From: Bacteroidia bacterium
GTDB lineage: Bacteria; Bacteroidota; Bacteroidia; M30B66
Direction of reading: 5' to 3'
Assembly: GCA_018401705.1 (NCBI GenBank)
Contig: JAGYKL010000002.1
Coordinates: forward strand, 129,526-193,525
Length of the DNA: 64,000 nucleotides
Shown in pieces: positions 1 to 64,000 of this stretch. The first letter of the stretch is position 1. Each line of letters opens with the position of its first letter. Under the pieces are notes generated by a model. That model was not told the origin of the DNA. It searched no databases and saw nothing but the letters and a program-made list of their open reading frames with translations. A program made the position numbers and the translations under genes.

Positions 1-56
1 CATGCCAATAAACTTCAAACTGTTGATACTATCCTGATTTTGCATAGCAAATGAAA

Positions 57-64
57 TAATTTTG
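57..64 (+). promoter_or_regulatory. Bacteroidota -7 promoter box (TAATTTTG)
   Basis: The octamer TAATTTTG matches the Bacteroidota -7 consensus TAnnTTTG exactly. It would place the transcription start near position 70, leaving a leader of about 25 bases before the TTG start at 96. No TTG -33 box is visible at the usual 17-23 base spacing, so the assignment rests on one box. It supports the TTG start because nothing upstream would be transcribed. Confidence 0.45.
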
Positions 65-95
65 TAGTTCTTTTGATAGTATCACAATCTTCACA

Positions 96-2579
96 TTGCT
101 ACACAAACTTTCTCTTTGCTTTCTACTCATAGTTCTTGCCGCATTTTTCCGGCATAACGAGCTATCTGCGCAGCTCACGAAAGTTAAAGGAACTGTTTAC
201 GATAATAAAACAGGCGAAACAATGCCATTTGTAAATGTTGTTTTCAAGGGAACAACAATAGGCACAACCACCGACATCAACGGAGAATACGAATTAGAAG
301 CCCAAAGAGCCATAGACACCATGATGGTTAGTTTTATTGGTTATAAAGCTCAACGAATTGGAATCAAGAGGCTCAAATCCAACCAAGTAGATGTTCGACT
401 AGAGTCCGAAAATGTGCAACTCCGTGAGGTGGTCATTCGCCCTGGCGAAAATCCTGCTCATAGAATCATGCGAGAAGTTGTGGCCCACAAAAAGGAAAAC
501 AATCCCGAAAGAGTACAGACTTACGAATATGATGTTTACAATAAAATTCAATTTGACCTCAACAACTACAAAGAAAAATTCACTGATAAGAAACTGTTCA
601 AGCCATTCAATTTTATATTCGATTATGCCGATACCACCGAAGATGGGAAGCCTTATCTGCCAATAGCATTTACCGAAACCTATGCACATGTTAGACATAC
701 CACCGAACCTAACAGGAAACAAGAAACCATTCTTGGCAGCAAAATATCAGGGATAAAAAACGCGAGTGTTTCCCAGTTTATGGGCGACATGTATCAAAAT
801 GTGAATATCTACAATGATTTCCTTCTCATTTTTAACAAAAGTTTTGTTAGCCCAATCACCGATAATTTTCTTAGATATTATAAATATTACCTCATCGACA
901 GTGTCTACATTGATAATGAACGATGCTATAAATTGCTGTTTCTTCCAAAGCGAAAGCAGGATTTAACCTTTACAGGTAATTTGTTTATTCACGATTCAAC
1001 TTGGGCAGTAAAGCAAGTAAGCATAAGCTTTAACGACAATGCCAACGTAAACTTCATTAAGCAGTTTGATGTGTTTCAAGAATACGAGCATGTAAACAAT
1101 GAACAATGGATGCTTAAAAAAGAGAAGTCTCTTGGAGATTTCGCGCCTTTTGAAAAAAGCAACGGTGTTGGTGTTTTCGGTCGTAAAACAACCTATTATG
1201 AAAATTTCAGAATTAATGAGCCCATACCCGATTCTGTTTTTCAAACGGGAAGAGATATAATAGTTACCGACTCGGCTACTTCTAAAGACACTCAATTCTG
1301 GGATGACATCCGACCTGATACGCTTTCAAAAAGAGAAAAAGACATCTACACGATGGTTGATTCTCTAAAACAGGTTCCCAGACTAATCAATACCCGCTAT
1401 TTCGTCCAAATGCTCGCAACCGGTTACCTGCATTCAAAGTGGATGGAAATTGGGAAGTATTACACCTTCTGCAGTTGGAACGATATAGAAGGTGTTAGAT
1501 TCAAATTTGGAGGAGTTACCTCAAACGACTTCAGCAAACGCCTAGAGCTAAGAGGCTGGTTAGCATACGGCCTCCTGGATGAGCGATTTAAAGTAAGAAG
1601 CGGTTTAAGATGGTTCGTCGACAAAGACAAAACCAATAGAAGACTACTAACATTATCTTATCAGTCTGACCTTGAGCAACTCTCCCTTAGCGCAAACTCA
1701 TTAACACTCGACAACGTGCTTACCTCTTTGCTTAGAAGAACAGCACTTACCAATGTTACCAATGTTGAAGACATTAAAGCTCAGCTAGAATATGAGTGGT
1801 TCCCGGGCCTAATGAACAAGTTCACTGTCTTTAACAGAAGGCTTACGCCTCTGGGAAGTTTTAACTTTAAAAGACCAACAATAGATGGCGGTTTGCAAAA
1901 TGTAAGTCAAATCACAACCACCGAAGTGGGATTCCAAACCCGATTTGCATGGGGCGAAAAATTTATATCAGGAGAATTTGACAGAACTAGTGTTGGGACT
2001 AAATATCCAGTTCTTCAATTTGATGTAGGTTTTGGTATTCCAAATTTACTTGGTTCACAATATGAATATGTAAAGGCAAGATTTAGAGTAAGCGATCGTT
2101 TTAGGATAAATCCATTAGGATATACTGATTATGTAATTGATGTTGGTAAAATCTGGGGAACTGCTCCATACCTCTTTCTTGAATTGCACCAAGGCTCTCA
2201 AACATATGCACTCGACCCTCTTGCTTTTAACATGATGAATATATTTGAATTTGCAAGCGACAGGTATGCTTACCTTTTTGTTGATCATCATTTTGAAGGA
2301 TTCTTTCTAAACAAAATTCCACTACTGCGTAAACTAAAGTGGCGAGAAGTACTAACTCTCAAATCGGTAATTGGCGATATGCGCCCTGAAAACTTAAATG
2401 AGATAATTTACCCGGGAGGCCTAGACCCTCAAATTCATCGACCATACTTAGAAAGTGGAGTTGCTATCGAAAACATCTTCAAAATAGTGAGGGTAGATGC
2501 GCTTTGGCGAATGACTCATCAAGATCGTCCCAACACTCAGCGCTTTGGTGTCAGGGTTTCTTTATCTTTCAGATTCTAA
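96..2579 (+). CDS. DUF5686 outer-membrane protein with carboxypeptidase-regulatory-like domain
   Basis: The protein has 827 residues. Residues 1-25 look like a signal peptide ending at SAQ. Residues about 27-105 form a CarboxypepD_reg-like beta-sandwich of the kind found at the front of Bacteroidota outer-membrane proteins. The remainder matches the DUF5686 family, and the chain ends in a C-terminal Phe after alternating residues, as in outer-membrane beta-barrels. The start is TTG: the in-frame stop at 57-59 leaves no ATG upstream. The function of DUF5686 proteins is not established; a role in outer-membrane assembly or transport is inference. The next gene, lptB, follows after 4 bases, so the two are probably cotranscribed. 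Confidence 0.85.
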
Positions 2580-2583
2580 AATC

Positions 2584-3309
2584 ATGAAGCTTTACACCAC
2601 AAACCTTGTTAAAAGATATAAGAAGCGAACAGTCGTTGATCACGTTTCTGTTGAAGTAAACCAAGGTGAAATTGTTGGGCTTTTAGGTCCAAATGGAGCC
2701 GGAAAGACTACTACTTTTTACATGACTGTTGGACTAATTAGACCCAACGAGGGAGATGTTTTTCTTGATGACCTAAACATCACCAAATTACCAATGTACA
2801 GAAGAGCAAAGCTCGGAATTGGCTATTTGGCACAGGAAGCTTCAGTTTTTAGGAAACTCTCTGTTGAAGATAATATTAAAGCTATACTTGAACTTACAGG
2901 GGTTTCGAAACAACAGCAAAAAGAAAGATTAGAAGATTTGCTAAATGAGTTCAGTCTTCAGCACATTAGAACCAACCGTGGAGACCTTCTTTCAGGAGGA
3001 GAACGACGTAGAACTGAAATTGCCCGTGCACTTGCTTCTGACCCAAAATTCATCTTGCTTGATGAACCTTTTGCCGGAGTTGACCCAATTGCTGTTGAAG
3101 ATATCCAAAGCATTGTAGCTAAACTTAAAGATAGAAACATTGGCATTCTGATTACCGACCATAATGTGCATGAAACTCTTAATATTACAGATCGAGCATA
3201 TTTGCTCTATGAAGGTAAAATTTTAAAATCCGGAACAGCCGAAGAATTAGCCGCAGATGAAACTGTTAGAAGAGTTTATTTAGGTCAAAACTTCGAGCTT
3301 AGAAGATAA
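2584..3309 (+). CDS. lptB: Lipopolysaccharide export ABC transporter ATP-binding protein LptB
   Basis: This 241-residue ATPase powers lipopolysaccharide extraction from the inner membrane together with LptF/G, which are not in the window. Walker A (GPNGAGKT) is at residues 35-42. The signature LSGGERRR and Walker [13 protein letters not shown] follow, with a switch His in TDHNVHE. The reading frame is open back to 2545, but the ATG at 2584 gives the canonical LptB N-terminus and avoids a 35-base overlap with the upstream gene. The Leu-Ala-Gln Q-loop (LAQEASVF) is typical of LptB and separates it from general ABC ATPases. It is probably translated from the transcript that begins upstream of the DUF5686 gene. 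Confidence 0.95.
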
Positions 3310-3370
3310 ACTTCCTAAATCTGAACCAATTCAAAGTATCTTCATATCATCGAACCTAATTCGATAAAAT

Positions 3371-4507
3371 ATGAAGTTCTATTTGTCTCTTGCCTTTGCC
3401 ATCTGCATCTTAACAATTCATGCCCAGGATTCTAAAACAATCAAAGGGATTAATACTCACAGCCTAGAACTATCAAGTGCTTTACATAAAAAGGGAGAGA
3501 ATTTATTCTGTTCTCCTCTCAGCCTCAGTACTGCCCTGGCAATGGTTTATGCGGGATCTGATGGTCAAACTAAAGCAGAATTCGAAAAGATAATGCATTA
3601 TCCGGGTGAAGAAACATTCGGCCAAATGAGGTTTATTGACCAACGTATCGAGTCAGTCAATAAAAACGGCAAGGTTACACTTGACCTGGCTAATGCTCTT
3701 TGGAATAGGATTCCACTAAAGAACGAGTATGAAGCAAGACTTAAAAATGAATTTCAGGCAGAATTTTACCCTTTAACAACCGAAAAACCCATCAATGAAT
3801 GGGCTTCCAAAAAGACACGCGGTAAAATTCCTAAAGTGCTAAATGAAGGTGATATAACCCCCGACATGGCAATGGTTCTAACAAATGCCATCTATTTTAA
3901 AGGTTCTTGGTTATATAAGTTTGACTCCTCCTTGACGAAAGAGCAAAATTTCTATCCTTCTTCAGGTAAAAAAGAAAAATGTGAATTGATGTTTTCTGAA
4001 ACTTCTGTATTCTATTATGAAAACACAAACTACCAACTTATAGAATTACCTTATCAAGGAAACGAGATTGTTATGGAAGTGTATCTTCCCTCTAAAAACT
4101 CGAACATCTCAAAAATGTTGAAAGAGATTTCTTCTTCTAAAGACGTTCCGAAAACTTACGAAAAAACAAAGGTTTTTCTACCCAAATTCAAAATGGAGAC
4201 GTCTTACGACTTGATACCTGTTATGAAAAAAATGGGCTTAGTTTCTCCATTTACAGATGCTAACTTCAGCAAAATGTCTGATGCTCCTCTGGTAATCAGC
4301 AAACTTCTCCAAAAAGCATTTGTAGAAGTAAAAGAAAAAGGCACTGAAGCTGCTGCAGTTACAGTTGTTGGAATTACGCTTACTAGCGCACTTCCCACTC
4401 CTGTAAAGGAACCAAAAGTATTTCGGGCCGACAGGCCATTTTATTTTGCAATTAGAGATAAGCAAACCAGCCTTATACTTTTTACCGGAATCGTGGAGTC
4501 GCTCTAA
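3371..4507 (+). CDS. Secreted serpin-family protease inhibitor
   Basis: The 378-residue protein has a signal peptide (about 1-18, ending at HAQ) followed by a full serpin fold. The hinge KGTEAAAVT at about 323-331 has the small-residue pattern of inhibitory serpins. Counting from the hinge by the alpha-1-antitrypsin register puts P1-P1' near Thr338-Ser339, so a target with chymotrypsin- or elastase-like preference is more likely than trypsin; this register is an inference. The C-terminal signature (RPFYFAIRDK) is present. Serpins are sporadic in bacteria. A secreted inhibitor could protect the cell from its own or others' proteases. It is monocistronic by spacing: 61 bases after lptB and 34 before the next gene. 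Confidence 0.92.
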   Translation: MKFYLSLAFAICILTIHAQDSKTIKGINTHSLELSSALHKKGENLFCSPLSLSTALAMVYAGSDGQTKAEFEKIMHYPGEETFGQMRFIDQRIESVNKNGKVTLDLANALWNRIPLKNEYEARLKNEFQAEFYPLTTEKPINEWASKKTRGKIPKVLNEGDITPDMAMVLTNAIYFKGSWLYKFDSSLTKEQNFYPSSGKKEKCELMFSETSVFYYENTNYQLIELPYQGNEIVMEVYLPSKNSNISKMLKEISSSKDVPKTYEKTKVFLPKFKMETSYDLIPVMKKMGLVSPFTDANFSKMSDAPLVISKLLQKAFVEVKEKGTEAAAVTVVGITLTSALPTPVKEPKVFRADRPFYFAIRDKQTSLILFTGIVESL

Positions 4508-4517
4508 AATGATTACT

Positions 4518-4525
4518 TAGATTTG
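4518..4525 (+). promoter_or_regulatory. Bacteroidota -7 promoter box (TAGATTTG)
   Basis: TAGATTTG matches TAnnTTTG and lies 16 bases before the ATG of the following T9SS protein gene, within the 34-base gap after the serpin stop. No clear -33 TTG is present. Confidence 0.4.
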
Positions 4526-4541
4526 TAGGAAACGCTTCATT

Positions 4542-5396
4542 ATGAAAAATTTCCTACTTCTAATTTTCCTTTCTTCTTGGTTTCATTTAATTGATCTAAA
4601 GTCTCAAGTTATCATAAGTGAGAACTTCGAAACTTGGGAAGATCTTGGAGATGGATATACTCAACCTGAGGGATGGTTTTCGAGTAATGCTTTCGATGCT
4701 TTATTTGGCGATAACCAGGGAATATTACAAAGTAATGATAGCTATGAAGGCCAATATGCCGCCAGAATGCGAGCTTATTTTACAATTGAGCCCGATCCGG
4801 TTGGCTCATTTATGAATCTGACTGCCCCAATAAATGAAAATCCTGAAATGATTTCAGGCTGGTACAAACATTTGCTAGTCAATGATACCGTTATACTTAT
4901 CGCTCCCTGCTTTGCCTATGATGCAGAAAATGATACTTCAACAAGCGTTGGTACAGTAAATATCGAGTTCTCCGGTCTGGTAGAAGACTACACCTATTTT
5001 TCGAGCCCTTTTACTTTTCAGCAGCCTGCAACAGCTGATACAATAAGATTGTTAATTGCATTTAGTGACATAGTTCTCTCTGGAGAATCCACTTTCACAA
5101 TCGATAATATTAAAATAGAATCTAGTAGTTCGTTATCTGAATTATCAGGATTTAGCATACCATGCTATCCAAATCCTGCCGAAGGCAGAGTTTCTTACTA
5201 TTTGCCTCAAAACCTAAAATCAGCAAGCCTCTGCCTTACAAATGCTCTTGGTCAAGTATTTTTCTCATTAAATCAAGATTTGTCCCAAGGCACGCATCAA
5301 CTTAGTTTAGAAGGCCTCCCGGCTGGAATTTACCATCTAAACATAAAGGACGAGGATGGATTTACAGGAAATTCCAGGATCATTCATATTGATTAA
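4542..5396 (+). CDS. T9SS type A sorting domain-containing secreted protein
   Basis: The protein has 284 residues. It begins with a signal peptide of about 22 residues. The middle (about 25-195) is a beta-rich domain with FETWEDLGDGY and a TFTIDNIKI ending, resembling the jelly-roll modules common in Bacteroidota surface proteins. The C-terminal 75 residues carry the T9SS type A sorting signal (CYPNPAEGRVSYYLP, then ALGQVFF, then LPAGIYHLNIKD), so export across the outer membrane by PorU-type machinery is expected. No catalytic motif is recognised; ligand binding or adhesion is a guess. Confidence 0.8.
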   Translation: MKNFLLLIFLSSWFHLIDLKSQVIISENFETWEDLGDGYTQPEGWFSSNAFDALFGDNQGILQSNDSYEGQYAARMRAYFTIEPDPVGSFMNLTAPINENPEMISGWYKHLLVNDTVILIAPCFAYDAENDTSTSVGTVNIEFSGLVEDYTYFSSPFTFQQPATADTIRLLIAFSDIVLSGESTFTIDNIKIESSSSLSELSGFSIPCYPNPAEGRVSYYLPQNLKSASLCLTNALGQVFFSLNQDLSQGTHQLSLEGLPAGIYHLNIKDEDGFTGNSRIIHID

Positions 5397-5479
5397 TCGC
5401 GCGATTTAGAAAGACTCTCTTAATATTTATTTAACAATTGCTTAAACTTTAAGATATTAGCAGAGTCTTTAACCGCTAT

Positions 5480-5878
5480 ATGCATAAAATCACCCAATTC
5501 CTCATAGTAGGAGTCTTTGCTTTATTTATCGTTCCTGGTTGCTCTAAAGAGCCAGGACCAGGAGGAAATGCCTCTATTCAAGGAAAAATATTAATTCAAT
5601 CTTTCAATAGTAATTGTTCCGCATTGATTAGTGAATATTACGGTGTTGACCAAGATGTATACCTCATTTATGGCGATGACCCTTCGTATAGTGAACGTGT
5701 TAGAACAGGTCCTGGAGGGGTTTATTGGTTCCCGTATCTCAGAAAAGGAGAATACACCGTTTATGCTATTTCAGAAACATGTTCACCTGTCGGTGGAGAT
5801 ACAATTAGTGCCCAAACGGTAACTATAAATGACAAAGACGAAACCGTGCAGCTTGAAGATATTATAGTTATTAGATGA
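5480..5878 (+). CDS. Small lipoprotein of unknown function
   Basis: The protein has 132 residues and a lipoprotein signal with a lipobox (VPGC, lipidated Cys21). The mature part is a small beta domain with two further cysteines and a repeated acidic, glycine-rich character. It resembles the carboxypeptidase-regulatory/CnaB-like folds often found in Bacteroidota lipoproteins (GEYTVYAIS near the middle), but I do not recognise a named family. Its stop overlaps the next start (ATGA), so it is translationally coupled to the following gene and probably heads the VTC/DUF4956/DUF2490 operon. Confidence 0.7.
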   Translation: MHKITQFLIVGVFALFIVPGCSKEPGPGGNASIQGKILIQSFNSNCSALISEYYGVDQDVYLIYGDDPSYSERVRTGPGGVYWFPYLRKGEYTVYAISETCSPVGGDTISAQTVTINDKDETVQLEDIIVIR

Positions 5879-6450
5879 AGTTCTCACTGCTTTTTTTAGC
5901 TCTTATTATATGCCAAACCTCAACTTTGGCCCAATCAAAGAAAGAGGTTAGAAATTATGGCATTTCTTCTTTTGTTGAAACAAGAATTCTTTATGAAAAC
6001 GGAGTCGAATCGAAACGTTTCATCAAAGAGAAAAAAGCATGGAACAAAAACGGGCAACTAATTCTTGACGAACAATATTCTAAAAATGGTGAAATCCAAT
6101 CAAGAGAAACTTTTGTTTGGAACAAAGATGCGTTGATTGAAGAAACTTCTGAGAATTATAGCAAAGAGAAATCTGCTAAAAAGGAGTTTGTAAAAAAATC
6201 ATACAGCCTGCAAAAGAAAAAAGTTATCGAGGAAAAAGTATTCAACGAGAAAAATGAGCTCATTGAGCGAGTTACTTATTTTTATAACCGGTTTGGAGAT
6301 AAAATTGAAGAGCAAGAGTTCAGCCCCTCTAATGAATTGATTAAAAAGGTTGTGTATTTATATAATAAGAAAGGGCTTAGAATCGAGAAAGCTGAGCTCG
6401 ACTCTCAAGGTATTGTAACAGAAAAGACCCTTTATGAGTATTCCTTTTAA
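5875..6450 (+). CDS. Secreted protein with YNKKG-type short repeats, function unknown
   Basis: The protein has 191 residues with a signal peptide (about 1-19, ending at LAQ). The mature part contains several degenerate units of about 20 residues built around a Tyr-x-Asn-(K/R)-x-Gly core (for example YNRFGDK and YNKKGLR), alternating charged and aromatic residues. This resembles the MORN/YD-like repeats of YwqK-type proteins, but the match is loose. It overlaps the preceding lipoprotein gene by four bases and the following VTC gene by one base (TAATG), which argues for one coupled operon. Confidence 0.65.
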   Translation: MKFSLLFLALIICQTSTLAQSKKEVRNYGISSFVETRILYENGVESKRFIKEKKAWNKNGQLILDEQYSKNGEIQSRETFVWNKDALIEETSENYSKEKSAKKEFVKKSYSLQKKKVIEEKVFNEKNELIERVTYFYNRFGDKIEEQEFSPSNELIKKVVYLYNKKGLRIEKAELDSQGIVTEKTLYEYSF

Positions 6451-7205
6451 TGGCAGCTTCACTCTTAAATATCATTAATAGCTTTTACCCAATCTCATTA
6501 GAAGGTATGGATAGAGTGCGTTTACTCAATCGCACAGATAAGAAATACCTAATGAATGCTGAAATGCTAAATACATTCCTGAGGCCACTAGCAAATTATT
6601 ATTTTGTGCTTGAACACATTGAAAAGCGAATACTGCATTATGAAACACAGTACTTCGATACTAAAGAACTTGATTTATACGCCATGCATTTACATGGACA
6701 AGGAAGAAGGTATAAAGTGAGAAGGAGATTTTACAGTGATAGCAAGATTCGATTCTTTGAACTTAAAACCAGAACAAATCAGGGAAAAACAGAAAAACAA
6801 AGAATCCTAACTCCTGATAATAACTCACAATTACGAGAAGAAGAAATTGAACTACTTCAAAACGAACTTCCGTTTGCGCCTGAATTATTAAAACCAACCT
6901 TGCTCACAGGTTACGATAGAATTACTCTTGTTAACAAAACCCATAACGAAAGAGTTACAATAGATTTGTCTTTAAACTTTGAGCAAGATGGTGAAAAAAC
7001 AGAAATGCAAAACTTAGTCATCGTAGAAGTAAAACAGGCAGAAAAAGCCCTAACTCCAGCATTGGAAGCCTTGCGCGATCTTCGTCAAAAACCAGGTGGG
7101 ATAAGTAAATATTGCTTAGGATTGATTTCAACTTTGCCAAAATTACCTTTTAATAGATTTAAACCACTATTGCTTAAAATAGACAAGCTAATTACCACCA
7201 CCTAG
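6450..7205 (+). CDS. VTC-domain (polyphosphate polymerase-like) protein
   Basis: The protein has 251 residues, essentially one VTC domain. This triphosphate-tunnel fold makes polyphosphate in yeast Vtc4. Features fitting the tunnel are the basic NRTDKKYLM segment near residue 30, the cluster YKVRRRFY followed by FELKTR, and the acidic-basic EVKQ near residue 192. There is no signal peptide, so the domain should be cytosolic. Bacterial VTC proteins commonly sit beside DUF4956 membrane proteins, as here: the next gene starts one base after this stop. Polyphosphate synthesis is inferred from the family and not proven for bacterial versions. Confidence 0.85.
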   Translation: MAASLLNIINSFYPISLEGMDRVRLLNRTDKKYLMNAEMLNTFLRPLANYYFVLEHIEKRILHYETQYFDTKELDLYAMHLHGQGRRYKVRRRFYSDSKIRFFELKTRTNQGKTEKQRILTPDNNSQLREEEIELLQNELPFAPELLKPTLLTGYDRITLVNKTHNERVTIDLSLNFEQDGEKTEMQNLVIVEVKQAEKALTPALEALRDLRQKPGGISKYCLGLISTLPKLPFNRFKPLLLKIDKLITTT

Positions 7206-7206
7206 A

Positions 7207-7893
7207 ATGATTAAAACAATCAAATTCAGCATTTTAAGTTTGCTTTTCCTTGCTTTTGGAGCATTGCCATTAAGCGCTGCTAATGAATTCCCTCAAGACT
7301 TTTTCTCTTTATCTGCCGACCATCTGTCTTCATATTTCTTTGTCAGACTTCTGATAAATATATTCTCAATGATTGTGCTGGTGAGGTTTATATATTATCC
7401 TGTTTACAAAAAGAACGACTACTTCTTCACGTTCTTCATGTTTAATGTTACCATCTTCATAATCACACATTTACTAAATAGTGAAACCGGCTTCTCCATG
7501 GGAGCTGCTTTCGGACTTTTTGCTATTTTCTCGATGCTACGATACCGAACTGAAGATATAACAGCAAGAGATATGACCTATCTTTTCGCTGTAATTACTC
7601 TTGGATTGATAAGCTCGGTAAATCAAGGAAACCTGCTTGAATTACTTCTCATAAACGGAATCGTACTTGGATTGGCATTCTTACTTGACGGTGGCATCCT
7701 TATCAAAACAGAGCGCATGCAAGTAGTTCAATACGAAAAAATCGAAATGATTAGACCCGAAAACCGTCAAGAACTACTTAGCGATTTGCGAGAAAGAACC
7801 GGATTAAACATCAGAAAAATCAGCATCGATAAAATTGATTTCCTTAGAGATACGGCACTAATCAAAGTTTATTACATCGAGCAAAAACACTAA
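7207..7893 (+). CDS. DUF4956 integral membrane protein
   Basis: The protein has 228 residues with an N-terminal signal or first membrane segment (7-25) and about four more hydrophobic segments up to residue 165. A soluble C-terminal domain of about 60 residues follows (ERTGLNIRKISIDKIDFLRDTALIKV). The motif FSMLRYRTEDI near residue 110 is characteristic of DUF4956. The family is repeatedly found next to VTC-domain genes and is thought to work with them, possibly as a membrane partner or channel. It overlaps the downstream DUF2490 gene by one base (TAATG). Confidence 0.85.
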   Translation: MIKTIKFSILSLLFLAFGALPLSAANEFPQDFFSLSADHLSSYFFVRLLINIFSMIVLVRFIYYPVYKKNDYFFTFFMFNVTIFIITHLLNSETGFSMGAAFGLFAIFSMLRYRTEDITARDMTYLFAVITLGLISSVNQGNLLELLLINGIVLGLAFLLDGGILIKTERMQVVQYEKIEMIRPENRQELLSDLRERTGLNIRKISIDKIDFLRDTALIKVYYIEQKH

Positions 7894-8570
7894 TGAGAAT
7901 TCTTCTCCTTGCTTTTTTATGCTTTTGCACCTTGTCAATTTCCGCTCAAACGCGGGATGATTTCAGATTCTGGAGCAGTGTTTCATGGTCATCTGAGCTG
8001 AACGATAAACTTTCAGTTGTTTTAGATAACGAAGCTCGCTGGGAAAATAATGCTTCTGTCCTAGGTCGGTATTTCATTGAACCTGGCATTCGTTATAAAT
8101 TCAGCGACCTATTCAGGCTTCAACTTCAATACCGTTTTATAAGAGATTTTGATGAAAGATGGTGGGGTAATCGAAACAGAATAACCCTTGATGCAATCTT
8201 CAAAATCAAGAAGGCTAGATGGAAATACTTAATGCGAGCAAGGTTTCAGTATGAGAAAAACGGCTATGGCTTTATCGACGAATCCCTCGATGTTCCTGAA
8301 CTCTACAATCGGGAAATGATCAAAGTGAATTATCGCCTCAATAGGTTCTGGGAACCATTCATCAGTTTTGAAGCAAGATTTCTCTTTCAGGATGATGCAC
8401 TTCCAGGATTTATTGGTTTTGATCGTCATAGACTTCGTCTGGGAACAGACTATAACATCTCAAATAGGCTAAGCGTTGGTGCATTCTTAAGCTGGCAACA
8501 AGAATGGAATAGAAATACAAACGACCGTCTCCTCATTCTCGGAACCTCAATTTCCTGGAATGCCTTGTAA
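7893..8570 (+). CDS. DUF2490 outer-membrane beta-barrel protein
   Basis: The protein has 225 residues with a signal peptide (about 1-18, ending at SAQ). The mature chain is almost entirely alternating amphipathic strands rich in Trp, Arg and Tyr (FRFWSSVSWSSEL, IRYKFSDLFRLQLQYRF, RLGTDYNISNRL), as in DUF2490 proteins, which are predicted outer-membrane beta-barrels. It closes the operon begun at 5480. An outer-membrane pore paired with an inner-membrane DUF4956 and a cytosolic VTC protein suggests an envelope-spanning arrangement, which is inference. Confidence 0.8.
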   Translation: MRILLLAFLCFCTLSISAQTRDDFRFWSSVSWSSELNDKLSVVLDNEARWENNASVLGRYFIEPGIRYKFSDLFRLQLQYRFIRDFDERWWGNRNRITLDAIFKIKKARWKYLMRARFQYEKNGYGFIDESLDVPELYNREMIKVNYRLNRFWEPFISFEARFLFQDDALPGFIGFDRHRLRLGTDYNISNRLSVGAFLSWQQEWNRNTNDRLLILGTSISWNAL

Positions 8571-9251
8571 TTAAATTACAATATTCACCATTCTACCTGG
8601 CACTACGATTACCTTTTTTGGACTTCCTCCATTCAACCATTTCTCGGCTTCTTCATGAGAAAGGGCTAAAGATTCTACTTCCTCTTTTGGCATGTCAGCC
8701 GAAACAGTGATATTAAACCTGGTTTTTCCATTAAATGCCACAGGATAACTTATACTGCTTTCCTTAATAAAGTCATCATTCCAATCTGGAAATTTGGCAT
8801 TTACCACAAATCCATCCTCTCCTAAAGCACTCCACAATTCCTCCGCTATATGCGGAGCATATGGCGAAAGTATAATCAGCAAGTTTCTCAGAATCTCTCG
8901 GTTGCGACATTTTTGTTCGCTTAGCTCATTTACACAAATCATAAAGGTACTCACCGAAGTATTGAAAGAGAAACGTTCAATATCTTCTGCAACCTTCTTA
9001 ATTGTTTTATGTAAAGTCCTTAATTCACTTTCCGTTGGCTTTGCTTCCTGAACTTTCAAATTACCCTGATCATCAAGAAATAAATTCCAAAGTTTCTTTA
9101 GGAACCTATAAACGCCTTCAATTCCATTAGTGTTCCATGGTTTCGATTGCTCCAAGGGTCCCAAAAACATCTCATACATTCTGAGTGTATCGGCTCCAAA
9201 GTGAGCAATGATATCATCAGGGTTCACAACGTTGAACTTCGATTTCGACAT
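8571..9251 (-). CDS. leuS: Leucyl-tRNA synthetase, C-terminal fragment (KMSKS and anticodon-binding domain)
   Basis: The 226-residue fragment begins exactly at the KMSKS catalytic loop ([14 protein letters not shown]) and runs through the anticodon-binding domain to the usual LeuRS C-terminus (PGRMVNIVI). In the same frame upstream of its Met the sequence still encodes LeuRS-like residues ([18 protein letters not shown], back to about 9317) before an in-frame stop. The Met here is therefore internal to the real protein and not a true start. The enzyme charges tRNA-Leu and is essential. The rest of it lies at 9493-12132. Confidence 0.9.
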
Positions 9252-9492
9252 CTTCTCTACCTCAACTCCACAAACATAATTCCTCAGCTTGAGGATGAAT
9301 TCAACCGATTATTTGGAATTTGACTCAAACCATTCTTAAGACATTTTACATAAATTAAATTCTCCTCCAGTATAGTTGTTTGTTGAACTTTTTTTCAGAT
9401 ATCTTTTCTTTAAGAGTTGTTTTTATTAATCACATCATCAATTTCTTAACAATATTTTCATTTGATGATCTAAAGCAACAGTGTAAAATCAA
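9252..9492 (-). other. leuS: Degraded link between the two leuS fragments
   Basis: These 241 bases separate the two LeuRS frames and have stops in all three minus frames. The part nearest 9252 still reads as LeuRS in the downstream frame (VCGVEVEK). The expected HVDV...W segment just after the upstream fragment cannot be read cleanly in any one frame. Several indels, or a replaced stretch, are needed to join the fragments. Because leuS is an essential single-copy gene, sequence error is the simplest reading. Confidence 0.6.
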
Positions 9493-12132
9493 CTAACGCA
9501 AGTCTGTAAATCCAGACAGATTCGGTCTACTAGCTAACATATCCTTTGAGATGTAGCTATTGCTTCCCGCTACGCGGTAAACAAAATTCGACCTCCCCAA
9601 AATCATCCCCTGATTAATCAACTTCCTAAAAGGCTCAGGTTTCGATACCAATCCTTTATCAAACAAAAACTTCTGCCAGAATCTGGCATAAAGCAAGTGC
9701 CCTACGGCATGCTCAGTACCACCAATGTATAAATCTACATCCTGCCAATAGCCTTCAGCTTCTTTGCCAACAAACGACTCTTCATTTCTGGCATCCATAT
9801 ATCTAAGGAAATACCATGAAGAACCGGCATATCCGGGCATCGTATCTGTTTCTCTTAAAGCTCCATCAACATTAACCCAATCACTTGCTTTAGCTAAGGG
9901 ACTTTCGGGTTTTCCAGTTGGTCTGAAATCTTCCATCACAGGAAGCTCAAGCGGTAACTCACTCTCTTCGAGAGGATATGCAACACCATCTTTGTAAACA
10001 ATCGGGAAAGGCTCACCCCAATAACGCTGTCTGCTAAACCCGGCATCTCTTAATCTGAAGTTCACTTTTCCTTTGCCAAACCCCGTAGCTTCAATAGCCT
10101 CGATAGCTTTTCCTATTGCTTCGTAACCAGTTAAACCGTTTAGGAAGTCAGAGTTAATCATCTTCGCCTCCTTAGTTGGGTCAGCAGCTTCGGATATGTC
10201 AACACCCTCATTAATTTCAGGAATCGGCAATCCAAAATGTTTTGCAAAATCCCAATCTCGCTGATCTCCGCAAGGTACTGCCATCACGGCACCAGTGCCG
10301 TAACCGGCAAGCACATAATCACCAACCCAAACCGGAATTTTCTCCCCCGAAAAGGGGTGAATAGCATAAGCTCCTGTAAATACTCCACTGATGCGCTTAA
10401 CCTCACTCATTCTCTCCCTTTCACTACGGTTTTTCGCAACCTGAACATACGCTTCAACTTCTGATTTCTGCTCTGGTGTGGTAATTCTCGCAACAAGCTC
10501 ATGTTCAGGCGCGAGAGTAAGGAAACTAACTCCAAATATGGTGTCAGGGCGGGTGGTGAAGACTTCAATATATTCGTTTGGCTGAGTTGCCCCCACCCCG
10601 GCCCTCCCTTCAGGGAGAAGGAGGCTAATTGAATACTCCTCTTCTGAGTCCTTTACTATACCCAGATTGTCTTTTGAAATAATACTTGTTGGTCTTGAGT
10701 TACAAGATTCAACAATTCTTTCAATTACTCCTTTCAGATTACTTTCAACTTCAGAATTCTGGAATCTTATCACTTTGAATCCCAACTTATTTAGCTCTTC
10801 GGTTCTTCCCTCATCGTATTCTGCAGTTTGGTCATGAATGCTGCCATCAACTTCAACTACAAGCATCTTTGATAAGCAAACAAAATCAACAATGAATTCG
10901 GAAATGATATGCTGCCTCCTAAATTTGAAATCTGTTTTAGACGATCGCAATTCCTCCCAAAGTAATTTCTCAGCTGGAGTCATGTTCGACCGCATCATTT
11001 TGGCTCTTGGAATTAAAACCTTAAATAAATTAGGGCTTGTAAGATGATATTCAGCATTCGAATCCTCAATGAATCCGAATGTATCCCCCCTCTCCTGAGG
11101 AGAAAATCCAGCCACAGAGCCTTCCCCCCTCTCCTGAGGAGAAAATCCAGCCACAAAGCCTTCCCCCCTCTCCTGAGGAGAGGGGCCGGGGGTGAGGTCA
11201 CTGTTGCCAACTCCGGTTGAGGAACCTTCCCCCCTCTCCTGAGGAGAGGGGCTGGGGGTGAGGTCAAACCTCAAACTCGCCCCTTCCGACTTACCAATCC
11301 AATTCCTTTGCATCTCCTTCATCGAATCGGTCCAATCCAATGTATCCAAATCTCCCAAGAGTCTTTCGGCATATGCCGTTATTCTTAAAAACCACTGACG
11401 CATTTGGCGTTTCTCGACAGGATGTCCTCCTCGCTCACTTAATCCATCCTTTACTTCATCATTAGCCAGCACAGTTCCTAGAGCTTCGCACCAGTTTACC
11501 GTTGCATAATCCTGATAGGCTAGGCGGTATTTCATCAGAATGTCTCGCTGTTCTTTTTCTGACATCCCCTGCCATTGCTCTGCAGTAAAAGGCGAATGCT
11601 CAGAGCAAGCTCCTTTAACACTAGCGCTACCTTCTGCTCTAAACTTATTCTCAAGGCTGGAGATATCTTCTGCTTTATTACTTTCTAAATTGAACCAGCT
11701 CCCAAAAAGCTTCAGAAAAACCCACTGAGTCCATTTATGATAAGAAGGATCAGATGTTATGACTTCTCTGCTCCAATCATAGCAAAAACCAATGTTATTC
11801 ATTTGCTCTTTATAGCGGGCAATATTCTCACGGGTAGTATCAGCAGGATGTCTGCCTGTTTGAATGGCATACTGTTCCGCCGGTAATCCAAAAGCATCAA
11901 AGCCCATTGGGTGCAAAACATTAAACCCTTTTAGTCTCTTGTATCTAGAAACAATATCTGAAGCAATGTAGCCAAGTGGATGCCCAACATGTAACCCAGC
12001 GCCCGAAGGGTAAGGAAACATGTCAAGAACGTAATATTTAGGTTTATCACTTTTGTGAGAGACTTTATAAACCTCTTGGTCTGTCCATTTTTTCTGCCAC
12101 TTGGCTGCTATTTCCGTAAAATTCGGCTCCAT
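9493..12132 (-). CDS. leuS: Leucyl-tRNA synthetase, N-terminal part with in-frame DUF559 insertion
   Basis: The 879-residue open frame carries the HIGH-type motif LHVGH (47-51), the catalytic core, and the CP1 editing domain with the T-rich motif TTRPDT (about 526-531). Between residues about 291 and 518, immediately before that T-rich motif, is a 228-residue insertion that other LeuRS proteins lack. It contains several SPQERGEG units, then a DUF559 endonuclease-like domain (about 384-473), then [11 protein letters not shown]. The frame ends at 9493 short of the KMSKS loop, which is in the separate fragment 8571-9251. Whether the insertion disturbs editing cannot be told from sequence. The gene stands alone, divergent from ftsX. 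Confidence 0.9.
10579..11262 (-). mobile_element. Palindromic-repeat / DUF559 nuclease element inserted in frame in leuS
   Basis: The roughly 684-base insertion (a multiple of three) has palindrome copies at its 5' end in coding orientation. Four copies of CCCCCTCTCCTGAGGAGA begin at 11085, 11124, 11163 and 11229, spaced 39, 39 and 66 bases, all multiples of three. The other end has the different hairpin CTCCCttcaGGGAG (10604-10617). Between them (about 10714-10983) is a DUF559 domain with PD-(D/E)xK-like residues: Asp416, then Glu427-Val-Asp429 in LeuRS numbering. The SPQERGEG peptides are the translation of the palindromes. I interpret it as a selfish repeat-plus-nuclease cassette that survives by remaining translatable. 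Confidence 0.75.
11085..11262. repeat. Four palindromic GC-rich repeats (CCCCTCTCCTGAGGAGAGGGG type)
   Basis: The copies start at 11085, 11124, 11163 and 11229. The last two have the full 9-base arms (CCCCTCTCC/GGAGAGGGG) and a GGGGGTGAGGTC tail. The first two are truncated in the right arm and share the linker AAAATCCAGCCAC. They are far richer in G+C than the surrounding gene. The truncated copies look like later tandem amplification within the element. Confidence 0.8.
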
Positions 12133-12260
12133 CAGTTAATTTTCTTCTTATTCAAGGGCGCGAAGTTACAAAAGCAATAATGATTGCTTGTCAACATTTA
12201 CTGTTAAAAGCCTTGTGGAAAGAACCTTTTCAAAAATCAATTCCAATGGCTTTCACCATG

Positions 12261-12268
12261 TATATTTG
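12261..12268 (+). promoter_or_regulatory. Bacteroidota -7 promoter box (TATATTTG)
   Basis: TATATTTG is an exact TAnnTTTG match ending 17 bases before the ftsX ATG, in the divergent leuS-ftsX interval. A -33 TTG at the expected spacing is not evident. Confidence 0.45.
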
Positions 12269-12285
12269 AACAATTATATTTTGGC

Positions 12286-13161
12286 ATGGCCGACAACGAA
12301 CAAAAGTTTCAGAAAAAGCGAGTACGATCTTCATACATCACCTCCGTTATTAGCATTGCGATGGTTCTGCTAATGCTCGGGCTACTTGGCTTGCTGCTGG
12401 TAAATGCCAAGAAATTATCCGACACTACAAGAGAGTCCTTCACTGTTTCTGTCTTTTTTAAAGACTCCGTTGATGATGCAAGCATACTCAAATTCAAATC
12501 TGAACTTGAAACTCGTGAATATATAAAGACTACAACTTTTATTACTCGAGAAGAAGCTGCCGAGAGCTTTCAAAAAGATTTAGGTGAGGATTTCGTAGAA
12601 TTCTTAGGTTATAACCCACTTCCAGCTTCATTAGATATTCGGTTCAATAATTCTTTTACAGAAGAAGAAGACTTTCAGCGTCTCGAAACTGAATGGATGG
12701 CAAATCCTATAGTTGCTCAAATTGATTATCCGAGAAACCTAATTGGTAAAATTGTCAACAACATGAAAAAGCTCAGTTGGTTCTTTTTAGCTTTTTCGGC
12801 AATCCTCACATTCATTGCAGTAACACTCATTAACAATACGATTCGTCTCGCCATGTATTCCAGGCGTTTCATCATTCGCACTATGCAATTGGTTGGCGCT
12901 ACGCGCGGATTTATAAGAAGACCCTATATATTTTCAGGCTTATTGCAAGGATTCTTAGGTGGTGTAATCGCTGTGATATTAATAGCTATTACAGTTTATT
13001 TTGGTGAAAAAGAAATCCCAGAGCTTCGTGAAATGAGAGATTTAAAGCTTTTGGGTATTCTAGCAGCAGCAATAGTCATGGGAGGTGTAATTTTATCCTG
13101 GATTTGTACTTTCTTTGCAGTTCGTAAATATCTGAATCTAAAAACAGATTCTCTGTACTAA
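12286..13161 (+). CDS. ftsX: Cell division protein FtsX
   Basis: This 291-residue permease-like protein has a cytoplasmic N-terminus, one membrane segment (about 23-45) and a periplasmic domain (about 46-160). Three further membrane segments follow at about 165-188, 220-242 and 265-287, the FtsX topology. With the ATPase FtsE, which is not in the window, it controls peptidoglycan hydrolases at the septum. The motif RTMQLVGATRGFIRRPYIFSG is diagnostic for FtsX. It leads the conserved Bacteroidota cluster ftsX-DUF3098-uppP-truB. An EnvC-like protein, the usual FtsX partner, is encoded at 50564-51847. Confidence 0.93.
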   Translation: MADNEQKFQKKRVRSSYITSVISIAMVLLMLGLLGLLLVNAKKLSDTTRESFTVSVFFKDSVDDASILKFKSELETREYIKTTTFITREEAAESFQKDLGEDFVEFLGYNPLPASLDIRFNNSFTEEEDFQRLETEWMANPIVAQIDYPRNLIGKIVNNMKKLSWFFLAFSAILTFIAVTLINNTIRLAMYSRRFIIRTMQLVGATRGFIRRPYIFSGLLQGFLGGVIAVILIAITVYFGEKEIPELREMRDLKLLGILAAAIVMGGVILSWICTFFAVRKYLNLKTDSLY

Positions 13162-13168
13162 TGGCATT

Positions 13169-13414
13169 ATGAGCACAGAAAACAATCAAGAGTCCAAAGG
13201 TTTTGCTTTTGGCCCAACAAATTATAAAATCCTCATTGCAGGTATCGTTGTAATCCTAATTGGCTTCCTTCTTATGGTTGGAGGGCGTTCCGAAGACCCA
13301 AATGTCTTTAATCCGGAAATCTTCTCTTTCAGAAGAATTACGCTCGCACCAATAATTGTTCTCCTTGGGTTCGCCATCGAAGTGGTTGCTATCCTTTACA
13401 AACCTAAAAAGTAA
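13169..13414 (+). CDS. DUF3098 small membrane protein
   Basis: The 81-residue protein has two membrane segments (about 19-36 and 55-75) joined by a short polar loop containing PNVFNPEIFSFRR, the family signature. DUF3098 occurs almost only in Bacteroidota and almost always between ftsX and uppP, as here, with 7-base spacers on both sides. Its role is unknown. Co-location with division and undecaprenyl-phosphate recycling genes suggests an envelope function. Confidence 0.85.
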   Translation: MSTENNQESKGFAFGPTNYKILIAGIVVILIGFLLMVGGRSEDPNVFNPEIFSFRRITLAPIIVLLGFAIEVVAILYKPKK

Positions 13415-13420
13415 AGGCCG

Positions 13421-14215
13421 ATGACATGGTTCGAAGCCTTTGTCATAGCCGTAGTTGAAGGTCTTACTGAATTTTTGCCTGTTTCTTCAACAGGGCACAT
13501 GATAATCACTCAAGCAATTCTTGGTATCAAATCCGATGAATTCGTAAAACTCTTTACCATTAACATACAGTTTGGAGCAATTGTCTCTGTTTTAGTGCTT
13601 TATTGGAAGCGATTTCTGCAGTCTTTCTCATTTTACGCAAAACTTTTTATTGCTTTTATTCCGGCCGCAGTAATTGGCCTGCTTGCTGGCGATATCATTG
13701 ATGAACTGCTCGAGAGCCCATTGGTTGTTGCTATTTCACTTCTTGTTGGGGGTATTGTTCTGCTTTTCGTTGACCAACTTTTTAAGACCGAAGATTCTGC
13801 AAAACAAGTCGATAATCGCTCTGCTTTTATGATTGGCTTATTTCAGTGTATTGCCATGATTCCTGGAGTTTCACGTTCAGCAGCAACCATCATCGGTGGT
13901 ATGACTCAAAATCTTTCAAGAAAAACTGCAGCCGAATTTTCCTTTTTCCTTGCTGTTCCAACCATGGCAGCAGCTACAGGATATAAATTGCTTAAAGTCA
14001 TTTTAAAAGATGATGGCATCGATACAATCACTTCCCAATTGGATGTCCTTCTTTTCGGTAATCTCATCGCGTTTATCGTTGCAATGTTAGCTATCAAATT
14101 TTTCATTTCATTTCTCACAAAGTATGGTTTCAAGCTATTCGGCTGGTACCGTATAATTGCGGGGGCTGTGATTCTCATATTACTCGCACTCGGAATCGAC
14201 TTATCCATAGTATGA
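13421..14215 (+). CDS. uppP: Undecaprenyl-diphosphatase UppP (BacA)
   Basis: This 264-residue polytopic membrane phosphatase regenerates undecaprenyl phosphate for peptidoglycan and polysaccharide synthesis. The two catalytic signatures are visible: [14 protein letters not shown] near residues 13-26 and [11 protein letters not shown] near 147-157. Its length is normal for the family. It overlaps truB by four bases (ATGA at 14212-14215), indicating translational coupling. The enzyme serves the same lipid carrier used by the flippase and nucleotidyltransferase pathways seen at 54-57 kb. Confidence 0.95.
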
Positions 14216-14931
14216 ACCAAGCCCTTAGTCCTTACCACGAAGGTAAATTCTTGCTTATCGACAAACCTCTCGGCTGGACTTCCTTCGACCTCGTAAATAA
14301 GGTCAGAATCATCATCGAACGTCATTATAAGCTTAAGCGTCGAAGCCTAAAAGTTGGTCATGCCGGCACTCTTGATCCTCTGGCAACAGGCCTTATGCTA
14401 ATCTGCACGGGCAAAATGACCAAGCAAATTGATTCCTTCCAGGGTTTACCAAAATCATATTCAGGCACATTTACCCTTGGCGGAAGCACTGTTTCTTTCG
14501 ACCTCGAAAAAGAAGTCACCGAAACTTTTCCTATTGAACATATTACCGAAGAAATGATTCAAGCTGTTGCGGCTAATTTTATTGGAGAGCATCATCAGGA
14601 ACCTCCTGTTTTCTCTGCAAAAAAGATCGATGGTGCCAGGGCTTACGAGAAGGCGCGACGTGGTGAAGAGGTTAAAATGCGAAAGGCTATTATAGAAATT
14701 ACCAATTTCAGCATTACTCGTATCGAACTTCCCGAAGTGGATTTCATTGTAGAATGCACCAAAGGGACATACATCCGGTCTCTGGCTCGCGACTTCGGCA
14801 TAGCCTTGCAATCAGGCGCTTACCTTAGTTCTTTAAGAAGAATCTCAATTGATAAGTATAAAATAGAAGATGCGCTTTCCATCGAGGAGTTTGAAAAAAT
14901 CGTTAGCGAAGAAATCTTAGAAAAGGATTAG
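14212..14931 (+). CDS. truB: tRNA pseudouridine(55) synthase TruB
   Basis: The 239-residue enzyme makes pseudouridine 55 in the T-loop of tRNAs. The catalytic motif [12 protein letters not shown] includes the nucleophile Asp55, and the [11 protein letters not shown] motif lies near residue 180. The length fits the short Bacteroidota form, which lacks the C-terminal PUA extension. It is the last gene of the ftsX cluster and is followed by a foldable repeat and a shared terminator facing the atp operon. Confidence 0.95.
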
Positions 14932-14936
14932 GGCGG

Positions 14937-15040
14937 CCCCCGATAAATCGGGGTCACGCTTTCACTCATAGTCCTCATGCCGATAAAAATCGGCATTCCG
15001 GGCTAATCCGTTCAATCGTTGCCGCAAATCGAAGCATTAT
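14937..15040. repeat. REP-like double-hairpin intergenic element
   Basis: Two perfect hairpins lie between truB and the shared terminator. CCCCGAT-AA-ATCGGGG is at 14938-14953 and ATGCCGAT-AAAA-ATCGGCAT at 14977-14996. The flank GGGTCACGCTTTC and the downstream TTCCGGGCTAATCCG plus GCCGCAAATCGAAGC resemble interspersed repeats I recognise from Bacteroidota intergenic regions. The element is G+C richer than its surroundings and starts just after the truB stop. Its mobility and function are unknown. Confidence 0.6.
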
Positions 15041-15052
15041 CTTTTCCAAAAC

Positions 15053-15087
15053 AAAGCCCGCATTAGCTAATAGATAATGCGGGCTTT
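15053..15087. terminator. Bidirectional terminator between truB and atpG
   Basis: Perfect 13-base arms AAAGCCCGCATTA (15053-15065) and TAATGCGGGCTTT (15075-15087) enclose a 9-base loop. The A/T ends give U-rich tails on both strands, so it can stop both truB and the atp operon. Confidence 0.85.
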
Positions 15088-15107
15088 CCTAAAAAGATTC
15101 TTGTTGA

Positions 15108-15992
15108 TTAACCTTCAAGCGCCTCAGCTCCACCAACAATCTCAAGGATTTCGTTAGTAATTGCCGCTTGACGAGCTTTGTTATAGCTCAGCTTAAGCTC
15201 CTTAATCAAATCTCTTGCATTATCTGTAGCCTTATTCATTGCAGTCATCCTTGCTCCATGCTCTGCTGCATGAGAATCAAGAACAGCTTTGTAAATCTGA
15301 ATTTTAAGCGATTTAGGAATCAACTCTGTGATTATCTCCTCCTTACTTGGAGCAAATATATAGTCAATAGATTTAGCTGCTTTAGAATCGCTCTGCTCTG
15401 GAGGAAGAACTGGTAAATACTGCTCAACTGTAGGAATCTGCACCGCAGCATTTCTAAAAGCATTGTATACCAATTCAACTCTGTCAAATTCTTTTGATGA
15501 ATAAGCATCCATTACTTTTTGAGCAATCGCTGAAACATTCTCAAAATTCAAAGAATCAAATACAGTATTCTCATTTGAATATAAAGGATACTTATTTCTA
15601 TTAATGAAATCAGAGGCTTTTTTACCAACGCTCATAAACTTCACCTTTCCAGCTTTGAATTGATTGCTATACTTACTTGAAATAAGATGATTCGTTGCTT
15701 TAATCACATTCGTATTAAACGCTCCTGCCAACCCTCTATTAGAGGTAATCATTACAATAAGTACATTACCTGGCTCACGCTGCGTAGTATATGAACCTCC
15801 TTCTGAAGCATCAACACTACTACTCAAGTTAGAAAGAATATCTTTCAATTTATTCGCATACGGACGCATTTGAACAATAGCATCCTGAGCTCGACGAAGC
15901 TTTGCAGCAGATACCATTTTCATGGCACTTGTAATCTGCATTGTTGAGGTTACAGAGGTGATCCGATTACGAACTTCTTTTAGATTGGCCAT
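15108..15992 (-). CDS. atpG: ATP synthase F1 gamma subunit
   Basis: This 294-residue central-stalk subunit of the F1 motor couples c-ring rotation to ATP synthesis. The N-terminal coiled coil (VRNRITSVTSTMQITSAMKMVSAAKLRRAQ) and the C-terminal helix (RMTAMNKATDNARDLIKELKLSYNKARQAAITNEI) that form the shaft are both intact. It is the last gene of the atpBEFHAG operon and lies 23 bases after atpA. Genes for beta and epsilon (atpD, atpC) are absent here, as is usual in Bacteroidota, where they form a separate locus. Confidence 0.96.
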   Translation of the reverse strand: MANLKEVRNRITSVTSTMQITSAMKMVSAAKLRRAQDAIVQMRPYANKLKDILSNLSSSVDASEGGSYTTQREPGNVLIVMITSNRGLAGAFNTNVIKATNHLISSKYSNQFKAGKVKFMSVGKKASDFINRNKYPLYSNENTVFDSLNFENVSAIAQKVMDAYSSKEFDRVELVYNAFRNAAVQIPTVEQYLPVLPPEQSDSKAAKSIDYIFAPSKEEIITELIPKSLKIQIYKAVLDSHAAEHGARMTAMNKATDNARDLIKELKLSYNKARQAAITNEILEIVGGAEALEG

Positions 15993-16015
15993 ATCGCCTG
16001 TCTATTTATCTTTTA

Positions 16016-17593
16016 TTAATTATAACGAGAAGCTAAATCCCTCGCTACTTTTTCAAGAACATCAGTTAACTCATCAGTGAATTTTCCAGCTTTCAAACCA
16101 GCAAGAGTGTCTTTATGCTGAGCATTCAAAACAGCTAGATAATCTCTTTCAAATTCTTTCACCTTATTAATTGGAACCTGACGTAAAAGTCCTTTTACTC
16201 CTGCATAGATAATAGCTACCTGATCTTCCACCTTAAATGGAGTATACTGAGGTTGCTTAAGAATTTCAACGTTTCTTGAACCTTTATCTAGTACTGATTT
16301 CGTTGCAGCATCCAAATCTGAACCGAACTTAGAAAACGCCTCAAGTTCACGGTACTGAGCCTGATCAAGTTTCAATGTACCTGCAACTTTCTTCATCGAC
16401 TTAATCTGAGCGTTACCACCCACACGACTTACAGAGATACCAACGTTAATCGCCGGACGAACACCTGAGTTAAATAAATTCGACTCAAGGAAAATCTGAC
16501 CATCCGTAATCGAAATTACATTTGTAGGAATATATGCAGAAACGTCACCCGCTTGTGTTTCAATAATCGGAAGTGCAGTTAAAGATCCACCTCCTTTTAC
16601 TTTACCCACCAATGATGGAGGTAAGTCATTCATTTTGCTGGCAATATCGTCTGATGCGTTAATCTTTGCAGCTCTCTCAAGAAGACGGCTGTGAAGGTAG
16701 AATACATCTCCAGGATATGCTTCACGTCCCGGTGGACGACGAAGAAGTAGAGATACCTCACGGTAAGCAACTGCCTGCTTTGATAAATCATCATAAACAA
16801 TTAGTGCCGGACGACCGGTATCGCGGAAATACTCTCCAATAGCAACACCCGCAAACGGAGCGTAGAACTGCATTGGAGCAGGATCAGATGCTGTTGCAGC
16901 TACAATAACAGTATATGGCATTGCACCATTCTCTTCAAGTGTCTTAACAATGTTAGCTACTGTTGAACCCTTTTGTCCAATAGCAACATAAACACAGAAA
17001 ACTGGCTCACCTGCTTCATAAAACTCACGCTGATTAATAATAGTATCAATACAAACGGCTGTCTTACCAGTTTGGCGGTCACCAATTACAAGCTCACGCT
17101 GACCTCTTCCAATAGGAATCATCGCGTCAATTGCTTTAATACCGGTTTGCAAAGGCTCAGTTACCGGCTGACGAAAAATAACACCAGGAGCTTTACGCTC
17201 TAAAGGCATTTCTAATAGCTCACCTGCAATAGGCCCTTTCCCATCTATTGGTTCTCCAATAGTGTTAACTACCCTTCCAAGCAAACCTTCGCCTACTTGA
17301 ATAGAAGCAATCTTACCCGTACGCTTAACGATATCACCTTCTTTGATATCATTTGAGTTTCCAAGCAATACAGCTCCAACATTATCTTCTTCAAGATTTA
17401 GAACGATTCCTCTTAGTCCTGAGTTGAACTCAATCAATTCTCCGGCCTGGACATTATTCAATCCGTAAATACGGGCAATACCGTCTCCTACCTGGAGCAC
17501 AGTACCAACTTCTTCTAATTGAACCTCGGTAGTAAAACCGCTCAATTGTTGTTTCAGAATTGCAGATACTTCTGCGGGTTTGATTTCAGCCAT
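16016..17593 (-). CDS. atpA: ATP synthase F1 alpha subunit
   Basis: The 525-residue protein is a non-catalytic nucleotide-binding subunit of the F1 hexamer. It has the N-terminal beta-barrel, the Walker A motif GDRQTGKTA, the arginine-finger-containing segment near [17 protein letters not shown], and the C-terminal helical domain. Length and motifs are normal with no sign of frameshift. It is 36 bases downstream of atpH and 23 upstream of atpG, consistent with a single atp transcript on the minus strand. Confidence 0.97.
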
Positions 17594-17629
17594 GGTGTTT
17601 TTATATGGTGTGACTTATGCCACAGGTAT

Positions 17630-18190
17630 TCAAATACTTTTAACGTAAAGGTTTTTATCAAATTCTTTTCTGAGATTCTCAATCTCACGAAGAATACTTG
17701 CGTCGAATTGCTTATCACCAAAACGAAGAACAAATCCTCCTATAAGTTCGGGATCGATTTTCTCTTCCAATTCAACTGTTTCGTTTGTACTATACTTCAA
17801 AATCAAATCTGTAATTTGCTTTCTGAAATTATCATCTATCGGGAACGGTGTGGTTAACACAGCTTCTTCGATATTATTATTCTCAAGATATAGCAACACA
17901 AACTGGCGAGCAATCTGAGGAATATGCATTTCTCGGCGCTTTCTTACCAAAAGATCCAAAAATGCAGTTGTTGTAGTGCCAAGCTTATTATCGAAAATCT
18001 CATGAAGTATATCACCTTTCTTATCTGATTTGATAATTGGGCTACCTAATAGATTCTCAAGACCACGATTCTCAGAAATAGTCTGATTAAGCAAATGCAT
18101 GTCCTTACTAACAGCATCAAGCTCCTTGCGATCTATTGCAAGCTTAAAGATTGATTTGGCGTAACGTATGCCAGCTTTTGTTTGGTGCAT
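17630..18190 (-). CDS. atpH: ATP synthase F1 delta subunit
   Basis: The 186-residue peripheral-stalk subunit links the b subunits to the top of the alpha/beta hexamer. The N-terminal helical bundle (RYAKSIFKLAIDRKELDAV) and the conserved C-terminal signature IDPELIGGFVLRFGDKQFDASI are present. It sits 9 bases after atpF in operon order. Confidence 0.95.
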   Translation of the reverse strand: MHQTKAGIRYAKSIFKLAIDRKELDAVSKDMHLLNQTISENRGLENLLGSPIIKSDKKGDILHEIFDNKLGTTTTAFLDLLVRKRREMHIPQIARQFVLLYLENNNIEEAVLTTPFPIDDNFRKQITDLILKYSTNETVELEEKIDPELIGGFVLRFGDKQFDASILREIENLRKEFDKNLYVKSI

Positions 18191-18199
18191 CTTTAAGTT

Positions 18200-18694
18200 T
18201 TAATTAAGTTTTGCATCAGCAATTAAAGACTCAGCTAGCTCTCTTTGCTTCCCATCAGAAGAAAGTTCCTTTCTAATTAGCTTTTCAGCCACATCCAGAG
18301 AAAGTGTTGCTACTTGATTCTTTAATTCAGTGATAGCCTTTTGACGCTCGTTGTTGATTGTTTCACGAGCCACCTCAATAAGTCTCTCAGCTTCTTTGCT
18401 CGCCTTATCTCTTGCTTCGTTTATAATCTGGTCCTTGGTATCTCTAGCCATTTTTAACAAAGCATCTCTTTCTGCTTGAGCTTCCTTAATTAATAGCTCG
18501 TTGTTAGCAGTAAGCTTAGCCATCTCTTCTTTTGCTTTTTCAGCACTTAGTAGAGCGTCTTCAATAGTCTTCTCGCGCTCACTAATCATTTTAAGAATCG
18601 GCTTCCATGCAAATTTGCTAAGAAGGAAGAGAACCGTTAAAAAGGTTAAGGTCATCCAAATGACCAATCCAAAATCGGGTGTTACTAATTTCAT
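18200..18694 (-). CDS. atpF: ATP synthase F0 b subunit
   Basis: The 164-residue protein has one N-terminal membrane segment (about 7-27, GLVIWMTLTFLTVLFLLSKFAW) followed by a long charged alpha-helix/coiled coil typical of the b-subunit stalk. It anchors delta and alpha to the membrane sector. It lies between atpE and atpH; the 86-base gap to atpE is the largest within the operon core. Confidence 0.95.
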   Translation of the reverse strand: MKLVTPDFGLVIWMTLTFLTVLFLLSKFAWKPILKMISEREKTIEDALLSAEKAKEEMAKLTANNELLIKEAQAERDALLKMARDTKDQIINEARDKASKEAERLIEVARETINNERQKAITELKNQVATLSLDVAEKLIRKELSSDGKQRELAESLIADAKLN

Positions 18695-18780
18695 ATGTCT
18701 TTAAACAAATATTTATCAGTTTTTAAATAACCTGCCGAATAGCCAACCGCTTCCGGCAGGTTATAAATCCTCGAATCTGC

Positions 18781-19029
18781 TTACGACTTAAAAGTCACAA
18801 GTAGACCAACAACCATTGCAAAGAAGGCAGCACCTTCCACAAGAGCAGCTGTAAGAATCATGTTGGCACGGATATCACCAGCAGCCTCAGGCTGACGAGC
18901 AATAGCTTGAAGAGCGTTTCCGCCGATCAAACCGATTCCGATTCCAGCTCCGACTGCTGCCATTCCTGCGCCTAAAGCTGCAAGTCCGTATCCTAGTCCA
19001 AGCGTACCATCCAGAAGAATTGAAGTCAT
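18781..19029 (-). CDS. atpE: ATP synthase F0 c subunit
   Basis: The 82-residue proteolipid is a hairpin of two membrane helices. The first has the glycine-rich packing motif (AALGAGMAAVGAGIGIGLIGG). The polar loop is ARQPEA. The second helix carries the ion-binding Glu65 in ALVEGAAFF. The residues around Glu65 do not show an obvious full sodium-binding pattern, so proton coupling is the default inference. Confidence 0.96.
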   Translation of the reverse strand: MTSILLDGTLGLGYGLAALGAGMAAVGAGIGIGLIGGNALQAIARQPEAAGDIRANMILTAALVEGAAFFAMVVGLLVTFKS

Positions 19030-19063
19030 GATATATTTAAAATTAGAGGTTTAAAATTGAAAA

Positions 19064-20197
19064 TTATACAATCATTTGTGTTTCAGCTTCAGGATGATGT
19101 TCACCATGAGAATCATGATGAGCTTCTTCTACTGCTGAACCAATGTAAACTGCAGATAATAATGTAAATACAAATGCTTGAAGAAATGCAACTAGCAATT
19201 CAAGGAACATCATAAATACTGTAAATGCCCAACTTGCTATTCCCACTCCCAAACCAGCTCCAACACTTTCTCCTCCATTTCCAAATATGAAAATCAGAGA
19301 AAAGAATGCAAGAGCAATAATGTGACCTGCAGTAATGTTTGCAAAAAGTCGAATCATTAACACGAAAGGCCTTAAAAAAACACCAAGAATCTCAATCGGA
19401 GTAAGAATTATCAATACCCAAGCAGGAACACCCGGCATCGCGAAAATGTGACCCCAATAATGCTTATTTCCATTTATTGTCGTTATAACGAATGTAAATG
19501 CTGCAAGTGTTAATGTGATTGCGATATTCCCAGTTAAATTTGCTCCTCCAGGTAAAACAGGAACCAAACCAAGCAAATTTGCTATCCATATAAAAAAGAA
19601 AACCGTTAATAAATAAGGCATAAAACGCTCATACTTCTTTCCAATATTCGGCTTTGCAATATCGTCTCTAACAAAGATTATTAATGGCTCCATAAAACTT
19701 TGAAGTCCTCTGGGAGCCTTACCTGGATTTTTCTTATATGCTCTTGCAACTGAAATGAAGATATAGAGCATTAAAAGAAATACAAAAAATATGGTTACGA
19801 TGTTTTTAGTGATAGACAAATCTAAAATGCTTACCGAATGGTCTACCTCTCCATTATTCAATACATGAACAACTTCATCCTCTAAAATATAGGTATAATG
19901 TTTACCTACATATGGCTGAAGATTATGACTCTCATGATTTCTGAAATTCGAAGAAGAAAAAACCTCTACACCCTTTTCTGTATAAAGAATTACTGGCAGT
20001 GGAACATGTGTGTGTCCCCATAAGTGCCAATCATGAGCATCGGCAATGTGCTCTGTAATCATATGACCTGGATCAAATGACTTTGAATGCCCCGCTTCAC
20101 TATGATTTTCAGCTATCTCTGTAGCAGCTTCAACCTCTTCAGAGGCTACCAAATTAAATGTACTTAACAGGAAAACGCTCAGTATGAAAATTCGCAT
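19064..20197 (-). CDS. atpB: ATP synthase F0 a subunit
   Basis: The a subunit carries the proton half-channels. The essential Arg is in PFVLMIRLFANITAGH, followed by the last helices with a His-rich C-terminal tail. The Bacteroidota form is long (about 377 residues here) because of an N-terminal signal peptide (MRIFILSVFLLSTFNLVAS) and a His/Glu-rich periplasmic extension, both present. The frame stays open to an ATG at 20236, but the ATG at 20197 gives the clean signal peptide and is preferred. It is the first gene of the atpBEFHAG operon. No atpI-like gene precedes it within the window. Confidence 0.93.
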   Translation of the reverse strand: MRIFILSVFLLSTFNLVASEEVEAATEIAENHSEAGHSKSFDPGHMITEHIADAHDWHLWGHTHVPLPVILYTEKGVEVFSSSNFRNHESHNLQPYVGKHYTYILEDEVVHVLNNGEVDHSVSILDLSITKNIVTIFFVFLLMLYIFISVARAYKKNPGKAPRGLQSFMEPLIIFVRDDIAKPNIGKKYERFMPYLLTVFFFIWIANLLGLVPVLPGGANLTGNIAITLTLAAFTFVITTINGNKHYWGHIFAMPGVPAWVLIILTPIEILGVFLRPFVLMIRLFANITAGHIIALAFFSLIFIFGNGGESVGAGLGVGIASWAFTVFMMFLELLVAFLQAFVFTLLSAVYIGSAVEEAHHDSHGEHHPEAETQMIV

Positions 20198-20261
20198 CGT
20201 CTTAAAAATAGCATTAGAACAGAAGATTTGGGCCATGAATGTCAGGTCTTAAATCGCGCTG

Positions 20262-20295
20262 CAAAAGTAGGAAAACAATGCACATGAAATAACAA
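20262..20295 (-). promoter_or_regulatory. Candidate promoter for the atp operon
   Basis: On the minus strand TACTTTTG (20262-20269) matches TAnnTTTG. A TTG at 20293-20295 lies 23 bases upstream, the long end of the accepted -33/-7 spacing. Transcription would begin near 20255, just before atpB. Confidence 0.4.
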
Positions 20296-20387
20296 TAATT
20301 AAATCAAATTTAAAATAATGATATGAAATTTGCATTTGCCTAATTTTGTGATTGTTATAAAGCACTGCGTTCGACTTTAAAAAGAAA

Positions 20388-20417
20388 AGCACATTGGTTA
20401 CCAGAAACCAATGTGCT
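20388..20417 (-). terminator. Terminator after the T9SS protein gene at 20440
   Basis: Twelve-base perfect arms (AGCACATTGGTT at 20388-20399, AACCAATGTGCT at 20406-20417) have a 6-base loop. On the minus strand the hairpin is followed by TTTCTTTTT. Confidence 0.85.
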
Positions 20418-20439
20418 AGATCCACAATCACAAGTTATT

Positions 20440-22083
20440 TTATTGAGCAGCCACTTGAACTGACTTCACCCCATTAGATAAGAGATAAATTCCGGGACTT
20501 ATCCCTGACAAATCGATTTTGGTTTTGCCCGATTTGTCAATTGCTGTCATAGATATTAATCTACCGCTTAAATCTGTTAACAAATAATTGCCTAAATCTG
20601 AATATATATCAGATTGCACGTATAAATATCCGTTAGCCGGATTAGGATAAACTTTAAAATCGAAGGCTTCAGACTTTTTATCAATATCTGCGATAAAATC
20701 GTATTGATAACGGGCAACAACCCAAACACTTTCACTTAAGTTATCTTGATTCAAACCAAGTGTATGAGAATAAAAGGTTCTGTTTCCTCCATAAATCATT
20801 GAGTTGCCCCAAGATTCATCCATATTCTCAATATAAGCACTTGTTTCCACAGTGCCGGAAGGATTAAGAATTGTGTAGGTAACACCCCCTTGCTCAAACT
20901 GACTTTCAAAAGCTGAAATAATTGAAAATCCTTCTTCGTCAGTTATAACATCTCCGGGATACACCGTACTAAACTCTATGTCAGTATTTCCTGGCTCTAT
21001 ATACATCCATTCAAAATCTCCAAGATTACTAAATTTCAAAAGAGCGGGACGAATCTGAGTCTCTCCTCCTTTACCCCCTCTTTCAGAAGTAGTTTGCTCC
21101 TCTTCAGCAATGCCTCCGCCATTAGTTGAGAACCTTCGTAGTAAATAGCAAAAAACATTGTCCAGGGCATCAATAGTAAAATCAATAGGCTGATAATTGT
21201 ATTGATCAACACCTCCTAAGTCTCGCTGTGATTCCCAAATAATTTCTCCACTCTGATCGATTCGAGTTAAATGAATTTTTGTCACTGAATTGAACTCCGT
21301 ATTATACAAGAAATCAACAAATAGAATGTCGCCATTGCTAAAGAACAATGGACTAACTTTTCTAAATCCTGAGCTAAATCCTGGTTTTGCTATACTTGTA
21401 ACCCAATTTACTTGCAAATCACTGTTAAAGCTTGCAAACTTTAAGGTGTCAATGTCTGAAACACTTGCAAAAATTTGGTTGGATGAATTACAAGAAAGTC
21501 GATGAATACTAGCAAACTCTCCTCCTAAATGTCGGGAATCGAGTATTTCTCCATTTAAACTTAATCTATATAAAAAAGGACCCAAGCCATCTACATCTGG
21601 AGTGTATTGATAGCCCGAGGCAAATAATTCAGATTCATTTGCTGAAAGGCAAACTCCTTCAAAACCTGAAGCCCAAGGATTTGTTAGAAATTCATTGGCA
21701 AAAACAATTTCACCCGAAGGGCTTGTTTTGCTATAGTACCTTCCTGAATAAGGAAAAGCATTTTGCTGACCAACTGCAAATGATTCACCCAAACTATTAA
21801 TAACAACATCTTCTACACTGGCAAAACCACATTCAAAACACTCATTTAATTGATTGTGAGATGTAAACCAGTTTTCAATTCCATCAGTACTTATCGATTG
21901 AGCATATTGATGCGAATTAGCCAGTTCAGTGATTGAATGAACGTAAATAGTCGAGCCCACTAGTTGCATTTTTGAATAATCAAAGTAAAATCCATAAGGT
22001 CTTGAATGCTTCCAAACCTCAATAATCTGGGAATTTAGATTCATAAAGAAGCCTAAAAAAAGAAGTAGAAATAGTTTGTTCAT
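20440..22083 (-). CDS. T9SS type A sorting domain-containing protein
   Basis: A secreted protein of about 547 residues. The signal peptide is clearest from the ATG at 22083 (MNKLFLLLFLGFFMNLNSQ); the frame is also open to 22104. Residues about 30-470 are a beta-rich region with repeated Ser/Gly/Asn-rich strands and phrases such as GESFAVGQQNAF and DEEGFSIISAF, like propeller-type proteins of Bacteroidota. The last 75 residues are a T9SS type A signal (VYPNPANGYLYVQS ... GISPGIYLL). No enzymatic motif is seen. It is transcribed alone, with its own terminator. Confidence 0.8.
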   Translation of the reverse strand: MNKLFLLLFLGFFMNLNSQIIEVWKHSRPYGFYFDYSKMQLVGSTIYVHSITELANSHQYAQSISTDGIENWFTSHNQLNECFECGFASVEDVVINSLGESFAVGQQNAFPYSGRYYSKTSPSGEIVFANEFLTNPWASGFEGVCLSANESELFASGYQYTPDVDGLGPFLYRLSLNGEILDSRHLGGEFASIHRLSCNSSNQIFASVSDIDTLKFASFNSDLQVNWVTSIAKPGFSSGFRKVSPLFFSNGDILFVDFLYNTEFNSVTKIHLTRIDQSGEIIWESQRDLGGVDQYNYQPIDFTIDALDNVFCYLLRRFSTNGGGIAEEEQTTSERGGKGGETQIRPALLKFSNLGDFEWMYIEPGNTDIEFSTVYPGDVITDEEGFSIISAFESQFEQGGVTYTILNPSGTVETSAYIENMDESWGNSMIYGGNRTFYSHTLGLNQDNLSESVWVVARYQYDFIADIDKKSEAFDFKVYPNPANGYLYVQSDIYSDLGNYLLTDLSGRLISMTAIDKSGKTKIDLSGISPGIYLLSNGVKSVQVAAQ

Positions 22084-22156
22084 TTTGAAAGATTGGTATT
22101 TCATAAAAGTGTAAATCTATTTCTGATACAACAATCACTAATTCTAGGTATAAAAA

Positions 22157-22182
22157 AGCCGCGCTCATTTCTGAACGCGGCT
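22157..22182 (-). terminator. Terminator after the small exported protein gene at 22213
   Basis: The hairpin AGCCGCG (22157-22163) / CGCGGCT (22176-22182) is followed on the minus strand by a T-rich tail (TTTTTTA). It is 31 bases past the stop of the gene at 22213. Confidence 0.7.
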
Positions 22183-22212
22183 CACGTGGATATAAAGAAC
22201 GACTAATAATAT

Positions 22213-22554
22213 TTACTTTCTATAATCTATAACGACCTTAATAGTTTCATTTTTAAAGCTTTTCAAGTTCTTTGATTGAACTTTTGTTTCTACATAATTT
22301 CTCATTTCATCTGAACTGGCATTACTTTCCAAGACTTTAGCATTGCCATTTGAATCTATACTCACCAATGCAATTGCTTTTCCTGGCTGAGAAGGCATGT
22401 CAAGATTGAGTTTATCTTGAGTTCCACTAAACAGCTGCTTAATTTCTTGTTTATTACGAAGTTTTTGAGTTCTATTGTTTTTTCCATCAATTGTGCTAGC
22501 AGATGCGCCAGCTGATAAAAGCATTGCTAAAGGAAGAATTATAAGGCTTTTCAT
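22213..22554 (-). CDS. Small exported protein of unknown function
   Basis: The protein has 113 residues with an Ala/Ser-rich signal peptide (about 1-20, ending at ASA). The mature part is Lys/Gln/Asn-rich with a short pattern IALVSIDSNGNAKVLESNASSDEMRNYVETKV and a terminal VVIDYRK strand. This is loosely like the TonB C-terminal-type small domains common in Bacteroidota, but too divergent to name. It is a single gene with its own terminator. Confidence 0.65.
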   Translation of the reverse strand: MKSLIILPLAMLLSAGASASTIDGKNNRTQKLRNKQEIKQLFSGTQDKLNLDMPSQPGKAIALVSIDSNGNAKVLESNASSDEMRNYVETKVQSKNLKSFKNETIKVVIDYRK

Positions 22555-22755
22555 AACTAAAGGTTTTTAGATTCTTTTGCAGGTAAGTGCCTTAACAATA
22601 ACATTTTGTTACAAATCGCTCGAAGAAAAATGATAACAATCTGACTATCTGATTATTAATCTTTTGAGAGTTAAACTTAAATCGGTTCTTTTATAATCTA
22701 AGTCTACCTTAATTCAAACAAATGTAATTTAGCAGCCTCATTACTCCTTTTGCTT

Positions 22756-23742
22756 ATGATGAAAGAACTTATCGCAGGTTTTCCTGAACAATTAAAAGAG
22801 GCGATAAATATTTATTTAGCGGCTAAGCTACCTTCTCCTTCAATTAATCCAACATCTGTGCTTATCACAGGACTTGGAGGCTCAGGAATTGGAGGGTCGA
22901 TTGTTTCTGAACTTGTTAGCCAAAGTTCTAAGGTTCCTGTTGTTGTATCTAAAGATTACTCCATTCCTTTTTGGGCTCAAGAAAACACTCTTGTAATTGT
23001 TTCATCCTACTCAGGAAACACCGAAGAGACTTTGGCCGCGATGAAAGAAGCGAGCCACCGAAATTGTTTGATTGTTTGCATCACTTCCGGCGGAGAAGTT
23101 CTTGAAATAGCTAAGTCTCGCAATTTTCCCTATATCCTTATTCCCGGTGGTAATCCTCCAAGGGCTTGCCTTGGATATTCTCTGGTTCAATTATGCGGAA
23201 TCATGGAACATTATTCACTTTGTTCTGGAATGATTGAAGATCTAAAAGCATCTGCCAATCTTTTGGAAAAAAACGAATCAGCTATCATGTCCGAAGCAGA
23301 AGCTATTGCAGGAGCTATTTCCTTCAGTCTTCCCGTTATATATACTAGCCAAGGCTATGAAGGCATCGCAATCCGTTTTAGACAGCAACTCAACGAAAAC
23401 GCAAAAATGCTCTGCTGGCATCATGTAATTCCTGAAATGAATCACAATGAGCTTGTTGGCTGGGTTGATAAGGCGCCTTCAATTGCTGCTATTTTCTTAA
23501 GAAACTCTGATGAGTATTATCGTACTGCCAAAAGAATGGATATCGTTAAATCTATTGTTTACAATCTTGCTGGTAGAACTTTGAGAATTGAATCAAAAGG
23601 TGAAACTCATCTTCAAAGATGCATTTGGTGGATTCATCTGGGAGATTGGATTTCTTGGTTCGCCTCTGTTGAAAGAAATGTTGATTCTGTTGAGATAAAT
23701 GTGATTAACAAACTGAAATCAGAACTGTCGAATTTAGAATGA
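22756..23742 (+). CDS. Bifunctional phosphoglucose/phosphomannose isomerase-like SIS protein
   Basis: The protein has about 328 residues with two SIS (sugar isomerase) domains. The first carries the phosphosugar-binding signature TGLGGSGIGGSIVSEL and the SSYSGNTEETLAA loop. The second carries the C-terminal bifunctional PGI/PMI domain with ENAKMLCWHHVIPEMNHNELVGW, whose Glu/His are the expected catalytic residues. It interconverts glucose-6-, fructose-6- and mannose-6-phosphate, feeding glycolysis and GDP-mannose synthesis. The frame opens at a TTG (22750), but the ATG at 22756 is the better start. lipB follows with a four-base overlap. Confidence 0.88.
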   Translation: MMKELIAGFPEQLKEAINIYLAAKLPSPSINPTSVLITGLGGSGIGGSIVSELVSQSSKVPVVVSKDYSIPFWAQENTLVIVSSYSGNTEETLAAMKEASHRNCLIVCITSGGEVLEIAKSRNFPYILIPGGNPPRACLGYSLVQLCGIMEHYSLCSGMIEDLKASANLLEKNESAIMSEAEAIAGAISFSLPVIYTSQGYEGIAIRFRQQLNENAKMLCWHHVIPEMNHNELVGWVDKAPSIAAIFLRNSDEYYRTAKRMDIVKSIVYNLAGRTLRIESKGETHLQRCIWWIHLGDWISWFASVERNVDSVEINVINKLKSELSNLE

Positions 23743-24449
23743 CATATTCTGATACATATAAAGGAGTAGTTGTTCAAAATTGGGGCTTGATACCCTTCAA
23801 AGAAGCGTGGGATAAACAAGAGGCGATTTTCTCAGTTCTGGTTGAACAAAAGCTGAATAATAGAAAACTAAGTCAAGAGCAGCCAACTAAGAACTATCTT
23901 GTCTTTTGCCAGCACCCTCCTGTTTACACGCTAGGCAAAAGCGGATCAATGGAAAATCTTTTATTAAATGAATCTCAACTGGCTGAGCATGGAATTGAGT
24001 TTTACAAAATAAATAGAGGTGGCGACATTACTCATCATGGGCCAGGTCAGCTTGTAGTTTATCCGATTTTTGATTTAGAAAATTTCTTTACAGATATTCA
24101 TCTCTATTTAAGGACTTTGGAAGAGGCTGTAATTAAAATGTTAAAAGATTTCGGCGTAACCGCCGGAAGATTTCCCGGTTATACAGGTGTTTGGATAGAA
24201 CCAGAAAATGATTCGGCCCGAAAGATCTGCGCAATGGGAGTAAAATGTAGCCGATGGGTTACTATGCATGGAATTGCTCTCAACGTGAATAATGACTTAA
24301 AACTATTCGAAAACATCATTCCTTGTGGAATAGATGACAAAGCTGTAACTTCTATTGAAAAAGAAATTTACTCAGAAGTCGATTTAAACCTAGTGCTTGA
24401 AAAACTTAAGTCATACATTTTGAATGAATTTAAAGCTTTTGAGGAATAA
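23739..24449 (+). CDS. lipB: Octanoyltransferase LipB
   Basis: The 236-residue enzyme transfers octanoate from acyl carrier protein to the lipoyl domains of 2-oxoacid dehydrogenases and GcvH. The signature RGGDITHHGPGQLVVYPI is complete, the catalytic Lys is in AMGVKCSRWVTMHG, and the GCGID-like substrate loop is present as IPCGIDDKAVTS. It is translationally coupled to the SIS isomerase gene by an ATGA overlap. No lipA gene is present in the window. Confidence 0.93.
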   Translation: MTYSDTYKGVVVQNWGLIPFKEAWDKQEAIFSVLVEQKLNNRKLSQEQPTKNYLVFCQHPPVYTLGKSGSMENLLLNESQLAEHGIEFYKINRGGDITHHGPGQLVVYPIFDLENFFTDIHLYLRTLEEAVIKMLKDFGVTAGRFPGYTGVWIEPENDSARKICAMGVKCSRWVTMHGIALNVNNDLKLFENIIPCGIDDKAVTSIEKEIYSEVDLNLVLEKLKSYILNEFKAFEE

Positions 24450-24508
24450 CTGTATTGCAAGAAATTTGATGGCATAACGTTTGAATATCTGCTATCAAAA
24501 TCTTCAAT

Positions 24509-25312
24509 ATGAGAAGCATTCTTTTATTCATCGGTCTGGCATTATTTACTAGCGCAAACTCCCAAAAAACTTTATCATCAGCCTTTAAAGCATTTCAAAG
24601 AGGAGAAATACTCAACTATAGAGTTCATTATGGTTTTGTAGATGCTGGAGAAGCTACCATTACTGTAACTAAGGATTCTTTAAAGTTTCGAAACCGACCA
24701 ACATATCATGTTGTTGGAACAGGTTCAACACGGAGCGCTTTCGATTGGTTTTTTAGAGTTAGAGACAGATATGACTCTTGGATGGATGAAGAAACTTTAT
24801 TACCACAACTTTTCCTAAGAAGGGTTGATGAAGGAGGCTTTATCATAAACCAAGATTACAGATTTAATCACCAAACAAATACTGTTAATGTTAAAAGAAG
24901 CGGGACCGACAAAGGAAGAAGCACAGAAGGTACTGTATTTGAGTTGCCACATTCTACGCATGATATAATTTCATTCTTTTATTATGCTCGAAGTTTAGAC
25001 CTGAAAGGAGCTAAAATGGGCGATGTAATAAATGTGAAAACATTCTTTGATGAAGAAATATTCCCAATGCAAGTAAAACTTATTGGCAGAGAAGTAATCA
25101 AAACCAAGGTTGGAAAAATTCGCTGTATCAAAATTCGTCCAATCATCCAGAAAGGCAGAGTCTTTGAAGAAGAGGAGGACCTTACTTTATGGGTAAGTGA
25201 CGATTTTAATCGGGTTCCGGTTCGCATTCAAGCAGATGTTTTGGTAGGTTCAATAAAAATGGATTTGAAGGGCTTTAGCAACTTAGTCCACCCATTGAAT
25301 ATTGAGAAATAA
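24509..25312 (+). CDS. DUF3108 domain-containing protein
   Basis: The protein has 267 residues with a signal peptide (about 1-18, ending at ANS). The mature part matches DUF3108, a family of envelope beta-barrel-like lipid-binding folds (GEILNYRVHYGFVDAGEATITV near the start, the SDDFNRVPVRIQADVLVGSIKMDL C-terminal signature). Its function is unproven; an outer-membrane or periplasmic lipid-related role is suggested for the family. It lies 59 bases after lipB and may have its own promoter. Confidence 0.8.
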   Translation: MRSILLFIGLALFTSANSQKTLSSAFKAFQRGEILNYRVHYGFVDAGEATITVTKDSLKFRNRPTYHVVGTGSTRSAFDWFFRVRDRYDSWMDEETLLPQLFLRRVDEGGFIINQDYRFNHQTNTVNVKRSGTDKGRSTEGTVFELPHSTHDIISFFYYARSLDLKGAKMGDVINVKTFFDEEIFPMQVKLIGREVIKTKVGKIRCIKIRPIIQKGRVFEEEEDLTLWVSDDFNRVPVRIQADVLVGSIKMDLKGFSNLVHPLNIEK

Positions 25313-25379
25313 TCCTAAAAAAGATTGTTCCATTTTACCTATTTAGAATGAATTCAAGCAGCAGGCCAAAACAATTCCT

Positions 25380-25387
25380 TAAGTTTG
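25380..25387 (+). promoter_or_regulatory. Bacteroidota -7 promoter box (TAAGTTTG)
   Basis: TAAGTTTG is an exact TAnnTTTG match 28 bases before the tryptophan 2,3-dioxygenase ATG. A -33 TTG at the usual spacing is not obvious. Confidence 0.4.
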
Positions 25388-25415
25388 TTCCATCCTCAAA
25401 TCAAACTATTAAAAC

Positions 25416-26372
25416 ATGGAACTTTCTGAAGAAATTCTCAGTAGAGTTGAAAAATTACAAGCAAAATATGCCGTAATGGGTCAGGACTTAGTTTCCTATC
25501 TTGATGGTTTACTTTATGCCGACTACCTTACTTATTGGGATTACATCCATTTAGATACATTGTTAAGTCTTCAAAATCCCAGGACAAGCTTCCCTGATGA
25601 AGAGATTTTTATCATGTATCATCAGATTACAGAATTATATTTCAAATTGAGCTTACACGAGCTTGAGCAAATAGCATCTACAGAAAACCCTGATATCAAG
25701 TTTTTAAATACTCGAATCAAGCGAGTTAATAGATATTTTGCAAATCTCACACATTCCTTTGAAGTAATGGTTGATGGAATGGACAGAGATCAATTCTTAA
25801 AATTCAGAATGTCACTTTTGCCTGCTTCAGGATTTCAAAGTGCTCAGTATCGGATGATAGAGATTTATGCAACAGACTTTATACATCTAATAGATAAGGA
25901 TCATCGTCAACAATTTGAAGATAATCCTGGTAGCTTAACCGAACAATTCAATTATATCTATTGGAAAGCAGGAGCAACGGAGCTTGCAACTGGCAAAAAG
26001 ACTCTCACTCTCGAGCAGTTTGAAAGAAAATACAGTTCAGAGCTCATTAATCTGGCTCAAAACAATGTTAAACGCAATCTTTATTTTAAATACAGACTAC
26101 TTGAACAAAATGGGGAAGACACCTCTATTCTTAAAGAATCATTAAGAGAATTAGATGTTTTGGTTAATGTTAATTGGCCCCTTTCTCACTACAAAAGTGC
26201 AGTGAGATATCTTCAAAAAGACCCGGAAGACATAAAAGCAACAGGTGGTACTAACTGGCAAAAATATCTTCCTCCAAGATTTCAAAAGAGAATCTTCTAT
26301 CCTGGTTTATGGAGTCTAGAAGAAATAGAGAATTGGGGAAAAGGATGGGTTGAAGAAGCTTTGGGTTTATAA
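25416..26372 (+). CDS. kynA: Tryptophan 2,3-dioxygenase
   Basis: The 318-residue haem enzyme opens the indole ring of L-tryptophan to N-formylkynurenine, the first step of the kynurenine pathway. Visible family features are YLTYWDYIHLDTLLSLQ, the distal His in IMYHQITELYFKL (His69), and His258 in WPLSHYKSAVRYL, which aligns with the haem-ligand His. The substrate-binding segment ATGGTNWQKYLPP is present. Length is typical for the Bacteroidota enzyme. No other kynurenine genes are adjacent. Confidence 0.93.
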   Translation: MELSEEILSRVEKLQAKYAVMGQDLVSYLDGLLYADYLTYWDYIHLDTLLSLQNPRTSFPDEEIFIMYHQITELYFKLSLHELEQIASTENPDIKFLNTRIKRVNRYFANLTHSFEVMVDGMDRDQFLKFRMSLLPASGFQSAQYRMIEIYATDFIHLIDKDHRQQFEDNPGSLTEQFNYIYWKAGATELATGKKTLTLEQFERKYSSELINLAQNNVKRNLYFKYRLLEQNGEDTSILKESLRELDVLVNVNWPLSHYKSAVRYLQKDPEDIKATGGTNWQKYLPPRFQKRIFYPGLWSLEEIENWGKGWVEEALGL

Positions 26373-26374
26373 GC

Positions 26375-27082
26375 TTAATTACTTCGACTTATTGAAAATC
26401 CTTCCAGGCTAATTCCGTTTAAAATTACCGGCTCTTGTGTAAATAATATTTGAAACAGCATATCACTATCAAAATTATGTGCTGACACAAGTTGATTTGT
26501 AATAATACTGCCTCCTATAGTTATTGAACCCACTGCTTTCATAGATAAAGCACTTTCTCTGTAAATTCTTAGGTTTGCTTCCCAATTGCCTTGTGTTTGA
26601 ATTGGAAATATCAAATCATTGCCTGAGAAACGGAAAGTGATTGAAGATGAATCACTGCTCACATTTCCAAAGGCATGAATTTGTAGCCAACCTCCGTTAG
26701 TATCTGTTGCTGATGCGGAGATAATGTTTGAACCTAGAACAGTCGGACCTGAGTTTGCTAATCCGCTTTGAGACAAATTTGAGAAAACAAAATCAGCTGG
26801 AAAAGAAGGTACTTCCGCTTCAAGGCTCTTCCATTCAACACCAGAATAGAACCAAAATACAGAATCATTAGTGTCAAAAACAAGCAAACCTTCAGCTGGA
26901 TCAATTATAGATTCCCTTTGAATACTAGTCATTCTTGGACAAAGAAAGCCTTGTTCAGTTGATTCCACATCCAGCTTAGCACTTGCGTGTGGTGTTACTG
27001 TGCCTACTCCCATATTGTTAGACTGCGAATGCAATTGTAGGCCACACAAAATTGCGAAAAGAAAAAAAGAGCTTTTTAGCAT
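26375..27082 (-). CDS. Secreted fibre-tip-like protein of unknown function
   Basis: The protein has 235 residues with a signal peptide (about 1-19, ending at LHSQ). It starts with a segment recurrent in Bacteroidota tail-fibre-like surface proteins (MGVGTVTPHASAKLDVEST ... GLLVFDTNDSVFWFYSGVEWKSL). A beta-rich domain of unknown function follows. No T9SS signal is seen. A Fur-like palindrome (27100-27112) lies 18 bases upstream of its start, between it and the divergent reductase gene. Confidence 0.65.
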   Translation of the reverse strand: MLKSSFFLFAILCGLQLHSQSNNMGVGTVTPHASAKLDVESTEQGFLCPRMTSIQRESIIDPAEGLLVFDTNDSVFWFYSGVEWKSLEAEVPSFPADFVFSNLSQSGLANSGPTVLGSNIISASATDTNGGWLQIHAFGNVSSDSSSITFRFSGNDLIFPIQTQGNWEANLRIYRESALSMKAVGSITIGGSIITNQLVSAHNFDSDMLFQILFTQEPVILNGISLEGFSISRSN

Positions 27083-27099
27083 AATGCAAAGCTAATAAA

Positions 27100-27112
27100 G
27101 AGAATCATTCTC
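27100..27112. promoter_or_regulatory. Fur-like palindrome GAGAATCATTCTC
   Basis: A perfect 6-1-6 palindrome, GAGAAT-C-ATTCTC, sits in the divergent interval between the genes at 27082 (-) and 27154 (+). Its core AGAATCATTCT is identical to that of the palindrome in front of feoA at 28052-28066. It also resembles the 7-1-7 Fur consensus TGATAATnATTATCA. Confidence 0.45.
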
Positions 27113-27153
27113 ATATGACATCATTGCGTAATTTAGGCTCAAATTTTAGCTTA

Positions 27154-27771
27154 ATGAATATTGCAATTATTGGTACAGGAAACATAGGTGGCAGATTAGC
27201 TAAATCTTGGATGGAGCATGGCCATAGAATTTACTTAGGAACGAGAAATCCACTAAATACAAGTGTTAGGAGCCTTGTAATGATAAATGAAGATTTAATT
27301 TCTGCTCATGCACCTGAAGTTGCTGCCTCAAAAGCAGATATTATTCTTTTAGCCGTTCCGGCTGATGCTGCATTCGAAGTAACAAAGCAATTGGGCGACT
27401 TGAATGGCAAGATTATTATAGACTCTATGAATGCGGTTTTCAGGAAGCCGATAGATTTCAACAAAACCAGTGATGCCATAATAGCAGCAAGCGGAAACGA
27501 ACATATCGTAAAAGCCTTTAATATGATAGGAGCCGAAAATATGGATAACACCAATTACAATGGAGTTAAAGCTGATATGTTTATTTGTGGCCAGTTTGAT
27601 TCTGACAAAGCAGTTGTTATGAAGTTAGCTCAAGATGTTGGCTTTAGAGCATTTGATATTGGGAATTTAGAAATGGAAACTCCTCTTGAACATCTTGCAA
27701 TGATTTGGGGAAAATTAGCTTTTGGTTCTGGCTTAGGGCGAAATATCGCATTTAAAGTTTTACAGCGCTGA
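27154..27771 (+). CDS. NADPH-dependent F420 reductase-like oxidoreductase
   Basis: The protein has about 205 residues. It begins with a Rossmann motif (MNIAIIGTGNIGGRLAKSW) followed by the family pattern LGTRNP and a C-terminal dimerisation region. The family is named for F420:NADP oxidoreductase, but in Bacteroidota, which lack F420, the true substrate is unknown; an NAD(P)-linked reductase role is inference. The frame is open from 27115, but the ATG at 27154 starts directly on the Rossmann strand. A Fur-like palindrome lies in its upstream region. Confidence 0.8.
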   Translation: MNIAIIGTGNIGGRLAKSWMEHGHRIYLGTRNPLNTSVRSLVMINEDLISAHAPEVAASKADIILLAVPADAAFEVTKQLGDLNGKIIIDSMNAVFRKPIDFNKTSDAIIAASGNEHIVKAFNMIGAENMDNTNYNGVKADMFICGQFDSDKAVVMKLAQDVGFRAFDIGNLEMETPLEHLAMIWGKLAFGSGLGRNIAFKVLQR

Positions 27772-27804
27772 AACGAAAACAAGAACTTTAACGTTTATTT
27801 TAAG

Positions 27805-27966
27805 ATGAATTCCTTCAGACTGCTAATACTATTTTTTTGCATATCAATTCTTAGCTCTTGCTCATTGTTTAAGAAAAAATGTGATTGCCCAGATCATAAA
27901 AGAGCCAAAAGGATTGCAAAAACAAGCCCTGTATATCAAATAGATACAGGCTTAGGGTTAGTTTAA
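27805..27966 (+). CDS. Very small Cys-containing lipoprotein
   Basis: The ATG at 27805 opens a 53-codon frame ending at TAA 27964-27966. The product starts with MNSFRLLILFFCISILSSC, a lipoprotein signal with lipobox LSSC. A short basic tail follows, with the pattern KKKCDCPDH, which has two Cys and one His and could bind a metal. It lies 34 bases after the reductase gene and 110 before feoA. Small lipoproteins with a KKKCDCP-like motif recur in Bacteroidota, but I know of no assigned function. Confidence 0.6.
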   Translation: MNSFRLLILFFCISILSSCSLFKKKCDCPDHKRAKRIAKTSPVYQIDTGLGLV

Positions 27967-28035
27967 CATAGCAATTTGCTTTTGCTGAATTTGCATTATT
28001 GCAGAAATACGGATAATAGAACAAAGACTTGTTCG

Positions 28036-28043
28036 TACATTTG
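28036..28043 (+). promoter_or_regulatory. Bacteroidota -7 promoter box (TACATTTG) for feoA-feoB
   Basis: TACATTTG is an exact TAnnTTTG match 33 bases before the feoA ATG. It would start transcription near 28050, directly at the adjacent palindrome. Confidence 0.5.
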
Positions 28044-28051
28044 CGCTTTAA

Positions 28052-28066
28052 TTAGAATCATTCTAA
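28052..28066. promoter_or_regulatory. Fur-type operator TTAGAATCATTCTAA before feoA
   Basis: A perfect 7-1-7 palindrome, TTAGAAT-C-ATTCTAA, begins 8 bases after the -7 box and ends 9 bases before the feoA ATG. It would therefore cover the transcription start. The layout and the ferrous-iron transport genes downstream fit repression by an iron-responsive Fur- or DtxR-type regulator. The regulator itself is not in the window. Confidence 0.6.
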
Positions 28067-28075
28067 ACAAGCCCA

Positions 28076-28303
28076 ATGTCGGTAGATTTATCCAACCTAG
28101 AAATCGGAAAATCGGGGATTATCAGCGCCTTCACAGACGTTGAGATTTCTTTGAAACTAATTGAGCTTGGTTGCATACCAGGAGTTAAAGTAACAATGAT
28201 TAGAAAAGCTCCCTTTGGAGACCCATTGGCATTTGCTTGCTCAGGCGCGTTAATCAGTATTAGAAAACAAGAAGCCTCTACGGTACTTTTGGAAAGCGAA
28301 TAA
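28076..28303 (+). CDS. feoA: Ferrous iron transport accessory protein FeoA
   Basis: The 75-residue protein is an SH3-like FeoA domain (LIELGCIPGVKVTMIRKAPFGDPLAFACSGALISIRKQEASTVLLE), the cytosolic partner of FeoB. Length and core motifs are normal. The stop is followed by feoB two bases later, so they form one translational unit. The Fur-like operator upstream implies induction under iron limitation. Confidence 0.93.
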   Translation: MSVDLSNLEIGKSGIISAFTDVEISLKLIELGCIPGVKVTMIRKAPFGDPLAFACSGALISIRKQEASTVLLESE

Positions 28304-28305
28304 AT

Positions 28306-30426
28306 ATGTTTGGGAAAGTAATCAATGTTGCGTTAGTAGGGAATCCCAATAGTGGCAAGTCAACGTTATTTAACGCACTTACTGGTTTAAACCAAAAAAC
28401 AGGTAATTTCCCAGGAGTCACAGTTGAAAAACATTCTGGTAAGGTTAGAATATTCAACCCTCGATTGAACGAAAGGCAGACTATCAATTTTATTGATTTG
28501 CCAGGAACATATTGCCTGTTTCCTAAATCGTTAGATGAGCTTGAAACATTCAAAGTAATCACTGAAAAAAATAATGCTGATTATCCCGACAAAGTAATTA
28601 TTGTTGCTGATGCATCTAATCTAAAAAGATCTCTACTTCTTTGCCTTCAGGTTATTGACTTAGGCATCCCAACGGTATTAGCGGTAAACATGATCGACCT
28701 GCTAGAACGTTCTAAATTAAAACTTGATTCCGTAAGATTGGCTGCAGAACTTGGAGTTCCGGTAATTGCGGTAAATGCTAGAGATAGAAAAGGCTTGCTG
28801 GAGCTTAAACAAGCACTATTTCAGGACCAAGTGGCAGAACCAAAAGTATTCGACAATCCTGAAATTCAATACCCGGAGCTAAGTGAACTTCTTAAGAAAC
28901 ACACAGGAAAAGAAAATGCATACGAAGCTGCTTTAATTGCATCAAACTATGATTTACTAAAAGAAGAGAAATCCCTTCCTGACCTTAGGGAGGTTTTAAA
29001 ACATTTTAATAAAACACCTTACAGTCTTCAGACAGAAGAATCGTTGCGCAGGTACGCTATGATTCAATCAATTTTAGAAAACTGCCTAAATCAGTTAACG
29101 ATAACAAGAGCCTTAAGTTTTACCATGCGCTTGGATGCTCTTTTCACACATCCGGTTTGGGGATTTCTAATATTTCTAAGTATTCTGTTTTTTGTTTTTC
29201 AAGCAATCTTCTCTTGGTCGGAGGTCCCCATGGACTTGATTGACTCCGCATTTCTTAGCCTATCAGAGAACCTCAGAGAAATCTTGCCTCAAGGCGCACT
29301 AAATGATTTACTCACCGAAGGTGTGATACCGGGTCTTGGCGGCATATTCATGTTTATTCCTCAGATAGCAATTCTATTTGCATTTATTGCTATGCTTGAA
29401 GATTCGGGATATATGGCAAGAGTGAGTTTTATCATGGATCGTGTAATGAGGAAATTTGGGATTAATGGAAAATCTGTAATCCCATTAATTAGCGGCGTGG
29501 CTTGCGCTGTTCCTGCTATTATGTCGGCTAGAACAATTAAAAACTGGAAAGAAAGACTTATTACTATCTTCGTTACTCCATTAATGAGCTGCTCTGCTCG
29601 ATTGCCTGTTTATACGCTTCTAATTGCAGTTGCTGTTCCCAACAAAGAGCTAGGGGTTTTCAATTTGAAAGGGCTTTTAATGATGGGATTATACTTGATT
29701 GGCTTTCTTGCGGCATTAGGTACAGCCATGTTTATGAAATGGGTTATAAAGTCTAAGGAAAGAAGCTATTTCATTATGGAGCTGCCTGTTTACAGAATGC
29801 CTCAATGGCGTGTTGTTGCTTTAACAATGACAGAAAAGGTAAGAGTTTTTATTCGGGATGCGGGAAAAGTAATCATTGCTATATCTATTCTATTATGGGG
29901 TCTATCATCTTATGGACCTGGAAACAAGTTTGAAGAGCTGGAAGCAAAATATTCTAATCCCGAGTTAATTCAACAACTTGGTGAATCAGAAGTTTCAAAC
30001 CGACTTTCGTCTGAAAAACTCAGGAATTCATATGCCGGCATTATGGGAAAAACAATTGAACCCGTAATCGCTCCGCTTGGCTTTGATTGGAAAATAGGAA
30101 TTGCTTTGGTTACTTCATTTGCAGCACGAGAGGTTTTTGTAGGCACAATGGCCACTATTTATGGCGCAGGTGCGGATGACGAGAAAGGAACAACTCTTAA
30201 AAACAGGATGATTAATGACCGGAATGACCAAACAGGCAAACCGGTTTTTTCTCTTGCAGCATCAATTGCCCTTATTCTATTTTATGCTTTTGCTATGCAG
30301 TGCATGAGCACAATAGCTGTGGTTTATAGAGAAACAGGTTCGTGGAAATGGCCATTGATACAGTTTGTATACATGGGTCTACTGGCTTGGTTTTCTGCCT
30401 TTATATCTTTCCAGCTGTTAAGCTGA
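28306..30426 (+). CDS. feoB: Ferrous iron transporter FeoB
   Basis: The 706-residue protein has an N-terminal G domain: G1 GNPNSGKS at residues 12-19, G3 DLPGTY, G4 NMID. A helical GDI-like spacer and two Gate membrane domains follow (GVACAVPAIMSAR with the conserved Cys, and CSARLPVYTLLIA). It imports Fe2+ across the inner membrane and depends on GTP hydrolysis. The membrane part and the FeoB C-terminal domain look intact. FeoC is absent, as is common outside gammaproteobacteria. Confidence 0.96.
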   Translation: MFGKVINVALVGNPNSGKSTLFNALTGLNQKTGNFPGVTVEKHSGKVRIFNPRLNERQTINFIDLPGTYCLFPKSLDELETFKVITEKNNADYPDKVIIVADASNLKRSLLLCLQVIDLGIPTVLAVNMIDLLERSKLKLDSVRLAAELGVPVIAVNARDRKGLLELKQALFQDQVAEPKVFDNPEIQYPELSELLKKHTGKENAYEAALIASNYDLLKEEKSLPDLREVLKHFNKTPYSLQTEESLRRYAMIQSILENCLNQLTITRALSFTMRLDALFTHPVWGFLIFLSILFFVFQAIFSWSEVPMDLIDSAFLSLSENLREILPQGALNDLLTEGVIPGLGGIFMFIPQIAILFAFIAMLEDSGYMARVSFIMDRVMRKFGINGKSVIPLISGVACAVPAIMSARTIKNWKERLITIFVTPLMSCSARLPVYTLLIAVAVPNKELGVFNLKGLLMMGLYLIGFLAALGTAMFMKWVIKSKERSYFIMELPVYRMPQWRVVALTMTEKVRVFIRDAGKVIIAISILLWGLSSYGPGNKFEELEAKYSNPELIQQLGESEVSNRLSSEKLRNSYAGIMGKTIEPVIAPLGFDWKIGIALVTSFAAREVFVGTMATIYGAGADDEKGTTLKNRMINDRNDQTGKPVFSLAASIALILFYAFAMQCMSTIAVVYRETGSWKWPLIQFVYMGLLAWFSAFISFQLLS

Positions 30427-30431
30427 GATTA

Positions 30432-31691
30432 TTATTTCTGAAGCCAAAATCTCACGTATTCACCATCTGGATCATACATTTGGGATTGTCGAATAGGATT
30501 AAAAGCTCTTGACTCACGAGCGTCGTTTCCAACACCAGCTAAATAAGCCCAGTTACCCCAATTACTGTACACATCATAATCAACAAGCATTTCTTCAAAA
30601 TAGGAAGCTCCTAAGCGCCAATCTAATCCTAGATTATGTACTAAATAGCTAGCCACATTTTGCCGTCCTCGATTGCTCATGTATCCTGTTTGTTTCAGTT
30701 CTATCATATTTGCGTCTATAAAAGGCTCTCCTGTATTTCCTCTGCACCAAAGATTCAGCCTCTTTAAATCTAAAACTCCGGCTTTCTCAACAGATTTTAG
30801 TCCCGACCTTTGAAAGAGTTTATTGCCGAACTTCATCATCACTAATCTGAAAAAATCCCTCCAAAGGAGCTCAAAAATCATCCAATAGGTTGAATCATTT
30901 TTTTCAACTTTATTTTCAAAGCTCTTTATTTCTTCATAAATCTTTCTTGCCGATAGATTCCCATTAGCTAACCAAGCACTAAACTTTGAAGAATAATCCA
31001 TTCCTAATAGTCCATTACGGCTTTCCCTATAGTTAAGGATTAGCTTTTGTTCATGCACATAGTAATTAAGCCTCTTCAAACCTTCACTTTCTCCTCCTTT
31101 GAAGAGTGTATTTATTTGCTCATGATGCTGAAGGTCATTTTCATTATGAAACTTAAGAAATCTAATCTCTTTTGGTTTTGGGAAACATTTTCGTATGATT
31201 AATGACTCTTCAACTTTTTTTCTAAAGTGTGTAAACAAGTCTGGCAATTCACTGATATCAAAGGGTAAATCTGAAGGATGTATTAGATTCCCGTTATGGA
31301 ACATTCGAAATTTAATTCCCTTCGAAGAAAGCATAACATCAACTTGTTCTTGAATAATAACTTCATCATACGCGTATTCTACTGAAGAATAAACTTCGGT
31401 AATACCAAACCTCTCGCAAGCATCAGCAATCACGTCAACGACGTTACCATCTTTAATGAGTAGGCTCCCTCCATAAGCTCTTAAAGAATCGTCTAAATCC
31501 TGTAAACTTTCATCAAGAAATGTGGTTCTGAAATGAGAAACGCCGTTTATGAAAAATGGAGCATTTCGTTTAATTGGATGTTCTTTTATAAAAACTGGAA
31601 GAATCTCTGCCCCCTCATGGCTAGCAGTAAACAATGCTTCATGATCATGAATTCGCAAATCATTTCTAAACCAAATAAGAACTTTCTTCAT
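30432..31691 (-). CDS. Cryptochrome DASH / photolyase-family flavoprotein
   Basis: The protein has about 419 residues with an N-terminal photolyase antenna domain (KKVLIWFRNDLRIHDHEALF) and a C-terminal FAD-binding domain. The latter carries the DASH-type motif DVYSNWGNWAYLAGVGNDARE and the C-terminal NPIRQSQMYDPDGEYVRFW. DASH proteins bind FAD and an antenna pterin, and repair CPDs in single-stranded DNA or act as blue-light sensors. The frame opens at 31718, but the ATG at 31691 (MKKVLIWF) is the canonical start. Another photolyase is encoded at 39218-40525. Confidence 0.88.
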   Translation of the reverse strand: MKKVLIWFRNDLRIHDHEALFTASHEGAEILPVFIKEHPIKRNAPFFINGVSHFRTTFLDESLQDLDDSLRAYGGSLLIKDGNVVDVIADACERFGITEVYSSVEYAYDEVIIQEQVDVMLSSKGIKFRMFHNGNLIHPSDLPFDISELPDLFTHFRKKVEESLIIRKCFPKPKEIRFLKFHNENDLQHHEQINTLFKGGESEGLKRLNYYVHEQKLILNYRESRNGLLGMDYSSKFSAWLANGNLSARKIYEEIKSFENKVEKNDSTYWMIFELLWRDFFRLVMMKFGNKLFQRSGLKSVEKAGVLDLKRLNLWCRGNTGEPFIDANMIELKQTGYMSNRGRQNVASYLVHNLGLDWRLGASYFEEMLVDYDVYSNWGNWAYLAGVGNDARESRAFNPIRQSQMYDPDGEYVRFWLQK

Positions 31692-31734
31692 TTGAAGAAA
31701 ACTGCATAATTCCAACAATGTTTAATTAAAACAA

Positions 31735-31766
31735 AAAAGAGCTACAATCATGATTGTAGCTCTTTT
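31735..31766 (-). terminator. Terminator after the fasciclin protein gene
   Basis: A perfect palindrome (16-base arms AAAAGAGCTACAATCA/TGATTGTAGCTCTTTT) lies 24 bases beyond the stop of the gene at 31790. On the minus strand it ends in TTTTTTG. It also sits upstream of the cryptochrome gene. Confidence 0.85.
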
Positions 31767-31789
31767 GAGATATGATTTGAAAGGCTGTA

Positions 31790-33961
31790 TTAATTCTTTA
31801 TCACTTTCAAAGTCTCCTTAGATGATTCTGAAGTTATTGTGATAAAGTAAACGCCTTGCTTCAATCCTTCAGTGTTCAATTGATGAATAATACTAGATGA
31901 ATTTGAAACATTTAATCTTTCATTTCTTATTTGCTGACCGAGATAATTGCTAATTTCAATTAAAACTGAATTGTCCTCTTTGCCAGTAGTTACTGCCAGT
32001 TGAAGCGTATTTGTAAATGGATTAGGATAAACTGATGCCGAGCTAACTTCATCAAGCGTTAAGACATTATCCTGCACGCGAGACTGATCTATAGGTTCGT
32101 CACAACCACTATTTAGAACAACAACAGCGTCAACATCAAAACCATCTGCAGAACCGCTAAACTGACTAGCAGCTGAGCGGTCGATAATTCTCACATATTG
32201 AATAACTCCTGCGTTATTAATATCGATTAAACCGTCTTGGCAAATATCTTCTGATGTTAATGATATCCATGTTTCACCGTCGAGGGAACCTTCAACAGAG
32301 GCTCTTTCCGGATATGAATTACAAGCAGGGTTGCCATAAGATGTTTCAACAATTAGTAATTCTGGACCTTCTTGATCAAAAACTGCATAATCAAACTTTA
32401 ATTCTAGAACTCCACCAAAACCTAAGGCAACAAAATTTACTGCATTAGTGTTTTGGGGCTCGCCTAAAGCCAATTCAGGAATTCTTCTTGCATCTGCAAT
32501 TGGAGTTTGATTTGCTCTAGGTTGCGGTATGTACTCAACAACTTCTGCTGCATAGCCAACCATAAGTTCATCCATTTGAGGGTTTTCTAGGCTTCCATTT
32601 AAACAAGAAACACCGTCAAGATTATAACCATCATCTACAGTATTTGAGAATAATCCACCTGATGGGTTAGACACATCTCTGATTCTCACATACTGCGCCC
32701 AACTTAGAGCTCCTAAATCGAAAGAAGCGTCTTGACAACCTCTACCTAGATAAACCCAATTACAATTATCTTGAGAAGCGTAAACGTCAATTTTCTCAGG
32801 CCAACGACGGCAATCATTGTTTGGGCCACTATTGAATGTTGTTTCGTAAACCATAATATCATCTCCTTCTCCGTTTCTAATAGCGCCATCAAACCCTAGA
32901 ACGATTTCTCCACCAAAACCTAAGGACACAAAATTTAGATTGTTCTCTGAAGTTGGCTCATCGCTATTTTCAGGCATGTTTAAAGCATTTAATGGATTTG
33001 ATCTTGAACCTGCAATGGAAGTCCCATCATTTTTCTTCTTTTGATCAAAAGAAATAAATGATGTAGGATAGCAAGATGCTACAGGAATTGGAGCTGGCAA
33101 CAGAACAGCATCAATAACATGTACAACGCCATTAGTAGCAGTGATATTAGCAAATGAAACAGGAATTCCGTTGATAAATATTCCATTATCTGTGACAGAT
33201 ACAGTTAATTCCAGACCATTTAATGTTGTTAGAATCCTTCCGTCAAATAGATTATTTGATGGCTCAACACTTCCTAAAACATGATAAAGCAAAATATTAG
33301 TTAATGCTTCAATATTTGCCAGCAAAGCTGGGATAGTTCCAGCTGGCAAAGCATTAAACGCATTGTCAGTTGGTGCAAACACAGTAAATGTCCCTGGTTG
33401 ATCCAACGTTTCAGTTAAACCTGCTGCTCCAATAGCAGTTTCAAGGATTGTATGGTCTTCGCTATTTGCAATTACATCAGCAATTGAATTTAACTCGAAG
33501 CCTTCTGGAATTAACACAGCATCAATAACGTGAACTACTCCATTAGTAGCAGTTAAATTTCCTATACTTATTTGAATTCCATTGATAAAAACTCCTCCAT
33601 TTAGAACTGTAACATTAAGTTCTGTGGAATTTAAATTAGTAATACTTTGACCATCTGTGAAATCATCAAATAAAACGACTTCTCCACTAACGTGCTCTGC
33701 GAGTAATTGTGTTAATACTGGCAGGTTACTAAGTAAGGATTGAACAGTTCCTGTTGGCAAGGCATCAAAAGCATCGTCTGTAGGAGCAAACACCATAAAG
33801 GAACCTTCACCTGAAAGTACAGGTGTTAAACCTGCCTCAAAGACTGCCGCTTCAAGGGTATTGTGAACAGGGCTATCAGCAATTAGGTCAGCCACAGTTT
33901 GGGCTGTTGAGCATTGAAAAAATGCAAGAACAACAGCTAAAATTAGAGTAAACTTATTCAT
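31790..33961 (-). CDS. Fasciclin (FAS1) domain T9SS surface protein
   Basis: The 723-residue secreted protein has a signal peptide (1-20). Two FAS1 adhesion domains follow at about 22-155 and 160-290, each with FxVFAPTDxAFxALPxG and an NGxVHVIDAVL end. Two copies of a Bacteroidota module follow, each about 170 residues, recognisable by SLGFGG, a DxxVxET turn and a YPExxxVxxSxDG strand. The chain ends with a T9SS type A signal (VYPNPFTNTLQLAV ... GVYFITITSESSKETLKVIKN). The last two modules and the tail are shared with the adjacent proteins at 34107 and 36396. Adhesion is the likely role. Confidence 0.85.
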   Translation of the reverse strand: MNKFTLILAVVLAFFQCSTAQTVADLIADSPVHNTLEAAVFEAGLTPVLSGEGSFMVFAPTDDAFDALPTGTVQSLLSNLPVLTQLLAEHVSGEVVLFDDFTDGQSITNLNSTELNVTVLNGGVFINGIQISIGNLTATNGVVHVIDAVLIPEGFELNSIADVIANSEDHTILETAIGAAGLTETLDQPGTFTVFAPTDNAFNALPAGTIPALLANIEALTNILLYHVLGSVEPSNNLFDGRILTTLNGLELTVSVTDNGIFINGIPVSFANITATNGVVHVIDAVLLPAPIPVASCYPTSFISFDQKKKNDGTSIAGSRSNPLNALNMPENSDEPTSENNLNFVSLGFGGEIVLGFDGAIRNGEGDDIMVYETTFNSGPNNDCRRWPEKIDVYASQDNCNWVYLGRGCQDASFDLGALSWAQYVRIRDVSNPSGGLFSNTVDDGYNLDGVSCLNGSLENPQMDELMVGYAAEVVEYIPQPRANQTPIADARRIPELALGEPQNTNAVNFVALGFGGVLELKFDYAVFDQEGPELLIVETSYGNPACNSYPERASVEGSLDGETWISLTSEDICQDGLIDINNAGVIQYVRIIDRSAASQFSGSADGFDVDAVVVLNSGCDEPIDQSRVQDNVLTLDEVSSASVYPNPFTNTLQLAVTTGKEDNSVLIEISNYLGQQIRNERLNVSNSSSIIHQLNTEGLKQGVYFITITSESSKETLKVIKN

Positions 33962-34050
33962 ATAGTTTGTTTTTGTTGATACTACTTAACACCATAAAGG
34001 TATGCTTGTTTTAATTTATTACTAATCAAGGTAATATTATTTTTTTTTAA

Positions 34051-34084
34051 AAAAAAGCCCCGATCGAATGACCGGGGCTTTTTT
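34051..34084. terminator. Terminator-like hairpin (copy 1)
   Basis: Perfect arms AAAAAAGCCCCG (34051-34062) / CGGGGCTTTTTT (34073-34084) lie just beyond the 3' end of the broken T9SS gene. An identical hairpin ends the next paralogue at 36311-36344, part of a block duplicated with it. Confidence 0.85.
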
Positions 34085-34106
34085 AATATTATGAATCTAA
34101 AGATGA

Positions 34107-35020
34107 TTAGTTCTTAATCACTTTCAATGTTTCTTTAGAAGAATCAGTTGTTACTGTAATAAAGTAAATTCCTTTTTGTAAGTCACGTGCATTCACATTG
34201 TGAAGTGTCTGACTTGCAGAAGCAACATTAATGCGCTCTGAACTTACTTTTTGTCCTAAGTAATTGCTTACTTCTACTAATGCTGTGAAATCATTTTCTC
34301 CAGTAGAAATTTCTACAGTTACAACATTTGAGAATGGGTTAGGATAAGCACTTAAGCTAATAATTTCATCTGGTGTTGATACATCATCAGAAATTCTTGC
34401 TTGATCAACTCCTTCGCCATTGCAAGAAGTTAATACTACAACTCCATCAACATCATATCCATCTGCTGAACCTGAAATCTGAAAGAGCAGAACGATCAGT
34501 TAACTCTAAGTATTGGATTGGTCCTATGATGCTAAATCGATTTCTCCCATCTAAGCAAATATCTTCAGAAATATCAAAATAATCTGATCCATTCAACGAA
34601 CCTCTAACCATCACTTTCTCTGGGTAAGAGTTACAAGATGGATTACCAAATGAAGTCTCTACAATTTAATCATTTCCTACTTGATCAAAATACTACGAAG
34701 TCAAACTTCAATATTAATTTCCCACCGAATCTAATGATACAAAGTTTACAACATCTGTGTTTTGTGGAAGACCTAATGCATTTTCTTTAATTGAACGTGA
34801 AGCAGCTACTGGTGTTCCGTTTTTTTACTTTGTTCTAACCAGCTTGTGTTGCTGATCCAAAGACCTTCTAATTCTGTATTTTCTGAAGATCCATTCAAGC
34901 ACTCAATTCCATCAACATCATATCCGTCTCCACCTTGTGTAGGGAATACACCTGCAGATGCATCTGAAATATCTACTAATTTGATGAACTTAGCCCATGT
35001 AAATGGAGCATCTCCATAAC
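34107..35020 (-). pseudogene. Frame-disrupted 3' part of a T9SS surface protein
   Basis: This stretch still encodes a C-terminal module and a T9SS sorting domain ending TLKVIKN with stop at 34107-34109, but in shifting frames. Compared with the paralogue at 36367-37000 it carries about ten one- to three-base indels between about 34480 and 35050. Examples are CCTGAAATCTG versus CCTGAGAAATCTG near 34478, and a missing G in GGTCC-TATG near 34523. The stretch 34107-34480 differs only by substitutions. It is the continuation of the gene at 35021-36124 and would restore a protein of about 670 residues. Confidence 0.65.
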
Positions 35021-36124
35021 CTAAATCAAAAGATGTGTTTTGACAACCTCACAATACCAGAAGTTACATCCGTCTTGTGAAGCATAAGCACGAATCTTCT
35101 CAGGATAACGACTGCAGTTCTCTGTAGATGGTGAATAAGTAGTTTCATAAACCATTACATCATCTCCAGGACCGTTAGCTATTCCTGTTTCAAATTCTAA
35201 TGTGATGTAACCACCAAATCCTAGTGATGCGAAATTCACATCTGACTCAGCTACTGTTGCATCATTCTTTTCTGGTACTAAAGCACGATCAGAATGTGTA
35301 CGTGCATCACTTACTGGACTAATACCATCTGCTTGTGGCCCTGGCTCGTACGCATATACACTCATTGGTAAACATGCTGTGGAGAAAGTACCTGAAGTCA
35401 TATCTCCATTTAATTGAGTATAAGCTTCACCATTAAGACGAGTGTTCAAGTTTGAATCAAAAGACCCATCAGCATTGTATACTTTTAGTGTTGTTGACCC
35501 AAAAAATGAAAGGATAAATTTTCCTCCTTCGTAAACAGCAGCTCCTGTAACATTAGATGCGATGTTCGCAAAAGAATCAAATGTAGATCCATTGAATTTC
35601 ATAAGGCGATTTCCAGAACGAGTTGCTAAATACAAATCTCCGTTATTGAAAAGAATATCACCTCCACTTACCGGACCATTTCCTACCTCTGCAAGCGTAT
35701 TAGTAAAGAAATCTGCGGGGTTTGAATAAACTTTTCCATTGTTTGCATTTCCAATTAATATGCTACCATCAGAATTGAAGCCTGTAGCAACATAAGAACC
35801 ATTGCTTGCTTCAATATCATAAACAACACTTAAAACATCAGTTTCAACATTATACGTTTGAAGATCTGCTGTCGTAGAATTCATAATGAAAATGTCTTTA
35901 GTGCTTTCATTAAAAGCGATATGACATCCATAAGGAACTTCAGTCAATGCTACTAAATCAGCATTTGCCCCATCTATATTAACTTGATAAATAGTAGAAA
36001 CCTGGCCATTCCATTGAGCCAAAAAATAACGATATTCCTCTGCAATAGAGGAGTTAGTAAACGACCCAAAAAGAAATACAAGTAGTATTGCTTTGAGGTT
36101 TTTTGTAGAGAAGATGTTTTTCAT
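35021..36124 (-). CDS. T9SS surface protein, N-terminal part (propeller-like plus module)
   Basis: The open frame of 367 residues has a signal peptide (about 1-28). A YRYFLAQ-starting, propeller-like region follows (about 30-245; QVNIDGANADLVAL, VSGGDILFNNGDLYLATRSGNRLMKFNG), then one SLGFGG module (FASLGFGGYITLEFETG, MVYETTYS, YPEKIRAYASQDGCNF). At 35040 an indel shifts the frame and the ORF ends in unrelated residues. The corresponding residues of the paralogue at 36396-38888 continue in another frame. A minus-strand promoter (TTTG-N22-TAAATTTG) lies upstream at 36153-36186. Confidence 0.75.
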   Translation of the reverse strand: MKNIFSTKNLKAILLVFLFGSFTNSSIAEEYRYFLAQWNGQVSTIYQVNIDGANADLVALTEVPYGCHIAFNESTKDIFIMNSTTADLQTYNVETDVLSVVYDIEASNGSYVATGFNSDGSILIGNANNGKVYSNPADFFTNTLAEVGNGPVSGGDILFNNGDLYLATRSGNRLMKFNGSTFDSFANIASNVTGAAVYEGGKFILSFFGSTTLKVYNADGSFDSNLNTRLNGEAYTQLNGDMTSGTFSTACLPMSVYAYEPGPQADGISPVSDARTHSDRALVPEKNDATVAESDVNFASLGFGGYITLEFETGIANGPGDDVMVYETTYSPSTENCSRYPEKIRAYASQDGCNFWYCEVVKTHLLI

Positions 36125-36152
36125 AATTTTTTTAATATGTTAGGTTCACATA

Positions 36153-36186
36153 CAAATTTACTACTATTTACAAATTAGGTTACAAA
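36153..36186 (-). promoter_or_regulatory. Bacteroidota promoter, TTTG-N22-TAAATTTG
   Basis: On the minus strand TAAATTTG (36153-36160) is preceded by TTTG (36183-36186) with a 22-base spacer, a full -33/-7 pair. Transcription would start near 36146, about 22 bases before the ATG at 36124. Confidence 0.6.
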
Positions 36187-36310
36187 CTTACATGTTAATT
36201 TCTTGTTAATAACTGAAAAAGCCTTGCAACTCTTTGATTATATGTGACTTTAATTTTTTATGAGGCGAATCGAATTCATTTACTTACATATTTATTAAAA
36301 TTCTCAGTAA

Positions 36311-36344
36311 AAAAAAGCCCCGATCGAATGACCGGGGCTTTTTT
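36311..36344. terminator. Terminator-like hairpin (copy 2)
   Basis: AAAAAAGCCCCG / CGGGGCTTTTTT arms are identical to those at 34051-34084, as are the flanking bases. It follows the gene at 36396-38888. Confidence 0.85.
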
Positions 36345-36395
36345 AATATTATGAATCTAAAGATGATTAGTTCTTAATCACTTTCAATGTTTTCT

Positions 36396-38888
36396 TTAGA
36401 AGAAATCAGTTGTTACTGTGATAAAGTAAATTCCTTTTTGTAAGTCACGTGCATTCACATTGTGAAGTGTCTGACTTGCAGAAGCAACATTAATGCGCTC
36501 TGAACTTACTTTTTGTCCTAAGTAATTGCTTACTTCTATTAATGCTGTATGATCATTTTCTCCAGTAGAAATTTCTACTGTTACAACATTTGAGAATGGG
36601 TTAGGATAAGCATTTAAGCTAACTATCTCATCTGGTGTTGATACATCATCAGAAATTCTTGCTTGATCAACTCCTTCGCCATTGCAAGAAGTTAATACTA
36701 CAACTCCATCAACATCATATCCATCTGCTGAACCTGAGAAATCTGAAAGAGCAGAACGATCAGTTAACTCTAAGTATTGAACTGGTCCGTATGATGCTAA
36801 ATCGATTTCTCCATCCAAGCAAATATCTTCTGAAGCAATATCAAAATAATCCGATCCATTCAACGAACCTCTAACCATTACTTTCTCAGGGTAAGAATTA
36901 CAAGATGGGTTACCAAATGAAGTCTCTACAATTTTAATATCGTTTCCTGCCTGATCAAAAACTACGAAGTCAAACTTCAATATTAATTTCCCACCGAATC
37001 CTAATGATACAAAGTTTACAACATCTGTGTTTTGTGGAAGACCTAATGCATTTTCTTTAATAGAACGTGAAGCAGCTACTGGTGTTCCGTTTCTTCTCTG
37101 TCCTTGGAACAATTCTGCTGAAGTTGCGCTTCCAAATGTTCCTTCAAACTCTGTATTTTCAGCCGAACCATTCAAACAAATGATACCATCAACATCATAG
37201 CCATCATCTCCAGAATTAAAATCATTTCTGTCTGAAACATCAACTAACTTGATATACTTTGCCCATGTAAAAGGTGCGCCATTGTATCCCAAATCGAATT
37301 CAGTATTTTGACATCCTTCTCCGATGTACCAGAAGTTACATCCATCTTGTGAGGCAAATCCTTGAATTCTCTCCTTGTAACGAGCACAACTGTTTGCTAG
37401 GTTGTCTGTTGATGAATTGCCAAAAGTTGTCTCATAAACTCTAACATCTGCACCTGGACCATTGGCAATACCACCTTCAAATTCATAAGTTACAAAGCCT
37501 CCAAAGCCTAAAGTGAAGAAATTAACTTCGCTTTCAGGAGTTGTAGCATCGCTCATTTCAGGCATTCCCAAAGCATTTGCTAAAATTGAACGGTCAGCAG
37601 AAACAGGAGTTATTCCATCAAACTGAGTTCCTTGTCCGTAGTCTACAATATTGTTAGCCAAGCAAGGGATGTATTCTCCATGCATACATTCAACCGCATC
37701 TACATCATACCCGTCAGTATATTCATTTCCACCTCCATTATTAGGTGTAACATCGGTTATACGAACGAACTGAATAAAATCTGAATAAGCATCACCAAAA
37801 TCAATCTCACCATCACCATTAATTTCTCCAACAGGGATGTAGCCTAAACCATCTTGAGAAACTTCGATTAATGAAGTTTCGTTATTAGCAGAAGCAGAAG
37901 ATTCCCAAATTCTGATATCTGCACCAGGCCCGTTAGCGATAGGATTAGCAAATTGAACTTCAATTGTGCCACCAAACCCTAAAGAATAAAAATGTTGAAC
38001 ATCAGCAACTACTGAAGGTGTTTGAGCATTAGGTGCGCCTAAAGCTTCTTCAGGGTTAGAACGTTCTGGTCGTACTGAGCCACCAGATGCTGTATTTCCT
38101 TGATTAAAAAATACAACAGAAGAAGCATAACAAGAATATGGTTGAGTGTACGAGCCTGAAGCCAAATCTCCATTTAGCCCTGTATAAGCAGCATCTCCTA
38201 ATTTAAGGTTGTATGTCTCAATCAAAGTTCCGGCAGGAGAGTATTCTTTTAAAGTAGTTGTACCAAAAAACGATAAGATAAAGTTTCCTTCAGCTGTTCT
38301 TGTCATTCCCGTAACCTTTTGAGGAATGTTAGTGATAAGATCGAAGCCTACACCATTATATTTCATTAGTCTATTACCAGATCTAGTGGCAAGGAATAAG
38401 TCCGTTCCATCGTACTCTACGTCACCGCCACTAACAGGTCCAGAAGCAATCTGTGTTAAAGAGCTACTAAAGAAATCTGCTGGAATAGTGTAAATCTTTC
38501 CATCAGTTTGATTTCCAATAGTCATATTAATTCCATCGCTAAAAGAAACAGCAACATACTGTCCGTTTGAAGCATTAACGACTTGTTCTGGACTTAATAG
38601 ATTATTATCAAGATCATAGCTTTGATAATTAGCATTGCTTTCTTTAACGAAGAAGATTGATTTACTTCCTTCATTGTAAGCAATGTGCGCAGGATAAGGC
38701 ACTGTAGTAATCAGGCTCATATTAGCATCTGTGCCTGAAAGTACAACCTCATACAGATTTGTTGTGCTACCAGCATGTTGTGCTAGAAAATACCTGTAAT
38801 CATCCGCCGAAAGGCTTCCTGAAAACAAGAAAAAAGTCAGCATTAATAATGCTGTCCTTAAAATAGGGGTTAAGAAAATGTGATTCAT
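36396..38888 (-). CDS. T9SS surface protein with propeller-like head and three repeated modules
   Basis: The open frame of 830 residues has a signal peptide (1-28), a propeller-like head (about 30-260, YRYFLAQ ... LATRSGNRLMKYNG) and three modules. Each module has SLGFGG or TLGFGG, an NGPGAD(I/V)R(I/V) turn and a GYDVDG strand. The T9SS region follows (AYPNPFSNVVTVEIST ... KGIYFITVTT). The last three residues DFF are an artefact: compared with the copy at 34107 there is one extra T in the run at 36390-36393 and one extra A at 36403-36405. With those removed the protein ends ETLKVIKN at 36367. Confidence 0.85.
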   Translation of the reverse strand: MNHIFLTPILRTALLMLTFFLFSGSLSADDYRYFLAQHAGSTTNLYEVVLSGTDANMSLITTVPYPAHIAYNEGSKSIFFVKESNANYQSYDLDNNLLSPEQVVNASNGQYVAVSFSDGINMTIGNQTDGKIYTIPADFFSSSLTQIASGPVSGGDVEYDGTDLFLATRSGNRLMKYNGVGFDLITNIPQKVTGMTRTAEGNFILSFFGTTTLKEYSPAGTLIETYNLKLGDAAYTGLNGDLASGSYTQPYSCYASSVVFFNQGNTASGGSVRPERSNPEEALGAPNAQTPSVVADVQHFYSLGFGGTIEVQFANPIANGPGADIRIWESSASANNETSLIEVSQDGLGYIPVGEINGDGEIDFGDAYSDFIQFVRITDVTPNNGGGNEYTDGYDVDAVECMHGEYIPCLANNIVDYGQGTQFDGITPVSADRSILANALGMPEMSDATTPESEVNFFTLGFGGFVTYEFEGGIANGPGADVRVYETTFGNSSTDNLANSCARYKERIQGFASQDGCNFWYIGEGCQNTEFDLGYNGAPFTWAKYIKLVDVSDRNDFNSGDDGYDVDGIICLNGSAENTEFEGTFGSATSAELFQGQRRNGTPVAASRSIKENALGLPQNTDVVNFVSLGFGGKLILKFDFVVFDQAGNDIKIVETSFGNPSCNSYPEKVMVRGSLNGSDYFDIASEDICLDGEIDLASYGPVQYLELTDRSALSDFSGSADGYDVDGVVVLTSCNGEGVDQARISDDVSTPDEIVSLNAYPNPFSNVVTVEISTGENDHTALIEVSNYLGQKVSSERINVASASQTLHNVNARDLQKGIYFITVTTDFF

Positions 38889-39217
38889 GTTATTTTTTTT
38901 ATGTTAGGAATTGGTGCAATTTAATAACAAAACACATAACCTGCCACATTCTTACATATGCAAATTGTTAACATTAACATGTGTCTATTGCAAGCGCCTG
39001 ACTATCTGACACATACATTTGTACCTATTTAAGTTTCTTAGTAATTTCTTACAACTTGGCACTTTGTGTTTAATTGTTTTTGTTGCTTCTGCACCTCTCA
39101 CTACAAAATTTTACAAATTCCCAATCCTTTTCCCATTTCTTCCGCCAGGAGAAAGGCTTCTTGCATGTTAGACAAATCTTAACAGGAAGATTATGCTTTT
39201 TTACCCCCCTCAAAAGA
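38889..39217. other. Intergenic region without a recognised gene
   Basis: These 329 bases lie upstream of the T9SS gene starting at 38888 and downstream of the photolyase gene (stop at 39218). They should hold the promoter of the T9SS gene, but only imperfect TAnnTTTG-like boxes are visible on the minus strand. I saw no strong terminator hairpin, no RNA gene and no ORF worth reporting. Confidence 0.6.
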
Positions 39218-40525
39218 TTAACTTAATGCTGTTTTATAAGTTTCCAAAACCCTCTTTCGTGCTAATTCATGATTTACAATTGGCTGAGGATACCTGGTTG
39301 GAGATTCAAATTCAGGCACCCATTTTCTAATGTAAACACCTTTGGGGTCAAATTTCTTTGTTTGAAGATAAGGATTAAAGACTCTAAAATATGGAGCAGC
39401 GTCACAACCACTGGATGCTGCCCACTGCCAACCTCCGTTATTGGAAGCTAAATCAAAATCAAGTAAATATCTTGCGAACCATGCTTCGCCCCATCGCCAG
39501 TCAATGAGAAGGTGCTTTGTTAAAAAGCTGGCTGTAATCATTCTAACCCTGTTATGCATAAATCCTGTGGCAAGTAGCTCTCTCATTCCGGCATCAACAA
39601 TTGGATAGCCTGTTTTACCAATACACCAAGCGTTAAATTCGTCTTGATTGTTTCTCCAAATAATATTATCGTAGGCGGGCTTAAACGCATTTCCAACTAC
39701 TCGCGGGAAATGCCATAGAATCATTTGATAAAAATCTCTCCAAATTAATTCATTGACCCATGTTTCACTTAAGTCATAAGCCTTATTAGCCAATTGTCTT
39801 ACTGATACAGTTCCAAAACGCAAATGAACACTGAGTTTTGAAGTTCCTCTTTCTGCAGGATAGTCTCTCCTTGATTTGTAATGGTCGAGTATAGAAGGTT
39901 CTAATGTTGATGGAGGAAAATCGATTTTTGATTTTACAAACCCCATATCTGCTAAGCTTGGGATTGCATTGAAGGTGAAATCTTTTATGAAATTATTAAG
40001 AATAGTTTCACTAGGGTAGCTTTCGATACCAAATGCTTCTTTTCTTTTTTTCCACTTGTTTGCATAGGGAGTGAAGACTGTGTAAGGCAATCCATCATCT
40101 TTAACGACTTCGTCTTTTTCAAATATTACCTGATCTTTAAATGAGCGAAACAGTATCCCCTTTCTTTCAAATAACCTTTTTAAACGTTCATCTCGAGTAA
40201 TTGCGTAAGGCTCATAATCATGATTGGTATAAACAGTAGAAATATCCAATTTATCAAAGAGCGATTCAAAAAGTGTCTCGGGACTTCCGTAAACTACATG
40301 CAACCCAGAACCAAGTTTAACTAGCTTAGAATTCAGCTCAATAATTTGTTTGTAAATGAAACTAACCCTTGCATCGTTTTCATCTTCAAGCTGATTGAGA
40401 ATATTTTTATCAAACACAAAAACCGGCAAGACCTCATCACTTTCTTTTAAAGCATGAAAGAGTCCACAATTGTCCTCTAACCTTAGATCTCTTCGAAACC
40501 AAAAAACAGATACTTTTTTAGTCAT
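39218..40525 (-). CDS. phrB: Deoxyribodipyrimidine photolyase (CPD class I-like)
   Basis: The 435-residue flavoprotein repairs UV-induced pyrimidine dimers using light. It has the antenna domain ([19 protein letters not shown]) and the FAD-binding domain with [70 protein letters not shown], and the C-terminal [16 protein letters not shown]. These are class I features. Its start lies 2 bases after the flavin-reductase stop. It ends the minus-strand operon that also makes a reduced pterin, a plausible antenna-cofactor source. Confidence 0.93.
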
Positions 40526-40526
40526 T

Positions 40527-41156
40527 TCAAATTTCTTTTATGCCTTGATTTGGCTTAGCATACGAAAGTCTTGCAAGCCTTTTTAAAGAATAATATGAAT
40601 CCAGTCCACCTGATGTTATAGAGCCTGCCTGCGCTGCATCAATAAAGCCATCATCTGAAATCAAAGACTCTTCAATGTCAATTAACTCTATTTGTCCAAT
40701 AATCAGATGTGTTCCATTCACTTCTACAGGAATTTCAGAGTTTAAACTAAGTCCAATCTTTATGCTCGATTCTCTTACAAACGGAGCTTTGAAATCAGCG
40801 ATAATTTCCTCTGTTAAATCACATTGATTGAATTCAGAAACATCCTCAGGATATCTGGCAGATGTTAGGTGCGCCTGACGAAAAAAATTTTCTCTTACGT
40901 TCTGTATTGTAAAAACTTTTGTTTCTCTGATATTCATAAGAGTATGACGCTGAACCGAATCGGGCCTAAATAGCAATCCCACCAAAGGTGGATTAGCACC
41001 AATATGAAGTACTTGTGAGAATACAGCCAAATTAGATTGATGGCTTGCGTTTCTAGTTCCTACCAGAAAGACAGTTTTAGCACCGTGTATTGAATTTATT
41101 AAATTCCTTCTGTAGCGCTCAGGGAGTTCAAGAATAGAATTAAAACTATGTCTCAT
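40527..41156 (-). CDS. Flavin reductase-like FMN-binding split-barrel protein
   Basis: The protein has about 209 residues with an FMN-binding split barrel (RRNLINSIHGAKTVFLVGTRN, SNLAVFSQVLHIGANPPLVGLLFRP, HTLMNIRETKVFTIQNV). It probably reduces or uses FMN/FAD. The frame is open to 41210, but the ATG at 41156 (MRHSFNSILELPERYRR), one base after the SDR stop, is the likely start and keeps operon spacing tight. Its partner may be the photolyase or the SDR in the same operon; the substrate is unknown. Confidence 0.8.
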   Translation of the reverse strand: MRHSFNSILELPERYRRNLINSIHGAKTVFLVGTRNASHQSNLAVFSQVLHIGANPPLVGLLFRPDSVQRHTLMNIRETKVFTIQNVRENFFRQAHLTSARYPEDVSEFNQCDLTEEIIADFKAPFVRESSIKIGLSLNSEIPVEVNGTHLIIGQIELIDIEESLISDDGFIDAAQAGSITSGGLDSYYSLKRLARLSYAKPNQGIKEI

Positions 41157-41157
41157 T

Positions 41158-41862
41158 TTAGACCATGCGTAAATTTCCAATTCCTCCATCAATTCCCCAA
41201 ATCTGACCACTTACAAATGACGATTCCTGACTTATAAGAAACAAGGCTGCTGCTGCAATATCTCCAGGATTGGCAAAGCGACCCAGTGGATGTCTTTTGG
41301 CTGAGGCTTCACGTTTTTCAGGACTGCTTAATAATTTTGAAGCTAATGGAGTATCTGTTAATGAAGGAGCGATTGCATTAAATCTGATTCCAGAAGAAGC
41401 GTACTCAGCTGCCAGTGATCGAGTTAGACCTTCTATTGCACCTTTAGCTGAAGATATTGAACTATGAAATGGCATCCCCGTTTGAACTGCTACAGTACTA
41501 AATAGAACAACAGATGGGCTTTCGGCTTTCTTTAAAGCTGGTAAACATGCTTGAATGCATTTCACAGCGCCTAGCACATTGATGCGAAATTCATCTTCAA
41601 AGGCATTGAGTTTTATTCTGTGAAAAGGAGCAAGATTTATAGAGCCTGGGCAATAAACAAGTGCATCTACTTGCTCAGGCAAACCTGGCAAACCATCGCC
41701 CGAAAGGGCAAAATCAATAGAATTAAATACAAGATTCTCATGATCTGGTAAATCGTGTTGCTCACGAGCATAAACGAAACAACGATCGCCATTTTTAAGA
41801 ATACGTGAAGTAATTTCAGCCCCTATTCCTTTTGTACCGCCAGCAATTACGATATTCTTCAT
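41158..41862 (-). CDS. SDR-family oxidoreductase with Ile replacing the catalytic Tyr
   Basis: The 234-residue short-chain dehydrogenase has the NAD(P) motif GGTKGIG (8-14), the NxxG-like CPGS, and Ser122. The YxxxK active-site motif reads I136-S-S-A-K140, so the Tyr is absent while Lys is kept. The rest (NAIAPSLTDTPLASKLL, GDIAAAALFLISQESSFVSGQIWGIDGG) is a normal SDR. Between folE and a flavin reductase, a sepiapterin-reductase-like role in pterin synthesis is suggested by position, but the missing Tyr makes catalysis uncertain. It overlaps folE by one base. Confidence 0.85.
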   Translation of the reverse strand: MKNIVIAGGTKGIGAEITSRILKNGDRCFVYAREQHDLPDHENLVFNSIDFALSGDGLPGLPEQVDALVYCPGSINLAPFHRIKLNAFEDEFRINVLGAVKCIQACLPALKKAESPSVVLFSTVAVQTGMPFHSSISSAKGAIEGLTRSLAAEYASSGIRFNAIAPSLTDTPLASKLLSSPEKREASAKRHPLGRFANPGDIAAAALFLISQESSFVSGQIWGIDGGIGNLRMV

Positions 41863-42386
41863 TACTTGTTTAAGGTTAAATAAGAAAGAAACTCTTTTCT
41901 TGTTTCATCAACATTGAACTTCCCACTATAATGAGAAGTAACAGTTTGAGAATTAATATCCTGAACTCCTCTTGAAGAAACACATAAGTGAGCGGCATCA
42001 ATAACCACCGCAACGTCATTGGTGTTGAGCATTTGCTTTAATTCATTGGCAATCTGGACGGTAAGACGTTCCTGCACTTGTGGTCTTTTAGCGAAGTACT
42101 GAACAATTCGATTAATCTTAGAAAGACCAATAACTTGGCCGTTAGAAATGTAAGCCACGTGGGCCTTTCCAATGATTGGTACAAAGTGATGTTCACAGTT
42201 TGAATAGAAGGTGATGTCCTTTTCCACAAGCATCTCTTTATACTTGTATTTATTATCAAAGAGAGCTACTTTAGGTTTGTTTTTAGGATCAAGTCCGCTA
42301 AAAATCTCTTCAACATACATCTTGGCAACTCTAGATGGCGTTCCTTTTAAACTATCGTCGTTAAGGTCTAAACCCAAAATGTTCAT
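41862..42386 (-). CDS. folE: GTP cyclohydrolase I (FolE)
   Basis: The 174-residue open frame has the zinc and catalytic residues of GTP cyclohydrolase [41 protein letters not shown], and [11 protein letters not shown]. It makes 7,8-dihydroneopterin triphosphate. The N-terminus is short. Upstream, after a T5 run (42418-42422, plus strand) that would need to be T6, the frame continues [17 protein letters not shown] back to an ATG at about 42457. The true protein is therefore probably about 24 residues longer. Confidence 0.93.
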
Positions 42387-42417
42387 AATTTCTCTAAAGT
42401 GGCCTTCGATGAGTTTC

Positions 42418-42457
42418 TTTTTAATTTAAGATTATCTAACTCAGAAGGCATCCTCAT
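42418..42457 (-). other. folE: Frame-shifted 5' end of folE
   Basis: From an ATG at 42457 the frame reads [12 protein letters not shown] and then, after adding one base to the T5 run at 42418-42422, continues as [13 protein letters not shown] into the FolE frame. [13 protein letters not shown] is the normal FolE N-terminal region. One missing homopolymer base explains the short open frame. Confidence 0.7.
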
Positions 42458-42517
42458 ACAGAGGTTTCTATAGAAGTGAAATATGTTCATCACCAATCAA
42501 ATCGTGAATATTCGATG

Positions 42518-42613
42518 TTATCCACTGTATTCAACAAAGTTCCGTTCTGTTTCATATAGTTTTATGCTAGAATTACCCAAGCTTATCGTTTAATCGTTTT
42601 CTTATTCTTAAAA
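42518..42613 (-). pseudogene. Frame-shifted C-terminal part of PTPS
   Basis: The minus strand here encodes the normal PTPS ending LYETERNFVEYSG, with stop at 42518-42520. It is out of frame with the open part at 42614-42922. A one-base excess in the GGG run (42576-42578) and a missing base upstream would reconnect it. Confidence 0.65.
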
Positions 42614-42922
42614 TTATTGTAATGTTCTCTGCTGTAGGGTTGATTTTTCAAATTCAGGAATGTCAAATTTGGTTTTTTTGTGGTCATACCTTTCTGTAAC
42701 TTCTTCTTTAATAATGTCACTTAAGATTTTCATATCAATTACATATCCTGTATCCGAATCGATAGGACCGGCAACCGCTACTTCTAACAAGTAATTGTGT
42801 CCATGGTAATTGGGGTTATTGCATTTGCCAAAAATTTGGCGATTGGTTTCTTCGTTCCAATTAGGATTATTAAGTCGGTGAGCGGCATTAAAATGTTCGC
42901 GGCGGAAAACAGTTACGTTCAT
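42614..42922 (-). CDS. 6-pyruvoyl-tetrahydropterin synthase (PTPS), C-terminus frame-shifted
   Basis: The ATG at 42922 (MNVTVFRREHFNAAHRL) begins a PTPS/QueD-type protein with zinc His in FNAAHRL and the motif CNNPNYHGHNY. The five-residue spacing of Cys to HGH is that of tetrahydrobiopterin-type PTPS; QueD usually has three. The open frame ends early at DIPEFEK. Adding one base to the T5 run at 42644-42648 restores INPTAENI, and the expected end KLYETERNFVEYSG is readable to a stop at 42518-42520 in another frame. The intact gene would span 42518-42922 and feed FolE product toward tetrahydropterin. Confidence 0.85.
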   Translation of the reverse strand: MNVTVFRREHFNAAHRLNNPNWNEETNRQIFGKCNNPNYHGHNYLLEVAVAGPIDSDTGYVIDMKILSDIIKEEVTERYDHKKTKFDIPEFEKSTLQQRTLQ

Positions 42923-43027
42923 ATGCAGAATCAAACTCATGTAGAATGAAATTGTTCATTTCTTGTTGAATTCTTGAGAACAAGATTGTGATAAGAACTT
43001 TTACGCGATGGAAATGTTGTGTCAATT

Positions 43028-44521
43028 ATGCCGATAAATCCAACTAAACTTTTTGATTCCAGGAATCATTTTATTCCTGAGAACATCGATATAATAATAA
43101 TCGGATCTGGACTGGGCTCCCTATCAGCAGCTGCGTTACTTGTAAATGAAGGTTATAAAGTAACTATTCTTGAGAAAAACTATTTACCTGGCGGATGCAC
43201 AAGTTCTTATGAAAGGAAAGGATTTATATTTGAAAGTGGGGCAACAACACTTGTTGGATTAGATGAAGGAATGCCTTTGAATGCTCTAATAAGAAAAACA
43301 GGGATTGAGTTTCCTGTAAGGAAATTAGAAACGCCGATGCAGGTAATACTTAAATCAGGCAAAGTTTTAACAAGGCATTTAGATATTGAAGATTGGATTC
43401 TTGAGGCAGAATTAGCGTTTGGGAAACAAGGGATGAGGCCTTTCTGGGAGGAATGTTATAAAATAAGCAAGAAGGTTTGGCAAGTATCTTCGAGGCAATT
43501 GCATTTTCCGCCCGACTCAAGTCTGGACTACCTATCATTAGTAAGAAATATAAAAGTTGCTGATTTCGGATTGTTGCCATATATGTTTAAGAATTTGGCT
43601 GATTTGCTGAAAAAGCATGATCTTCAAAATAATGCAGAATTCATTGATTTTATTGATGAACAGTTAATGATAACTGCACAAAACAAGCATTCTAGTGTTC
43701 ATTCTCTATTTGGAGCAACAGCCTTATGCTATACCAACTTTAGCAACTATTATGTAGATGGAGGCTTAGTAAGAATGATAGCGGCATTTGTTAATTTTAT
43801 TGAATCAAAGGGGGGACAAATATTCTACAGAACATCTGTTGAGCGAATAGAAAAATCTAATTCCGGATTTAAGGTTACAACAAAAGACTCAAGCATTAAT
43901 TGTAAAAGAATCATAAGTGGAATTCCCCTAAACAACCTAAAGCAACTGTATTCATTCAAAAACATCAAGCTTCCCTTTCATGAAATGCAAGCGAAAGATT
44001 TGAATAGTGCATTTCAAGCGGGAATTGTTTTTCGCACAGATCGTATTTTTGATACGCTTCATTATCAGATACATCATAAAACCCCCTTTCCTATTAAAGG
44101 AAGCGGGAGCCTGTTCTTAAGTTTAAGTCATCCTCATGATCGGCTTAGGGCTGATGAGGGACTTACAGTGGCTTCAGTAAGCACACATGTTTCAGAGCCT
44201 GATCTTTGGAAAGGAGATAAGGCTGAAATACTTGAAAAAGTTATTAGTATTCTGGAGATGGAAGGTTTTCTTAAAAAAGAAGATATCGTATATATGCATT
44301 GTTCTGACCCAAGTGATTGGGAGCAATGGACAGGCAGGTATTCAGGCTTTGTAGGAGGCTATCCTCAAACTGCAGATATAAAGCCATGGAATATGAATTC
44401 AGCGAGATTAGAAGTTGGCCTTTATGCTTGTGGAGATTCTGTTTATCCTGGACAGGGAATACCCGGTGTTGTGTTAAGCGGAATGATAGCTGCTACTAAG
44501 GCCTTGTCGGACCTCATTTAG
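43028..44521 (+). CDS. Carotenoid desaturase/isomerase-like FAD protein (CrtI/CrtD type)
   Basis: The protein has about 497 residues with an N-terminal dinucleotide-binding motif IIIIGSGLGSLSAAALL, then EKNYLPGGCTSSYERKGFIFESGATTLVGLDEGMPL and a C-terminal SVYPGQGIPGVVLSGMIAA. This is the CrtI/CrtD/retinol-saturase architecture. It likely desaturates, isomerises or reduces a carotenoid or polyene; which one cannot be decided by eye. The frame is open from a GTG at 43019, but the ATG at 43028 is preferred. It diverges from the pterin/photolyase operon across about 105 bases. Confidence 0.82.
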   Translation: MPINPTKLFDSRNHFIPENIDIIIIGSGLGSLSAAALLVNEGYKVTILEKNYLPGGCTSSYERKGFIFESGATTLVGLDEGMPLNALIRKTGIEFPVRKLETPMQVILKSGKVLTRHLDIEDWILEAELAFGKQGMRPFWEECYKISKKVWQVSSRQLHFPPDSSLDYLSLVRNIKVADFGLLPYMFKNLADLLKKHDLQNNAEFIDFIDEQLMITAQNKHSSVHSLFGATALCYTNFSNYYVDGGLVRMIAAFVNFIESKGGQIFYRTSVERIEKSNSGFKVTTKDSSINCKRIISGIPLNNLKQLYSFKNIKLPFHEMQAKDLNSAFQAGIVFRTDRIFDTLHYQIHHKTPFPIKGSGSLFLSLSHPHDRLRADEGLTVASVSTHVSEPDLWKGDKAEILEKVISILEMEGFLKKEDIVYMHCSDPSDWEQWTGRYSGFVGGYPQTADIKPWNMNSARLEVGLYACGDSVYPGQGIPGVVLSGMIAATKALSDLI

Positions 44522-44585
44522 GCTTATCTTATTTTAATGCATAGTATGGGGTGCTTTTGCTCTTAGCATAGCTGAAGTGTTTATT

Positions 44586-44593
44586 TATATTTG
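44586..44593 (+). promoter_or_regulatory. Bacteroidota -7 promoter box (TATATTTG)
   Basis: TATATTTG is an exact TAnnTTTG match 38 bases before the ATG at 44632. A TTTG lies 26 bases upstream, slightly beyond the usual spacing. Confidence 0.45.
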
Positions 44594-44631
44594 CTTATAC
44601 CGCTTTCGCGGGATAATTAAACTAATCATTT

Positions 44632-45144
44632 ATGAAAAAAGGACTGCTTTGCAGCTTTTTGCTCCTATCTGGGTTTTATGTTACGGCTCAATCAATTCAG
44701 TTAAGCCCTCAAGTGTTTTCCTCTCAGGGAAATAACTTTGTTGGGACTGATTTTGAGCTATCATATACCATAGGAGAGCTAGCTGCTATTTCAACCATCT
44801 CATCCGGGAACATTACTTTAACGCAAGGATTTCATCAGCCGGACAAATTCACAATTATTACAATTCAACCGCTTGATCAATTATTTGGGGCTGAGATTTA
44901 TCCAAATCCAAGTTCTGATATGGCTCAAATTAAAATTTCTTCGGATGAATTTTATGATTTAAGCATTGAATTATATGATGCTTCCGGAAGAAAGTTAAGA
45001 AGTGAAAAAGTGAATCACTATCCTGGAGAACAGCTATATACATTGAATACTTCAGAGCTTTCTGCAGGAACCTATCTAGTAAGATTACTTACAGAAAACG
45101 GAAGAGTTAGTAAAACTCTTCGCTTGAACAAGATTTATCAATAA
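44632..45144 (+). CDS. Small T9SS type A sorting domain protein
   Basis: The protein has 170 residues with a signal peptide (about 1-20, ending at TAQ). It carries the Bacteroidota segment ending SGNITLTQGFHQPDKF and a T9SS type A signal (AEIYPNPSSDMAQIKI ... LSAGTYLVRLLTENGRVSKTLRL). Such short T9SS proteins are often next to large fibre-like surface proteins, as here: the collagen-like protein starts 17 bases later, apparently in the same operon. Confidence 0.8.
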   Translation: MKKGLLCSFLLLSGFYVTAQSIQLSPQVFSSQGNNFVGTDFELSYTIGELAAISTISSGNITLTQGFHQPDKFTIITIQPLDQLFGAEIYPNPSSDMAQIKISSDEFYDLSIELYDASGRKLRSEKVNHYPGEQLYTLNTSELSAGTYLVRLLTENGRVSKTLRLNKIYQ

Positions 45145-45161
45145 CCTAATCGAACCACGAC

Positions 45162-47408
45162 ATGAAAATTACTTTAAAAAGATTAACCGGAGTGTTCTTA
45201 TTGAGCTTCATTCTGAGTTTTAGTCAGCTAATAGCTCAAGCCCCTGTTCCAGCTGGAATCAATTATCAGGCAATTGCCAGAAATGCTTCAGGAAGTGTTT
45301 ATGTAAACCAAAGCGTTAGTGTTAGAATTTCTATCCTGCTAGGCTCTGAGTCAGGTCCGACTCAATACTCAGAAACTCACACAGCAACCACAAACTCCTT
45401 TGGATTATTTAATATTAAAATAGGAGGAGGAACACCCGTTACAGGAAACTTCGATGATGTAACCTGGAATACTGCAAATCAATATATTAAAATAGAAGTT
45501 GACCCTAGTGGAGGGAATTCATATGTTACAGTAGGAACAAGTGAATTACTTTCTGTACCATTTGCATTATATGCTGAATCGGCTGGCAATGGCGGAGGCA
45601 CAGTTGGGCCGCAAGGACCAGAAGGACCCGCTGGTCCGGCAGGACCAGAAGGTGCACAAGGGCCTGCTGGGCCTGCGGGACCTCAAGGGCCTGCTGGAAA
45701 TGATGGAGATCCAGGCCCGGCAGGACCTCAGGGGCCTCAGGGGCCTGCTGGTCCGGGAAGTGGATTGAATTGCTGGGATTCGAATGGCAATGGCATTCAA
45801 GATGCATCAGAAGACGTTAATAACGATGGTTTTTGGGATGCCGCTGATTGCTTGGGAGCTCAAGGTGTTCAAGGAATTGCAGGGCCTGTTGGACCTCAAG
45901 GGCCTGCAGGAAATGATGGTGCGCCAGGAGTACAAGGGCCAGAAGGACCACAGGGGCCACAAGGGCCTACCGGACCAACTGGGCCTACAGGTGCTTCAGG
46001 AGCAGCTGGTGCGCCAGGTCCTGCTGGACCTGCTGGAGCTCAAGGAGTAGCTGGAGCAACAGGATCACAAGGGCCAGCTGGACCTGCGGGACCACAAGGA
46101 CCTGCTGGAAATGATGGGGCTCCGGGAGCACAAGGGCCTCAAGGTGTAGCCGGACCTATTGGGCCTCAAGGACCTGCTGGAACAGGAGGAGGAACCCTTG
46201 ATGCTGCTTATGATTTTGGAGGAGCTGGAGCTGGTAGAAATATAACTACAGACACAGGACCCGTTCAAGCGACACTTCCTAATGGGAATGGCACATTAAA
46301 CTCAATAGCAATCAGAGCTGGAGTTACAGGAGGAAATGGCGTTGCGGTATTAGTAGAAAATACAGTAGCAGCAAATCCATTTTCAGGATTAGAGGCTAGC
46401 ACTAATTCAACTGTTGCTAATAACTCTGCAGTATTGGGTATATCAACTGCCGCAGCATCTGGTGTAACAGGTGAGGTTGAAGCTACCGCAAGCGCCTTTT
46501 CGGCTGTTTTCGGGAACAACTTAAGAACTACAGGAGGCGTTGGAGTTAGCGGAATAGGGTTTCAAGGTACGGCTGGTCAAAGCTTTGTAGCTGGAGGATC
46601 CGGTGTATTTGGTGTTCATGAGAACCCTACTGTTGGTGCAAATCCAGCAGCAAACCCTCCAATAGTAAACGCTGGAGTTACAGGCCTTGGATTTTTTGGA
46701 GTTCTAGGTCAAACGGAGCAAAATGCCGGTACAGGCGTTTTCGGACTAAATGTAGCTATTGATAATGGAGTTGACGATGCAACTGGAGTTACTGGAAATG
46801 GAGCATTTGTAGGTGTATTAGGGAACTCTGATGCAGGAGCCTTTGGGGTTGCATCCTTGACTAGTATTTTAGCTTTAGATGATTTAGCATCTGCCGGTAC
46901 TAAGACATTTTTGATTGACCATCCCCTTGATCCTGAGAACAAATACTTAAAGCATTTCTCAGTAGAGTCTAATGAGATTCTGAATATTTACAGAGGTAAT
47001 GTTATTCTAGATAATTCGGGGACCTCAATTGTTGAAATGCCTAATTACTTTGATGCCATAAACGTTGATTTTAGCTACAATCTAACAGCCATTGGAGCAC
47101 CTGCCCCTGGCTTGTACATAAGTAAAGAGCTTAAAAATGGAATGTTTGAAATTTCAGGAGGAGTTGCAGGACAGAAAGTTTCTTGGCAAATCACAGCTCA
47201 AAGAAATGATGCATATGTGCAAGAGCATCCCGAAAAGCTCAACCCTGAGCCTATGAAACCAGAAAACAGAAGAGGAAAATACTTACATCCTGAGTTTTAT
47301 GGAAAAACTAAAGCAGATCGCATAATTGGATCATCTATAATGGATAGGACAATTAAATTAGAAGACAGTCCTAACAAACAAGTTCCCGCTGAAAAGCTTA
47401 ACAAATAA
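45162..47408 (+). CDS. Large secreted protein with collagen-like Gly-X-Y repeats
   Basis: The protein has 748 residues with a signal peptide (about 1-25). The N-terminal adaptor typical of Bacteroidota fibres follows ([13 protein letters not shown] ... [13 protein letters not shown]). A first collagen-like block of Gly-Pro/Ala-X triplets covers about 45604-45765. A short Asn/Asp-rich, Cys-containing insert ([21 protein letters not shown]) is of the kind that binds Ca. A second Gly-X-Y block spans about 45860-46180. The remaining half is a beta-rich Gly/Ala/Asn region with a C-terminal end domain. No T9SS signal is seen. The role is probably a fibrous surface appendage. Confidence 0.85.
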
Positions 47409-47432
47409 TAACAGGAATAATTAGAATGAATT

Positions 47433-47458
47433 AAAAAAGCGCTTCTGGGCGCTTTTTT
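47433..47458. terminator. Bidirectional terminator
   Basis: Arms AAAAAAGCGC (47433-47442) / GCGCTTTTTT (47449-47458) with a 6-base loop lie between the collagen-like gene and the convergent TPR gene. The T/A runs on both sides allow use in both directions. Confidence 0.85.
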
Positions 47459-48398
47459 AATTTGATTGAAGTTTTAATGCTTCAATGGAGTCAATATCTG
47501 CTTCACGAGGATGGTTAAGAATTTTATGAAGCTGGCTCCTTTCAATAAATGCATTAGGATCTTTCGGATTTTTTAAGATGCTAAAATTTAGATCTGTTAA
47601 TGCATCATCATACCTTTTCATCAAAAAATGCTGATGAGCTCTAGCCAGATAATAGTATGTATAGTTTGGAGCTAGTTCGATAGCTTTGTTAATATCCATA
47701 AGCCCTGAACGATCATCAAAACGGTTAAAATGTACCATGGCTCTTTGAAAGTAGGCATCCGCCAGATCGGGCATCAGTAATATGCATTGAGAAAAATCGA
47801 CGTATGCTTCCTCAAAGTCAAGAAAAGGATAATAAACGCTATCTGTTTCCCCCGAAGGGGTAAAAAACCTGGATTTAACCAAACCCCTATAATACCAGGC
47901 CATAGCATTTGATGAATCCTTAGCAACAGCTTGAGAAAATGCTTCAATAGCATCATTATAATTCTCAGAAAAATAATGTATTCTTCCCGTTTCTATCCAT
48001 GCATCAGACGCGAGACGAGAATTTACATCATTAACAACCTCCGCTAAAAGCTGTAAAGCCTTGCTGTAATTATCCTCCGACAGGAGTATTTTACTCAAAA
48101 TAAGTTTTGCCTCGTTGTTGTATGGATTTTTATTCAGACTCAATTTTAAATCTCTCATTGCCAGAGAATCCTTCCAAACTTTGGTATAGCAAATTGCTCT
48201 TAAAACCAATGCTGAATCGTCATTTTCATTCTCTTGCAAGTGCATATTGAGCCTAATAATTGCACCTAAATAATCATTTTGGCTAATTTCATATTTAGCA
48301 AGAGCTAAATCATCAGAAGGAGGGCTACAGGAGAATAAAAGTAATCCGATTGCGCATGCAAAGAATTGGCTTCTCTTATCATTGATCCTGCTTTTCAC
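47457..48398 (-). CDS. TPR-repeat lipoprotein
   Basis: The protein is about 313 residues from a GTG start at 48398 (MKSRINDKRSQFFACAIGLLLFSC), a good lipoprotein signal with lipobox LFSC. An ATG at 48440 is open too but would overlap the upstream gene by 62 bases and lacks a clean signal. The mature part is seven or eight tetratricopeptide repeats (for example AMAWYYRGLVKSRFF, PDLADAYFQRAMVHFNRF, PNYTYYYLARAHQHFLM). It probably scaffolds protein interactions at the envelope. It overlaps the HTTM gene by about 20 bases, suggesting coupling. Confidence 0.8.
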   Translation of the reverse strand: MKSRINDKRSQFFACAIGLLLFSCSPPSDDLALAKYEISQNDYLGAIIRLNMHLQENENDDSALVLRAICYTKVWKDSLAMRDLKLSLNKNPYNNEAKLILSKILLSEDNYSKALQLLAEVVNDVNSRLASDAWIETGRIHYFSENYNDAIEAFSQAVAKDSSNAMAWYYRGLVKSRFFTPSGETDSVYYPFLDFEEAYVDFSQCILLMPDLADAYFQRAMVHFNRFDDRSGLMDINKAIELAPNYTYYYLARAHQHFLMKRYDDALTDLNFSILKNPKDPNAFIERSQLHKILNHPREADIDSIEALKLQSN

Positions 48399-49743
48399 TA
48401 TTGCGAGTATAATTGATAAGAGGTTGAGGTTTTCCGCCATTTAGTGAAATAACCGCATTTGCATTCATCGTATAATTTCGGCCAGCTGCAGTCAAATCTT
48501 CATTAGAAATGAGGAAATCTGCAAACTGTTTAATCAATGATGGATCTTCGGCCATTATTTTAATTTGATGAGGAGTTAAATACTTCTCAAGAGCTATTTT
48601 GTTGGATTTTCCAGAGTCATTATCGGTAAGAAAAAAGTCGACTTCTCCCGTTTTATTATGAAGTCTTATATCCCAAGAGAATCTGAAAGCAGAATCGGCC
48701 CATCTGTTACTACCCCAGTTAAGAAAGAGGCTAACAGGAAGGAGAATCTGAGCTGAAAAAAACATTGCCAGCAGAAAAGGAAAAAGGCGCTTCTTTCTGT
48801 ATTGAAGCAAGAATGTTCCGCCATGATTGAAAACCTCGCCCTTAAATTCAAAAACATCGTAAAGAAAATACGCGATGCGCGAAAGAAATCTATTAACCAA
48901 GCTCTCTGGTAAAAAGATTAAACAAGAAAATGCTGTTAGAACAGGAAAGAATCCAGACGGAAAAAGGAAGATTGCAATAATCTGCATTAAAACTACTGTT
49001 AAAACGGCACCTTTTGCAGTTTTTTTGTCAAGCAGAAAATGCGGAATCATAAAGTCAAACATGATTAATACCCAGGAAAGGATTATTGGAAAGAATCCTG
49101 ATGTGAGATATTCAGGAATAGCAAGGAATCCATTTTCAGATAATTGATTTAGCCATATATTGACAGGTCTGCCTTCGAATAACCAGTCGGAATTAAGTTT
49201 TGCCATGCCTGCAAAAACAAAAACCAAGGCTACTTGAATCTTAAAAGCCAAAATTGACCAATTTGGCACATAATCGACACGAAGAGAGGGCTTTCGGAGT
49301 AGGTCTATAGAAAAGAGGCGATTTGCAGGCGAAATGCTAAGCATAAAAGCTAGTAGAAGCACATAATAGTAGTAGCTTAGATACGCTGACTTATCTATTA
49401 ATGTAACGTAGGCAAAAACCAAAGTGAAGGCTATAGATGCTATTCTGAAGTAATAACCTGCAAAGATTAGAAGGGAGGAAATTAAAAGAAGCACAAAAGC
49501 CAGATACATGCCAAGTGCAGGCAATGGCTTAATCCAGGCAAATGAACTGTAAGAAAAAAAGAAATCGGGCTCAATAAAGAAAGCATTTACAGCTCCACTA
49601 ACTAGCATGTAGATTGACCACATCGCCATAGCTGCTCCAAAAGCTAGCCTAAATGCGACTAAAGGGTATAATGATACTGGCTCAAAAACACTGGCCAATT
49701 GGCTCTTTACCGTTTGTCCCCCTTCTCTCTCAGTAATTGTCAT
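48379..49743 (-). CDS. HTTM-domain membrane protein (vitamin K-dependent carboxylase-like)
   Basis: The protein has about 454 residues with roughly eight membrane segments in its N-terminal two thirds. Motifs include LAFKIQVALVFVFAGMAKLNSDWLF, HFLLDKKTAKGAV and FSWDIRLHNKTGEVDFFLTDNDSG. These are the HTTM/VKG_carboxylase-type family. Bacterial members have unknown substrates, and vitamin K-dependent carboxylation is not established for them. The frame is open to 49785, but the ATG at 49743 (MTITEREGGQTV) is preferred. It is followed by the overlapping TPR lipoprotein and diverges from the beta-barrel gene. Confidence 0.82.
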   Translation of the reverse strand: MTITEREGGQTVKSQLASVFEPVSLYPLVAFRLAFGAAMAMWSIYMLVSGAVNAFFIEPDFFFSYSSFAWIKPLPALGMYLAFVLLLISSLLIFAGYYFRIASIAFTLVFAYVTLIDKSAYLSYYYYVLLLAFMLSISPANRLFSIDLLRKPSLRVDYVPNWSILAFKIQVALVFVFAGMAKLNSDWLFEGRPVNIWLNQLSENGFLAIPEYLTSGFFPIILSWVLIMFDFMIPHFLLDKKTAKGAVLTVVLMQIIAIFLFPSGFFPVLTAFSCLIFLPESLVNRFLSRIAYFLYDVFEFKGEVFNHGGTFLLQYRKKRLFPFLLAMFFSAQILLPVSLFLNWGSNRWADSAFRFSWDIRLHNKTGEVDFFLTDNDSGKSNKIALEKYLTPHQIKIMAEDPSLIKQFADFLISNEDLTAAGRNYTMNANAVISLNGGKPQPLINYTRNSEKQDQ

Positions 49744-49842
49744 TTGTGAAGGTATTGCAGCGAAAGTAAGGCATTTTATTGACATACTTTAAGATTTGAT
49801 TTTGCATGGATGGAATTTGTTACTTTGCCGAAAAGAAAGATA

Positions 49843-50562
49843 ATGAATAGGATAATTGTATTGATCTGCGCTGTGCTAGTTTGTTTGGTTTGTTCAAATT
49901 CAACAAAGGCACAGACGAATATGAGGTTAGGTTTTCATGCCGGAACAACTGTTTCGTGGCCTGCCGATCTATCTGGTTTAGACAATGGTTTTTTTACTGT
50001 GTCCAGAGCAGGGATTGAAGGGGGGATTTTAAATACACTATCAATAAATGATCGATTTATTTCTTCAATCGGAGTAAATACAAGTTTGCAATCGTTTGCT
50101 CTGAGGCAAACCGGCATCGATGTTTACAATATAGATGTTCGTTTCAAAGCACTTCAATTAGAAATCCCTTTAAGTGTTGGATTTACTGGATATTTGGGAT
50201 CATTAAGACACAGGGAAGTAATTGGGATTGGATTGCAAACCAATTTATCTTTAAGCAATAAGACGGTGTTCAATGGAGACAGTGCTTCTTCAATTGGCGC
50301 AACTGCAAGCAGTACTATTAAGAGCTCAATTTATCCTGTTCTAATAGCAGGATTTGAAATCGGATCAAGATTTGACAATGACGGAGGCCTATTTTTCGGC
50401 ATTAATTTCAAGTATGGAATGCAAGAGGTTTATTCTGCAAATTTGAACACAACTGTATTCTCCCCGCAGAGAGTTACATACAATGGAACATACTTGGGTT
50501 TAGGATTAACATTTTACCTACCTAGATATTCTTACTGGTTTAAAAGAGAGTTTATTTACTAA
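49843..50562 (+). CDS. Outer-membrane beta-barrel protein (porin-family-like)
   Basis: The protein has about 239 residues. The frame is open from 49810, but MNRIIVLICAVLVCLVCSNSTKAQ at 49843 forms a proper signal peptide. The mature chain is made of alternating aromatic/polar strands (RLGFHAGTTVSW, ALQLEIPLSVGFTGYLGS, GGLFFGINFKYGMQEVY, NGTYLGLGLTFYLPRY) typical of the Bacteroidota outer-membrane beta-barrel (OMP_b-brl/PorT-like) family. It converges with envC, whose stop is one base away. Confidence 0.75.
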   Translation: MNRIIVLICAVLVCLVCSNSTKAQTNMRLGFHAGTTVSWPADLSGLDNGFFTVSRAGIEGGILNTLSINDRFISSIGVNTSLQSFALRQTGIDVYNIDVRFKALQLEIPLSVGFTGYLGSLRHREVIGIGLQTNLSLSNKTVFNGDSASSIGATASSTIKSSIYPVLIAGFEIGSRFDNDGGLFFGINFKYGMQEVYSANLNTTVFSPQRVTYNGTYLGLGLTFYLPRYSYWFKREFIY

Positions 50563-50563
50563 C

Positions 50564-51847
50564 CTACCTGGCAATCCAGTCGGCTGGATCAAGCTTAACT
50601 TTTCCTTTCCAGATTTCTAGATGAGAAAGAGACTTACCTGTTTCTGCATCTTGATCAGCTATTCCGATTGCTTGACCAGTTCCTACTTTATCTCCTTTAT
50701 TAACAGAAACAGATGCTAAATTTCCATAAACGCTCAGGTATTCGCCATGTTTAATAATCACGGCTCTATTTGAGCCGGGGATAGAAATAACGCCAGTCAC
50801 AATCCCGTCATAAATGGATTTTACAGCTGCTCCATCAGTAGTGGTTATATCTACACCATTATTGTTAGTGCTGATACCTTTAAGCACAGGGTGCGGATGA
50901 ACGCCAAAAGATTCGGTGATAACCCCTTTTGAAACGGGCCAAGGCAATTTGCCTTTATTGGCTTCAAATTTACCTGATAAAGCCCTCGTTTCTGGGGTTA
51001 CCTTTAACTCAAGGTTCTCTTCTTTAGGAACAGGTTTTCCTTCTGCAATAGCCTTTTTTCTGGCTGCATCAGCTTCAGCCTTAGCTTTAGCTAAGGCCCT
51101 TTCTCGCTCTCGCTCAATTTCGCGTTCAATAATCTTTTGAATTTCCTTGTCTAATTTTTTAGCATCAGATTTCTTCTTAGAAAGATCCTTTTTTAGCTTC
51201 TTCTCTTTTTTGCTAAGCTTATTGACGGTTTGTTGTTGTTCTTCCTTCTCTTTAGAGAGTTCTTGTTTTTGCTTTTCTTCAGCGCCTAACAAATCCTTTT
51301 TTGAGCTTAAATCGGCTTGAAGTAGTTTTTGTTTGTTGTCTAATTCATCTGCCGCAGCCTTAAGCAAATCTGCTTGTTGTCTTCGGTAAGAATTATACTT
51401 TCTCAAGTAATACAATCTTTTATACGCTTGTTGAAAATCTTCGGAAGAATAAAGTAACATCATTACTGATTCTCGATTCCTATTTAAATATGCTTGCCGT
51501 ATAAGCTTCCCGTAAGATTTCTTTAAGGCTTCAACGTCTGACTGCAAAGACTTTATTCTTGAGTTAGTATTAGAAATATCTTTGTTTAGAAAAGTAACTT
51601 GACCTTGAATTGCACGAATCAGCTTTTTACGGTCATCTAATTTTTTATTTAAAACCTTTAACTGGCCCAAGGTTGCGTTTTTGTCTTTTCGAGTCTCTTG
51701 GATTAGTTTATTGGTTTGTTCAATTTCCTTTTGAAGTTCTCTTTTCTTTTTTTCAAGCGAAGATTTACTAGTTTGACCAAAGGCATTAGCCGATGCTATG
51801 AACGAGATAATAAGAAATAATAATAATTTATTTAAGAATGAGCTCAT
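50564..51847 (-). CDS. envC: EnvC-type murein hydrolase activator (coiled coil plus degenerate LytM domain)
   Basis: The 427-residue secreted protein has a signal peptide (1-25, ending at AFGQ). Long Lys/Glu/Gln-rich coiled coils follow (about 28-285), then a C-terminal M23/LytM-like domain (about 300-427). Zinc ligands appear missing: the usual H-G-x-D reads NGVD (Asn330, Asp333), and of the HxH only the last His remains (L407-S-His409). This is the pattern of non-catalytic activators such as EnvC, which recruit amidases under FtsEX control. FtsX is encoded at 12286. It is the last gene of the envelope operon. Confidence 0.88.
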   Translation of the reverse strand: MSSFLNKLLLFLIISFIASANAFGQTSKSSLEKKKRELQKEIEQTNKLIQETRKDKNATLGQLKVLNKKLDDRKKLIRAIQGQVTFLNKDISNTNSRIKSLQSDVEALKKSYGKLIRQAYLNRNRESVMMLLYSSEDFQQAYKRLYYLRKYNSYRRQQADLLKAAADELDNKQKLLQADLSSKKDLLGAEEKQKQELSKEKEEQQQTVNKLSKKEKKLKKDLSKKKSDAKKLDKEIQKIIEREIERERERALAKAKAEADAARKKAIAEGKPVPKEENLELKVTPETRALSGKFEANKGKLPWPVSKGVITESFGVHPHPVLKGISTNNNGVDITTTDGAAVKSIYDGIVTGVISIPGSNRAVIIKHGEYLSVYGNLASVSVNKGDKVGTGQAIGIADQDAETGKSLSHLEIWKGKVKLDPADWIAR

Positions 51848-52106
51848 AGTTTTTAGGGATTGAAAACGGCAGGTTTAATTCCTTTGAAACAGTTTGCTTC
51901 GAATATTCAAGATCAATTATCACTTGTTTTTCGGCTTGAGCCTGAATTAGCATTGCTTGGGGTACTAATTTATCTTCAGAAACGTATGAGAGGTAGTCCA
52001 CCATAAACTTCCTAACAGGGCGATAATCTTGCATTTCCATTCTAAGTATCTTCCCATTAAGAGAAGAAAACCAAATTTCCTGAGTAAGCACTTGTGGGAT
52101 ATCCAA
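51828..52106 (-). pseudogene. DUF4292 protein, C-terminal fragment
   Basis: This frame encodes the C-terminal part of a DUF4292 periplasmic lipoprotein (LNGKILRMEMQDYRPVRKFMVDYLSYVSEDKLVPQAMLIQ ... LNLPFSIPKNYELILK). The TTG at 52106 is not a real start: family-like sequence continues upstream. The intact gene runs 51828-52678. The end overlaps the envC start by 20 bases. Confidence 0.75.
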
Positions 52107-52336
52107 CTTCCTGTCTCCTTTTTTATTCTACGCTTTTTCAAGGTGCTAGAATTAGACCCTGTTCGTCACGATCGCTCACATAATTTTCAACAGAGTAATG
52201 TAAATAGGTATTGCCTAAAAGGATGGATTGAACCATATCGAAATTTACTTCAATCTGTAAAAGGTTACGTAGATAAGCGTAATCACCTACAAAATATGTT
52301 GTAGATAGCCTTACAGAATTTAGAGAATCTCTAGTA

Positions 52337-52678
52337 TTAACATTCTAGCCACTTCAATACCAAGTGCCGGAGAGATTGACATCCATATAGCTGAATCGGT
52401 ACATTACCCTGAAGGTTTGCATTAAAAGAGTTTGTTTGGTTAGCAATATTAGCCTTAACATTGACTTTAGCCGAGAACCAATCCAACTTTAATTCTGAAC
52501 TTTTAATTATGGCCAGTAAACTATCAGGAGATGAATAATCAGGATCTATAACCTCATCGTTTCTTTCTATCTGATTTGGCTTGTTCAGCGTTTTTTGTTT
52601 GGATTTACATCCATTTATTAGCAATAAAGCGGTCAAAATGAAAATGACACCCACACTGCATTTTCCAGTCACTTTCAC
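52337..52678 (-). CDS. DUF4292 lipoprotein, N-terminal fragment
   Basis: The open frame of 113 residues starts with a lipoprotein signal (LLLINGCKSK). It continues into the LolA/LolB-like DUF4292 fold (LDWFSAKVNVKANIANQTNSFNANLQG) and then leaves frame. The next frame still reads AIWMSISPALGIEVARMLI, the family's core strand, and later VGDYAYLRNLLQIEVNFDMVQSILLGNTY. At least three indels lie between 52107 and 52400. DUF4292 proteins resemble LolA-type lipoprotein carriers, so an envelope lipid-handling role is likely. Confidence 0.75.
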   Translation of the reverse strand: MKVTGKCSVGVIFILTALLLINGCKSKQKTLNKPNQIERNDEVIDPDYSSPDSLLAIIKSSELKLDWFSAKVNVKANIANQTNSFNANLQGNVPIQLYGCQSLRHLVLKWLEC

Positions 52679-53538
52679 TTATTCAATAAATTTCTTTTGT
52701 TTTATTTTATCTTCTAGTTTCTCAGAACCTTCTCCCAACTCCCTGGCTCTGGACCAGAAATCGAGTGCGTCATTGACTTTTCCTAGTTTAAAAAGAATAT
52801 CGCCTTTGTGTTCCATAATTGTTCCGCTTTTAATACCACCAGCATCGATAGCACTATCTATCCATTTATTGGCGTCTTCAAATTCACCTAATTGAAAAAG
52901 GATCCAAGCATAAGTATCTAGAAAAGAAGGATTTCCCGGTTGTAAAACATTACATCTTTCTGCCATCTGCTTTGCTCTTTCAAGGTTTTCCTTTCTTAAT
53001 GAAAGGTAGTAGGCATAGTTATTCAACACATAAGTGTTTGATTCATCATATTTCAATGCCTTTTCATATGCCTCGTTGCTTTCTTTATATTTAGAAAGAT
53101 AATTATAGCTATCGCCTAAAGAGGAATAAAACTGAGAACTTAATGCCGAATTTCCAATAGTTACGTTAGCTCCATCTTTTAATGATGAAATAGCTTCATC
53201 ATAATTTTTAAGCTGAATAGCAGCTATACCGTTGAATAAGAAAATGTTTTACTGATATGGGAAAAAGCCTCCATTGCTTCCTGCTCAGGTCGAATGTTTT
53301 GATAATGTTGGAGTTCTGCTTCACCAGGGGGAAGTACTTGATTCCAGACATTGTAACTGCTTTTATCGGCTTCAAGAATAATTTTGTATTGTTCCAACGC
53401 TTTATCAAGTTGACTTCTGAACAAGGAAATCTCCGTAGACGGCTCTAGCCCTGGCTCATTTGCATGAGCTGTGATAAGAGTTTCGCATAATTCCATTGCT
53501 TGACTCTTTAAGTGCCGGATACTGAGCTGTGATATCAA
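52679..53538 (-). pseudogene. Frame-disrupted C-terminal part of the TPR lipoprotein
   Basis: TPR-like sequence continues from the gene at 53602 in changing frames. Examples are KSQAMELCETLITAHANEP and QLDKALEQYKIILEADKSSYNVWNQVL (53224-53500), QLKNYDEAISSLKDGANVTIGNSALSSQFYSSLGDSYNYLSKYKESNEAYEKALKY (about 53060-53220, open but without a start), and a clean frame from 53056 to 52679. I count at least four frame changes in 53220-53600, consistent with one-base indels. The rejoined protein would be about 575 residues. Confidence 0.7.
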
Positions 53539-53601
53539 AATAAGAGGCTACAAAACTTGCAGTTTAAGTTCCAAGGAAGATTCGGACAGCGAATGCCAGC
53601 T

Positions 53602-54414
53602 TTAATTCATCAAATGATTTTTATCGCCTTGTTGTCTGTAGAACTCGGCAAGTGAGAAGTGAACATTGGGATTATCTGGGTCACGCCGTAGAATCTCATT
53701 ATATTCTTGCAGAGCCATGTCAGGTTGATTACTGGCCTCGTATATTTCAGCCAAAAATCCATGGTAACCTGCTTCTTCAGGATAAAGAGCCATTAACTTC
53801 CTGATTTCTTCTAAAGCTTTATCCTTTTTGCCCATTTTGAGATACAGGTTCTTCTTTTGAAGGGCAAGTTCTTCTGACAGACCTGTAATAATTTCAAGTT
53901 CATCGTAGGTCTTCACCGCTTCAGCGTAGTCCCCAATTTGAGCTTGAGCAGCGCCTAATCCAAAAATATAATCTGGGTTATTCGGTTCCTTTTTGTTTAA
54001 TTGTTCCAAAAGCGGGACAATCTCTTTAAATTTCCCTTGCTGTTCGTAAATATCAGCTAGAGCCAATTTATACCATTTGTTCTTGTCATCAAAGCGAACA
54101 GCTTGTTTAGCGCTTAGTTCTGCAGACTCAATATTTCCTATTTGAAGATATATTTGGCTTAACTCAAAATGAGTTGCTGAACTTCTCGGGTTGATTCTAA
54201 TAGCTTGTTGAAACTTATCCTGAGCAATACTGAAGTTTCCAAGAAGCTTGTCTTTCTCGGCATCATGAAACAAGTATGCAAACTCAAGTCTTTCTTTTTC
54301 TGAAAGCTCTGCGCCGGATGAAGGGCCTTGATTAGTAATTGCTTTTTTCTGCGATGAGCAAGAAATAACCCCCAATACGAGGGAAAATAGTAGAAGTGTT
54401 CTGATTAACGTCAT
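53602..54414 (-). CDS. TPR-repeat lipoprotein, N-terminal part
   Basis: The open frame of 270 residues has a lipoprotein signal (LVLGVISC, lipidated Cys about 19). Five or six tetratricopeptide repeats follow (SSATHFELSQIYLQIGNIESAELSAKQAVRFD, YKLALADIYEQQGKFKEIVPLLEQL, DYIFGLGAAQAQIGDYAEAVKTYDEL). The frame shifts at about 53602 and the repeats continue in other frames to 52679. The gene sits between a sugar nucleotidyltransferase and DUF4292/envC, a conserved order in Flavobacteriia. Confidence 0.85.
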   Translation of the reverse strand: MTLIRTLLLFSLVLGVISCSSQKKAITNQGPSSGAELSEKERLEFAYLFHDAEKDKLLGNFSIAQDKFQQAIRINPRSSATHFELSQIYLQIGNIESAELSAKQAVRFDDKNKWYKLALADIYEQQGKFKEIVPLLEQLNKKEPNNPDYIFGLGAAQAQIGDYAEAVKTYDELEIITGLSEELALQKKNLYLKMGKKDKALEEIRKLMALYPEEAGYHGFLAEIYEASNQPDMALQEYNEILRRDPDNPNVHFSLAEFYRQQGDKNHLMN

Positions 54415-54420
54415 TTATGC

Positions 54421-55431
54421 TTAGTCCTCATGGCTAATCACTGAATAATCTCCAACGCTCACGTCTAGCATTTTGTTCTGGATTTTCACTGAATTGCCAA
54501 CCATTGAATTGGTCATAACGCTGTTTTCAATGAGCGTATTTTTCTGAATGATAGAATTTTTTACAACTGAGTTAATTACAGTTGTACCAGCCGCAAGCGA
54601 AACATGTGGTCCAACAATAGAGCCAATTATCTTAACACCCTCAGAGAAAAAGCAAGGTTCTATTATTAGGGAGTTATCGGTTTCTATAGACCTTTTCTTC
54701 AAGAACTCTTCTTTTCCAAGCTCTAGCCAACGAGCATGAGTATAAACAGTAGCGTTTTTGTTACCGCAATCGAGCCATTCAATAACTTTACCAGGGGCAA
54801 ATTTCAAGCCCTTAGATTTCATATTCTCTAAGGCGTTTGTTAATTGGTACTCTCCTTTCTCCAGAATTTTATTGTCGATGAGATACTGTAACTCTCCTTT
54901 AAGACCTTCACCATCTTTGAAATAGTAGATTCCTATAATAGCTAAATCAGAGACAAAATGTTGAGGTTTCTCAACAAAATCAGTTATTAATCCTTGTTCA
55001 TTTAGTTTAACAACACCAAAAGCTCTTGGGTCTTCAACTTGCTGAACCCAGATTACAGAATCTTTACTTTCATCGAGCACAAAGTCTGCTTTGAAAAGAG
55101 TATCTGCAAAAGCAACTATAAGTTTTCCTTTCAAGGAATCTGCTGCGCAGAGCACAGCATGAGCTGTTCCAAGAGGCTCATCTTGGTAATATATTTTTCC
55201 TTTTGCCCCAACTTGTTCGGCAACAGAGATTAAATCTTCTTCTGCTTGTTTCCCGAATCGACCAATGATAAAAGCAATTTCTTCAATAGGTTCATTGCAT
55301 GTTCTTGCCAGTTCTTCAACAATGTGATGAACCATCGGTTTGCCAGCAAATTCCACCAAAGGTTTTGGGGTGATAAGAGTATGTGGGCGCAGGCGTTTTC
55401 CCATGCCTGCCATAGGGATAATAATTCTCAT
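54421..55431 (-). CDS. Sugar-phosphate nucleotidyltransferase
   Basis: The 336-residue NTP-transferase has the N-terminal nucleotide motif GMGKRLRPHTLITPKPLVEFAGKPMV, the EDPRAFGVVKL and TDFVEKP substrate segments, and a C-terminal left-handed beta-helix of hexapeptide repeats (GSIVGPHVSLAAGTTVINSVVKNSIIQKNTLIENS). It activates a sugar phosphate, most like glucose-1-phosphate thymidylyl- or uridylyltransferases; the exact nucleotide cannot be told. It is next to dut and a polysaccharide flippase, fitting cell-surface glycan synthesis. The TPR gene follows after 6 bases. Confidence 0.88.
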   Translation of the reverse strand: MRIIIPMAGMGKRLRPHTLITPKPLVEFAGKPMVHHIVEELARTCNEPIEEIAFIIGRFGKQAEEDLISVAEQVGAKGKIYYQDEPLGTAHAVLCAADSLKGKLIVAFADTLFKADFVLDESKDSVIWVQQVEDPRAFGVVKLNEQGLITDFVEKPQHFVSDLAIIGIYYFKDGEGLKGELQYLIDNKILEKGEYQLTNALENMKSKGLKFAPGKVIEWLDCGNKNATVYTHARWLELGKEEFLKKRSIETDNSLIIEPCFFSEGVKIIGSIVGPHVSLAAGTTVINSVVKNSIIQKNTLIENSVMTNSMVGNSVKIQNKMLDVSVGDYSVISHED

Positions 55432-55451
55432 GCAGTAAATTTTGTAATCAT

Positions 55452-55886
55452 TTAGTGGACGCCAGTATGTCCGAAACCTCCAGACCCTCTGTCTGTTTCA
55501 GTTAATTCAACTGTTTGATTCCAAATAGCAGTTTCGTGTTTAGCAAACACTAATTGTGCTATTCTTTCCCCGTTATTGATTGTAAAAGCTTGATCAGAAA
55601 GGTTTACAAGGATCACCTTCACTTCTCCTCTATAATCAGCATCAATTGTTCCTGGAGAATTTAAAACTGTAATTCCGTGTTTTGCAGCCAATCCACTTCT
55701 AGGTCTTACTTGTCCTTCAAACCCTTCAGGAATTTCAAAGAAAAGGCCTGTTGGAATAATTGCTCTACCTAAGGGAGCTAGGGTAACGGGCTCTTCAAGG
55801 TTAGCTCTTAGGTCACAGCCAGCGGCATGAGCTGTTCCGTATTCGGGCGTTGGATGCGCCGAGATGTTAATGAGATTCACCTTCAT
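55452..55886 (-). CDS. dut: dUTP diphosphatase
   Basis: The 144-residue trimeric dUTPase hydrolyses dUTP to dUMP, preventing uracil in DNA. All five motifs are recognisable: [42 protein letters not shown], and the C-terminal [12 protein letters not shown]. The frame is open to 56006, but the ATG at 55886 ([18 protein letters not shown]) is the canonical start and avoids a long overlap with the flippase gene. It lies in the flippase-dut-nucleotidyltransferase operon. Confidence 0.95.
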
Positions 55887-55897
55887 ACGCTGATTTT

Positions 55898-57385
55898 TTA
55901 AGATTGTAATTGTTGCGAAATTAGTGTTTTTTTCCTGATTTCCTGATTCCATACGAAGGCTACAAATAGTAAGATTATAGTGCATTTTAGAATCCATGAC
56001 AGCCAACCCTCCATAGGTAAAAACGAGGCGTATAAATAAGTTATCACAGCTGCAAAAAGCGGATAACCAATAACTTTCATCTTATTATATGGAACAGGAT
56101 AATACTTGCTTCCTAAAACATAAGATGCGATCATCATACTTAAATAAACAATAAAAGTTGCCCATGATGCGCCTTCATATCCGTACAAGGGGATTAAAAA
56201 ATAATTTAAACCTACAGTTAAAATAGCTCCGAAAATGGCCAACCATGCACCAAAATGAGTTTTATCGTTGAGTTTAAACCAAATACTTAGGTTGAAGAAA
56301 ATTCCTAAAAAGATATTCGCCATAAGCAGAACCGGAACTATGCCAAGTCCTTCATGGTAAGTTTCCCCAATAAAATATTTCACAACATTCATAAATAAAA
56401 GAACTCCAATGTATATGGTGCTGCAAGCAATCACAAACCAAGTCATAACATCAGCATAGAGTTTCTTCGCATCTTTTTCTTTAGATTGAGAAAAGAAAAA
56501 TGGTTCAGCAGCAAAGCGAAAAGTTTGAATGAAAATGGTCATTAAAACGGCTACTTTGTAGCAAGCTCCAAAAATTCCTAATTCATGCATTGCTACATCT
56601 TCGTTGAGCTGATATTTCATGCTCACTCTACTAAACATTTCATTGGTAATGCCTGCCAGTCCACCAACTAAAAGTGGCAAACTATATTTCATCATTCTAA
56701 TCCACAGATTACTTTGAAATGATATGCCTGCTTTAAGCATGTCAGGTAAAAGCAGAATAAATGTGACTACGCTCGCTAATAAATTTGATATAAACACATA
56801 CCCAACGCCGAATTCGGGAGAATAAACAGAACTTGCTAATGAATAAAACATTGAGCCTGAATCCTTGAGCACCCAAGGACAGAACAAAAGAAAAAATAGA
56901 TTCCCAAGAATATTGACCCCAATATTGATAAGCTTGATAAAGGCGAATTTAAATGCTTTATTCTCAAGTCTAAGTTTGGCAAAAGGGATAGCAGTAATAG
57001 CATCTGTAGCCAAAATTAGGGCAAACCAAATAATGTAATCAGCATGCTTTGGATATTCAATCAGATTGGCAATATCGTCTAAGAAGACAATAGTTAGAAG
57101 AAAGAAAAAGACAGAACTAACAAAAAGAGAAAGTAAAGAGGTTGAATAAACTTGGGACTTATCCTCTTCATTTCGAGCAAATCGAAAAAAAGCAGTTTCA
57201 AAACCATATGTCAAAACAATTAGCAGAAAAGCTACATAAGAATACATCTCTGTAACCACTCCATATTGCTCCGGTAAAAACACTCTTGTGTGCAATGGAA
57301 CCAATAAATAGTTTAGCAAACGCCCAACTATTGAACTTAATCCATAAATGGCTGTTTGAGAAGCTAGTGTTTTAAGTGGGTTCAA
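55898..57385 (-). CDS. Polysaccharide/oligosaccharide flippase (Wzx-like)
   Basis: The 495-residue protein has 12-14 membrane segments of the MOP superfamily. It begins with the signature [46 protein letters not shown]. It likely flips an undecaprenyl-linked oligosaccharide across the inner membrane, using the same carrier that UppP (13421) recycles. It is the first gene of the minus-strand envelope operon. A 204-base gap with the divergent rseP gene holds its promoter region; I saw no perfect TAnnTTTG box there. Confidence 0.85.
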
Positions 57386-57589
57386 GGCCTGATTGAAAAA
57401 TCTAGGTGCTAAGGAAACGATTTTTAATTAGTAAAGTATATCCTTTAAGATATACTAAGAACAAGTCAATGTTAAAACATGGTATCTTCTTCAAAAATCT
57501 CGGTTTTGCAGTAAGATTATTTCTAGTAGTAACACAAATGAATCAGGCATCTTTGAAATGCCTACTTTTACCGCCATAAAAAATTAAGA

Positions 57590-58921
57590 ATGGATTATGT
57601 GATTATGGGAGCTCAGTTAATTCTGAGTCTTTCGATATTAATTGTTTTGCATGAGATGGGGCATTTCTTTCCTGCCCGATGGTTTAAAACAAGAGTTGAG
57701 AAGTTTTATCTCTTTTTTGATTGGCCAAAGTCTTTATTCAGTATTAAAAGAGGCGATACAGAATACGGAATAGGCATGATTCCTCTTGGGGGTTATGTTA
57801 AGATTTCGGGTATGATTGATGAATCAATGGATAAGGAGCAAATGGCCTTGCCTCCTCAGCCATGGGAATTCCGTTCAAAACCAGCTTGGCAGAGGCTAAT
57901 TATTATGATTGGTGGTGTTACAGTGAATCTTATACTGGGCATGTTTATATATGCTATGGTTTTATTTGTTTGGGGCAAGGAATATTTGCCTGTCAAGAAT
58001 GCAAGCTATGGGATTGTTGTTGCAGACTCTATTGTTTATGATGCAGGATTTCGAAATGGCGATAAAGTTCTTGCATTAAACGGCAAAATGCCTGAAACAT
58101 TCAAGGAGTTAAATATTGATATTCTTCTTAATGAGACATCTACTGTAAGCATTGAAAGAGCAGGGGAAAAACTAGATATTGAAATCCCACAAGGCTTTGC
58201 TGAAAAAATTATTGCCTTAAATGAGCCTGTTTTATTTTTACCTGCTGTACCAGTTTTTGTTGACTCTGTTTTAGCTGATTCTCCTGCTGCTGCAGGAGGA
58301 ATAATTAAAGGTGACCGAATAATAGGCTTGAACGAAACTTCTATTTCCTATTTTGCCGAACTACCTCCAATCCTTAACGAAAACAAAGGCAAAGAAGTTA
58401 ATATTAAGCTACTTAGAGCCAACGACACTATCAATACCAAAACACTTATTGGAGATGATGGAAAACTAGGCTTCTTTAACATTGATCCGAAAAAACTTTT
58501 CGATTTTGAAGTTGAGAAGTACGGATTCTTTGAGTCGTTTCCTGCAGGTATTTCTGAAGGCGCTTCTACATTAGCTAATTATGTGAAGCAATTCAAGTTA
58601 GTCTTTACTAAAGAAGGCTCTAAGAAAGTAGGTGGTTTTGGTGCAATAGCTTCTCAGTTTGATAAAGGTTGGGATTGGCAGAGGTTTTGGAATATAACAG
58701 CATTCCTATCAATAGCCCTGGCTTTTATGAATATTTTACCTATTCCTGCATTAGATGGCGGGCATGTGATGTTTCTATTATATGAAATAATTACCGGGAG
58801 AAAGCCAAATGATAAGCTACTTGAGAAAGCTCAATTAGTTGGTATGGTGTTGCTATTAAGTCTACTTGTATTTGCCAATGGTAATGACATTTATAAATGG
58901 ATTTCAGGGCTGATGAAATAG
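57590..58921 (+). CDS. rseP: RIP metalloprotease RseP (site-2 protease)
   Basis: The 443-residue membrane-embedded zinc protease cleaves transmembrane anti-sigma factors and signal remnants. HEMGH at residues 21-25 provides the zinc ligands, MIPLGGYVKI follows, and the third ligand lies in NILPIPALDGGHV. Two PDZ-like domains fill the periplasmic middle (about 150-320; ASYGIVVADSIVYDAGFRNGDKVLALNG and DSVLADSPAAAGGIIKGDRIIGLN). All catalytic residues are present. The GNAT gene overlaps its end by 25 bases, suggesting coupling. Confidence 0.95.
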   Translation: MDYVIMGAQLILSLSILIVLHEMGHFFPARWFKTRVEKFYLFFDWPKSLFSIKRGDTEYGIGMIPLGGYVKISGMIDESMDKEQMALPPQPWEFRSKPAWQRLIIMIGGVTVNLILGMFIYAMVLFVWGKEYLPVKNASYGIVVADSIVYDAGFRNGDKVLALNGKMPETFKELNIDILLNETSTVSIERAGEKLDIEIPQGFAEKIIALNEPVLFLPAVPVFVDSVLADSPAAAGGIIKGDRIIGLNETSISYFAELPPILNENKGKEVNIKLLRANDTINTKTLIGDDGKLGFFNIDPKKLFDFEVEKYGFFESFPAGISEGASTLANYVKQFKLVFTKEGSKKVGGFGAIASQFDKGWDWQRFWNITAFLSIALAFMNILPIPALDGGHVMFLLYEIITGRKPNDKLLEKAQLVGMVLLLSLLVFANGNDIYKWISGLMK

Positions 58922-59478
58922 CACCAGGTTTTGCATTTCAGGAGATTGAATCTTATTCTACTGATAGAATCATACTTAGAAAGGTTGAGCCAAAAGACCA
59001 TTTGTTTTTAGTTAAACATAAGAATGAGTCATTGGTGAGACGATTTCTAAATATAAATGATCATGATACCTGGGTTACAGAAAAGAGCAAGATTGAGAAA
59101 GGGTTATCCACATGGTCTTTCAGCTTTTGTAACTTCTATTTATTTGAAAAAGAAAATGGGCAGCCTTTGGGGCATTGCGGTTTCCACTTCTGGAATCAAA
59201 GACATCAAAAAGCCGAGTTGGGTTACATGATATATGACCCTGCTAATTATGGTAAAAGGTTCATGCAAGAAGCTTGCGAGTTTGCAGTTAATTTTGGTTT
59301 TAAAGAACTGAAACTAGTCAGAATTGAGGCAATGACTTCACCTTTTAACGAAGCATCTAAAAGAATACTTAGAAACCTAGGGTTTGAAGAAGAAGGTCTT
59401 TTAAGAAAGAACTATATCAAAAACAAAGAGCCCGAAGACTCTATCATGTTTGGATTAATTAACTCTGATATAAAATAA
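58897..59478 (+). CDS. GNAT-family N-acetyltransferase
   Basis: The 193-residue acetyltransferase resembles the RimJ/RimL subgroup: TDRIILRKVEPKDH at the N-terminus, GHCGFHFWNQRHQKAELGYMI in the core, the acetyl-CoA pocket YGKRFMQEACEFAVNFGFKEL, and EASKRILRNLGFEEEG. It may acetylate a protein N-terminus or small amine; the substrate is unknown. The start overlaps the end of rseP by 25 bases in a different frame. Confidence 0.85.
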   Translation: MDFRADEIAPGFAFQEIESYSTDRIILRKVEPKDHLFLVKHKNESLVRRFLNINDHDTWVTEKSKIEKGLSTWSFSFCNFYLFEKENGQPLGHCGFHFWNQRHQKAELGYMIYDPANYGKRFMQEACEFAVNFGFKELKLVRIEAMTSPFNEASKRILRNLGFEEEGLLRKNYIKNKEPEDSIMFGLINSDIK

Positions 59479-59516
59479 AAAAAGGGGCTGTTCATTTAGA
59501 ACAGCCCCTTTTTTTA
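59479..59516. terminator. Bidirectional terminator between the GNAT and DUF2911 genes
   Basis: Arms GGGGCTGTTC (59484-59493) / GAACAGCCCC (59499-59508) with a 5-base loop are flanked by A and T runs on both sides. Confidence 0.9.
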
Positions 59517-59526
59517 TTAAGTTTTT

Positions 59527-60102
59527 TTATCTCATTTCCCAAGACACAACTGTGTTTTCCCACATCATGCTTACGGTACCGTTTCCGGTTTTATCAGATT
59601 TGATTTCGAATCCAAAGCGCTCATGAAGATCTGCAGATTTTTCAGATTTAACTTTAAATCTCAATGCATCCTTTGATTCATCATATTTATATGCACCCCA
59701 TTGGTCAGGCACACTATTAAAGATAATTGTCCATTCTGAATCCCCAGGAATAGAAAACAGTGCATACTTTCCGGCTCTAAGGAAACTTCCGCCCACTTTA
59801 CAATCGCGGCTTACTTCAACAGTTGTTGCTTCATTAGCTCCTGTTCTCCAAAGCTTTCCATAAGGAACAAGATCTCCAAAGATTGTTCTTCCTTTTACGC
59901 CTGGCTGACTGAAATTTATTGTAATTGTAAGATCTCCAACTGTTTCTTTAATTGTTGCTGGAGGACTTGGGCGCTCATCCTTTTTTGCAGCGCTCATAGA
60001 TGTTTTATCACTTTTTGTTTGAGCCGAAAGTGAGCCGGCTAATAAGAATGCTACCATTAATAGTGTAGTTCCTAGCGATTTTTTAATTGGTTGGATGTTC
60101 AT
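59527..60102 (-). CDS. DUF2911 secreted protein
   Basis: The protein has 191 residues with a signal peptide (about 1-28, ending at SAQ). The mature part matches DUF2911 (TINFSQPGVKGRTIFGDLVPYGKLWRTGANEATTVEVSRDCKVGG, then YALFSIPGDSEWTIIFN and QWGAYKYDESKDALRF). The family is common and abundant in Bacteroidota envelopes; its function is unknown. A full -33/-7 promoter precedes it at 60127-60157. Confidence 0.85.
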   Translation of the reverse strand: MNIQPIKKSLGTTLLMVAFLLAGSLSAQTKSDKTSMSAAKKDERPSPPATIKETVGDLTITINFSQPGVKGRTIFGDLVPYGKLWRTGANEATTVEVSRDCKVGGSFLRAGKYALFSIPGDSEWTIIFNSVPDQWGAYKYDESKDALRFKVKSEKSADLHERFGFEIKSDKTGNGTVSMMWENTVVSWEMR

Positions 60103-60126
60103 CTTTTTGTTTTTTCAGAATAGTTT

Positions 60127-60157
60127 CAAAGGTACTGTTTTCGGCTTATAGTCAAAA
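60127..60157 (-). promoter_or_regulatory. Bacteroidota promoter, TTTTG-N18-TACCTTTG
   Basis: On the minus strand TACCTTTG (60127-60134) is preceded after 18 bases by TTTTG (60153-60157). Both boxes and their spacing match the Bacteroidota consensus. It would start transcription about 20 bases before the DUF2911 ATG at 60102. This is the clearest promoter in the window. Confidence 0.7.
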
Positions 60158-60174
60158 TCTATGCAAAAATCGAT

Positions 60175-61077
60175 TCAAAAAATTTCTGCGACCATACAAC
60201 GAACACCACCACCACCAAGTTGTTCAATAGTTGGGATAGATACTGGTAATAAAAGCCCTGCTTTTTGAAGTGCCGATATTTGAAAGTCGTTTAGCGCATT
60301 CAAAGCAGTTTCTGATAGAAGAATAATTTTTTCATCAAGATGATTTCTCAATTCAAGCATATTCCCTGCGAATGCCTTAGTCTGCTTCAAATCTATCTCA
60401 ATCAGCATTCTTCCACCTTTCTTAAGAGAATCCTTAAGTCTTTCTTTATCAGAATCTGAAATATATTCAGTAGAAAGTAAAATAAAATCGGTGCCTATAG
60501 ATAATATAACATTAGTATGGTAAACAGGTTCTCCTGATTCATCTAATGTGTTAAAGCACATCAATTCATAGCCTAAGGCATCAGCCAAATTGCGTGCAGG
60601 GGATTCATGAGTTCTCGGGGAAAGCGCAGCATAAGCTATTTTGTTAAGATGGTCAAATACTATGCTGCCAGTACCTTCAAGGTATTGCTGTTTCTTTTCA
60701 AACTTTGAGAAATCTTGATATCTCCTTTCGGAGGATTGGGATAGCAGATGATTTAGAATATCCTCTCTCTTTTCAAGTCTGCGATTATGAGCCATCATAG
60801 GATATGTGACAATTAAATTACCAGGATGGACACCAAGCCAGTTATTCGGAAATACTGCATCAGGGCAGACAACACTTTCTCTATCATCGAAAACTAATAC
60901 GTTTACACCCTCATCTCTAAGCCTTCTTACTACTCCCTGAAACTCTTGAACTGATTTTGTTGAAACATCCAGAATTTCAGCAGACGATTGAAAAGCATTA
61001 CTTGATTCGGTTTCATGATTAAACCCAAAATGTAAGGGGCTAATCATTAGAACTGTATCTGTTGATTGCATTGTCAT
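60175..61077 (-). CDS. ctlX: Citrulline hydrolase CtlX-like protein of the amidinotransferase superfamily
   Basis: The 300-residue protein is related to arginine deiminases. Family features are PDAVFPNNWLGVHP, the EGTGSIVFDHLNKIAYAALSPRTH block, the active-site His in VYHTNVILSIG, and the C-terminal catalytic Cys (about 294) in GGGGVRCMVAEIF. CtlX-type enzymes hydrolyse citrulline to ornithine and carbamate in Bacteroidota; that assignment is by family. It overlaps the penicillin-acylase gene by four bases (ATGA), so the two are translated together. Confidence 0.85.
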   Translation of the reverse strand: MTMQSTDTVLMISPLHFGFNHETESSNAFQSSAEILDVSTKSVQEFQGVVRRLRDEGVNVLVFDDRESVVCPDAVFPNNWLGVHPGNLIVTYPMMAHNRRLEKREDILNHLLSQSSERRYQDFSKFEKKQQYLEGTGSIVFDHLNKIAYAALSPRTHESPARNLADALGYELMCFNTLDESGEPVYHTNVILSIGTDFILLSTEYISDSDKERLKDSLKKGGRMLIEIDLKQTKAFAGNMLELRNHLDEKIILLSETALNALNDFQISALQKAGLLLPVSIPTIEQLGGGGVRCMVAEIF

Positions 61078-63455
61078 TTTAAAGGCATCAGAATCAAGGC
61101 TCCTTTCGATTGCTTTTCAATCTCTTTTCTATCCATAAGTTGGCTTCTAAATCCACTTGAATTAAAAAGGTCGGTTTGATCGGAATAATGGTCAGCTAGG
61201 AAATACCCAGATTGGCCAGTAGGCAAAACGCTCAGGGTATGATCAACATCAGAAAAGTCAATTATTCTTCTCATTGCAGGCCCAAAATAAACTGGATAAG
61301 TTGCCGATGAATCTAGGCGGTAACCCATATTATTTAAAACTTCATTGCCTCCTTGAACGGGATTTGGCCCAACGTTAAACAGTAAGTTAAATGGCTTCTT
61401 CCTTCCAATTGGATGCACATGCTCAAGAGTATGAGCCCTACTCCATTTCCATTTGCTTTGGTCTTTCCCGTAAACACTCTTTAATTCAGAGATTGCCTTA
61501 TGCCACGCATTTTTGATTATCAAAGAGCGGTATTCTTTATTTCTTGTTATCCAATCGTCCCACCAGTAAGTTTCTATCCTCCGAAGTAGATAAGGATAGC
61601 TTGTTTTCATAAAATGGGTATTCATATACCTTTTAAACAATGGCTCTCCAATTTTATTAACCATAGTAGCCCTGAGAATATGGTAAATCCAATGATTTAG
61701 AATTAAAGCTCCGGGAGACTCTAATCCATAAGAGCCATCCCAAGATGATAGTCTGTTTGATTCTTCTGTCTTTATTGCAGCAGGATCAATTGAAGAAAGT
61801 GTTTTCAGTAAATCTTGAGCTAATTTAAGATCCGATTCACTTTTTGTATCAACGATAAGTATCTTCATATCATCAACACTAAACTTATCTTTTCCTGAAA
61901 GTTCAGCAACAATTCTATTAGCCCTGCTGTCAGGAACATAGTAACCTGGATAATAACCAATACTTATAGAGTCGGGCTGATTATTAGCTGAATAAACATA
62001 GCCTTGAGGAGGGTCTTCAGCCCTTGGGTTTTCTTCAAAGTCGAGCCAGCCGAGATATTCATCTAATCCTGAAGCTCCGTCAAGAAATCTTTTAGGATTA
62101 ACACTCTCAGGGCGCTTAATCAATTTAGCAGCAGCCCACCAAGCAATATGGCCATCTTTATCGCCATACATGACATTAAGGCCAGGTGCATCAATTAAGG
62201 AGGCTGCATACCTCGCATCATCCATGCTTTTAGCATGATTGAGATTATAAACAGCTTCTAGTGACCTTGCAGGGAACTTAAGATAAGACCACCAAACAGA
62301 AACAGGAGTCCTGCGAGTTGGTAAATCATCAAAAACATCTTGGATTAAAGGCCCATGGGGAGTTTCTTTAATCACTATGGTCTCTTCGCCCTTATCTTTT
62401 ATTTTAATAATTTGTTCAGTCGCCTTTATTGCTTGAGGACTTCCCTTAAACTTAACATTGTTGCCTTCTATTTCTTCAATAAAGAAGTCAACATCGTCAT
62501 TTTCGAACATGGTTAGACCATTTGCACAGAAATCAGAATGGCCAACAAGAGCAAAAGGGAAACCAGCAAGATGATTACCATAAAACCTAAACCCTGGATA
62601 CTCGAAATGCGCTTCATACCAAACTGCCGGCTGAGAATATCCCATGTGAGTATCGTTACATAATAGAGTGTTCCCTGAAGAAGATTTTGCGGGGGCTAGC
62701 ACCCAGCTATTAGAACCAATCCAAGGGGAGACGGGAAAAGTAGAAAGAACTTTGTCTATTTCATCGGCGAATTGAGCACCATCTATTTGTGCATCGGCAT
62801 ATATAGGGATTTTTGTTCCTTTAATGGTCCAGGCCTGATCAATATCTTTCATATATAAATCTCCTAAAACCCTGTACATCGATTCGACCATTGGGTCGAT
62901 GCGAAAGCCTTCTGCAAAGCCAAAAGCCATGTAGCCAGAAATGAGAAAAACATCAGAAAGCTGAAAAGGTTCAGGATCAATACCTAGCATGGTAAATTCA
63001 ATAGGTGTTTTGCCTTCCAGCATATAGGCATTTACGCCATTAATGTATGCAGCAGTGGCAGACTGAATTGTATCATTTGCTCTATTCTGAAATTCTTTAG
63101 CAGACCATTCAGCATGTTTATTCAATCCAATAGTTCTGAAGAACTTATCAGTCTTGAACATATCATTTCCTAAGACTTCGGCAAGCCTTCCCGCCGCAAG
63201 GCGCCGGATCATTTCTAATTGAAAAAGTCTATCTTGAGCAACAACGTAACCTAAGGCAAAATATGCATCTGTTTCGTTATTAGCATAGATATGAGGAATA
63301 CCCCATTTATCATAATGGATCTCAGTTTGGGAATTTAACCCTTTAAGTGAAATGCTGCCTGTGTATTCAGGCTTCAGAGAATTCAACCAAAAGTATATTC
63401 CACCTGCAAGGAGGCCAAATACAATGATTACAGCCCAAATTATTTTTTTTATCAT
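61074..63455 (-). CDS. Penicillin-acylase family (S45) N-terminal nucleophile hydrolase
   Basis: The 793-residue precursor has a membrane/signal segment (about 7-25) and the S45 signature. The alpha part contains YDKWGIPHIYANN and VAQDRLFQLEMIRRLAAGRLAEVLG. After autoproteolysis at Gly247-Ser248 (GSNSWVLAPAKS) Ser248 becomes the nucleophile, followed by NDTHMGY. It likely cleaves amide bonds in beta-lactams, acyl-homoserine lactones or similar amides; the native substrate is unknown. It is translationally coupled to ctlX downstream and follows the beta-lactamase-family gene by about 45 bases. Confidence 0.9.
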   Translation of the reverse strand: MIKKIIWAVIIVFGLLAGGIYFWLNSLKPEYTGSISLKGLNSQTEIHYDKWGIPHIYANNETDAYFALGYVVAQDRLFQLEMIRRLAAGRLAEVLGNDMFKTDKFFRTIGLNKHAEWSAKEFQNRANDTIQSATAAYINGVNAYMLEGKTPIEFTMLGIDPEPFQLSDVFLISGYMAFGFAEGFRIDPMVESMYRVLGDLYMKDIDQAWTIKGTKIPIYADAQIDGAQFADEIDKVLSTFPVSPWIGSNSWVLAPAKSSSGNTLLCNDTHMGYSQPAVWYEAHFEYPGFRFYGNHLAGFPFALVGHSDFCANGLTMFENDDVDFFIEEIEGNNVKFKGSPQAIKATEQIIKIKDKGEETIVIKETPHGPLIQDVFDDLPTRRTPVSVWWSYLKFPARSLEAVYNLNHAKSMDDARYAASLIDAPGLNVMYGDKDGHIAWWAAAKLIKRPESVNPKRFLDGASGLDEYLGWLDFEENPRAEDPPQGYVYSANNQPDSISIGYYPGYYVPDSRANRIVAELSGKDKFSVDDMKILIVDTKSESDLKLAQDLLKTLSSIDPAAIKTEESNRLSSWDGSYGLESPGALILNHWIYHILRATMVNKIGEPLFKRYMNTHFMKTSYPYLLRRIETYWWDDWITRNKEYRSLIIKNAWHKAISELKSVYGKDQSKWKWSRAHTLEHVHPIGRKKPFNLLFNVGPNPVQGGNEVLNNMGYRLDSSATYPVYFGPAMRRIIDFSDVDHTLSVLPTGQSGYFLADHYSDQTDLFNSSGFRSQLMDRKEIEKQSKGALILMPLK

Positions 63456-63500
63456 CTATCCAACGCTTTCGGCGTTGAAATTACAAATGTTTCTTGATGT

Positions 63501-64000
63501 CTATTCAATTGAGCATGTTAATCCAGCAACTTCTTCTTTAATATCGTGCAAACTGTTGATAGAATGATTGACTTTATTGGACAAAACGATAAGCGTATTT
63601 CCATCGCTCAGGTTTCTCATAAAATACGTTCTAAAGCCGTGCCACCAGCCGCCATGGTAAACAATTTGTTTGTCGGGATTCTCGTAATTTAAACGCCATC
63701 CAAAGCCATAATTTTTCTTATTTCTCTTTTTCGGGCTTCCTTCTTTGAAGGCTTCGGCGAGAGTTTCCTGTTTAATAAGTTTATCTGAATACAAAGCTTG
63801 GTCCCAAATAAAGAGATCAGTTGCTGTAGAAAAAACATTCTTATCGCCAGTTATTCCGTTGAAGCAATCATTTTCAGCAGGTAAACGCCCATTTCTTTCA
63901 TAACCACAAACCCTTCCTGGCATGTCAGGACTGTAGCATTTGCTATATATTCTGGTATTATTCATACCTAATGGATTAAAAATGACCTTCTTCATGAAAG
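63501..64000 (-). CDS. Serine hydrolase of the beta-lactamase (class C) family, 3' end
   Basis: The window ends inside this minus-strand gene, so only the last 165 or so residues are visible. They include PLGMNNTRIYS, FSTATDLFIWDQAL, YGFGWRLN and the late active-site segment YHGGWWHGFRTYF. That segment corresponds to the KTG-like HxG motif of class C beta-lactamase/PBP4* proteins. The SxxK nucleophile would lie beyond the edge. The Met at 63995 is internal. Downstream lies the penicillin acylase, suggesting a shared amide-hydrolase context. Confidence 0.8.
   Translation of the reverse strand, partial: FMKKVIFNPLGMNNTRIYSKCYSPDMPGRVCGYERNGRLPAENDCFNGITGDKNVFSTATDLFIWDQALYSDKLIKQETLAEAFKEGSPKKRNKKNYGFGWRLNYENPDKQIVYHGGWWHGFRTYFMRNLSDGNTLIVLSNKVNHSINSLHDIKEEVAGLTCSIE

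Follow-up and report, generated by a model that had tools for sequence, protein, structure and literature searches.

A conserved lipoprotein, repeat-protein, VTC, DUF4956, and DUF2490 gene module of Bacteroidia, with a possible role in polyphosphate delivery to secreted CotH proteins

Here we analyzed a 64,000-nucleotide stretch of a Bacteroidia genome, referred to as the window. Its ORF listing confirms five ORFs between 5480 and 8570, all on the plus strand and tightly packed or overlapping (Table 1). Read from the sequence, the junctions are, in order, an ATGA with a 4-base overlap, TAATG, a one-base gap, and TAATG. Three of the encoded proteins match Pfam families above cut-off, namely VTC (PF09359, 9.4e-24), DUF4956 (PF16316, 2.8e-52), and DUF2490 (PF10677, 3.5e-20). 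NCBIfam has no named family for any of the five. A first-pass annotation of this DNA had given the same genes, coordinates, junctions, and three domain assignments, all of which stand. It had also called a lipoprotein, whose lipobox Cys21 is invariant in 48 homologs, and a secreted YNKKG-repeat protein, which indeed begins like a signal peptide and carries an imperfect beta repeat of the form YNxxGxK...EE.

Table 1 Genes of the operon and the gene upstream of it, with predicted properties of their products.
Feature	Coordinates	Strand	Details
T9SS-tail protein, upstream of operon	4542..5396	+	Por_Secre_tail
Lipoprotein, small, acidic	5480..5878	+	132 aa; lipobox C21; predicted prealbumin/carboxypeptidase-regulatory-like beta domain
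Repeat protein, secreted, YD/Rhs-like beta-repeat	5875..6450	+	191 aa; mature start near almost invariant Gln20
VTC-domain protein, cytosolic, predicted polyphosphate polymerase (triphosphate tunnel fold)	6450..7205	+	251 aa; PF09359
DUF4956 inner-membrane protein, predicted	7207..7893	+	228 aa; PF16316
DUF2490 predicted outer-membrane beta barrel, basic	7893..8570	+	225 aa; PF10677

The T9SS-tail protein is possibly co-transcribed with the operon. Its N-terminal 205 residues have no homolog in the neighborhoods of relatives, and it was rejected as a conserved member. A serpin gene also lies close to the operon (3371-4507); the draft genome of a same-genus relative yielded no copy of it, and it is patchy in the class, occurring in 43 of 395 genomes. 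On the other side, leuS is convergent with the operon (8571-12132, minus strand) and appears split into frames 12132-9493 and 9251-8571. The region has repeated similar stretches (20 protein letters) and an apparent DUF559-type insertion. The C-terminal part of leuS is a single 642-aa frame in the same-genus relative (L036:75-2003), and the split here could be genuine or an assembly error.

The VTC domain spans the full length of its protein, covering PF09359 positions 1-232 of 235 at 84.7 bits against a cut-off of 23. Residues R28, R87, K89, R91, E104, K106, R118, R157, D172, and S219-K220-Y221 are invariant in 46 VTC homologs. A profile search with the protein recovered the yeast VTC4 and VTC2 structures, the VTC4 match being weak (6e-4), and the TK, RLRxY, ERK, YxR, and D stretches align with VTC4. 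These aligned tunnel-type residues are presumably the catalytic positions of VTC4. No SPX domain was matched by Pfam in the VTC protein or in the other scanned window proteins. The median pI is 9.6 for VTC, 9.0 for the repeat protein, and 9.5 for DUF2490, and such basic proteins would suit a polyanion.

Members of the triphosphate tunnel superfamily have several different activities, and the VTC-domain protein might instead perform triphosphatase or nucleotide chemistry, with the module phosphorylating surface proteins or glycans without polyphosphate. We regard this as unlikely. The Pfam VTC domain is clear and full length, and Lys, Arg, and Glu residues are conserved in a pattern consistent with the VTC type, even though the profile similarity to yeast VTC4 is weak and the envelope parts described below also occur without VTC. 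A further point in favor of another activity is that, in Streptococcus intermedius, deletion of the VTC gene is not among the deletions reported to change aggregation or Pel (PMC12345266).

The model of DUF4956 (AlphaFold2 pLDDT 86.6) has a signal-like segment followed by five helices of membrane-spanning length. At the C-terminus is an alpha/beta domain, ACT/ferredoxin-like and predicted to be cytosolic. R114-T115 is invariant in 57 homologs, and in this model the Arg-Thr loop would lie on the cytosolic side. The model has no significant structural match in the PDB, the yeast VTC membrane part included, so a structural relationship between DUF4956 and that part is unsupported.

For the lipoprotein, there is a weak CarboxypepD_reg/prealbumin-like Pfam match (9e-4) below the cut-off, and an alignment of 48 members (A3) shows invariant C21, GxGG, V60, YGD, and LRxGxY motifs. 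Since the residues following the lipobox are mostly Lys, Ser, and Asn rather than acidic, we infer that it is an outer-membrane, periplasm-facing lipoprotein. Tandem duplicates were seen in two loci (L046, L128) and long forms near 250 aa in three (L075, L112, L113); with these tandem and long variants, some genomes have two profile matches within one frame.

The repeat protein, aligned here with 38 members (A4), matches no Pfam family above cut-off. It is basic and is modeled as an all-beta meander (AlphaFold2 pLDDT 87.8), with local Foldseek matches to Rhs proteins at low TM-score. The DUF2490 alignment (A5) has four invariant arginines, R49, R115, R140, and R180. These are also kept in an unlinked paralog with no VTC link, which rules them out as a mark of the VTC-linked copies.

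We next considered the conservation of this arrangement. VTC homologs were found in 176 of the 395 Bacteroidia genomes searched, and 80 of those neighborhoods plus the window gave 81 loci, which were mapped with profiles built from the window proteins. Counting genes within 4 kb of VTC on the same strand, 80 of the 81 loci have DUF4956, 63 have DUF2490, 56 the lipoprotein, 41 the repeat protein (directly upstream of VTC), and 29 a CotH kinase-like gene. All five families of the window operon occur together in 36 of the 81 loci, nearly always in the order lipoprotein-repeat-VTC-DUF4956-DUF2490, with median gaps of 4, 1, -20, and -1 bases at the successive junctions. A second set comprised 80 loci of named genomes anchored on DUF4956, alignment A1 being too diverse for a scan of the collection. 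It agrees with the first, with VTC in 75 loci, DUF2490 in 61, the repeat protein in 43, the lipoprotein in 39, and CotH in 35. The two sets partly overlap and are similarity-ranked, and so are not an even sample. Genera in the second set include Runella, Emticicia, Flectobacillus, Lacihabitans, Dyadobacter, and Larkinella; these Cytophagales mostly have CotH-(repeat)-VTC-DUF4956-DUF2490, with the lipoprotein not adjoining.

The order and abutting junctions thus recur in dozens of genera. The window's genome has only two DUF2490 genes, which puts random adjacency at about 0.1%, and the two observations together rule out chance adjacency. The association of the genes is firmly established, and the data support a conserved, co-inherited envelope module built of these five families, with the repeat protein as an optional member. 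The VTC-DUF4956 pairing that the first-pass annotation had described as known is borne out by the 80 loci, and its association of the five families is not accidental, as gene order, locus counts, and genome co-occurrence all show.

Whole-genome counts extend this beyond the neighborhood. The lipoprotein profile matches 165 of 395 genomes, with 145 having both lipoprotein and VTC, 31 VTC only, 20 lipoprotein only, and 199 neither (p=2e-53). At the genus level the corresponding numbers are 66, 19, 12, and 100 (p=1e-22); these tests are not fully tree-aware. The patchy serpin served as a negative control and has no positive association, as 12 of 43 serpin genomes have VTC where about 19 would be expected (hand count). 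This rules out that any patchy gene would co-occur with VTC.

In split genomes (L210-L213, L215, L216, L219-L222), the lipoprotein directly adjoins DUF2490 away from VTC-DUF4956. Because these pairs stay together, the data suggest a module in two halves, one of the inner and one of the outer membrane. The same observation bears on whether VTC-DUF4956 could simply keep polyphosphate or phosphate in balance inside the cell, the envelope genes being unrelated to it apart from shared transcription. The first-pass annotation had held that the association would be accidental if VTC-DUF4956 regularly stood without the other three genes and their order varied. We found that 14 of the 81 VTC loci do lack all three extra genes within 4 kb. 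However, the order is strongly conserved, several of these genomes have a lipoprotein-DUF2490 pair elsewhere, and the lipoprotein and VTC co-occur strongly even when unlinked, making plain homeostasis very improbable.

Conversely, a single family (f28) includes seven genomes in which the lipoprotein is present and no VTC is detectable. Four of them were examined (L204, L205, L206, L208); there the genes for the lipoprotein, the repeat protein, DUF4956, and DUF2490 are adjacent without VTC, and in three of the four a CotH gene lies upstream. A Pfam profile search of 11 lipoprotein-positive, VTC-negative genomes found no VTC, and a divergent VTC hidden in them was rejected on this basis. PPK1 was found in 10 of these 11, the exception being an 80%-complete genome. 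Because the envelope parts and DUF4956 remain adjacent in the VTC-less genomes of this family, VTC is not obligatory for the module.

The five-gene set as first described is a true association of families but an incomplete one, as it missed a CotH-type kinase. Many loci encode a CotH kinase-like protein upstream, and it frequently carries lamin-tail domains along with a T9SS tail. CotH occurs in 170 of 176 VTC genomes (six lack it) compared to 60 of the 219 others, and is VTC's most constant genomic partner after DUF4956. Two aspartates are near-invariant in the CotH domains. In a same-genus relative (G009, locus L036), the locus reads repeat protein, CotH with a T9SS tail, VTC, DUF4956, DUF2490, and convergent leuS, which matches the window apart from CotH. 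The window operon itself contains no CotH, and the three CotH genes of its genome are all outside the operon. One of the three is interrupted by an in-frame stop (L224, contig C10, near 50176-51105). VTC and DUF4956 are adjacent here, as they are in the CotH-VTC-DUF4956 cassette.

We tentatively propose that the module is the Bacteroidota version of this cassette, a system spanning the envelope in which polyphosphate would be produced and passed outward to serve surface CotH; we consider this plausible, if short of probable. The VTC protein would polymerize polyphosphate from ATP in the cytosol and hand it to DUF4956 in the inner membrane. The basic repeat protein and the outer membrane-anchored lipoprotein may then act in the periplasm, with the arginine-rich DUF2490 barrel as the putative outer-membrane passage. 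At the cell surface, the exported polymer would serve T9SS-secreted CotH kinase-like proteins, encoded within the operon in relatives and elsewhere in the window's genome. The polyphosphate product, its outward movement, the individual steps across the envelope, and the tie to CotH activity are inferred.

Several lines of evidence point to this reading. These are the conserved order and abutting junctions, the lipoprotein-VTC co-occurrence with its serpin control, and the persistence of lipoprotein-DUF2490 pairs in split genomes. VTC implies CotH, and a CotH with a T9SS tail lies inside the operon in many loci. The tunnel-type residues of VTC are invariant, the VTC, repeat, and DUF2490 proteins are basic, DUF2490 carries its arginines, and 10 of the 11 VTC-less lipoprotein genomes above have PPK1, another polyphosphate source. 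As a reasoned proposal, polyphosphate synthesis and outward delivery tied to secreted CotH is the most economical reading.

Other observations count against polyphosphate export. They include the four loci with lipoprotein, repeat protein, DUF4956, and DUF2490 but no VTC, the six VTC genomes without CotH, and the S. intermedius VTC deletion being outside the reported effects (PMC12345266). In addition, DUF4956 has no structural match, the DUF2490 arginines are shared with an unlinked protein, and PPK1 is already in the genome. The VTC-less versions of the module are among the strongest counterpoints.

For secreted bacterial kinases, the source of the phosphate donor outside the cell is a standing question. 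The near-obligate genomic tie between VTC and a CotH that here mostly carries a secretion tail, together with the co-inherited envelope proteins, makes that question directly testable, and Runella, Emticicia, Flectobacillus, and Dyadobacter are culturable Bacteroidota suited to doing so. One further step would be surface phosphorylation independent of ATP, with T9SS-secreted CotH using exported, VTC-made polyphosphate as its donor instead; we think this quite unlikely. If the proposed system is real, DUF4956 and DUF2490 would gain functions, as would a lipoprotein family and a repeat family that both lack names.

In streptococci, clostridia, and bifidobacteria, Gram-positive Pel clusters are accompanied by CotH, polyphosphate polymerase, and DUF4956 as accessory genes (PMC7112168), and S. 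intermedius changes in Pel level and in aggregation when its DUF4956-like or CotH gene is deleted (PMC12345266). Both findings favor a regulatory or assembly module, in which VTC-DUF4956 would sense or tune cellular phosphate or polyphosphate and, with CotH, control the production or surface display of exopolysaccharide or T9SS cargo, with no export of polyphosphate. The predicted cytosolic ACT-like domain of DUF4956, a fold often used for sensing, fits this as well. However, no recurrent Pel-like neighbor or exopolysaccharide-cluster gene was apparent in the 10-kb neighborhoods of either locus set (Pel families were not profile-searched), and regulation leaves unexplained the tie of VTC to a lipoprotein, a periplasmic repeat protein, and an outer-membrane barrel. 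We judge a regulatory role somewhat unlikely.

Compared to known systems, the core is familiar and the extension appears to be new. The three core families, CotH, VTC, and DUF4956, are contiguous in S. intermedius (SIR_1592-1594) and shared with the Bacteroidia clusters. An ACT-like domain has been described for SIR_1592, and the DUF4956 model here has a similar one; the placement of SIR_1592 in DUF4956 is our reading of the gene order and domain description, as the name is not used in PMC12345266. That 2025 paper did not find the trio outside the Pel locus (PMC12345266), whereas CotH-VTC-DUF4956 clusters are common in Bacteroidia. Relative to the Gram-positive Pel cassette, the lipoprotein, repeat protein, and DUF2490 barrel are added here, and CotH is T9SS-secreted and, in the window's genome, unlinked. 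The trio itself is known. For the lipoprotein/repeat/DUF2490 extension we found no published account, nor for the five-gene set, in a literature search that left out subscription papers and preprints and in which only two papers mention DUF2490. Like the module here, the yeast VTC complex (VTC1/2/3/4) combines a VTC catalytic domain carrying tunnel-type Lys/Arg/Glu residues with a membrane partner, but the VTC protein here is without SPX and its partner DUF4956 is a different family without a structural match. PPK1, also in the window's genome, is a predicted polyphosphate source as well, but it is an unrelated enzyme on another contig, outside the operon. Finally, Bacteroides thetaiotaomicron BT3498-BT3499 is a DUF4956-DUF2490 pair that appears in an iron-response table (PMC10434189) and offers the same adjacent pair as here in a tractable relative.
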